Source of the DNA: an uncultured Lewinella sp.
Lineage (GTDB): Bacteria; Bacteroidota; Bacteroidia; Chitinophagales; Saprospiraceae
Direction of reading: 5' to 3'
Assembly: GCA_913060855.1 (NCBI GenBank)
Contig: CAJXUM010000001.1
Span: 1-36,468, forward strand
DNA: 36,468 nt
Shown here piece after piece: positions 1-36,468 of the stretch; the first letter of the stretch is position 1, and each line of letters opens with the position of its first letter. Below the pieces are notes generated by a model, which saw only the letters and a list, made by a program, of their open reading frames with translations, was not told the DNA's origin and made no database searches. The position numbers and the translations under genes are program-made.

Positions 1-46
1 AGATCAGCCTCGGTCTCGTGGGCTCGGAGATGTGTATAAGAGACAG
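1..46 (+). other. Nextera read-2 adapter with i7 index (artefact)
   Basis: Bases 13-46 are the Illumina Nextera transposase read-2 adapter, ending in the 19-bp Tn5 mosaic end at 28-46. The eight bases before it (5-12, CAGCCTCG) sit where the i7 index sits in the P7 oligo. Their reverse complement, CGAGGCTG, is index N710 as I remember the kit. The same sequence closes the contig in inverted orientation. This is library DNA and should be trimmed. Its translation in the permease frame gives the familiar spurious peptide MCIRDR. Confidence 0.98.
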
Positions 47-47
47 A

Positions 48-569
48 GTTTATATAATTAGTGCCGCTATTGCTATTCAATCAGGAGAGGTAGATCTCAT
101 ACAAATAATGAAATCCTTTGATTTGGTTGTTCCTGCCTTTGTTTTAATATTTGTTTCCACCTGGGTAACCAATGCATCCAATTTATATTCTATATCTCTT
201 ACCTTTAATACAGTCATTGAATCTTTTGGGTATGCCAAAATGTGCATAGTCACAGGCTTTATTGGGACAGTGATGGCATTGTTAGGTTTCTCTAATTACT
301 TCATCGAGTTCTTAAACATTCTAGGCGTTTTCACACCGTCGATTGCTGCTATCTATATTTTGGATTTCTTTTGGCTAAAAAAGCAACAATACGATTTAGA
401 TAAAATTCAAGCTTGGGGAAAGCCAGCATTGATCAGTTGGGGGCTAAGTTCGGCAATAAGCCTAATGACCTATCAAGAAGTTTTCCAAATCACCCATGCG
501 TATTTTGTTGATTCTTTTCTAATAGCAGGTGTGCTGTATTTTTTCTTGAGTAAGCCACGCCGAACATAA
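48..569 (+). CDS. NCS1-family (cytosine/purine-type) permease, C-terminal part
   Basis: This is the 3' end of an integral membrane transporter, about 173 residues. The reading frame runs open from the adapter, so the true start lies outside the contig and the first real codon is at about 48. Hydrophobic stretches form about five membrane segments. The motif WVTNASNLYSISLTF matches the conserved W-x-T-N-x-x-N-L-Y-S segment of the nucleobase:cation symporter-1 family (CodB-like), which takes up cytosine, purines, hydantoins or thiamine-type substrates with H+ or Na+. A family call is supported; the substrate is not. The protein ends in a short basic tail (KPRRT). The next gene is convergent, with a palindromic repeat between them. 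Confidence 0.75.
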   Translation, partial: VYIISAAIAIQSGEVDLIQIMKSFDLVVPAFVLIFVSTWVTNASNLYSISLTFNTVIESFGYAKMCIVTGFIGTVMALLGFSNYFIEFLNILGVFTPSIAAIYILDFFWLKKQQYDLDKIQAWGKPALISWGLSSAISLMTYQEVFQITHAYFVDSFLIAGVLYFFLSKPRRT

Positions 570-671
570 CAAATAGTGCTTATGATACTATGGATATGCG
601 CTTCAAAAAGAGCCTTGTCTTAGCAAAAAAATGACACTTTTTTCCTCCAAAAGCATTGCCCAAACATGCTC

Positions 672-709
672 TCAGAAGTTTTCCCAGACAGGACTGGGGA
701 AACTTCTGA
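672..709. repeat. Dispersed palindromic repeat, copy A
   Basis: Inverted repeat with 14-base arms (672-685 and 696-709) and a 10-base loop. The one mismatch, T682 against G699, is a U-G wobble in plus-strand RNA. The core is TCAGAAGTTTTCCC / GGGGAAACTTCTGA. It shares both arm and loop sequence (GGACTGGGGAAACTTCTGAA) with copy B at 12636-12679, so the two are related rather than independent terminators. It sits between two convergent genes. There is no strong T-run on either side, so it is not a textbook intrinsic terminator. Confidence 0.75.
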
Positions 710-725
710 AGTCTAAGGCTTTTGA

Positions 726-1271
726 TTAGTTCACTCGCCTACCAGTAGCTCGTCGATTTTTCACATTTACTTTTCTAATCTTCTTTAAGTCTACCATCAG
801 TGCTGCGTAAGCATTCTCAGAATCTACGCGGTATTTACGACCATCATAGGTAACCTGTCCACCCCTTCTCTGCCATTGGGAAGCCAATAGTACATAGCGT
901 TCACCCGCTTTTGGGCTTGGACCAAAAATGAGGAACTTGCTATCACTGCTGTCTTCAAAACCAACCGCAAAGCGATTCTCTTTGGGTTGAAAGAGTAAAA
1001 CCCCAGGTGTGCCTTTGCGGATGATTACCTGGTCGATATTGCGACCATCTACCACCTTGATCTCACCTGCAATGATTTCGGAGGTGCCACCCGATGCCTC
1101 TCGTTTTAGCACAATGTCTTTTGATACATAAAATTGGATACGTTTCAGTTCTGCATCAGACCAATCGTATTGACTCTGCAAACGTTGGGTGAATGGAGTG
1201 AGCGTTGGGCTACAGGATGCCAGCATCGTCATGCTGATAACTAGTAAGAAGAATAATTTTGCGTTTTTCAT
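726..1271 (-). CDS. Putative lipoprotein of unknown function
   Basis: 181 residues. The N-terminus is a lipoprotein signal peptide: charged MKNAK, a hydrophobic core and a lipobox LASC with the acylated cysteine at residue 20, followed by SPTLTP. The mature part (about 160 residues) is mixed alpha/beta with no motif I recognise. Its C-terminal 20 residues are strongly basic (KKIRKVNVKNRRATGRRVN). The protein is predicted to be anchored in the outer membrane or facing the periplasm. The gene stands alone: it converges on the permease gene and has a long gap upstream. I do not know its function. Confidence 0.8.
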   Translation of the reverse strand: MKNAKLFFLLVISMTMLASCSPTLTPFTQRLQSQYDWSDAELKRIQFYVSKDIVLKREASGGTSEIIAGEIKVVDGRNIDQVIIRKGTPGVLLFQPKENRFAVGFEDSSDSKFLIFGPSPKAGERYVLLASQWQRRGGQVTYDGRKYRVDSENAYAALMVDLKKIRKVNVKNRRATGRRVN

Positions 1272-2077
1272 ATTTGTAGATTGTTAATGATAAATATTTA
1301 GACCGAAAAATAAGGACATAGTTTAGCTCGCTCCAATGGATTAAGACACTTTAACATGATTTGCACTTTTTTAACAGCTTGTTTTTAGCCGCCAGTGATT
1401 ACAATAGGAGGTGGTTTAGCACTTATTTAGTACATATATTTAATTTTACATAAATATAAATACTATATGAGAAACATTCTTTTGATATCTCCGTATTAGC
1501 TGTAAGACCATAACACCAAAACAGACACACACCAATCAATCAAACGGTATTTCTCCCCCCTACTAGAGTAATGGATTTTAATGTCCAATCATCGTTCAAA
1601 CGTTGCTTACCTTTAGTAAAATATCCTTGACCTGTATCCAGAAGTTGTTGTTAATTATAGCCCGGTACCTATAATTACAGCCTGTCGAGTAACTTTTTCC
1701 ATGAGTAGGAAAGAAACTTTAGACATTAGGCCGAAAACCAACTGCTTTTAGATCGCGCTGATTACAAGTATTCTAACCTTTCAACATGATATTACAGGCG
1801 TGCTAGGTAATACTAAGTTAATGATTTAGTGTTGCAGTTGTGCATAATGCACATCCAGTAAACCTGTCCTACATTAACCCAATTCTACGTTTTACACGCA
1901 AGCGACTCATCCAATTAGAAGATTCATCCTGGACATTAGGATAAGACTTATTCTGTGAGAGAATAAGCCTAGAATTGCCTATGCCTAATAATGGTATAAG
2001 GCTTACCTGCCCAGCGATGTGCTGAATCAGCTTAGTAAAATACTGTCTTATAATAACTACACTAAATGCCATTAAAA
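1272..2077. other. 806-bp intergenic stretch without a convincing gene
   Basis: AT-rich, with many in-frame stops on both strands. It contains a 9-bp perfect inverted repeat TAATTATAG / CTATAATTA (1652-1660 and 1669-1677, loop 8) and a second 8-bp one, CTTATTCT / AGAATAAG (1947-1954 and 1960-1967, loop 5). The upstream regions of the lipoprotein gene and of the exported-protein gene at 2078 both lie here, but I see no clean TAnnTTTG promoter. The 67-codon minus-strand frame at 1869-2072 has no recognisable protein character. Confidence 0.5.
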
Positions 2078-3175
2078 ATGTTTAAAACAAGCACAATCTT
2101 TCTGACTTTTATGATCGTTTGTATGGGGTTTTCTTTTCATGCAAATGCACAGATAGGCTACCTGAACCCTAATTTAAAGGAACTTCCAATCGTTATTTCT
2201 TGGACGGGTGATGGTATTAAAATTACAGCAAAGGGAACTTATGCTAATACGACCAATTTTTTGCATGTTAAAGCCTCACGGTATCTAGAACAAGCCGGAA
2301 GTAATGAGATTCGGGTGATTCCTGGCTCAGTTAACACGCCGGTTATTATTGATTTATCGAATTTCATCAGGAAAACAGAACCAACCGCCGATACCGGCAA
2401 TATGGTAGACCTGAGCACCCCTTTTATTGATATAGAAATGCCGAAATTGGCCTTGTCTAATTATAATGAACCGAATAGTTTTATACTTGATCTGCGGGGT
2501 TTTACAGATGAAAGTAACTATTCTCAGCAATTATTCTTGTTTCGCGGCTTAGATGTATTCTTTGTGGCTACTGATAATTGCGCCAACTTGGCCGCTAATG
2601 GCAACAAAGTACTAGTAAGCGTAGGCCACTGTGAAGTGAAACATGTCGTTTTGAAGGGAGGATTATTGGATTTGGACGATATGGATGAAAAAATACCGGC
2701 GCTATGTAGAAAGTACAATGAACGCTATTATACACAAAGTGACGGGGATGCTTTTGTTTGCTTGGAAGACTGTAAGGAAGAAGATCCTTTAGCACTTCAG
2801 AATCAAAGCCACGTGCGCGGCTTGGTAACCAAGTATAATATTACTGACTTTGAAGATCATCCTATCTCTTTTCTAGATGATGTTATTCTTACCAAAAAGG
2901 GAGTGGGTTTAAACCTGAAGGCTAAACCGCTAAAGCCCCTTAGAAAGAGAAAGAATAAGAAGGTGGCTTATGAGGCCTATGATCACTATAAATTCTTTCC
3001 TTGGTACGAATTTATTAACCTTTCCTTTACTAAATATGTAGATGAAAATCAGTTGTTGATTGAAGATGCTTACAACAACAGCTACATCTTTAATTCTCGT
3101 GTTCATTTTTCAAATGTAGAATTGATCCAGTTTTTTAATGAACTACAAGCATTGATCTCTGCACAAGTAAAATAG
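2078..3175 (+). CDS. Exported protein of unknown function with a possible PH-like C-terminal domain
   Basis: 365 residues when started at MFKTSTIF; an in-frame ATG four codons upstream (2066) is also possible. I prefer 2078 because it gives a compact signal peptide, cleaved after HANA and before Q. The middle (about residues 160-250) holds six cysteines (DNC, GHC, ALC, FVC, LEDC), unusual for an exported Bacteroidota protein and possibly disulphide-bonded. The last ~120 residues run DDVILTKKGVGLNL, then a basic linker rich in K and R, then FPWYEFINLSF and LLIEDAY. That order resembles bacterial PH-like domains, where a strand with T-K/D-K-G precedes an aromatic W-x-E-I strand. This is inference from pattern only. 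No homologue is recognised. Confidence 0.7.
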   Translation: MFKTSTIFLTFMIVCMGFSFHANAQIGYLNPNLKELPIVISWTGDGIKITAKGTYANTTNFLHVKASRYLEQAGSNEIRVIPGSVNTPVIIDLSNFIRKTEPTADTGNMVDLSTPFIDIEMPKLALSNYNEPNSFILDLRGFTDESNYSQQLFLFRGLDVFFVATDNCANLAANGNKVLVSVGHCEVKHVVLKGGLLDLDDMDEKIPALCRKYNERYYTQSDGDAFVCLEDCKEEDPLALQNQSHVRGLVTKYNITDFEDHPISFLDDVILTKKGVGLNLKAKPLKPLRKRKNKKVAYEAYDHYKFFPWYEFINLSFTKYVDENQLLIEDAYNNSYIFNSRVHFSNVELIQFFNELQALISAQVK

Positions 3176-3214
3176 AAGACAACACAGCGATTCGCTAATT
3201 CTTACTACATCTAA

Positions 3215-3262
3215 CTAACATGGCATACCTTTCCTTCGAATGAGGAGGGTAGGCCATGTTAG
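3215..3262 (+). terminator. Hairpin after the exported-protein gene
   Basis: Arms 3215-3233 and 3244-3262 pair over 19 positions with one A-G mismatch and two U-G wobbles in plus-strand RNA; the loop is CTTCGAATGA plus one base. It lies 40 bases after the stop of the preceding gene and about 67 bases before the TonB-receptor start. No T-run follows. It could end the upstream transcript, protect its 3' end, or act in the leader of the receptor mRNA. Confidence 0.5.
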
Positions 3263-3328
3263 ACCTAAGCATACACCTGATTCAACCATCAGACGTAACC
3301 ATCACTAGTACGTCTAATTCTCAGCTAA

Positions 3329-6025
3329 ATGGCATTTAATTACCTAATCGGTAGAGGTAGTAAATTTCTCTTTACCGTCATGTTCTTAGTCGTTTCATTA
3401 TCCATAGGATTTTCACAAGTATCCATCAGTGGACTTGTGATGGACAATGTTAATAATATTCCTATCACCGGTGCGAATGTCGAAGTGAGGGGTGAAATTG
3501 AAGGTACCTCTTCAGCAGAGGATGGTTCTTTTAGTATCACAATTAAACAGCCCTTACCCGCCAAACTGATTGTCACCTATTTGGGCTATCAGTTGCGTGA
3601 AATTATGATTGATCGCCCAACAAGTAACCTATTGGTATCTATGATGCCTGGGGCCCTGATTGGCCAAGAGGTAGTGGTGTCCGTATCGAGGAAGCGAGAA
3701 AAGGTCCAAGAGGCTCCTTCTGCGGTAGATGTGATACAACAGCGAGCCTTATTAGCCGATGCGGTGAGTAATCCATTTTTATCCTTACGCAATAAGGTCG
3801 GCCTGGATGTCACGCAAACCGGTGTGAATGGCGGGCATATTACATTGCGAGGTCGTTCGGCGGTATTTCAGACGGAGACCTTTGTGATGTCGGATTACCG
3901 GAATTTGATCATACCAGGATTGGGTACGTTGGCCTATGGTCAGCAGCCGATAGATCCGATAGATTTGGAAAAAATAGAAATTGTGAAAGGCCCCGGTTCG
4001 GCCTTGTATGGCCCTGGTGTAGAAGCCGGGATTGTCCATTTTATCTCTAAAAGTCCCTTTGACAAACAAGGCACTACGTTTAGTCTTGGGGCAGGTACCC
4101 GGAATCTATTGCAAGCTTCGTTTCGGCAAGCTGGGGTATCTGCTAATGGTAAATTGGGGTACAAAGTGACCGGTTACTATCGGAAGGCCAATGATTGGGA
4201 AATTGATCGTCTTGATCCTACAGAGGCAAGTCAATTTGCCAGTTTTAAGCCAAGAATCGTCAGTAGCTTGACGGATAAACTGGTGACTAATACAGTACCC
4301 AATTACAAGGTGGAATCGATGGGCATTACCGGTACGCTGGCTTATCGCCCTAATGATGAAACAACGATAACCAGTACGGCCGGCTGGTCAGTCGGCAAAG
4401 CCTTATTTCGCACTTCGCAAGGAGTAGGGTATACCGCTGCGCCTCGACCTTTTGCCCAAACACGAGTGCAGTCTGGCGGCTGGTTTGGACAAGCTTTCTG
4501 GTCTTACCAGGGAGGTAAGGATGGAAAAACCTATTTATATGCTACTGGCCTGACCACTATTACTGAATCTCATCAGTTTGAGGGCCAGTTGCAGTATACT
4601 TTTGATTTTGGAGAGGATAAGATCAATTACGTATTTGGCACGGACTATCGTTTGAATACCACAGATACCAAAGGTACGGTGCATGGACGCTGGGAGACTA
4701 TGGATGACTATGCGATTTTTGGTATTTATGGTCAAGCCAAAATGTCGATCAGTAATGATGTGTATTTTGTGGGTGCGGCTCGATTTGATCATTTTCCAGC
4801 CTTAGAAAAATCTTCCTATTCTCCTCGCTTGGGTTTGGTCTATAAACCTACGCCCTTACATACTTTACGACTTACTTTCAACCATGCGGTGGGCGCACCA
4901 TCTGCTATCAACCTTTATGGTGATTTGGCGTTGGCTGATACAGACCGTTTTTCTTACCATCTACTAGGAGGTGCCGATAAAATTAGTTTTGACAATAAGC
5001 AAACCGCGAGTTTTCTTCCAGGAGTCGGGCTAACGGAGGGCGTTGGGCTGGATCTACAGCCTGTCTATAGCTTATTGACCCAACAATTAGCCGAAAAAGG
5101 CTTAGCATCGGAGGAAGTAATCAATTACCTCAATGGGCTTGAAGAACAAGTATCAGGATTCTCAGCCGGTGTTTTGACCCAAGAACCTTTAACCCGATCT
5201 ACGCTAGACCTATCCAGTTCCGATATGTATGAAATTGGATACAAAGGTTTAGTGAATAATCGGTGGAGTATTGGAATCGACCTTTACTATAATAAGAGAA
5301 CTAATCTGCTGTCTGCGCCGATTCTGGCTAGCCCCTTTGTGATGCAGCCCACTTTAGCGGCCGACTTGTCCAAGGCTTTAGAAAATAGCCTCGATGGAGA
5401 AACATTAGCTGATTTGGGTGAAACGCCTAGCTCTATTGCTAGTCTGTATGCTCAATTAGCTCGGGGCTTATCTGTAGATCCATTAACTGGAGATCCGCAG
5501 GTATTAGGATTGATAAGTACCGATCAATCTCCGGAGAATTCCGCTTTACCTACAGCAGACTTAGCATATTACAACATTAGTGAAATCGATTATTATGGGT
5601 TGGATTTTTCGCTGAAATACTATGTCCACAAGGATCTTTCGATTTTTGGTAATTTGACGTGGCTCAGTCAGGTCTATTTTGAAGACGTACCCATCGGAGA
5701 AGGTTTTGATCGCTTAACGACTGATTTTAGTTTAAATGTACCCAGTACTAAAATAAAGATGGGTATAGAGTTGGCACCAGATTATGGCTTCAATGCTTTT
5801 TTGATGCTACGTTATCAAAATCGATGGACGAGTATAAACGGTATTCCCTGGTCAGGCCCGGTAGATGCTTTTACCTTGGCTGATATAGGACTGGGCTACG
5901 CTTTTCAACAAAATTTTCGGCTAAACCTAACGGTGACGAATGTATTTGGAGAAGATTATCGAGCCATTTACGGCGCGCCTAAGATTGGCCGGCAAATGAT
6001 TGTAAAGACTTATTTCGATTTCTAA
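3329..6025 (+). CDS. TonB-dependent outer-membrane receptor with CarboxypepD_reg-like domain
   Basis: 898 residues. A signal peptide (cleavage near GFSQ) is followed by a carboxypeptidase-regulatory-like beta-sandwich at about 30-105 (SGLVMDNVNNIPITGANVEV, then EDGSFSI and LIVTYLGY), typical of Bacteroidota receptors. The plug follows at about 120-245 with HITLRGRS, DLEKIEIVKGPGSALYG and IVHFISKSP. The rest is a 22-strand-type barrel ending in the aromatic VKTYFDF. It should import a siderophore, vitamin, oligosaccharide or other large ligand using TonB/ExbBD energy. No SusD partner, TonB or ligand-processing gene is adjacent, so the substrate is unknown. Two long non-barrel insertions (about 530-625 and 667-740, with acidic/Leu-rich helical character) probably form extracellular loops. 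The gene converges on tadA with a 24-bp gap. Confidence 0.93.
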   Translation: MAFNYLIGRGSKFLFTVMFLVVSLSIGFSQVSISGLVMDNVNNIPITGANVEVRGEIEGTSSAEDGSFSITIKQPLPAKLIVTYLGYQLREIMIDRPTSNLLVSMMPGALIGQEVVVSVSRKREKVQEAPSAVDVIQQRALLADAVSNPFLSLRNKVGLDVTQTGVNGGHITLRGRSAVFQTETFVMSDYRNLIIPGLGTLAYGQQPIDPIDLEKIEIVKGPGSALYGPGVEAGIVHFISKSPFDKQGTTFSLGAGTRNLLQASFRQAGVSANGKLGYKVTGYYRKANDWEIDRLDPTEASQFASFKPRIVSSLTDKLVTNTVPNYKVESMGITGTLAYRPNDETTITSTAGWSVGKALFRTSQGVGYTAAPRPFAQTRVQSGGWFGQAFWSYQGGKDGKTYLYATGLTTITESHQFEGQLQYTFDFGEDKINYVFGTDYRLNTTDTKGTVHGRWETMDDYAIFGIYGQAKMSISNDVYFVGAARFDHFPALEKSSYSPRLGLVYKPTPLHTLRLTFNHAVGAPSAINLYGDLALADTDRFSYHLLGGADKISFDNKQTASFLPGVGLTEGVGLDLQPVYSLLTQQLAEKGLASEEVINYLNGLEEQVSGFSAGVLTQEPLTRSTLDLSSSDMYEIGYKGLVNNRWSIGIDLYYNKRTNLLSAPILASPFVMQPTLAADLSKALENSLDGETLADLGETPSSIASLYAQLARGLSVDPLTGDPQVLGLISTDQSPENSALPTADLAYYNISEIDYYGLDFSLKYYVHKDLSIFGNLTWLSQVYFEDVPIGEGFDRLTTDFSLNVPSTKIKMGIELAPDYGFNAFLMLRYQNRWTSINGIPWSGPVDAFTLADIGLGYAFQQNFRLNLTVTNVFGEDYRAIYGAPKIGRQMIVKTYFDF

Positions 6026-6049
6026 AAATAGCAGATGATACAAACGGGA

Positions 6050-6499
6050 TTACAATCGTTTTAAGCGAAAAAAGTCCTGCATCAACTGTCGAGCTTCAGC
6101 TTCCAAGATGCCAAATTCTACTTTGGTTTTGGGATGTAAAAGCCTTTTACCAAAACGCATAAAACCTCGTTTTTCATCCTCGGCTCCGTAGACCAGCCGA
6201 TCCAGCTGCGCCCATTGCAAAGCACCGGCACACATTACACAGGGCTCGAGGGTGACATAGAGGGTACAGTCGACCAGGTATTTGCTACCCAAGTAATTGG
6301 CAGCAGCGGTCAACGCAACGATCTCGGCATGAGCCGTTACATCATTCAGTTGCTCCGTGTGATTATGGCTACGTGCAATGATCTGATTATTAGAGACAAT
6401 AACAGCACCAACGGGCACTTCTCCTAGGTCTTTGGCTTTTTCGGCCTCGCGCAAGGCCTGCCGCATAAAATGTTCATCGCTAAATACACTCAATTTCAT
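6050..6499 (-). CDS. tadA: tRNA-specific adenosine deaminase (A34 to inosine)
   Basis: 149 residues from MKLSVFSDEHFM. A longer in-frame start (6535) would add a hydrophobic dozen residues that cytosolic TadA lacks, and it would overlap the promoter, so the shorter start is chosen. The zinc deaminase signature is complete: H57-A-E59, with E59 as proton shuttle, and P86-C87-x-x-C90. PVGAVIV precedes it, as in the family. TadA deaminates wobble adenosine 34 of tRNA-Arg(ACG) to inosine and is normally essential. Length matches the family. The gene is divergent from guaB, with 105 bp between starts, and converges on the TonB receptor. Confidence 0.95.
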   Translation of the reverse strand: MKLSVFSDEHFMRQALREAEKAKDLGEVPVGAVIVSNNQIIARSHNHTEQLNDVTAHAEIVALTAAANYLGSKYLVDCTLYVTLEPCVMCAGALQWAQLDRLVYGAEDEKRGFMRFGKRLLHPKTKVEFGILEAEARQLMQDFFRLKRL

Positions 6500-6504
6500 A
6501 GCTG

Positions 6505-6535
6505 CAAAGGTCAATAATGCGAAGAAAAGGAACAA
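6505..6535 (-). promoter_or_regulatory. Predicted Bacteroidota-type promoter of tadA
   Basis: Reading the minus strand, TTG (6533-6535) is followed after 20 bases by GACCTTTG (6505-6512), one base off the Bacteroidota -7 consensus TAnnTTTG. The ATG follows 5 bases after the G of the -7 box. A start site at the usual short distance would leave almost no 5' leader. Confidence 0.45.
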
Positions 6536-6565
6536 GGATTTGACTTAAAAAAACTTTTACGATAA

Positions 6566-8086
<1,521 letters not shown>

Positions 8087-8096
8087 GGATAATGGG

Positions 8097-8174
8097 TGAA
8101 GAAGTGAATGAGTGAAGAAGTGAATGAGTGAATAGGTGAGGTGCTGAAATCCACTTCACTCATTCACTTCTTCA
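8097..8174. terminator. Purine-rich perfect hairpin between convergent genes (bidirectional terminator candidate)
   Basis: The 19-base unit TGAAGAAGTGAATGAGTGA occurs twice in direct orientation (8097-8115, 8113-8131) and once as an exact reverse complement (8156-8174). The first two copies overlap by three bases. Either left copy can pair with the right arm. The right arm includes the stop codon of the minus-strand gene ending at 8172. The 5' arm is almost all purine plus T, and the 3' arm is pyrimidine-rich when read from either strand. It belongs to the same style of hairpin as those at 18886, 25797 and 33328. Confidence 0.65.
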
Positions 8175-9578
8175 GCCATTGACCTTCTGCAACAGCCACT
8201 CTTTTTCGGCGACATTGCCCGTACTAATAATGGTTTGTTTCAGCTTGAGCCGCGTATTGTCATCTGATGGGTGTAGGCGCAAAAGCTGATGCGTAAAGCG
8301 GATTAGATTCAGATAGTTTCCGCGATGATAGCCAATGTCTTTTTGGCGATAAACCAAGTTCTTGAAACTTTCCAATAGCGACTCTAGGGCATCCGTCTCG
8401 CCCAGTTCAAAATAACTTACCAATAGCATTTTTCGAGCTTCTAATCCATGTAAAACGTCTTGGAAATCGGTCTGGCGTAAGAGCGACATAGCTTTCGAGA
8501 AATCTCGTTTTCGATAGTATAGATTAGCCAAATTAAAGTTGAGGGTACTTTCTCGGTATTTTTGTTCGATATAGGTCTGATATTGTTTTAGAAAAACCTC
8601 CGTCCATTCAAAGGCTTTTAAGCCCATCCCCGCCAAGGCGATATTGTTGTAGGTAAAGCGAGACAAATAGCCATTTTCTAAGAAAACATCGGTGGCTAAG
8701 CCTTCCTTATAAAAGGCGAAGGCGTGCTCGAGGAAGATGCTCTTGCCTGCATTAAGCTGCTGTATACAATAATTAATGGCTAGTAGATAAATAGACCTTA
8801 GTTCATAGGTGGGGAAATAATGATTAGCATTGATAATCAGAGACTTGAGTTGTGGGAAATGTAAGTCCTCTTCTTCCCCTTTCAAGGTGTTATATAAATG
8901 AAAATAGACCATTAGTGCGGGGCTATGACTGTAATCCTTTGTTCGTACTTCTTGTAAAACAGCCGCAAATAAGGGCAAGTCATAGGTGTTTTCCAAGACC
9001 GTCTGATGAGAGAGGGCTACGCAGGCCTGTTGCAGCTGCTGGGTCATGAAGAAAAGCGTGCTTTGATGTGCCCATTCTTGAAAACCAGTCGTTGATCGAC
9101 GACTTTGGTTAGCGGAAAAGATATACTGTTCTTGCTGGAATAGAAATTGGCAATAGTGATATTCTTGGTTTCTAAAAGGTTGATTAGCCAGCTGTTTTGC
9201 TGTTTTATGGCTGCTGGTCTCAAAGGATCGATTCAAACCCCTCTTTCTAAAAGCACTTAATAAGGACAATTGAGGCCTTAGTTGCCCCGAAGCCCACTCG
9301 CTATAAGCCAGGTAATCCTGCAGTAGCTGAAACAAAAAAGACATGGCGTAGCGTATGCGCTTCTCTTCATAGGCCTTTCCGGGATAAACCGCTTTAAAAA
9401 CTAGGGGCTTTTCCAGCTTATCTACCTGTCCCTTGGGTATCACTTTTTTGAAATAATCCAGCAGCTCGATGACGTCTTTTCGGCTGTTGTGGAAGGGAGA
9501 AGCGACGAATTTGGTACTCTCTACCCACTCTTTACGGCGAAAGGTGCTTAATAAGGCGATGAGTTGACTGTTTTTCAT
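8172..9578 (-). CDS. Conserved helical-repeat (TPR-like) protein of unknown function
   Basis: 468 residues, no signal peptide, no membrane segment. The sequence is almost wholly helical, rich in Leu, Gln, Phe and Tyr. The C-terminal half has TPR-like pairs of helices, for example LNFNLANLYYRKRDFSKAMS and ARKMLLVSYFELGETDALES, with the Y/F-x-x-G/R-D pattern of such repeats. The N-terminus (LIALLSTFRRKEWVESTKFV, then SPFHNSRKDVIELLDYFKK) looks like a conserved segment of a Saprospiria-type family; that is recollection, not a search. It is probably a cytosolic scaffold or protein-interaction factor. The gene stands alone, convergent with guaB, and shares the terminator hairpin there. Confidence 0.75.
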   Translation of the reverse strand: MKNSQLIALLSTFRRKEWVESTKFVASPFHNSRKDVIELLDYFKKVIPKGQVDKLEKPLVFKAVYPGKAYEEKRIRYAMSFLFQLLQDYLAYSEWASGQLRPQLSLLSAFRKRGLNRSFETSSHKTAKQLANQPFRNQEYHYCQFLFQQEQYIFSANQSRRSTTGFQEWAHQSTLFFMTQQLQQACVALSHQTVLENTYDLPLFAAVLQEVRTKDYSHSPALMVYFHLYNTLKGEEEDLHFPQLKSLIINANHYFPTYELRSIYLLAINYCIQQLNAGKSIFLEHAFAFYKEGLATDVFLENGYLSRFTYNNIALAGMGLKAFEWTEVFLKQYQTYIEQKYRESTLNFNLANLYYRKRDFSKAMSLLRQTDFQDVLHGLEARKMLLVSYFELGETDALESLLESFKNLVYRQKDIGYHRGNYLNLIRFTHQLLRLHPSDDNTRLKLKQTIISTGNVAEKEWLLQKVNG

Positions 9579-9735
9579 TTATGATAATTTGGCATAAATA
9601 AATATAAAATGCTGATATAAAATTAGTAAAGAGATAATTAAAGAAATGAAATATTGGCAAATAAAGAGATTTGATATTGCTTCTACCTGATATGGCTAGT
9701 ACTTTGGGATCAGATTTAGTTAATGACTGAGGCTT

Positions 9736-9750
9736 AGACTTCAGAAGTCT
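9736..9750. repeat. Dispersed palindromic repeat, half-element (copy D)
   Basis: A 15-base palindrome, AGACTTCAGAAGTCT, symmetric about its central A. Its flank (GGCTTAGACTTCAGAAGTC) is the reverse complement of the right flank of copy A (GACTTCAGAAGTCTAAGG type), so this is one half of the same repeat family without its partner arm. It lies about 40 bases before the start of the T9SS cargo gene, a promoter-proximal position unlike the other copies. Confidence 0.55.
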
Positions 9751-9787
9751 TGCTACAGTTTGTTACACCGTGCCTAATTCTTATCAG

Positions 9788-12613
9788 ATGAAATGTAAAC
9801 TTATGAGCAGATTATTTATCCTTTTCTTCCTGACTTTGTTTTTTGGTAAGCTGAGTGCCCAGACCTGGGAAATTACGCCCTACGTAGGTGGTGCAGAGGA
9901 TGTCATAGAAGATGGCAATGGTGATTTTTTTGTAACGGGTGCGGAGGAAGGACAATCTGTAGTGCTTAAGCTTGATGCCTTGGGAAATGTTCTTTGGAAA
10001 ACTACATTGCCAGGACGTGTTGGCCGAACTATCGATCAATTGTCAAATGGCGACTTAGTCGTGGCAGGTATTTTGGATGGCGGAACGCTTCAAGATACGA
10101 TCGAATCTATTTTTGTCGCGAGATTGAGCGAAGCGGGGCAGCCGATATGGGACAGCGAATTCAACTTTTACTTCGAGGAGCGAGTGGATAAGATCTTTGA
10201 AGCGAATAATGGGGAGTTGATTATTACAGGCTCCTATCTGCAAGAAATGTTCGCTATTAACCGTGCCTATATACTGCGGATAGATGCTGATGGCAATTTT
10301 ATATCGCGGGGTGAATATGCTAATCCATTTTCTATAGCCATCGATGGTATAGTAGAGTTACCTAATAGCGACTTTATAGTGAGTGGAGTCAATGATCAAT
10401 CTAATCTTACCCAAATCGATGTGCTTGGTACCACACAGGATACTTTTAATTTTTTTTCTATGCTATTCAATAATATGACAGCATTCAGTATTATCCCTCA
10501 GCCTAATGGCGAATATGTCGTTTTTGCTGATGGTTTTGAACCAGGTATAGTTTATACGAGGCTGGATGAAAATTGGAATGTAATAGGAATTAATCCCTTC
10601 CCAGGGCGTTTCTTTAGCCAGGGCTCAAATGGTGCTTCAGCGATGGTGAATGGTGACTTTGCGGTAGCAGGCTATAATATTGAAGGTTTAGAGGGAACCT
10701 CAGATATTTTCCTGATTAAAGTAGGGGTCAATGGCGAACAACGCTGGCAAAGAAATTATGGTAGAACGATAGACGGAGTACCTCAATGGGAGTATTTTGG
10801 TTCGGTGAAAGGAACGGCGGATGGTGGGGTAATTCTAACTGGAGGAAGTGGGACTATGGCTTACATTATCAAAACAGATGCTTTCGGCAATATTTATCCC
10901 AATTTTATTCAGGGGAATGTTTTTTACGATGAAGACGAGGATTGTGCTTTGAGTGAGTCTGAATTGATCTTGTCAGAGTGGGTGGTGCAAGCGATAGGAG
11001 ACGGGAATACTTATTATGGGGTAACAGATCAAATGGGAAATTATGAAATCAATGTACCTGCTGGCGATTATAAGGTCTCAGCCCTTCCGCTTAGTGCTTA
11101 CTGGGGCAACACTTGTCAAGAAAATTATACGGTCAATTTTACTAATCAGCCGGACACACTAATAGTGGATCTAGCTATGAAAGCTATTGTTTTATGCCCG
11201 ATAATTGATGTTAAGATTGCGACTAGTCGACTTCGTAGGTGTTTTCCCAATACCTATGAGGTTGACTATTGCAATACTGGGACGGTGGAGGGCGGAGATA
11301 GTTATATTGATCTGTCTCTAGATGAATACTTGACCGTCGATTCAGCTGACCTAGCTTACACAATGGTGGAGGAACAGCTTTATCGTTTCATGATCGGGAC
11401 AGTAGGAATAGGGGAATGTGGCAGTTTTCAAGTACATACGACCTTGGCATGCGACCAGGATATTCCGATTGGTCAAGTACATTGCGTGGAGGCCCATGCT
11501 TTTCCTGATACGCTATGTTTTGGTGAAGACCTGAATTGGGATGGTTCCCAAATTATTGTGGATGGCTTTTGCCGATCGGATACTGTATTTTTTAGGATAG
11601 AAAATATTGGGGTAGGGGACATGGCCAGTCCGCAGACTTATATCGTAATAGAGGACCAAATCATCTTATATGAAAAAAACTTCCAATTAGACAAGGGCAC
11701 TTTTTTGATAGATACTATTATCGGAATGGCGAACGAGTACACGATTATCGCGCGCCAATCGGATGGCAGTCCATTGGGCGATTATCCCAACATTACCGTT
11801 ATCAATTGTGGTGCGGACTCTACTAGTCTTCGACTCAATCTACCTTTATCCGATACTTCCCCTTTTGTGGATATCCACTGCCTCGAAAACGTCGACTCTT
11901 TCGACCCCAATGATAAAGCCGGAGGCCCAAAGGGATGGGGTGATGAGAAACTCGTTTTTCCCAACACCGAAATAGAGTACAAAATCCGTTTTCAGAATAC
12001 GGGTACCGATACCGCTTATAAAGTGCTGATCAAGGATTTGATTCCCGCGACACTGGACGTGAAAACCTTGCGACCGGGCCCTAGTAGCCACCCCTACAGC
12101 TGGTCTATTGAAGAAAATAACAGCTTGACTTTTACCTTCAATAATATATTACTACCGGATAGTACGACTAATCTTGCGGCCTCTCAGGGTTTCGTTAACT
12201 TCACCATAGCGCAACAAAAGGACTTACCGATCGGAACGACGATAACGAACACTGCGGCTATCTATTTCGACTTTAATGAACCCATTTACACCAATCAGAC
12301 GCTACACAAAGTAGGTACCTTATTTACCGGACTGCCAACCAGCGTCAAGGACAAGCCGCTGAATACTCAGCAGGTAAGTGTATTTCCTAACCCCTTTGAT
12401 GAACAGACAAATTTTCGGATAAAGAACCTGCCTGCACAGTCGGTACAATTGCAATTGTTTGATATTACCGGGAAATGGCTTAGAACGGAACAATTTCCAA
12501 GTACCTCTTTTGAAATGTCAAGGAATGGCTTACCAGCAGGTTTATACACTTATCAATTGATGTTGGAAGATGGGAACTGGGCCAGTGGGAAAGTGCTGAT
12601 TGTGGACAAGTAG
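9788..12613 (+). CDS. Large T9SS cargo protein: propeller-like N-terminus, SdrD-like and DUF7619-type domains, sorting CTD
   Basis: 941 residues from MKCKLMSRLF; ATG 9803 or an upstream GTG at 9770 are alternatives. A signal peptide ends at KLSAQ. Residues of about 25-370 contain repeated blades of the GxVLW / TADGGVILTGG kind (delta-60-like or WD-like repeats). Next comes an SdrD/Cna-B-like segment (GNVFYDEDEDC, YYGVTDQMGNYEINVPAG). A long beta-rich part ends in a DUF11/DUF7619-like domain (YKIRFQNTGTDTAYKVLIKD, ITNTAAIYFDFNEPI). The last ~80 residues are a T9SS type A sorting domain: VFPNPF, LFDITGKWL, GLPAGLYTYQL and GKVLIVDK. It should be exported through SprA and attached to or released from the cell surface. 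Its function (adhesion, hydrolysis) is not shown; no catalytic motif is seen. Confidence 0.88.
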   Translation: MKCKLMSRLFILFFLTLFFGKLSAQTWEITPYVGGAEDVIEDGNGDFFVTGAEEGQSVVLKLDALGNVLWKTTLPGRVGRTIDQLSNGDLVVAGILDGGTLQDTIESIFVARLSEAGQPIWDSEFNFYFEERVDKIFEANNGELIITGSYLQEMFAINRAYILRIDADGNFISRGEYANPFSIAIDGIVELPNSDFIVSGVNDQSNLTQIDVLGTTQDTFNFFSMLFNNMTAFSIIPQPNGEYVVFADGFEPGIVYTRLDENWNVIGINPFPGRFFSQGSNGASAMVNGDFAVAGYNIEGLEGTSDIFLIKVGVNGEQRWQRNYGRTIDGVPQWEYFGSVKGTADGGVILTGGSGTMAYIIKTDAFGNIYPNFIQGNVFYDEDEDCALSESELILSEWVVQAIGDGNTYYGVTDQMGNYEINVPAGDYKVSALPLSAYWGNTCQENYTVNFTNQPDTLIVDLAMKAIVLCPIIDVKIATSRLRRCFPNTYEVDYCNTGTVEGGDSYIDLSLDEYLTVDSADLAYTMVEEQLYRFMIGTVGIGECGSFQVHTTLACDQDIPIGQVHCVEAHAFPDTLCFGEDLNWDGSQIIVDGFCRSDTVFFRIENIGVGDMASPQTYIVIEDQIILYEKNFQLDKGTFLIDTIIGMANEYTIIARQSDGSPLGDYPNITVINCGADSTSLRLNLPLSDTSPFVDIHCLENVDSFDPNDKAGGPKGWGDEKLVFPNTEIEYKIRFQNTGTDTAYKVLIKDLIPATLDVKTLRPGPSSHPYSWSIEENNSLTFTFNNILLPDSTTNLAASQGFVNFTIAQQKDLPIGTTITNTAAIYFDFNEPIYTNQTLHKVGTLFTGLPTSVKDKPLNTQQVSVFPNPFDEQTNFRIKNLPAQSVQLQLFDITGKWLRTEQFPSTSFEMSRNGLPAGLYTYQLMLEDGNWASGKVLIVDK

Positions 12614-12635
12614 GCCGTTAGTTGCTTAGGTGTAG

Positions 12636-12679
12636 ACTTCAGAAGTTTCCTCGGGAGGGACTGGGGAAACTTCTGAAGT
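12636..12679. repeat. Dispersed palindromic repeat, copy B
   Basis: Perfect 15-bp inverted repeat, ACTTCAGAAGTTTCC (12636-12650) and GGAAACTTCTGAAGT (12665-12679), with a 14-base loop that is nearly identical to the loop of copy A over GGGACTGGGG. It begins 22 bases after the stop of the T9SS cargo gene. Its right arm is also the left arm of the larger nested element at 12669-13000, so the two structures exclude one another. Confidence 0.8.
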
Positions 12680-13000
12680 GGGTTGGTCGATAGATTAATT
12701 ATCTACTAAAATCAACTGCACCAAAAATGGATGCACTAAAGAGCAGCGATTTGGGCTTTCCAAATCGCTGCTCTTTTAAATATATGTTGGCTACAAGCTC
12801 ATGCTTGTATGCCGGTTTTGGCTGCGAGCCAGCTCGCTGTAAGTAATTGTAGTCTGTATATGCTGTATCTCGGCGAGCAGGCTCGCAGCCAAAGCCCGCG
12901 TACTAGTAAAACTAGTAGCGAACATCTGATATTATATATCCAAAATGGTGAAGTTGATAGGAAGAAACCCACCTAGTATCGACCAATCCACTTCGGAAGT
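12669..13000 (+). repeat. 332-bp nested inverted-repeat element, candidate structured RNA or MITE-like element
   Basis: The outer helix pairs 12669-12692 with 12977-13000: 24 positions, 22 Watson-Crick. The other two (T12674 with G12995, G12682 with T12987) are wobbles in plus-strand RNA and A-C mismatches in minus-strand RNA. A second helix pairs 12711-12723 with 12946-12958 (12 of 13). Inside lie four hairpins: 12738-12776 (17 bp perfect), 12792-12809 (7 bp), 12818-12892 (22 positions, one A-A mismatch and one U-G wobble) and 12901-12917 (7 bp). The whole is a closed multi-branch structure, and it fills the gap between two convergent genes. No ORF of note lies inside. The pairings are seen directly; whether it is an RNA, a mobile repeat or a terminator complex is open. 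Confidence 0.6.
12738..12779 (+). terminator. Strong intrinsic-terminator-like hairpin
   Basis: Perfect 17-bp stem (12738-12754 with 12760-12776) and a 5-base loop GCTTT. The 3' arm ends in CTCTTTT, and the 5' arm starts with AAAGAG, so a short U-tract is available in both directions. It lies about 125 bases downstream of the T9SS cargo gene. It is the most terminator-like of the hairpins in the 12614-13057 gap. Confidence 0.7.
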
Positions 13001-13057
13001 CTCCAGGGATTAGACCATTAAATAGCTACCCGTATTCATTGACGCGAAATCTTTTCA

Positions 13058-15259
13058 TTACTTCAATACATCAAACACCCGCGAATACTTCACTGTAAAG
13101 CTGCGATTCCGAATCAGCCCGTCAGCGGTTGTTTCATTATAGACTAGAAAAAGCCCGGTATTGGCCTGTTGCAACCAGCCAAAGCGGGCATTAGAAGACC
13201 AAATACCACTTACGCTATTATACTGAAAAAGGCTTTGGACGAAAATAAGTGGGGTGAAAGAGTAGGAGAGTCGAGCACGGAAAATATCGGTAGTGAAATC
13301 TCCATTTGGAAGCTGAATATCGTTGTGGATGAGACTCCATTCCGAATTGAACTTATCGCCTAGTCGAATAGCCAGGGTACCACTATTGGCATAACGTTTC
13401 CCTCCAAAAAAACCACCGGTAACCGACCGGACATTGATGGAAAACATCTTACTTGGGTTGGTAAAGAATACAAATTGAGCCTCATGGTGTCGGTAAGAGC
13501 CCGCTGGTACGATGACCTCATTAGAAATCTCAAAATCTTCCACCACGCCTTCCAATGTGAAGTTGATGCCCGTATGCAATTCTGTTCCATTTTTCCATTC
13601 CCAATGATTGTCTACGTGTAAGAAGCTAGTGACTAGGAAGTTATTGAAATCCCAATAGGAGCGATAAGAAATATGCGGCCGCAATTCCAAAATCCCAATG
13701 AAATTCTTGGGCCGAATCTGCTTTAAGATCCGTAATTCTGGCTTGCGAAAGGCATTTCTAAGCAGAAACCCCACCTCCGGATTGAATCCCTCACCCACCT
13801 CTGTATAGGCCGCAGAAAGATCAAGTCCATTCCATAAATAATTGGATTTAAACTGATAAGATTGAGCGCCATCATTGATGCCTGGCGTAACCGTTCTAGC
13901 ATAAAAGCCAGACAATTGCGCTTTTTTACCAATACCCAAGCGGCCATCAAAGGCGAAAGTACGGTTGAAATCATCTTCTACGTCCCCCATGCCTTCTCGA
14001 TTGATGAAGGCGGCCCCAACCGCTGAGCGTTTGGCAAATTCATGATTCACCCGTGCGACAGTAAAGTTATTAGGATCAATGGCTTCTTCTTCGACACCTT
14101 CTGTGAACATACTAAGGAAACCTATATTGGTCTTATTGACTTTTCCCGAAAGCCTCGCACCTCCGATAATAGGCACCTGCTGGCCATTGGTGCCAATGCC
14201 GATTCGACGGCTAAAGAAGAGGTCGACCTCGCCTGGGCTTCCGACCGAAAACTGGCCGGCATTCTCTAAAAAGAAGGGGCGTTTTTCTGGGAAAAATAAA
14301 TTGAATCGATCGAGATTAACTTGCTGGTCATCGACTTCCACTTGCGCAAAGTCGGTATTGTACGTCAGGTCTAAGGTAAGACTGGGGGTGACACTGTATT
14401 TAACATCCACACCCACCTCTGGTTGTAGGTCGGTTTTGGAATCAGGATCTTCGTAATCTCTAGCTACTTGTCCCAATACATAAGGAATTACCTTGAGGTT
14501 ACCAGGATTCTTTAGGTTTAAACCCGTCAATTCGCCGGCCATGGATACCCGATTCAAATCAAATTGAATGGGCATGGGGGCCCAGTAGGCGATTTCATTA
14601 GACTTGCGAATATTGCGGCGGAAGTTGAAGCCCCAACTCTGGTTCTCACCGGATTTGAAGCGCAGGGTGCGCAGCGGGATGGCGAATTCGGCGCTCCATC
14701 CGAAGGTCCCTACCTTGGCTTTTACCTCCCAGGAGGCATCCCAATTGATATTAAACCCACCAATGATTCCGCCTTGTTGCCGGTTGACATTGAAGTTACC
14801 CTGCCCCTCATTATTCACCTGTGCATCGTATTCTACTCCTTGAGAATTGGTGCCAAAGATGAAGCCATTCTGCCCATCATGATAGGTATCTACCAAAAAA
14901 ATAAAGCTATCGGTATTATCGAGTGAGGCATCTCGGCGGGCATCAGATACTACGAGCTTATCTGGCTCTGCATCATGGCAAACTATGGCGATATAAAAAG
15001 TGGTATTCGTATAGGAAATATAGACTTCTGTTTTTTCTGACGCGGCTTGGCCTGAGTTGGGCTGGATTTGCCAGAGATCGGTGACAGCGGTGACGGCTTT
15101 CCAGTACTCTTCTCCCAATACCTCTCCATCAATTAGGGGGGCTGTTTCGATATATTGAGCCGAAACACTCGGGCGTTCATTATTATTGGATTGGGCTAAA
15201 CTTAGCAGAGGTAAGCCCATAAGAAGATAAAGGCAGGCTAGTAGCGGTTTTGATTGCAT
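13058..15259 (-). CDS. DUF5916 outer-membrane protein with N-terminal CBM9-like domain
   Basis: 733 residues. A signal peptide ends near LLSLAQ. Residues of about 35-230 form a carbohydrate-binding family 9-like sandwich: PLIDGEVLGEEYWKAV, then TEVYISYTNTTFYIAIVCHD and WSAEFAIPLRTLRF. The DUF5916 barrel follows, recognised by the conserved segment DLTYNTDFAQVEVDDQQVNL and FFPEKRPFFLENA. The remainder has alternating beta strands and ends in YSRVFDVLK. The family is widespread in Bacteroidota and Gemmatimonadota; its function is not established. The N-terminal domain hints at glycan or peptide binding at the cell surface. The MEST-like hydrolase gene lies 61 bp upstream of its start codon on the same strand, so the two may be co-transcribed, hydrolase first. 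Confidence 0.9.
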   Translation of the reverse strand: MQSKPLLACLYLLMGLPLLSLAQSNNNERPSVSAQYIETAPLIDGEVLGEEYWKAVTAVTDLWQIQPNSGQAASEKTEVYISYTNTTFYIAIVCHDAEPDKLVVSDARRDASLDNTDSFIFLVDTYHDGQNGFIFGTNSQGVEYDAQVNNEGQGNFNVNRQQGGIIGGFNINWDASWEVKAKVGTFGWSAEFAIPLRTLRFKSGENQSWGFNFRRNIRKSNEIAYWAPMPIQFDLNRVSMAGELTGLNLKNPGNLKVIPYVLGQVARDYEDPDSKTDLQPEVGVDVKYSVTPSLTLDLTYNTDFAQVEVDDQQVNLDRFNLFFPEKRPFFLENAGQFSVGSPGEVDLFFSRRIGIGTNGQQVPIIGGARLSGKVNKTNIGFLSMFTEGVEEEAIDPNNFTVARVNHEFAKRSAVGAAFINREGMGDVEDDFNRTFAFDGRLGIGKKAQLSGFYARTVTPGINDGAQSYQFKSNYLWNGLDLSAAYTEVGEGFNPEVGFLLRNAFRKPELRILKQIRPKNFIGILELRPHISYRSYWDFNNFLVTSFLHVDNHWEWKNGTELHTGINFTLEGVVEDFEISNEVIVPAGSYRHHEAQFVFFTNPSKMFSINVRSVTGGFFGGKRYANSGTLAIRLGDKFNSEWSLIHNDIQLPNGDFTTDIFRARLSYSFTPLIFVQSLFQYNSVSGIWSSNARFGWLQQANTGLFLVYNETTADGLIRNRSFTVKYSRVFDVLK

Positions 15260-15285
15260 GATAGTTGGTCGTTTCTAATACTAGT

Positions 15286-16224
15286 TTAAAGTGACTGGTA
15301 ATTTACCCAAAATTGACTGACTTGACCTAACCACGCGTCCGGATTTTCTAATTGACAGAAATGTCCCACCCCTTCAATAAAGCTTAAGGTGGCTTGGGGC
15401 ATCACCTCTTGCTTGAGGTATTGGGGGACAGAGACAGGAGCGACCAGGTCTTGATCTCCCCAGCAAATGTGCAATGGAATTTGGGTATGTCTAAGGGGAG
15501 GTAGCCAGCGATGATTCTGAAATCGCTTCCGATCGTTGAGGTAACGGATGATCACATGGAATAAGCGTCGTCCCTGATTATGATGAATCGCTGCCCACAT
15601 CAAGTCAATGGTCTCATCGCTCAGGCCGGCACTACGGCTAGTACTTTTTACTTGCTGTTTAAACATAGGGAAGTTGAGTAGCTTGCCCAAAATGGGGCCT
15701 CCTCTCTGCGTTAGCAACCACTTTTGGGTTATTCGTAGTTTGGCTTTTTCCATCACCATATTGCCATTGGTAAAAGTAGCAGATAGGATTCCTGCTGAAA
15801 ACCATTGGGGCAGTAAATCCTGTTCACTTCGGGCAATCAATTCCGTCAAAACCGTATCCCCCATATCATGGGCCAAGATATGTCCTCCCTTTATGCCGTA
15901 GTGACGCCAAACCTGTAGGGCAATATCAGTCTGCTCAAACAGCGAATAAGTAAAGCCTTCCAACGGTTTATCGCTGAGACCATAGCCTAAGAAATCAAAT
16001 ACGATGATACGTTGAAAGAACCCCAGCAGGCCATCAATATTGGCGTGATAGGAGAAGGAAGATTCGGGGAAGCCATGCAATAATAGCAGTGTATCTGCCG
16101 GCTCAGCATCAGGCGATCCATACATTTTGGTAAACACTCGATGTTGGAAAGGACCTAGCGATAAGAAGGATCCATCCGACGCCCACTGCTGTAAAGGAAG
16201 AGGTAAACTAGTATTTGATAACAT
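15286..16224 (-). CDS. Alpha/beta hydrolase resembling vertebrate MEST/PEG1 (epoxide-hydrolase type)
   Basis: 312 residues, no signal peptide, full-length fold. The oxyanion-hole motif HGFP is at 50-53. The nucleophile elbow reads A-H-D120-M-G-D, so the nucleophile is aspartate, as in epoxide hydrolases and haloalkane dehalogenases, not serine. The acid is probably D259 (WGDQD) and the base H288 (GVGHF). The segments FDFLGYGLSDKP, YSLFEQ, HDMGD and YLNDRKRF follow the order seen in MEST/PEG1 proteins (DFLGFGFSDKP, YSIFEQ, HDYGD, YINQRKKF), as I remember that family. The substrate is unknown. It precedes the DUF5916 gene on the same strand. Confidence 0.88.
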   Translation of the reverse strand: MLSNTSLPLPLQQWASDGSFLSLGPFQHRVFTKMYGSPDAEPADTLLLLHGFPESSFSYHANIDGLLGFFQRIIVFDFLGYGLSDKPLEGFTYSLFEQTDIALQVWRHYGIKGGHILAHDMGDTVLTELIARSEQDLLPQWFSAGILSATFTNGNMVMEKAKLRITQKWLLTQRGGPILGKLLNFPMFKQQVKSTSRSAGLSDETIDLMWAAIHHNQGRRLFHVIIRYLNDRKRFQNHRWLPPLRHTQIPLHICWGDQDLVAPVSVPQYLKQEVMPQATLSFIEGVGHFCQLENPDAWLGQVSQFWVNYQSL

Positions 16225-16524
16225 GCTATTGGTGTATTATTTTCTAGAGAAAGGTAGCACATTATCATGGACTATTAATTAGACTTTATTATGAAATAAT
16301 TTGTAGGGAGCTAAATTATCTTTTGTAGCAAGCCTTCGTTCTTCATCAGTCGCGTAGCTAATGGCTATGCTCCTTCTTCGGGCCTCGTCTTGCTGCAAAA
16401 TCTTAATTCCCATCCCTATACAACCCATTTCATAATAAAGTCTATTGACCTTTGAAAAGTTTAAGGCGTTCACTGCAACTATTTTGGCAAACCATACTCT
16501 TTAGTGTTACAAAACCCGACTATC
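16225..16524. other. 300-bp divergent intergenic region with a small uncertain frame
   Basis: The region lies between the divergent hydrolase and FtsX-type permease genes and should carry both promoters. On the minus strand TACCTTTC (16249-16256) is one base off TAnnTTTG and lies 24 bases before the hydrolase start. A 64-codon minus-strand frame (16279-16473) has a biased, Arg/Ala-rich middle (DEARRRSIAISYATDEERR). That middle covers a hairpin GCGTAGC / GCTATGC (16352-16358 and 16364-16370, loop 5). I do not call it a gene: the codon pattern looks like a translated palindromic repeat. Confidence 0.4.
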
Positions 16525-18879
16525 ATGATTATGCACACTATCAAACTGGCGTTTCGCAACTTCAGACGCCATAAAAATTCCTTTTTTATCAATTTGATTG
16601 GCCTCTCTACTGGCCTGGCCTGCGCGCTGCTTATCCTCCTCTGGGTCCAGGATGAGCTAAATATGAATAAGTTTCACGAAAAAGATAATCGACTTTTTCA
16701 GGTCATGGAGCACCAGCAATATGCGGAAGATGTCATGACTACGATTTCGACTCCTGGTCTGCTAGCCGAAACTCTGGCCGATGAAATTCCAGAGATAGAA
16801 CATGCAGCGACTTGGAATTGGCTGAGCAGTTACACCTTAACGGTAGGAGAGCAAAACATAAAGAAACGAGGACATTATGTAGGCCCCGATTTTTTCCATC
16901 TTTTCAGCTTTGATTTGATGGCCGGGACACCCAATGATGTCCTACGAGATATGAATGCGATCGTCATTGCTGAAGACCTGGCCAAGTTACTCTTTGGCTC
17001 GGTAGAGGAAGCGATGGGACAATCGATCGAGGTAGAACATGATGAAGTATACGCTGTAACAGGTGTTTTTGAAAATGTGCCTGGAAATTCCTCGGCGCAA
17101 TTTGACTTCATCATGAATTATGAGAAATTTAAAAAGGAGAATGATTGGATACTGAGTTGGGGCAATAACTCACCGCAGTCAGTTGTCACCTTAGTAGAAG
17201 GAGCCGATGCAGAAGCGGTAAGCGACAAGATCGCCAACTTTGTAGCGGAGCGAAATGAAGAATCCAATGTTACGCTTTTTCTAAAACCCTATTCAGAACG
17301 ATACTTGTACGGCCGCTATGAAAATGGAAAACAAGCAGGGGGGCGTATCGATTACGTTCGCCTTTTCTCGATTATCGCCATCTTTATCCTCATTATTGCC
17401 TGTATCAATTTTATGAATCTGTCGACAGCGCGGGCATCCAGGAGAGCGAAGGAAGTCGGGGTGAAAAAGGCAGTAGGGGCTCTGCGCTCTGCTTTGGTAG
17501 GTCAATACTTGGGAGAGTCGATTTTGATCGCTTCCTTTTCGCTGATTGTTGGAGTCATGTTGGTTTGGTTGTTTTTGCCTCGCTTCAATTTGATAACGGA
17601 TAAAACACTGAGTCTTGGATTCTCACCGACGCTGATTGCTACTTTTCTAGGCATTACCCTCTTTAGCGGAATTTTAGCCGGTAGTTACCCCGCATTGTAC
17701 TTATCTTCCTTCAAGCCGGTCGTGGTATTGAAAGGAGAGATAAAGACTTCTTGGGGCGAGTTGTGGGCGAGGAGAGGCCTAGTGGTTTTTCAATTTACCT
17801 TATCTATCATACTCATTGTTGCGGTAATGGTGGTCTATCGTCAAATTCAATTTGTCCAGTCTCAAAACTTAGGTTTCAAGAAGGATCAGTTGATTCATTT
17901 TGATATGGATGGTCGATTGGAAGACCAAACAAAAGCTTTCCTTGCAGAAGCGAGCAAACTCCCAGGCGTGGAGAAGATTTCAACTATCTCTCATAATCTC
18001 ATCGGTCGACAAAATAATACGAGTGGCTTGAATTGGGAAGGAAAAGATCCGAATGATCGCGTACTATTCGAGCACGTGCGTGTCAATTATGACTTGCTAG
18101 AAACAATTGGCGTTGAATTGGAGGAAGGGCGTTTTTTCGATGAAGCCTTTGGTGCTGATTCTAGTAAAATCATTTTCAATGAGACCGCTATTAAGATCAT
18201 GGGGATGACAGATCCTATCGGCCAAAAAATTCGACTTTGGGATGAATATGATATGGAGATCGTTGGTGTAGTCAAAGATTTCCATTTCCAATCCTTTCAT
18301 GAAGAAATGGAGCCTTTATTCTTCCGCCTGAGTCCAGAAAATACCTGGGCGGTGATGGCCCGTCTGGCTGCAGGTCAGGAGCAAGTAGCGCTCAAAGAGC
18401 TCAAGCAATTTTATGAAAGCTTCAATCCTGGCTTTTCCTTCGATCCTGAATTTACGGATGAGCAATATGCCTTGCAATATGCAGCAGAACAACGAGTTGC
18501 CTCCCTCTCACGCTACTTTGCCGGTTTTGCCATCTTGATTTCTTGCTTGGGACTATTTGGCTTGGCTGCTTTTACTGCTGAACGCAAAAAGAAAGAAATA
18601 GGGATTCGCAAGGTCTTGGGCGCCAGCGTCTCGAATATTGTGGTCTTACTTACCCGAGATTTTACCCGCCTGGTATTGGTCTCGATTCTATTGGGGCTGC
18701 CCGTAGCCTACTTCATGGTCAATCGATGGCTCACAGGCTTTGCCTATCACGTGGACCTCAGTCCCTGGTTCTTTGCCTTGGCGGGATTCCTGGTGATGTT
18801 GATCTCTTGGGCGACGGTGAGTTCGCAGGCACTACGCTCAGCGCATGCCAATCCGAGGGATTGCTTGCGGAGTGAGTAG
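16525..18879 (+). CDS. FtsX/MacB-type ABC transporter permease (8 membrane segments)
   Basis: 784 residues from MIMHTIKLAF; a GTG at 16504 in the same frame gives seven extra residues without family support, and ATG 16531 is also possible. The layout is that of Bacteroidota FtsX-like permeases: membrane segment 1 at about 20-42, a large periplasmic MacB_PCD domain, three segments at about 280-400, then the duplicate (segment at 421-440, second periplasmic domain, three segments at 665-780). Both cytoplasmic coupling motifs are present: KEVGVKKAVGA after the first half and KEIGIRKVLGAS near the C-terminus. No ATPase gene is adjacent, which is usual for these orphan permeases. The cargo is unknown: lipoprotein, peptide or antimicrobial export are options. 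Confidence 0.9.
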   Translation: MIMHTIKLAFRNFRRHKNSFFINLIGLSTGLACALLILLWVQDELNMNKFHEKDNRLFQVMEHQQYAEDVMTTISTPGLLAETLADEIPEIEHAATWNWLSSYTLTVGEQNIKKRGHYVGPDFFHLFSFDLMAGTPNDVLRDMNAIVIAEDLAKLLFGSVEEAMGQSIEVEHDEVYAVTGVFENVPGNSSAQFDFIMNYEKFKKENDWILSWGNNSPQSVVTLVEGADAEAVSDKIANFVAERNEESNVTLFLKPYSERYLYGRYENGKQAGGRIDYVRLFSIIAIFILIIACINFMNLSTARASRRAKEVGVKKAVGALRSALVGQYLGESILIASFSLIVGVMLVWLFLPRFNLITDKTLSLGFSPTLIATFLGITLFSGILAGSYPALYLSSFKPVVVLKGEIKTSWGELWARRGLVVFQFTLSIILIVAVMVVYRQIQFVQSQNLGFKKDQLIHFDMDGRLEDQTKAFLAEASKLPGVEKISTISHNLIGRQNNTSGLNWEGKDPNDRVLFEHVRVNYDLLETIGVELEEGRFFDEAFGADSSKIIFNETAIKIMGMTDPIGQKIRLWDEYDMEIVGVVKDFHFQSFHEEMEPLFFRLSPENTWAVMARLAAGQEQVALKELKQFYESFNPGFSFDPEFTDEQYALQYAAEQRVASLSRYFAGFAILISCLGLFGLAAFTAERKKKEIGIRKVLGASVSNIVVLLTRDFTRLVLVSILLGLPVAYFMVNRWLTGFAYHVDLSPWFFALAGFLVMLISWATVSSQALRSAHANPRDCLRSE

Positions 18880-18885
18880 GAGGTT

Positions 18886-18950
18886 AAGAGGTGAAAGGGT
18901 GAAGAAATGAAGCAGTGTTTTTCATTTACCTCTTCACCCTTTCACCTCTT
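18886..18950. terminator. Purine-rich perfect hairpin between convergent genes
   Basis: Perfect 18-bp stem (18886-18903 with 18933-18950; AAGAGGTGAAAGGGTGAA in the left arm) with further bulged pairing inside (AATGA with TCATT). It starts 7 bases after the permease stop and ends 7 bases before the DUF2911 stop on the other strand, so it can serve both genes. Purines fill the 5' arm as in the hairpin at 8097. Confidence 0.65.
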
Positions 18951-18956
18951 CACTTC

Positions 18957-19505
18957 TTATTCAAAAGGCACCGCCACTTTCGTCTTCTCCCAGCTCAACA
19001 CCAAAGCAGGGCTCCCACTGTCCTGCAAGGCGATCGTAAATAGCTCTTGCGTATCGTTTAGGGCTTGGGTCGGAACCTTAACTTGCAGCACATCGGCAGC
19101 TGCGTCACGGCTCGCCTTGCCATCAAAACCAACACCCCAACCATACTCCTTTTCATTGAAAATGACGGTCCAGCTATCTTTATTGGGAATGGTCCAGAGC
19201 GTATAGCTGCCTGCGGCTAGTGTTTTACCGTCGATCGTCAAGTCTGTAGTGGTCGTAAAAGTAGTAGCTTCATTGGCTCCTGTTCGCCAAACCTCTCCGT
19301 AGGGAATGAGCCCTCCGAATATTTCCCTCCCTTTGACTGAAGGCTGATTGTAGAAAACACTAACCTTTGTATCACCATCTACATATTCCACCGTATCTTC
19401 CGGGCTGTGCTTTTTGGTTTGCGATTGTAGCACCTGAAAGGCGATGAATAAAATGACAGCTAGTGAGGCGATGACAATACCTGCCCATTTCAAAAACTTT
19501 TTCAT
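18957..19505 (-). CDS. DUF2911 family membrane-anchored protein
   Basis: 182 residues. One N-terminal hydrophobic segment (about 8-27, WAGIVIASLAVILFIAFQVL) without an obvious cleavage site suggests a membrane anchor, with the rest periplasmic. The DUF2911 core is clear: VSVFYNQPSVKGREIFGGLI, PYGEVWRTGANEATTF, LAAGSYTLWTIP and WTVIFNEK. The family is common in Bacteroidota and has no assigned activity. The gene converges on the FtsX-type permease and is transcribed away from the EamA gene. Confidence 0.92.
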   Translation of the reverse strand: MKKFLKWAGIVIASLAVILFIAFQVLQSQTKKHSPEDTVEYVDGDTKVSVFYNQPSVKGREIFGGLIPYGEVWRTGANEATTFTTTTDLTIDGKTLAAGSYTLWTIPNKDSWTVIFNEKEYGWGVGFDGKASRDAAADVLQVKVPTQALNDTQELFTIALQDSGSPALVLSWEKTKVAVPFE

Positions 19506-19691
19506 ATTGATTGTATTTTTAAATAAGTACTGTAAATACAGAAGGGAGTATTTAATCTTACAAATGAGAAGGCCGAAAGTTTACCTACGGATACCGCTTG
19601 CTCCAGTTTTAGTTCATCTATCAGAGATCGTTTGTCTGTCTTTGACCTTCAAATGAATAACGAGCCGCAATACCGGGATAAAGTCTACTGA

Positions 19692-20585
19692 ATGAAGAAC
19701 ATCTTGTACTTATTGATCGCTACTGCCACTTGGGGGCTCAATTTTTTCTTGGCCAAAGTGATGATGGAGAGTAGTTCTGCGATTGTTGCTGGCTTTTGGC
19801 GATATGTAATAGCTGTTCTGGTGTTAGGTTTGTTGCTGTGGGGGAAACTTCCGACTTGGAGAGAGATTCGACAGCAATCGAAAGCCTTAATATTGGTGGG
19901 TGTTGGCGGAATATTTGTCTTCAATTATTGTTTTTTTGTAGGCCTTGAGCACACCTCTGCGATCAATGCGGCTCTGATTATGAGCCTCAACCCCGCGCTA
20001 ACACTTATTCTAAACCGGATTTTCTATAAGAGCCCGATATCCAATTGGCATATTGTAGGAATACTGATTGCCCTATTGGGGGTTACTCTTCTGATAACGA
20101 AGGGACAGATGGGTAATATTGGAGCGTTTAAGATGGGGAGCGGCGATATTTACCTATGGTTGGCTAATCTAGCGTTTGCTTTTTATCATTTGGGGGTTAA
20201 ACAGTATGGGAGCAGGATGCAGAACTTACAATTTACCTTCTTTATTACCGTAGTTTGCTGCTTTTGTTTTTTACTTATTATCCAACCGTTTACTTGGTCT
20301 ACGATTTGGGACTATCCCGCCATATTCTGGTATGCCGCCTTGGGGATGGGGGGGCCAGGCACTGCGCTAGCTTATTTTTCCTGGAACCGAGGTGTCGCAG
20401 GTATGGGGATAGGGAAAGCCGCTATTTTTATGAACACAGTGCCCCTGTTTACTTCCATTTTTGCTGTTCTTTTCGGAACAACTTTAGCGTACTATCATTT
20501 GTGGAGTGGACTATTGATTCTCTTGGGGCTAGTCGTTATTCAATTGCAGCAACTTCAATACCTGCCAGGATCTAAGCATACATAG
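19692..20585 (+). CDS. EamA/DMT-family transporter
   Basis: 297 residues with ten predicted membrane segments arranged as two EamA repeats. The first holds TWGLNFFLAKVM, GFWRY and SAINAALIMSLNPALTLIL; the second ends with FMNTVPLFTSIFAVLFG. Such proteins of the drug/metabolite transporter superfamily usually export amino acids, nucleobases or other small metabolites; the substrate cannot be told. The 3' end overlaps the 3' end of the convergent histidine-kinase gene by 14 bases. Confidence 0.92.
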   Translation: MKNILYLLIATATWGLNFFLAKVMMESSSAIVAGFWRYVIAVLVLGLLLWGKLPTWREIRQQSKALILVGVGGIFVFNYCFFVGLEHTSAINAALIMSLNPALTLILNRIFYKSPISNWHIVGILIALLGVTLLITKGQMGNIGAFKMGSGDIYLWLANLAFAFYHLGVKQYGSRMQNLQFTFFITVVCCFCFLLIIQPFTWSTIWDYPAIFWYAALGMGGPGTALAYFSWNRGVAGMGIGKAAIFMNTVPLFTSIFAVLFGTTLAYYHLWSGLLILLGLVVIQLQQLQYLPGSKHT

Positions 20586-21663
20586 GATCTATTGCAAAGT
20601 TAGCCTCAGTGGACCTATTTAGGATCGGAAAACTAAGCTTGATCGAGGTGCCTTGACCCGGAACTGACTTTACAATCTTAATTTCTCCATCCATCTTTTC
20701 TAAAACCTTCCTAACGATAGCTAGACCGACTCCCGTTCCGGAATATTGTTGTCGACTGTGCAGGCGTTTGAAGAGATCGAAGACATAAGAATGATACGCT
20801 GCTTCAATACCAATCCCATTATCTGTGATGACAAATTCATGTGAATGGGACGAACAATAGTATTTGATGGCCACTGTTGGTTCATCACTATCATTATACA
20901 AGAAACCGTTTTCGAATAGATGCTTGAATACTAGAAAAAGAAGGTTCTCATTGCCAAAGATTTGAGGAAGACCGCCGTAGATGAGCTTACCATTTCGTTG
21001 TTGAATTATGTGATCCATATTGGTTTGCAGGCGGTTCATCACCAAGTCCATATCGATATTTTGCAACTTCAAAACCTGGTCTTGACTAATGTTATTGTAA
21101 ATCACCAAGTTATTAATGAGTAAATGCAATTGTTTACCACTACTGATGATATATTGGAAGTAATCTTGCAATTTTGAGTTAGGGGGAATTTCTTTGAGGG
21201 CCAAGTTAGAGAAACTAACGATATTCCTTATTGGCTCCTTTATATCGTGGGAAAGCAGGTGATTGAAATGGGTGAGTTCCTTGTTTAATTTTTTAATGGA
21301 TGCCGATGCTTCAATCTGATGCTGTGCTTCTTTACATTTAGTGATATCCTTGGCTATAATTATGTTCTTTTGATCAGTTGGACTAAGATGAGTTTGGCAG
21401 GAAATCCAGTGATAATGGCCCGACTTGTGTCGAATGCGCAATTCTGTAGGCGGCACCTCTTGAGAAATCTCATCGATGCTGTCTCCATAACGCAATTGAT
21501 CTTCTCGATCGAGCAGCTTGGAAAAGTATACTCCAGCAATGTCATCGCGTTGATATCCTAATCCATTTTCTGCTGAGGGGTTAATCAACTCGATCTTTCC
21601 TCTGGCAGAACAAATGAATATCATGTCAGAAGATAGTTCAAATATTCTAAGTAAACAGTTCAT
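20572..21663 (-). CDS. PAS-domain sensor histidine kinase, soluble and orphan
   Basis: 363 residues, no signal peptide or membrane segment, so probably cytosolic. PAS domain at about 5-108 (DMIFICSARGKIELINPSAE, then RHKSGHYHWISC and DITKCKEA). The dimerisation domain has the phospho-acceptor in LLSHDIKEPIRN (His139). The ATPase domain has an N-box-like FENGFLYND, the G1 box ITDNGIGIE and the G2 box GTGVGLAIVRK. No response-regulator gene is in the window, so its partner is elsewhere. The signal sensed is unknown. The last five codons and stop overlap the EamA gene on the other strand. Confidence 0.93.
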   Translation of the reverse strand: MNCLLRIFELSSDMIFICSARGKIELINPSAENGLGYQRDDIAGVYFSKLLDREDQLRYGDSIDEISQEVPPTELRIRHKSGHYHWISCQTHLSPTDQKNIIIAKDITKCKEAQHQIEASASIKKLNKELTHFNHLLSHDIKEPIRNIVSFSNLALKEIPPNSKLQDYFQYIISSGKQLHLLINNLVIYNNISQDQVLKLQNIDMDLVMNRLQTNMDHIIQQRNGKLIYGGLPQIFGNENLLFLVFKHLFENGFLYNDSDEPTVAIKYYCSSHSHEFVITDNGIGIEAAYHSYVFDLFKRLHSRQQYSGTGVGLAIVRKVLEKMDGEIKIVKSVPGQGTSIKLSFPILNRSTEANFAIDPMYA

Positions 21664-22229
21664 GGTTTAATCGCTAAGCATTAGTGATTGCTTTCAAATA
21701 GATAGCATTTTTTAAGTCAATTGGGTGTGACAGCTATTTGTTAAAACCTTTTGCGCAGCAAAAAGCATTCTTATGCTATTGCCTAATTTGAGTGAAATAG
21801 GAATTGGGCTTATTAGGGTTTTACTAGTACTGGAATCTTTTCCCAGCCACTTATTTTGTTATAAAAGTGGCTGGGCTAGATGTATGTTTAAATAAAAAAG
21901 GGAACGGTTGTCTATAGAATCATTACTGGTTCTATGTTATGGTCAAAGGTGCCGGTAATTAATATATGGATAAAGCGCAATTGTTCGTTTTTGTGACATG
22001 GCAAAGCAATTCTTTTTCCACTTTTGAGTTAGAGTTTATAGGTGAAAGACAAAAATTGTGTACATAAAGTCTGTTGCATAAAACAATTTCAATGTAGTTC
22101 CGTAGGACATAGAGACGGTTTCCGTTACTTTCCTATAAACCTTCATTCAAAGCAGGTCTTCTCTCTTTTCTTTTATAGCTACAGAATGGTCCCCTACACA
22201 GGCCTTTCTGGACTTACTAATTGCTCAAT
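21664..22229. other. 566-bp divergent intergenic region
   Basis: It separates the kinase gene (minus) from the glycosyltransferase gene (plus) and should hold both promoters; no clean TAnnTTTG is seen close to either start. It contains a perfect 11-bp hairpin, CCCAGCCACTT / AAGTGGCTGGG (21842-21852 and 21865-21875), without a T-run. The 63-codon frame at 22042-22233 has no protein-like features. Nothing else is recognised. Confidence 0.5.
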
Positions 22230-23420
22230 ATGATGAAAAAAGGAAAAATTCGCTTGCTCGTTGACGCCCGAGTTTTGGAAGGAGAAGCACAAGGTAGTGC
22301 TACTTATCTCCGGGAATTGTACAGCGCTTTTATGGAAGCCTACAATGACGAATACACTTTATTCTTTGCAGGGGAAGACGAAAAAACAATCCGTGAGCAT
22401 TTTGAAGCTCATCACGATTTTACCTTTATTCCGCTCACGACTAGTGGTCGATTCAAACTGTATGGGCAGGTATTTCCTCGCCTCATCAGAGAATGGAAAA
22501 TAGATTGGGCGCATTTTCAGTACATGGTTCCCTTTGTGAGGAAGTGTAAATATATAGTCACAACTCATGATGTATTATTTTTGGACTTTCCACAGCAATT
22601 TCCTTGGACTTATCGCACCAGTAGGCGAATACTCTTTAAATTAGCTTTTTGGAATAGTGATGCAAAGATTACCGTTTCTGACTATTCCAAGCAGGCTATA
22701 GCCCGCCATTTCGGGGTCAAGGCTTCCGAGATTTATGTTACCCCCAATGCCGTACGACCACAGTATTTCGAGACCCATAATAAGGCTGTTATTCGCAAGG
22801 ATTTGGCCTCGCAGCATGGGATTGAAAACTTCGTTTTATATGTGAGTCGATTGGAACAACGGAAAAATCATCAGCTCTTAGTTGATGCTTTCGAACAATT
22901 GGATTTATACAAAAATTACCAGCTAGTCTTTGTAGGTAATAATTCGCTCAATGATACGGCATTGCAAGAAATGATTGATACCGCCTTGGTCAAATATCCA
23001 GGTCGATTTCATTGGTTCCGGCAAGTAGATGAGGTATTATTAATGCAATTGTACCGCGGTGCTAAAGCCTTCGTTTACCCTTCTCTCGCCGAGGGATTCG
23101 GTATCCCCCCTTTGGAAGCCGCAGCCTGTCTGCTTCCTACACTGTGTGCACGAAATACCGCCATGTCAGATTTTACTTTTTTTGGAGAATACTTGTTTGA
23201 TGCGGCACAACCCAAGGCGTTTTATACTCAACTCGAGCAACTATTGGAGTCACCACTTTCGGACGAAAAGCTCCAGGATATAGCGCAGCAGATCAAAGAA
23301 AAGTACAGTTGGCAGTATTCAGCTAGAGTAGTACATGAAGCGATTCAAGGAAACAAACCTAGTGAAAAGATACAAGAGGATAAAAAGATAGGGCTTCCTA
23401 AAAAAGCAGTTTCCAGATAA
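22230..23420 (+). CDS. GT4-family glycosyltransferase
   Basis: 396 residues from MMKKGKIRLL; a TTG at 22221 would add only three residues. The GT-B fold is visible. The N-terminal domain has LVDARVLEGEAQGSATYLREL (glycine loop), VTTHDVLFLDFP and ITVSDYSKQAIARHF. The C-terminal domain has FVLYVSRLEQRKNHQLLVDA and the E-x7-E motif SLAEGFGIPPLEAAA of GT4 retaining enzymes, followed by AMSDF. It transfers a sugar from a nucleotide donor, typically onto a lipid-linked or surface glycan. No other glycan genes are nearby, so the acceptor is unknown. The last ~20 residues (KPSEKIQEDKKIGLPKKAVSR) are a basic tail beyond the fold and may derive from the degraded DNA that follows. Confidence 0.93.
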   Translation: MMKKGKIRLLVDARVLEGEAQGSATYLRELYSAFMEAYNDEYTLFFAGEDEKTIREHFEAHHDFTFIPLTTSGRFKLYGQVFPRLIREWKIDWAHFQYMVPFVRKCKYIVTTHDVLFLDFPQQFPWTYRTSRRILFKLAFWNSDAKITVSDYSKQAIARHFGVKASEIYVTPNAVRPQYFETHNKAVIRKDLASQHGIENFVLYVSRLEQRKNHQLLVDAFEQLDLYKNYQLVFVGNNSLNDTALQEMIDTALVKYPGRFHWFRQVDEVLLMQLYRGAKAFVYPSLAEGFGIPPLEAAACLLPTLCARNTAMSDFTFFGEYLFDAAQPKAFYTQLEQLLESPLSDEKLQDIAQQIKEKYSWQYSARVVHEAIQGNKPSEKIQEDKKIGLPKKAVSR

Positions 23421-23457
23421 GAAAGTATCGCAAGGAGCTTGAAGACCAACAGCTTAT

Positions 23458-23616
23458 TAGCGTGAATCCTTGCGGTGTATCCAAATCATTGATGATTACA
23501 TCTTCAATCGCTGAGCCACCCAGCTTGGCTAGTTGTATCTTGTCTGTCAGCCAATCCGTCCAGTAGATCTTACCATTTTCCAGCGCTAAGCTCACTCCTT
23601 AGGCTTTCACCAAGTT
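23458..23616 (-). pseudogene. Relic of a YWTD (LDL-receptor class B) beta-propeller gene
   Basis: On the minus strand the translation NLVKA-stop-GVSLALENGKIYWTD, then WLTDKIQ, LGGSAIEDVI and LDTPQGFTL follows one and a half canonical LDL-receptor class B repeats (L-x-x-P-x-G-I-A-L-D-x-x-x-G-K-I-Y-W-T-D). An in-frame TAA (23599-23601) interrupts the repeat and the frame loses similarity on both sides. No signal peptide or complete gene is present. It is a remnant of a surface propeller protein, a type often secreted by T9SS in these bacteria. It starts 37 bases after the glycosyltransferase stop; the remaining gap up to 23793 has no gene. Confidence 0.7.
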
Positions 23617-23793
23617 GCCAAATAGCTTGAGAATGCAGATTTGGTAGGCAGGTTTTCTGGCATATCCGCTTTCGTTTCTATATTTCTGACCTTCCATGGC
23701 GCAATTGTCAGAGAACCTATTAATTTTGAACACTCTCGTTGGGTTACCCAAACGGCTCAGCAACTTCCTTTAAAATAACTTCTATACCTAAAG

Positions 23794-24408
23794 ATGACGT
23801 ATCCTCGACTCGGGCCTTCTTTTTATCAAAACACAGATGTAGTGGCTGTGGCCCAATCCCTGCTAGGTAAGTACCTGGTATCGAATATCGATGGGGAACA
23901 TTGTAGTGGACTCATCACAGAAGTGGAAGCGTATCGGGCACCAGATGATAAAGCCTGTCATGCTTATAACAATCGCCGTACCAAGCGCACGGAGATCATG
24001 TTTTGGCGTGGTGGGGTCGCCTATGTCTATTTATGTTATGGAATTCACCACCTATTTAATGTAGTGACAGGTGACGAGGACATGGCCCATGCCGTCTTAA
24101 TAAGAGCTATTGAAGCCAAGGAAGGCCTTCCTGTTATGGAACAAAGACGAGGGATAGCCCGGGAAAAACCACAATTAACGGCTGGTCCTGGCGTTATGTC
24201 TAAAGCAATGGGCATCACTACGGCTTATACGGGCCATAGTTTAGTCAAGCCCGATAGCTCCATATGGATTGAAGATCGCGGGGAAGAATGGCCGGGCAAC
24301 GAGATAGTAAGCAGCCCTAGAATTGGGGTAGGTTATGCAGCTGAATGTGCTGCCTGGCCCTGGCGCTTTTATATGGGAAACACTAAATGGGTGAGTAAAT
24401 TAAGGTAA
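23794..24408 (+). CDS. 3-methyladenine DNA glycosylase, AAG/MPG family
   Basis: 204 residues, typical for the bacterial members. It excises alkylated purines (3-methyladenine, hypoxanthine) from DNA in base-excision repair. The catalytic segment LITEVEAYRAPDDKACHAY corresponds to the human ETEAY motif; E45 is the water-activating glutamate and Y47 the intercalation-side tyrosine. The GGVAYVYLCYGIHHLFNVV and LTAGPGVMSKAMGI blocks, both hallmarks of the family, are present. The gene stands between the YWTD relic and the T9SS plug gene, 61 bases before the latter; co-transcription is possible but there is no functional link. Confidence 0.96.
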   Translation: MTYPRLGPSFYQNTDVVAVAQSLLGKYLVSNIDGEHCSGLITEVEAYRAPDDKACHAYNNRRTKRTEIMFWRGGVAYVYLCYGIHHLFNVVTGDEDMAHAVLIRAIEAKEGLPVMEQRRGIAREKPQLTAGPGVMSKAMGITTAYTGHSLVKPDSSIWIEDRGEEWPGNEIVSSPRIGVGYAAECAAWPWRFYMGNTKWVSKLR

Positions 24409-24469
24409 ACCGTTTTTTACCCTATACACAAAATACAACCAACAGGTATCCACGAATAATTGTAGAAAA

Positions 24470-25759
24470 ATGAAAAGACTACTTGGACTATTATCCGCTT
24501 TTTTTCCATTACTGCTTACGGCACAATACGCCGATGACAATCTCTTGTACATTGATCATGTGTATGTAGACAATATAAAAACAGTGCAACTCAATGTGGC
24601 GAATCTGCCACTGAGTGTCCCCGTTGTTAACCTGGAATCTCGCATCCCATTGATGTTATCCTTTGATGACCTGGACGGAGAAGTGAAAAACTACATTTAC
24701 ACCGTACAACATTGCGACATCAATTGGGAACCTTCCAATCTATCAGATGTGGAATACCTAGATGGTTATATGGATGATGATATAGATGAGTACAGTTTTA
24801 GTTTCAAGACCAATCAGGCTTTTGTGCATTATGAGTTGCTCTTACCGAATGATGATTTCCAGTGGACTAAATCCGGTAATTATTTATTAAAGGTTTATGA
24901 AGACGAAGATGAGCAAAAGCTAGCATTGACTCGTCGTTTTGTAGTGGTGGATCCCAAGGTGAGTATCGATTCTAGGGTAGTAATACCTGCTATGGTGAGT
25001 AAATCTAAGTCGCATCAAGAGATTGACTTTTCGGTGGATTATGAAAAGTTTCCCATGCGGAGCCCTCAGCAAGAGATCAAAGCCGTGGTGATGCAGAATG
25101 GGCGTTGGGATAATGCGGTGACTGATCTTTCACCTAACTTCACTCGCCTGAATTCGGTCGTATTTGATTACCAAGATAAGGTGCTTTTTCCGGCAGGTAA
25201 GGAATTTCGCTTTGCCGATCTTCGTAGCTTTCGCTTTGGAACGCCTAGTATTGCCATTGTAGAAGAAGTTAATGGCACCTATGAGGTCGCTTTAAAAATA
25301 GAAGAGAAACGTTCGAATAAGCATTACATTAGTTGGGATGATTTTGGAGGGAGTTTTATTATCGAAACCCGTGATCAGCGGAATAATGCACTTTCTTCAG
25401 ACTATGGAAATATCTTCTTTTCTTTGAAGGTAACGGCCCCGTTGTATGAAGAGGAGGTGTATATTTTGGGCGGGATAACGGATTGGCAATTGAAAGAAGA
25501 GTTTAAGATGATTTATAATCCGGCCGTCAATGCCTATGTCGGAAAGGCTTACCTCAAGCAAGGGGTTTATGATTTTATGTATGTGACGGTGCCTCGAGAC
25601 CCTGCTAAGCGTGAAAAGGCGATGCCTGATCTTGCAGAACTGGAAGGCAACTGGTTTGAAACCAATAATAATTATACGATACTCATCTATTTTAAGCCCT
25701 TCGGAGAGCGATATTACCAGGTAATCAGTGCTAGTACTTTTAGTTCTTCTGCTCGGTAG
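24470..25759 (+). CDS. T9SS plug protein (DUF5103)
   Basis: 429 residues with a signal peptide (cleavage near LLTAQ). Conserved DUF5103 features: YIDHVYVDNIKTVQLN at the start, IPLMLSFDDLDGEVKNYIYTVQHCDINWEPS, LLKVYEDEDEQKLALTRRFVVVD, and a C-terminal beta domain with YILGGITDWQLKEEFKMIYN. In Flavobacterium a protein of this family closes the periplasmic face of the SprA translocon when it is not engaged with PorV, so this gene is part of the type IX secretion machinery. It stands alone, as T9SS genes usually do. A strong hairpin follows 38 bases after the stop. Confidence 0.93.
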   Translation: MKRLLGLLSAFFPLLLTAQYADDNLLYIDHVYVDNIKTVQLNVANLPLSVPVVNLESRIPLMLSFDDLDGEVKNYIYTVQHCDINWEPSNLSDVEYLDGYMDDDIDEYSFSFKTNQAFVHYELLLPNDDFQWTKSGNYLLKVYEDEDEQKLALTRRFVVVDPKVSIDSRVVIPAMVSKSKSHQEIDFSVDYEKFPMRSPQQEIKAVVMQNGRWDNAVTDLSPNFTRLNSVVFDYQDKVLFPAGKEFRFADLRSFRFGTPSIAIVEEVNGTYEVALKIEEKRSNKHYISWDDFGGSFIIETRDQRNNALSSDYGNIFFSLKVTAPLYEEEVYILGGITDWQLKEEFKMIYNPAVNAYVGKAYLKQGVYDFMYVTVPRDPAKREKAMPDLAELEGNWFETNNNYTILIYFKPFGERYYQVISASTFSSSAR

Positions 25760-25796
25760 AGGCTACACTCTTATTGGTTTTTGAGCATACTCTAGG

Positions 25797-25832
25797 GTGA
25801 AAAAGGAGGGCCATTAAGCGCTCCTTTTTCAC
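25797..25832 (+). terminator. Intrinsic-terminator-like hairpin after the T9SS plug gene
   Basis: Perfect 12-bp stem, GTGAAAAAGGAG (25797-25808) with CTCCTTTTTCAC (25821-25832), 12-base loop. The five-T run lies within the 3' arm instead of after it. The purine-only 5' arm is like the hairpins at 8097, 18886 and 33328. The rest of the 354-bp gap up to 26113 holds a 9-bp hairpin TTTTTCGAT / ATCGAAAAA (25923-25931 and 25938-25946) and the tolC-like gene's promoter; no gene is seen there. Confidence 0.65.
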
Positions 25833-26034
25833 TTAGCGGCTAACTGCTGCAGCTTTTCTATTGGCTGTTGCAGGTGTTCCTACCTACCCTATATTCTCAG
25901 CAAGGAAACGCTGTTCTTCCTCTTTTTCGATCCTCCAATCGAAAAATACTCTCCTCGCTAAAAAAACTCCTTTTATCCATGATATGTAGAGATTGATATA
26001 AATAATTCAGCCAACCGTAGGTACTTTACTACTA

Positions 26035-26068
26035 TTGTGCAACCACATAAATAGCTTACGTAGATTTG
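26035..26068 (+). promoter_or_regulatory. Predicted promoter of the TolC/MacA operon
   Basis: TAGATTTG (26061-26068) is an exact TAnnTTTG match 45 bases before the ATG. A TTG at 26035-26037 lies 23 bases upstream, slightly farther than the usual 19-21. The placement supports a start site around 26075 and a leader of about 40 bases. Confidence 0.4.
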
Positions 26069-26113
26069 ACACTCAATTCTAATTATGTTATCAAAAGCCT
26101 TAAAATCTACAAC

Positions 26114-27439
26114 ATGAAAAAGATTTTGACCCTGCTGTTCCTTTTGTCTTGTTCTGTAATCATGCTCCAAGCCCAAGAAGTTTGGTCTTTGGAAAAATGC
26201 GTAAATCACGCTCGCCAGAACAGTTTGAACGTAAAGCAGGCACAATATGGAATATTGGATTCTGAGCTAGCTAATAAACAAGCTCGAATGAATCGCCTCC
26301 CCAACCTAAGTGCCAGTATTAGAGGAGGGTACCAGTTTGGTCGAACCATTGACCCTACCACCAATGAATTTAAGAATGAAAGTATTGGTTTCAATGGTTT
26401 CGGTGTCGATGCAGGTGTAACGCTCTTCGCTGGAAATACCATTAATAACTCCATCAAGCAAAGTAAGTTTGATGTGGAGGCCGCCAAATTAGATGCTGCT
26501 GCCGCATCCAATGATATTGCTTTGCAAGTAGCTTCTTCTTATCTCTCTATTTTATTAGCAGAAGAGCAGTTGGAGAATGCCGAAGTGCGCATACAATTGT
26601 CAGAAGCTCAGTTGGCACAAACGGATAAGCTCATTCAAGCGGGTTCTTTACCTTCGAATGATCGACTCGATTTTGTAGCCCAAATCGCAAGAGAGCAACA
26701 GGCCATTATCGAGGCAGACAACTTGGTGAATATCAACTACCTTACACTCAAGCAATTATTGGAGCTAGATCCTAATATCGATCTCCGTATTGTACGCCCA
26801 GAAGTACTCGTTCCAGAAGCCAACCCTAATGCTTTTACCTTAACAGATGTATACAATACAGCCTTGAGTAGCCAGCCACAAATTGCAGCAGGTGAAATGA
26901 GAATCAAGAGTGCAGAATTGGGTGAGCGATTAGCTTACGGCCAAGGTTTTCCTACGCTTTCCGCTTTTGCCGGATTGAGTAGTAACTATTCTTCACTAGC
27001 ACGAGATTTCTTGAGTTATTCTGAGCAAATTGAACAGAACTTCGGACAGTATGCTCAGCTCAGCCTCAACATACCCATTTATAGTAACCATAGGAATAGA
27101 GTAGGATTGGACCGAGCACGATTGAATTCACTCAATGTTGAAGTTCAAAACAAGCAGGCCAAGAACTTACTCAAAACCAATGTACAACGATCAATCGCTG
27201 ATGCTCGAGCTGCCAAAGAATCTTTTGCAGCAGCCCAGCGCTCGGAAGAAGCGGCAAATGCTGCCTATCTCAATGCACAGCGACGGTTTGAATTAGGAGC
27301 GATCAACTCCTTAGAGTTTACTACTGCATCCAATAATTTGAACCAAGCCAAGGTATCCTTGATACAGGCTAAGTACCAATACTTATTCAATCTGAAAGTA
27401 GTGGATTTCTATATGGGGAAAACCATTAAGATAGATTAA
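26114..27439 (+). CDS. TolC-family outer-membrane efflux channel
   Basis: 441 residues from MKKILTLLFL; an upstream in-frame ATG (26066) would put 16 polar residues before the signal peptide and is rejected. The signal peptide ends near LQAQ. Two OEP-type repeats follow, each a pair of long alanine/glutamine-rich helices and short barrel strands: SLEKCVNHARQNSLNVKQAQ at the start, then YNTALSSQPQIAAGEMRIKS, and AYLNAQRRFELGAINSLEFT near the end, the usual start of the last helix. It forms the outer-membrane exit duct of a tripartite exporter. The MacA-like adaptor gene follows after 154 bp; the inner-membrane pump is not in the window. Confidence 0.94.
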   Translation: MKKILTLLFLLSCSVIMLQAQEVWSLEKCVNHARQNSLNVKQAQYGILDSELANKQARMNRLPNLSASIRGGYQFGRTIDPTTNEFKNESIGFNGFGVDAGVTLFAGNTINNSIKQSKFDVEAAKLDAAAASNDIALQVASSYLSILLAEEQLENAEVRIQLSEAQLAQTDKLIQAGSLPSNDRLDFVAQIAREQQAIIEADNLVNINYLTLKQLLELDPNIDLRIVRPEVLVPEANPNAFTLTDVYNTALSSQPQIAAGEMRIKSAELGERLAYGQGFPTLSAFAGLSSNYSSLARDFLSYSEQIEQNFGQYAQLSLNIPIYSNHRNRVGLDRARLNSLNVEVQNKQAKNLLKTNVQRSIADARAAKESFAAAQRSEEAANAAYLNAQRRFELGAINSLEFTTASNNLNQAKVSLIQAKYQYLFNLKVVDFYMGKTIKID

Positions 27440-27506
27440 ATCAATAGTATAATATACACACACTCGATTGTAGGACTAAGCTATGATAGAGCAGTAGTTT
27501 GCGCAC

Positions 27507-27528
27507 TTCATTTCCCGCTGGAAATGAA
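27507..27528 (+). repeat. Small hairpin between tolC-like and macA-like genes
   Basis: Perfect 9-bp stem TTCATTTCC / GGAAATGAA with a CGCT tetraloop, in the 154-bp spacer of the efflux operon. It could moderate read-through or protect the upstream message. No T-run follows, so full termination is unlikely. Confidence 0.45.
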
Positions 27529-27593
27529 ACATAGGCTACGCTAAGATCAGCGAGAGTCTGCATGTAGAGAACATCTTTAAATTTTTAACTCTC

Positions 27594-28994
27594 ATGGCTA
27601 AACGTAGAAGAAGTTTTTTAATCATCGGATTGATTGCCATTATTGGCATTTTGATTGCGGGAGTGGTTATGAAGAATAAATCCAAGCCCAAAGGGGAAAA
27701 GGTAATGGCCGAAGAAGTAGCCGAAAGGACCATCAAAGAAAAGGTCTCCGCTAGTGGGAAAGTCTTTCCTGAAGTGGAAGTAAAGATCAGTTCGGATGTT
27801 TCTGGTGAAATCGTCGAATTACTAGTAGAAGAAGGGGATTCGGTAGTGACTGGACAATTGTTAGCTAAGATCGATCCAGATGCTTACCAATCGCAAGTAG
27901 AGAGAGGGGTAGCAGGGGTGAATAGTGCCAAAGCCAACATGGCGAATGCGCGTTCGCAGATTGAAAACTTCAGAGCGCAGAAGGAGCAAATTGTTGCACA
28001 ATTGACCAATGCGCAAGAGATTCATAAACGTAATGAGAAGTTGAAAGGAGAAGGTGTGATATCGGATGCTGATTATGATGCGTCCTTATCTAGCATGAAA
28101 GCATTGGAAGCCAACCTTAGGTCAGCAGAGGCCAATATCAAGGCACAGCAAGAGGGCGCACGTGCGGCGCAATTCTCAGTAGAAAGCTCTCAAGCAACGC
28201 TGAGAGAATTGCAAACCAGCCTGAGACGTACCACTATTTACGCGCCTAACAATGGCGTAGTTTCTGTCCTAAATGTAGAACAGGGCGAACGGGTAGTAGG
28301 TACTATCCAAATGACAGGTACGGAAATGATGCGTATTGCCAACTTGAATACCATGGAAGTACGTGTGGATGTAAGTGAAAATGATATTCCACGCGTTGCT
28401 TATGGTGATGAAGTGGAAATCGAAGTGGATGCCTATGTCGATCGCAAGTTTATGGGACGTGTTACACAAATTGCTAACTCTGCTACCGGAGCCGGAACTA
28501 CGACTGCATTGACTAGTGATCAGGTGACTAACTTCGAGGTGAGGATTCGAATGGATCCTAGCTCATACGCTGATTTGATCAAAGCGGGTAACAAGTATCC
28601 GTTCCGACCTGGAATGTCAGCCTCCGTAGAGATCAACACTGAAACGGCGGAAGATGTCGTAAGCGTTCCCATCCAGTCGGTAACGACGAGAGAAAAAGAA
28701 GATAAGAAAAAGAATAATAGAAAGTTTGTCAAAAATGACAACGAGGAGGAGGATAAAGAGGCAGACCGAAGAGATGATTTGATGGAGGTTGTTTTTGTGG
28801 TGCAAGGTGATACCGTGAATATGGTTCCTGTACGCACAGGTGTTCAAGATGACTCCTATATTCAAATCAAAAGTGGCCTCAAAGCTGGAGATAAGGTCGT
28901 TAGTGGCCCTTATTCAGCGATCTCTCGTAAGCTGAAGAGAGGAGAAGTGGTTCGTGTTGTCGACGAAGAAGAATTCTATAAAGAAAATAAATAA
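27594..28994 (+). CDS. MacA/HlyD-family periplasmic adaptor of an efflux system
   Basis: 466 residues. One N-terminal membrane segment (about 8-26) after MAKRRR anchors it in the inner membrane. Barrel-sandwich half-motifs VKISSDVSGEIVELLVEEGD and TTIYAPNNGVVSVLNVEQGE flank a long helical hairpin (about 105-215) that would dock onto the TolC tip. A beta-barrel domain follows. At about 370-398 a highly charged insert (KEDKKKNNRKF, NDNEEEDKEADRRDD) splits the membrane-proximal domain. It resumes with MEVVFVVQGDTVNMVPVRTG and GLKAGDKVVSGP. With the preceding TolC-like channel it makes two thirds of a MacAB-TolC type pump. A strong terminator follows immediately, so the permease/ATPase is encoded elsewhere. 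Confidence 0.93.
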   Translation: MAKRRRSFLIIGLIAIIGILIAGVVMKNKSKPKGEKVMAEEVAERTIKEKVSASGKVFPEVEVKISSDVSGEIVELLVEEGDSVVTGQLLAKIDPDAYQSQVERGVAGVNSAKANMANARSQIENFRAQKEQIVAQLTNAQEIHKRNEKLKGEGVISDADYDASLSSMKALEANLRSAEANIKAQQEGARAAQFSVESSQATLRELQTSLRRTTIYAPNNGVVSVLNVEQGERVVGTIQMTGTEMMRIANLNTMEVRVDVSENDIPRVAYGDEVEIEVDAYVDRKFMGRVTQIANSATGAGTTTALTSDQVTNFEVRIRMDPSSYADLIKAGNKYPFRPGMSASVEINTETAEDVVSVPIQSVTTREKEDKKKNNRKFVKNDNEEEDKEADRRDDLMEVVFVVQGDTVNMVPVRTGVQDDSYIQIKSGLKAGDKVVSGPYSAISRKLKRGEVVRVVDEEEFYKENK

Positions 28995-29007
28995 GGCTTT
29001 GTTTTTT

Positions 29008-29055
29008 ATAGCGCTTGAGGACTACTAATCATAGTGGCCCCCAAGCGCTATTTTT
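29008..29055 (+). terminator. Intrinsic terminator of the efflux operon
   Basis: Stem ATAGCGCTTG (29008-29017) with CAAGCGCTAT (29042-29051), perfect over 10 bp, with further partial pairing inside (GGACTACT against AGTGGCCC) and a T-run (TTTTTAT) overlapping and following the 3' arm. It begins 13 bases after the adaptor stop codon. This is the most textbook rho-independent terminator in the window. Confidence 0.85.
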
Positions 29056-29134
29056 ATATTTAGGAAGTATATTATAGCCTTCAACACTTTTGTATAAGCG
29101 TGCTCCATACCCCAATAGCAAGGCTTTAGTAAGC

Positions 29135-29581
29135 CTATCTCAACATCGCAATATGCGGTATCCCATCCTCTAGATAAGTTTCACCTTGCGGCACAAATCC
29201 AAAGGATTCGTAAAATTTGAGCAAGTAAAGCTGAGCGGAGATCTTAACTTTCACCCCTGGCCAAAGCAGTTCCGTTTGCTGAAGACTTACCGTCATTAAA
29301 TGTTGACCTTCTCCCTTTCCTCGTATAGACTTGGCATTCAATACCCTACCAATAGAAGCATATGCTTCATAGGCGACACCTTTAGGCAGTAGCCTAGCGT
29401 AAGCCAACAGAGAGCCATCTGCATCCTTGCCTAGGACATGCCAGGCGGTTTGATCCTTGCCATCCGCATCCAGGTAGGCACAGTCTTGCTCTACTGCAAA
29501 AATGGCTTGCCGTATGGTCATTATATCATACAACTCATCCAACGTGAGCTCGTGGAAAGCTCGACAAGAATAGTGGAGCAT
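29135..29581 (-). CDS. ElaA-like GNAT N-acetyltransferase
   Basis: 148 residues, the usual length of the ElaA group. Typical blocks: the N-terminal LTLDELYDIMTIRQAIFAVEQDCAYLDADGKD segment that marks ElaA-like proteins, AWHVLGKDADGSLLAYARLLP, the acetyl-CoA loop IGRVLNAKSIRGKGEGQHLM (an R-G-x-G-x-G/A variant), and YLLKFYESFGFVPQGETYLEDGIPH at the C-terminus. The acceptor substrate is unknown. Its start lies 3 bases after the stop of the DUF5723 gene, so the two are surely on one transcript. Confidence 0.93.
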   Translation of the reverse strand: MLHYSCRAFHELTLDELYDIMTIRQAIFAVEQDCAYLDADGKDQTAWHVLGKDADGSLLAYARLLPKGVAYEAYASIGRVLNAKSIRGKGEGQHLMTVSLQQTELLWPGVKVKISAQLYLLKFYESFGFVPQGETYLEDGIPHIAMLR

Positions 29582-29584
29582 GTA

Positions 29585-31039
29585 TCAAAATTTGTAACAG
29601 GGGATATTGTCTTTACTTTTCGACCGAGAAGAGAAGGGCGAATTGCCACCGCCACGGCCAATTTGAAATGGATTGATTTTGAAGGCTACGTAGATATCCG
29701 TCCCAGATAAATTAGTACTGCTTACCCAGCTCCCTAGATGGTCTGTTCCAATGGTCAGGAAGGGAAGCCTTAGGCTTAAGCCCACCCGGAATTTCTGAAA
29801 ATTGTACATCGAAACCGGCATACTAGCACCAAACCATCTGCGCTCAAAACGAGGGACAAATGCTATCAAATTTCCGTTTGGCACCGTTTGAGAACTAGGC
29901 GCTATCGTCTGCATCAAAACCATACCCAAGTACATATCATTGCTGAGGGCTTTGTCGACATGAATATTCAAACGACTGGGCAACCACATCGTGAATGCGT
30001 CTCCTATTAGAGAAGCCTGTTGATCACCCAAGGTTTCCAAACTAAATATTTGCACCACTTGATCTACTTCTTCAGGAGCATCAAAAAAACTATAGTTATT
30101 AGAATTAATTACACTGCCTGCTCCTGGGCTCACTTGGTGTAGATTCGTTTGCTTCGTGAAGTTGATCTGGCCAATGTCCATCAAGGCCGCACTGATCTTC
30201 CAGTCATAACCTTCGTCGAGACCACCTATGGTATAAACCATCCCGAGATCGAGACTATAACCGGTACCTAAGGGTTTTACCCTATTTTGCGACTCCTCGA
30301 TGATGCCAGAGGTATAACCAAATTCGAAATTGAGACCGTCTCCAAAGAGATCATTATCGGGAAAGCGAGCCATCGTATAGCTTGTACTATTGTAGACAAA
30401 AGCGGCTTCGTATCCTCTCAGATATTTGGCGGTGACGCCAAAGGCTAAGCTACCTGAGGCCGTTTCTTTTTTGAAAGCATAGTTCAGTCCGATTTCCTCA
30501 AATCCCATCACACCAACGCGAAAAGGATCTACCGTGAATTCTTCAAAGTCAGGTTTCCGATTGAAAGGGAAATAACTGAATTCATCGGTTACCCCATTGG
30601 TTCCGGCTAAGAACCGCCCGCCTGTAACCAAGCCCAGGTAATGTTGACCCGCAATTCGAACAAAAAAGGAGGGGCCCACATAGCGGGATAAATTATAGGC
30701 ATAGCGTTTTTTTCCATCATCAAAAAAGTCAACAGCCAGCTGATCCGTTTTCAAAGGGGTATCGGTGCCAACGCGTGGACCCAGCACAAGACTTAAGTTG
30801 CTATTGAAAAGGTCGCCTACCTTGGCATTGCGAACAAAAGCGTAATTATTATCTATAAATTGGGCGCCTTCCACTAGGTTGAGGTCCCAGCTAAAGGGCA
30901 TCGCGGTATGACCAGCTGGATTAAATAGGGTAGCGTTGATGCCTGCATAATTATCGAGGCGAATGCCCAATTGTTCTTGGGCAAAGGAAAAGCTTTGCAA
31001 AGCGCAAAGCAACAAAACAAGTTTGTGTCTCAAGTTCAT
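29585..31039 (-). CDS. DUF5723 family outer-membrane barrel protein
   Basis: 484 residues. A signal peptide ends near SFSFAQ. The N-terminus (LDNYAGINATLFNPAGHTAM, then FSWDLNLVEGAQFIDNNYAF) is the typical opening of DUF5723 proteins, in which a first short helix and NPA motif precede a FadL/PorV-like barrel. Strands alternate to the end, and the chain closes with a Gly/Ser-rich, basic tail and IPCYKF, an ending I associate with this family. The function is not established. Location in the outer membrane is inferred. It is the first gene of a two-gene operon with the ElaA-like acetyltransferase. Confidence 0.85.
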   Translation of the reverse strand: MNLRHKLVLLLCALQSFSFAQEQLGIRLDNYAGINATLFNPAGHTAMPFSWDLNLVEGAQFIDNNYAFVRNAKVGDLFNSNLSLVLGPRVGTDTPLKTDQLAVDFFDDGKKRYAYNLSRYVGPSFFVRIAGQHYLGLVTGGRFLAGTNGVTDEFSYFPFNRKPDFEEFTVDPFRVGVMGFEEIGLNYAFKKETASGSLAFGVTAKYLRGYEAAFVYNSTSYTMARFPDNDLFGDGLNFEFGYTSGIIEESQNRVKPLGTGYSLDLGMVYTIGGLDEGYDWKISAALMDIGQINFTKQTNLHQVSPGAGSVINSNNYSFFDAPEEVDQVVQIFSLETLGDQQASLIGDAFTMWLPSRLNIHVDKALSNDMYLGMVLMQTIAPSSQTVPNGNLIAFVPRFERRWFGASMPVSMYNFQKFRVGLSLRLPFLTIGTDHLGSWVSSTNLSGTDIYVAFKINPFQIGRGGGNSPFSSRSKSKDNIPCYKF

Positions 31040-31475
31040 AGGATAAGGGTGTAGTATGAAGTAATGATCAGTGAATCTCTAAATTGGCGATAAGTTGCTA
31101 TTAGTCTTATTTGATCATTACCAAAGGGTTTCGAATGGCAATATTCTAGTAACCTTTTTTTTGTTCAAATTATTACTTCGAAGGTGTTTAAAACAAAATT
31201 GATTAAAGCAAAAAGTATTGACTACCCAAAAAGGGCTACGGCTCAGAAGCCGTTTCTCAGACTTCTGAAGTTTTCTTTGTCATGCCTAGCGAAACTTCTG
31301 AAGTCTGAGCTTACCCCGCCAAATGCTCCTAAAGAAGCCCTGTAAATAGCTTCTTAAAGGTATCAAAAAAAAAATTAAATCTTCATCCCTTTGTAACTAC
31401 TTCAGTAGCCTTCCACTTAATCATACAACTGCTCAGGGGGATAGAATATTACTCCTTGAAGCATAAACGCTTCAC
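31040..31475. other. 436-bp intergenic region with repeat copy C and terminator-like hairpins
   Basis: No gene is seen. From the Xaa-Pro aminopeptidase stop (minus strand) the order is: a small hairpin TGAAGC / GCTTCA (31457-31462 and 31469-31474) directly after the stop, a nine-A run at about 31367-31375, repeat copy C (31256-31309), and a hairpin ACGGCT / AGCCGT (31238-31243 and 31248-31253) that is followed on the minus strand by CCCTTTTTGGG. The promoter of the DUF5723 gene must lie in 31040-31200; no exact TAnnTTTG is visible. Confidence 0.5.
31256..31309. repeat. Dispersed palindromic repeat, copy C
   Basis: Arms 31256-31274 and 31291-31309 pair over 19 positions with one T-T mismatch at the centre of the core and one wobble (T31274 with G31291). 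The right half (GAAACTTCTGAAGTCT) matches copies A and B; the loop does not. It lies about 165 bases downstream of the aminopeptidase gene, on a stretch where both flanking genes are on the minus strand. Confidence 0.7.
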
Positions 31476-32867
31476 CTAAACAACTTCAGCGCGAATGGCT
31501 TCTACCTCGTCAATCGTTTTGGGCTTGGGCTTACCCAATAACTGAGCGCCGTTTTTGGTCATGACAAAATCCTCTTCGTTCCTGATTCCGCCAAAATTGC
31601 GATAGCTGTTTACCTTTTCCCAGCAAATAAATTCATTGAATTTGTTTTGCGAACGCCACAAATCAATCAGTTCAGGGATAAAATAGATTCCAGGTTCGAT
31701 GGTGAAAACATGACCTGCTTGCAGCGGTTTAGCCAGGCGTAACGATTTTAATCCGAACTGGGTGCTTTTGGGCTGTCCTTGGTAACCGACCCAAACTTCG
31801 CCAAGATCCTCCATATCGTGTACATCCAATCCCATCATATGCCCAGTACCACAAGGGAAAAACAGCGCATGGGCGCCAGCTTCAAAAGCATCGTTGGTAT
31901 TTCCTTTGGTAAACCCCATCGTTTTTAATCCATCGAAAATAGTTTTGCAGGCGGCCATATGTGCATTTCTAAAAGGGACGCCCAAGCCAAGGGCATCGAT
32001 AGCAGCCTGGTGCGATGCTAGCGTCAATTGATAGATCTCTTTTTGTTCGGAAGTAAACTTTTTACTTACAGGAATGGTGCTGGATAAATCGCCGGCATAC
32101 GACATTTGATTTTCAAAACCTGCATCAATCAAAAACAGATCTCCGTCTTTAAGCGTATTGCCGTGGTAATGATTGTGTAAAGTCTGACCATTTATAGTGG
32201 CAATTATCGGAAATGAAATATTGCCCCCGGCGGCAATGGCAATTTTGTGGACTTCAGCCGTTACTTGTGCCTCGGTCATTCCAGGTTTAGCAAATTTCAT
32301 GGCTGCAAGGTGCATATCCACCGAAACATCCACAGCCAGCGCCAGCTCGGCAATTTCTTCTTCGGTTTTAAATTCGCGCTGGCTAACCACTGCCTGTATT
32401 AAATCAAGGGAGCATTTTGTGGCCACTTCATGAGGCGCAACCCCAATTAATTCCTGCAATTTTATCTTATTCTCAGCGCGATATAAGGGTAAAAAATGAA
32501 TTTGTTGCCCCTTTCGTTTTGCCCCTTCAAGCATTGAGGTAAGTTTGGCGGCTGGCCGCACATTTGCTACGCCACAATTTTCTGCCTGCTCAGCAATACT
32601 GGCTTGTGGACCTCTCCAAACAAAATCTTCGACGGTGTATTCGTCCCCAAAAATAATTTCATGGTCATTCTCTATATCTATCACGGCTACCAAGCCTGGA
32701 CGTTGTATAGCAAAATAATAAAGGAAAGTACTATCCTGCCTGAAGTGATAGGTATTATCGGTATAATTCATAGGCGATTCTTCATTGCCAAACAACAGAA
32801 TCAATCCTTTTCCCACTTTTTGCTTTAATACTTTTCTTCTTTCTACGTACGTTTTTTGCTGAAACAT
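31476..32867 (-). CDS. Xaa-Pro aminopeptidase (aminopeptidase P family, M24B)
   Basis: 463 residues with both family domains. The N-terminal creatinase-like domain runs to about 170 (MNYTDNTYHFRQDSTFLYYF, then GDEYTVEDFVWRGPQASI). The C-terminal pita-bread domain holds the five metal ligands in order: Asp in LFLIDAGFE, Asp in SYAGDLSSTIPVSKKF, His in CGTGHMMGLDVHD, Glu in FTIEPGIYF and Glu in RNEEDFVMT. It removes N-terminal residues that precede proline, using two Mn ions, in the cytosol (no signal peptide). It lies 31 bases downstream of the diacylglycerol kinase gene on the same strand, so co-transcription is likely. The gene symbol pepP would fit by family, but orthology was not tested. 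Confidence 0.95.
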   Translation of the reverse strand: MFQQKTYVERRKVLKQKVGKGLILLFGNEESPMNYTDNTYHFRQDSTFLYYFAIQRPGLVAVIDIENDHEIIFGDEYTVEDFVWRGPQASIAEQAENCGVANVRPAAKLTSMLEGAKRKGQQIHFLPLYRAENKIKLQELIGVAPHEVATKCSLDLIQAVVSQREFKTEEEIAELALAVDVSVDMHLAAMKFAKPGMTEAQVTAEVHKIAIAAGGNISFPIIATINGQTLHNHYHGNTLKDGDLFLIDAGFENQMSYAGDLSSTIPVSKKFTSEQKEIYQLTLASHQAAIDALGLGVPFRNAHMAACKTIFDGLKTMGFTKGNTNDAFEAGAHALFFPCGTGHMMGLDVHDMEDLGEVWVGYQGQPKSTQFGLKSLRLAKPLQAGHVFTIEPGIYFIPELIDLWRSQNKFNEFICWEKVNSYRNFGGIRNEEDFVMTKNGAQLLGKPKPKTIDEVEAIRAEVV

Positions 32868-32898
32868 AATGCTCCGATCTTATTAATGATTAGCCCAA

Positions 32899-33270
32899 TT
32901 ACATACTACTAAATAAAGCATAAATTTTAGGCAGAAAAATAATCAAACCTACTGTGGCAGCACCCATGGCCATTAGCAAAACGCCCGCAGCTGCCACGTC
33001 TTTGGTCCGCCCCGCGAGTTCATGAAAATCAGGCGAGACCAAGTCTGTCAAATGTTCTAACCCTGTATTAAAAGCCTCTGCAGCTAGTACGCTAAAGATG
33101 GCAAATAAAATAAAGCACCATTCCGTCTGGCTCAATTGAAAGTACCAAGCTGCTACTATACACAGTCCGGCTACTGCCGCATGTATTTTAGCATTGGGTT
33201 GGGAGGTAAATAGATCTCTAATGCCTTTAAAGGCGTAGGTGAAGCTTGCAATTCTATTCTTTACGGTCAT
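32899..33270 (-). CDS. dgkA: Diacylglycerol/undecaprenol kinase (DgkA family)
   Basis: 123 residues, with three membrane segments after an amphipathic N-terminus (IASFTYAFKGIRDLFTSQPN). The signature AAEAFNTGLEHLTDLVSPDFHELAGRTKDVAAAGVLL carries the E-x-x-N-T-x-x-E-x-x-x-D metal/ATP motif (written here in two parts by family convention, residues about 64-100). It phosphorylates diacylglycerol or undecaprenol at the inner membrane to recycle lipid intermediates. Small size and lack of a C-terminal extension fit the integral-membrane DgkA family and not the soluble DagK family. It lies between the lamin-tail gene and the aminopeptidase gene, all on the minus strand. Confidence 0.95.
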   Translation of the reverse strand: MTVKNRIASFTYAFKGIRDLFTSQPNAKIHAAVAGLCIVAAWYFQLSQTEWCFILFAIFSVLAAEAFNTGLEHLTDLVSPDFHELAGRTKDVAAAGVLLMAMGAATVGLIIFLPKIYALFSSM

Positions 33271-33327
33271 GATACGCTTTTTTCGAAGTACTTAATCTGG
33301 CCTCTGCTTGGCATGGGGGGAGCAATG

Positions 33328-33380
33328 GGAAATGGGAAGGGGGAAATATTCCAACTTCCGATTTCCCCCTTCCCATTTCC
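33328..33380 (-). terminator. Perfect purine/pyrimidine hairpin after the lamin-tail gene
   Basis: Perfect 20-bp stem: GGAAATGGGAAGGGGGAAAT (33328-33347) with its exact complement at 33361-33380, loop 13. The right arm overlaps the first base of the stop codon of the lamin-tail gene (minus strand). In the minus-strand transcript the 5' arm is likewise purine-only apart from single T residues. It separates the gene from dgkA, whose start is 57 bases further. Confidence 0.65.
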
Positions 33381-35992
33381 TATTTATCCAACATCCCAGC
33401 CAAGACAAATACCTCTTTCTGTTGTATTACGTCTCCATCCGGATGGTGCATTTCTGCCCACAAAATATAGATTCCTGTTCGCGCCTTTTCCCCCATATTA
33501 ATGCTGCCATCCCACTTGAAGCTGCCTTGAGTCGCTAATACTTCATTGCGAACCAATCGTGTTATCAATCTACCTTGCGAATCGAAAACATGCAAATTGA
33601 GTGAAAAACCTGATTTTTCAGTTTGGTATTCTATCAATAAAACATCTTCAAAACCATCAGAATCGGGTGAGAAGCGGGGATTCGGCAAGAATATGATATC
33701 ATTGTCAGGGGCAGCAGTGGTATCAACAAATTGTGAGTTTTGATAAGTAGGGGTAGCAAAGCCAGCGGCTGATGCTGCTGAATTCCAATTTCCGGCATCC
33801 TGGGTCGCTCGTTCCGGATTCCCCCTTTCCAAAGACACCCCGTTTTGATCATCCAAAAGAGGAGAGTGAAAATCTTTATTGTAATCGAAAGAATCGATCA
33901 CTACATTACTAGGGGTAGCCAGCGTAATATTCCCTTCATCATCGGATAATGAAGGGAGCGAATTCTTAACCATCGCAAGGGGTGAAAGGACATCATAACG
34001 GTTCAAGATATCGGCTGGCTCTTCAGAAATGACCACATAGGAAGATGGGAATAATAGGAAGTCTTCCTCTATGGGCCCTCCTATATTTCCGGAAGTAAGA
34101 CTGAGATTGCCCAGACGCAGATTGCGCAAGTTGAATATCTTATCAGAACGATTGTAGAGCTCTACGAAATCTTTGCCCCCTGTAGCTGGATTGAATAAGA
34201 TTTCATTAATGATGATATCACCTGCTTCCGGCGTTACCGTCAAGCCAAATTGGATACTAGTATTTTGGCTTTGGGTATTTCCTAGGCAATCACTCAACTG
34301 CTGATTGACAGAGGCGGTATATACAACGCCTTCTTGCACTGCATCCTCCAAAATGAGAACCACCTGTTTGTTTTCTGGTGATTGCAGGGATACAAAGCTA
34401 ATATCCAGTGCGGGCTCAATGCCATAATTACTCGCAACATTGGCCGTGGCGGGGTCTAAGGCCTCATCAAATACGAGAAGTACCTCAAAATCACTGACGG
34501 CTACGGCCTGTATCAATGCAGGGCCTTCCGTATCTGGTGTTGTACCTTGCAATGAATTGACTTGTCCTGGTGTACCTCCTGCACTAGCTTCTGAAGCGCT
34601 CCAATTGCCACTACAATTGTAAGGTCCATCGGTTTGAATTAATTCCAAAGACCAGCCGCCACTAGATTTGTTGAAATCCTGGTACCAGGTACTCGAATAA
34701 CTGACCTGAAAAATGGTATTACCTGAGTCATCACTTAGTACAATATCATCTCCACCATTAGTTAAGCTGGGGAACCCAGTGATGCCAGCTACTGCACCAA
34801 AGGATTCGAAAGCTGCTATCTCATCGGCTGGGCAAACAATAATGTAGGTATCAGGCGGTAAGTTGATATCTGGCAATGATTTGGGGCTAGCCCCTGTACT
34901 GATGGCTAGGCTAGACAAAGAAATGAGTTTATCACTTCGATTATATAATTCAATGTATTCCGAAAGGGGCAAACCAACCACTGGATTAGGGTCGGCCATG
35001 ATTTCGCTGACTACTATGTCATTCAACTCAGCCGTTTCAAGATTGAAAAAAGTAAAAGAGGCCGTTTGGGACCCACTGCTGTTACCGTTGGTATCTTGCA
35101 CGCCATCAGCGGTGAGGGTATAGTTTTGCTGATTGACAAGTGCAGTGCCCAATTGAAGGTTAAGGCTACTGGGCGAATCGCCAGCCGTAACGCCTGTAGG
35201 TGTCCCGATACCCCCATCGATGGAGAAACGATCAGCCGCCGCTACTTGCACTGGTTCATCGAAAGTAACAACAAGGGTATTCGCTGAACTGGCTGAAGCC
35301 GACAACAAAGAAGGAGGGGCCACATCCTCGAATATGGGGTCGATGGAGACATCGTCAAAAAAGAAATTACTACTTCTAGTGCTGGTATAATTACACTGAA
35401 ACCCAAAGTATTGTCCACTTGGGTAAGTGGCATCGGTGGCCGTGCCTTCTGTTTGAAAATTGGTTCCACCCGTATAATCTGCGGCAAGCGTCCATACGCC
35501 GTCTTCCGTGCGGATCACACGAATTCTAGCAATCGGTTGCGAACCACCAACCGCACCAGCTGTTCCTGTGATGAGTGAAGTAGTGCTATTGCCATCTTGC
35601 CGGAATAATTCCAGGGCATCGTCGCTACCTGAAATTCCGCCAATTTTGACAAAATAACCTTCCAGATCTTGGCTGAGGTCCGTTTTAGAGGCATTGAGGT
35701 AAACACTAGCATAGTTACTAGCAGAAGGAGCAAATGTTAATTTAACAAGAAACTCCCACACGGTTGGGTCTTCGGAAGCAGTAGGTGCCGTCACCACTAT
35801 AGATGAACTATTACTACTGCCAGGAGCTGGATCGGAAAGCTGTAATTCTTCTGCAGTTACTTGAAAAAGAGTGGTTTGACCAATCCAGCTTGGGTTGTTG
35901 GTAAAGTCTCCATCAGAGAAATCATCGGTTAATTGGGCTATCAAGCCGAAGGGGAGGCAGAATAGCAAGATAGGGATCAATGTGTTTTTCAT
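33380..35992 (-). CDS. Secreted lamin-tail domain (LTD) protein with Big_5 and FlgD-like domains
   Basis: 870 residues. Signal peptide to about 19 (GLIAQ). Residues 20-215 form a concanavalin-like sandwich (DDFSDGDFTNNPSWIG to FFFDDVSID). An SbsA/Big_5 Ig-like domain (about 225-320, LVVTFDEPVQV, YTLTADGVQDTNGN), a first lamin-tail domain (about 325-455, IVVSEIMADPNPVVGLPLSEYIELYNRSD), a second Big_5 (about 540-625, LVFDEALDP) and a second lamin-tail domain (about 635-755, IIINEILFNP, DFVELYNRSDKIFNL) follow. The end (NPRFSPDSDGFEDVLLIEY, then LHVFDSQGRLITRLV, FKWDG, ARTGIYILWAEM) is a FlgD-like/CHU_C-type domain that may act as a T9SS signal. It is probably a surface or extracellular structural protein. 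No catalytic site is seen. Confidence 0.88.
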   Translation of the reverse strand: MKNTLIPILLFCLPFGLIAQLTDDFSDGDFTNNPSWIGQTTLFQVTAEELQLSDPAPGSSNSSSIVVTAPTASEDPTVWEFLVKLTFAPSASNYASVYLNASKTDLSQDLEGYFVKIGGISGSDDALELFRQDGNSTTSLITGTAGAVGGSQPIARIRVIRTEDGVWTLAADYTGGTNFQTEGTATDATYPSGQYFGFQCNYTSTRSSNFFFDDVSIDPIFEDVAPPSLLSASASSANTLVVTFDEPVQVAAADRFSIDGGIGTPTGVTAGDSPSSLNLQLGTALVNQQNYTLTADGVQDTNGNSSGSQTASFTFFNLETAELNDIVVSEIMADPNPVVGLPLSEYIELYNRSDKLISLSSLAISTGASPKSLPDINLPPDTYIIVCPADEIAAFESFGAVAGITGFPSLTNGGDDIVLSDDSGNTIFQVSYSSTWYQDFNKSSGGWSLELIQTDGPYNCSGNWSASEASAGGTPGQVNSLQGTTPDTEGPALIQAVAVSDFEVLLVFDEALDPATANVASNYGIEPALDISFVSLQSPENKQVVLILEDAVQEGVVYTASVNQQLSDCLGNTQSQNTSIQFGLTVTPEAGDIIINEILFNPATGGKDFVELYNRSDKIFNLRNLRLGNLSLTSGNIGGPIEEDFLLFPSSYVVISEEPADILNRYDVLSPLAMVKNSLPSLSDDEGNITLATPSNVVIDSFDYNKDFHSPLLDDQNGVSLERGNPERATQDAGNWNSAASAAGFATPTYQNSQFVDTTAAPDNDIIFLPNPRFSPDSDGFEDVLLIEYQTEKSGFSLNLHVFDSQGRLITRLVRNEVLATQGSFKWDGSINMGEKARTGIYILWAEMHHPDGDVIQQKEVFVLAGMLDK

Positions 35993-35997
35993 AGGTA

Positions 35998-36005
35998 CAA
36001 AATTA
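35998..36005 (-). promoter_or_regulatory. Predicted -7 box of the lamin-tail gene
   Basis: On the minus strand TAATTTTG is an exact TAnnTTTG match, 5 bases before the ATG. A clean -33 TTG is not seen at the expected distance. As with guaB and tadA, the short distance implies a very short or absent leader. Confidence 0.4.
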
Positions 36006-36067
36006 TAGCAATTCTATAAAAAATGAGTTGACATTCGAATAGTTTTGCATTTGGAGACAAAAATACA

Positions 36068-36099
36068 TTTGCGGCAATGCGCATATGCCCGTATCTTTG
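36068..36099 (+). promoter_or_regulatory. Predicted promoter of asd
   Basis: TTTG (36068-36071), a 20-base spacer and TATCTTTG (36092-36099) match the Bacteroidota -33/-7 consensus in both boxes and spacing. The asd ATG lies 62 bases after the -7 box. A second possible -7 box, TACATTTG (36064-36071), overlaps the -33 element. Confidence 0.6.
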
Positions 36100-36161
36100 C
36101 TCTTCGATTTTCGCATTTGGCCCCAACCGAATTATTTGGTAATTTTTTAAATGTAAGAAAA

Positions 36162-36421
36162 ATGAGAGTAGCAGTTGTTGGTGTGACCGGACTTGTCGGT
36201 ACGGTAATGTTAAAAGTTTTAGATGAGCACCAATTCCCAGTCAGCGAACTAATTCCTGTGGCATCTGCCCGTTCGATTGGTAAGAAAGTTACTTACCAAG
36301 GGAAAGAATATGGAGTAGTGGGGATGGAAACAGCCATTGAAATGAGACCCGATGTGGCGATTTTCTCGGCAGGAGGAAGCACGTCTAAAGAATGGGCTCC
36401 TAAATTTGCTGAGGTAGGAAC
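36162..36421 (+). CDS. asd: Aspartate-semialdehyde dehydrogenase, N-terminal fragment
   Basis: 86 codons remain, cut by the adapter at 36422. The start MRVAVVGVTGLVGTVMLKVL carries the NADP-binding G-x-T-G-x-V-G motif. HQFPVSELIPVAS and the loop FSAGGSTSKEWAPKFAEVG match the family right up to the point where the conserved T-x-V-x-D-N-S-S would follow. The enzyme reduces aspartyl phosphate to aspartate semialdehyde, the branch point to lysine/diaminopimelate, threonine and methionine. The longer frame from 36045 would start upstream of the promoter boxes and is rejected. The residues after 86 (LLYTSPSPRD) are translated adapter. Confidence 0.95.
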
Positions 36422-36468
36422 CTGTCTCTTATACACATCTCCGAGCCCACGAGACCGAGGCTGATCTC
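36422..36468 (-). other. Nextera read-2 adapter with i7 index, inverted (artefact)
   Basis: Exact reverse complement of bases 1-46 plus one further base. It begins with the Tn5 mosaic end CTGTCTCTTATACACATCT and runs through the read-2 primer site into the same index. Biological sequence ends at 36421. Confidence 0.98.

Follow-up and report, generated by a model that had tools for sequence, protein, structure and literature searches.

Between two convergent genes of an uncultured Lewinella sp., which encode a Por_Secre_tail cargo protein and a DUF5916 protein, lies a stretch of DNA that folds into a closed, branched structure, and this raises the question of whether the fold belongs to a structured RNA or to a mobile element. 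The locus is part of a window (the whole stretch of DNA that was analysed) of 36,468 nucleotides, and an earlier note on this DNA had described two nested helices enclosing four hairpins. Minimum free energy (MFE) folding and an inverted-repeat search confirmed the helices and the four hairpins at the positions claimed. The plus strand of 12660-13010 has an MFE of -179 kcal/mol, whereas shuffled versions average -90.7 (z = -16.9; equalled by 0/100 shuffles), and the minus strand of the same interval is nearly as stable on folding (z = -14.9). Arms were returned by the inverted-repeat search at 12665-12692/12977-13004 (28 nt, 89%), 12738-12754/12760-12776 (17 nt, 100%) and 12804-12837/12873-12906. 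The claimed extent of the structure holds for the helices but not for the left limit, as pairing extends to 12636-12650. This segment is perfectly complementary to 12665-12679 and offers the outer helix another partner, so that the left hairpin and the outer helix have an arm in common. The internal hairpins are:

12738-12776, no strand: internal hairpin 1, a 17-bp perfect stem, from the fold and inverted repeats, with A-U to C-G compensatory changes in copies
12792-12809, no strand: internal hairpin 2, ACAAGCTCATGCTTGT, from the fold
12818-12892, no strand: internal hairpin 3, from the fold and inverted repeats
12901-12917, no strand: internal hairpin 4, ACTAGTAAAACTAGT, from the fold

A search of the genome to which the window belongs (8.3 Mb, 1640 contigs) recovered approximately 40 loci with full or partial copies, the long ones of which are 75-92% identical. 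The sequence AGTGGGTTGGTCGATA, with up to 2 mismatches, has 68 matches in this genome compared to 4 for a reversed control. The terminal inverted repeats (TIRs), together with an 11-bp target duplication, define the mobile unit as 12680-12989. As an alternative to an RNA, the earlier note had suggested a small mobile element with TIRs of ~24 bp; 13 bp of these are TIR, but the remaining 11 bp are duplicated target. The element, its ends and the site that it entered are:

12680-12989, no strand: mobile element proper, 310 bp, from dispersed copies, its bounds set by the TIRs and target duplication
12680-12692, plus strand: left TIR GGGTTGGTCGATA, 13 bp, from genome matches to AGTGGGTTGGTCGATA
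12977-12989, minus strand: right TIR, reading TATCGACCAATCC on the plus strand, with 1 mismatch to the left TIR
12721-12730, plus strand: left subterminal box CCAAAAATGG, from end comparison, present too in elements with unrelated interiors
12940-12948, minus strand: right subterminal box, reading CCAAAATGG on the plus strand, from end comparison
12669-12679, plus strand: left copy of the target duplication, ACTTCTGAAGT, 11 bp, 10/11 identical to the right copy
12990-13000, plus strand: right copy of the target duplication, ACTTCGGAAGT, from flank comparison
12634-12679 plus CT now at 13001-13002, plus strand: pre-existing 48-nt terminator-like hairpin, 20 nt past the cargo-gene stop codon, the right arm of which is the insertion target

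No open reading frame (ORF) of at least 80 aa is present inside 12680-12989. Copies read with their flanks follow one plan, in which (A)RACTTCNGAAGT is followed by GGGTTGGTCGATA, ~30 nt, CCAAAAATGG, an interior rich in palindromes and then the mirror image. Comparison of both ends reveals 0-4 TIR mismatches among copies, and one end is missing in copies L012, L016, L019, L020 and L028-L030. Internal hairpins are used in a mosaic fashion in L030, L045 and L014, and the hairpin 2 sequence ACAAGCTCATGCTTGT has 58 exact matches in the genome and 0 in 12 relatives. The internal hairpins were also considered as independently dispersed repeats, but within 181 kb of own-genome loci, which were chosen for their copies, all adjoin other parts of the element. 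Several copies depart from the common plan. In L021:2071-2369 the left half repeats the right half in inverted orientation, as if template switching had produced it; in L019:2003-2367 the gene-side flank GTAATTAGCTGGCTCAGACTTCAGAAGT stands on either side of a copy truncated at its 3' end, and this duplication is far longer than 11 bp; and L137:1981-2715, a relative of 735 bp, shares the ends but encloses another interior, which contains no obvious gene and is partly common to L133 and L136.

The target consensus, taken from 90 distinct ends, is a sharp palindrome, ARACTTCNGAAGT; over these ends it reads A-R-ACTTCNGAAGT, with ~80-98% agreement per fixed position. The duplication in the window is itself palindromic, and its 10/11 match therefore cannot alone separate a direct from an inverted repeat. 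The same is true of the palindromic flanks elsewhere in the genome, and the question was resolved by asymmetric sites in G002, a sister genome (Saprospiraceae DT_111, contigs JABSSL01). A complete element on G002:C159 carries ACATCTGATAT on both sides, which match at 11/11 as a direct repeat versus 8/11 as an inverted one. In G002, 14 and 13 contig ends break off within a longer element, with A-end GGATTGGTCGATATTTAGAGG and B-end GGGTTGGTCGAAATTAGGC, and are 100% identical up to ~110 bases, suggesting that this element was amplified recently; the interior of the element is missing from the MAG. Five asymmetric flanks of this amplified element each possess an exact 11/11 direct partner at the other end, in order ACTTCACAAGT, ACCTCAGAAGT, ACTTCGGATAT, ATATCCGAAGT and ACTTCCGATGT. 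The third and fourth sites are mutual reverse complements, and so the pairing of ACTTCGGATAT and ATATCCGAAGT leans on restored hairpins beyond the 11 bases. When the first pair (ACTTCACAAGT) is rejoined minus one 11-mer, the reading frame runs on unbroken for 335 codons and has a Reg_prop match, and three of the rejoined G002 sites give restored hairpins. The earlier note had looked to dispersed copies with target-site duplications as support; the copies are found in the genome, and the duplications in the window and at all five asymmetric sites of the related G002 element.

In the window, removal of the element and one duplicate in silico yields a perfect 21-bp hairpin of -35.1 kcal/mol. This hairpin belongs to a pattern with 133 forward and 134 reverse matches genome-wide, compared to 0 for a control; the ~130 in this genome stand against a few per sister genome and 7 in one other genus. 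Where genes could be called, in a small sample and roughly, many of these hairpins lie 11-40 bp past a stop codon and frequently separate convergent genes. They are terminator-like in appearance and would presumably act as terminators; a strong T run is missing at many of the sites. The insertion L120/L129 lies within a gene and without a hairpin, so that the palindromic sequence is sufficient as a target. Elsewhere in the window, the ACTTCNGAAGT hairpin family is also represented at 671-714, 9736-9750 and 31259-31306, and the one at 9736 is a bare 15-bp palindrome, AGACTTCAGAAGTCT.

Convincing matches to the family are restricted to one genus among the 60 relatives and 348 Saprospiraceae genomes searched, and as far as this search extends the family is confined to that genus. 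Outside it, G028 has a single 23-nt match (E = 0.004), which was taken as chance. A scan of genome contigs for GAAGTGGGTTGGTCGATA found matches in two MAGs of the genus only, and the end sequence was unmatched in viral contigs. The elements of G002 have ends in common with the window family and an unrelated interior, and G001 has the same ends weakly. The G001 orthologue of the window pair retains the same convergent genes with 10 bp between their stop codons and no element. The element is also absent at five other orthologous sites (L013, L019, L025, L024 and L015; 2 or 3 relatives each), and the place of the element at L013 is occupied in the relatives by ordinary hairpins that have T runs. 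In principle, the element could also have been lost from the relatives. Two other kinds of sequence were observed. Head-to-tail arrays of G002 interiors with a ~320-bp period, broken by a TGTGTATAAAC-ended repeat, are present at L102 (G002:C175) and L074 (G002:C22), and a non-coding block, TATTATGTCGGCTGYCTTTACTATATG...TTTGTTTATTTTTGGTCAACGCAATG, is strongly conserved in 4/4 genomes (L164, L165, L166 and L024:2490-2620). The block lies upstream of the gene for a long secreted protein (in relatives ~1550 aa) and is possibly a promoter or regulatory site.

The earlier note had favoured a plus-strand RNA whose fold is kept by selection, and the very stable fold, the retention of stems across copies and the few double changes, such as those from A-U to C-G in hairpin 1, are consistent with this. 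On the plus strand of the window copy, the outer helix does have G-U pairs at its two imperfections. However, the minus strand folds nearly as well, and the strand asymmetry disappears when 20 copies are aligned and folded and events away from the Watson-Crick majority pair are counted: pair changes comprise 28 G-U and 24 A-C events (p = 0.34), and in the two outer helices of the earlier note 9 and 8 (p = 0.50). Because the two kinds of event are nearly equal, the G-U trace that the window copy alone shows on its plus strand does not characterise the family. The covariation sought in the helices did not emerge either, with A1 double changes at 5/30 pairs, mostly in single lineages, and a consensus-fold covariation term of +0.21, which is about zero. 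The double changes that keep the stem of hairpin 1 may equally well reflect correction of a quasi-palindrome at the DNA level, or selection on foldback DNA, as selection on RNA. An Rfam scan at gathering scores returned no match, and the element is missing from between orthologous gene pairs. A selected plus-strand RNA is therefore very improbable.

A repeat of the REP/BIME type, spread by a Y1 (RAYT) transposase and with the outer palindromes as REPs, would also account for many palindromic, extragenic copies 3' of genes, and the 48-nt hairpins are REP-like. However, 13-bp TIRs and a target duplication of 11 bp are not known as traits of single-strand Y1 transposition, and in place of GTAG/CGTC tags, which are absent, the ends of the element consist of GGGTTGGTCGATA after ACTTCNGAAGT, making such an origin extremely improbable. 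There is practically no likelihood that the stretch is an inert, never mobile spacer or terminator whose palindromes arose on the spot. The position between convergent genes and behind a terminator-like hairpin would suit such a spacer, but approximately 40 homologous copies elsewhere already refute it, and the empty orthologous sites, the exact duplications and the restored ORF speak against it.

Very probably the stretch is a MITE, a non-autonomous DNA transposon with no gene of its own that is served by a transposase in trans and inserts with an 11-bp stagger into a palindromic target; its family is limited to one genus as far as searched. The multiple copies and their common ends, the target consensus with its 11-bp duplication, the empty sites in orthologous regions, and the restored ORF and hairpins are all directly observed, and they bear out the mobile-element alternative of the earlier note. 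A trans-acting transposase would recognise the ends through GGGTTGGTCGATA and the subterminal CCATTTTTGG box and make a staggered 11-bp cut in the palindromic target ARACTTCNGAAGTYT, leaving ACTTCNGAAGT duplicated on both sides. As many targets are arms of terminator-like hairpins just past genes, insertions accumulate in gene tails, and in the window it was the right arm of such a hairpin that received the element. A transposase with these ends was not found, and the ten DDE_Tnp_1 loci of the four genomes are without convincing ends. The palindromic interior would have no role as RNA and would matter solely as a portion of the mobile DNA or for its foldback sequence. A more speculative proposal, which we consider rather unlikely, is that the lineage has specialised on the arms of terminator-like hairpins past genes, such that the TIRs extend the target palindrome and insertion re-forms a closed hairpin structure at the 3' end of the gene, by which the element may spare or replace the function of the hairpin it entered, with the largely exchangeable interior making the element a vehicle for any enclosed sequence.

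The family is thus a new one, ordinary in kind for a MITE but with an unusually sharp and informative choice of target. It provides a clean example in which a sharp palindromic target, often in hairpins 3' of genes, is accompanied by directly readable 11-bp duplications, and if the transposase is found, whether sequence or hairpin governs target choice becomes directly testable. The case shows how counting copies and testing for strand symmetry decide between RNA and mobile DNA for a striking fold. The family may also help to explain the fragmented assemblies of these large Saprospiraceae genomes, as many contigs end inside elements.

Prokaryotic MITEs are typically shorter than 500 bp and intergenic, contain no gene, possess TIRs of 4-30 bp and a target duplication, and have a stable transcript fold (PMC10969869). 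The window element resembles them in its size of 310 bp, lack of a gene, 13-bp TIRs, duplication and ~40 dispersed copies, and likewise in its intergenic site, predicted foldback transcript and presumed mobilisation in trans (PMC10969869). It differs from them in the 11-bp duplication within a 15-bp palindromic target, the largely exchangeable interior and the entry into arms of terminator-like hairpins. The length of the duplication lies within the range of the IS4 family, in which direct repeats are 10-12 bp for the IS231 subgroup and 10-13 bp for the IS4 subgroup (PMC2266710). The conserved terminal bases of that family are CAT, CA, AATR, CT, CW or YT, depending on the subgroup, and the ends of IS231 and IS4 (CAT or -AATR) contrast with those of the window family, which begin with GGG or GGA (PMC2266710). 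These terminal bases do not fit an IS4-family derivative, and no such transposase was found beside the ends. Literature on Saprospiraceae repeats or on terminator-targeting insertion sequences yielded nothing close.

A dispersed palindrome likewise serves as a target in Coxiella, where IS1111 inserts into QMITE2 REP palindromes (PMC10969869). IS1111 is an IS110-type element, and elements of that type are not known to make an 11-bp duplication such as that of the window family. BrickBuilt from Porphyromonas gingivalis is likewise an intergenic, species-limited MITE of Bacteroidota with about 20 copies, and it holds a 23-nt minisatellite, with no design in common with the window family seen (PMC4596501). 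BOX, RUP and SPRITE from Streptococcus pneumoniae are similarly small, clustering repeats that insert within each other, and SPRITE is terminator-like (PMC10969869). These occupy a different host and no relationship to them is shown, whereas in the window genome one family constitutes the target site of the other.
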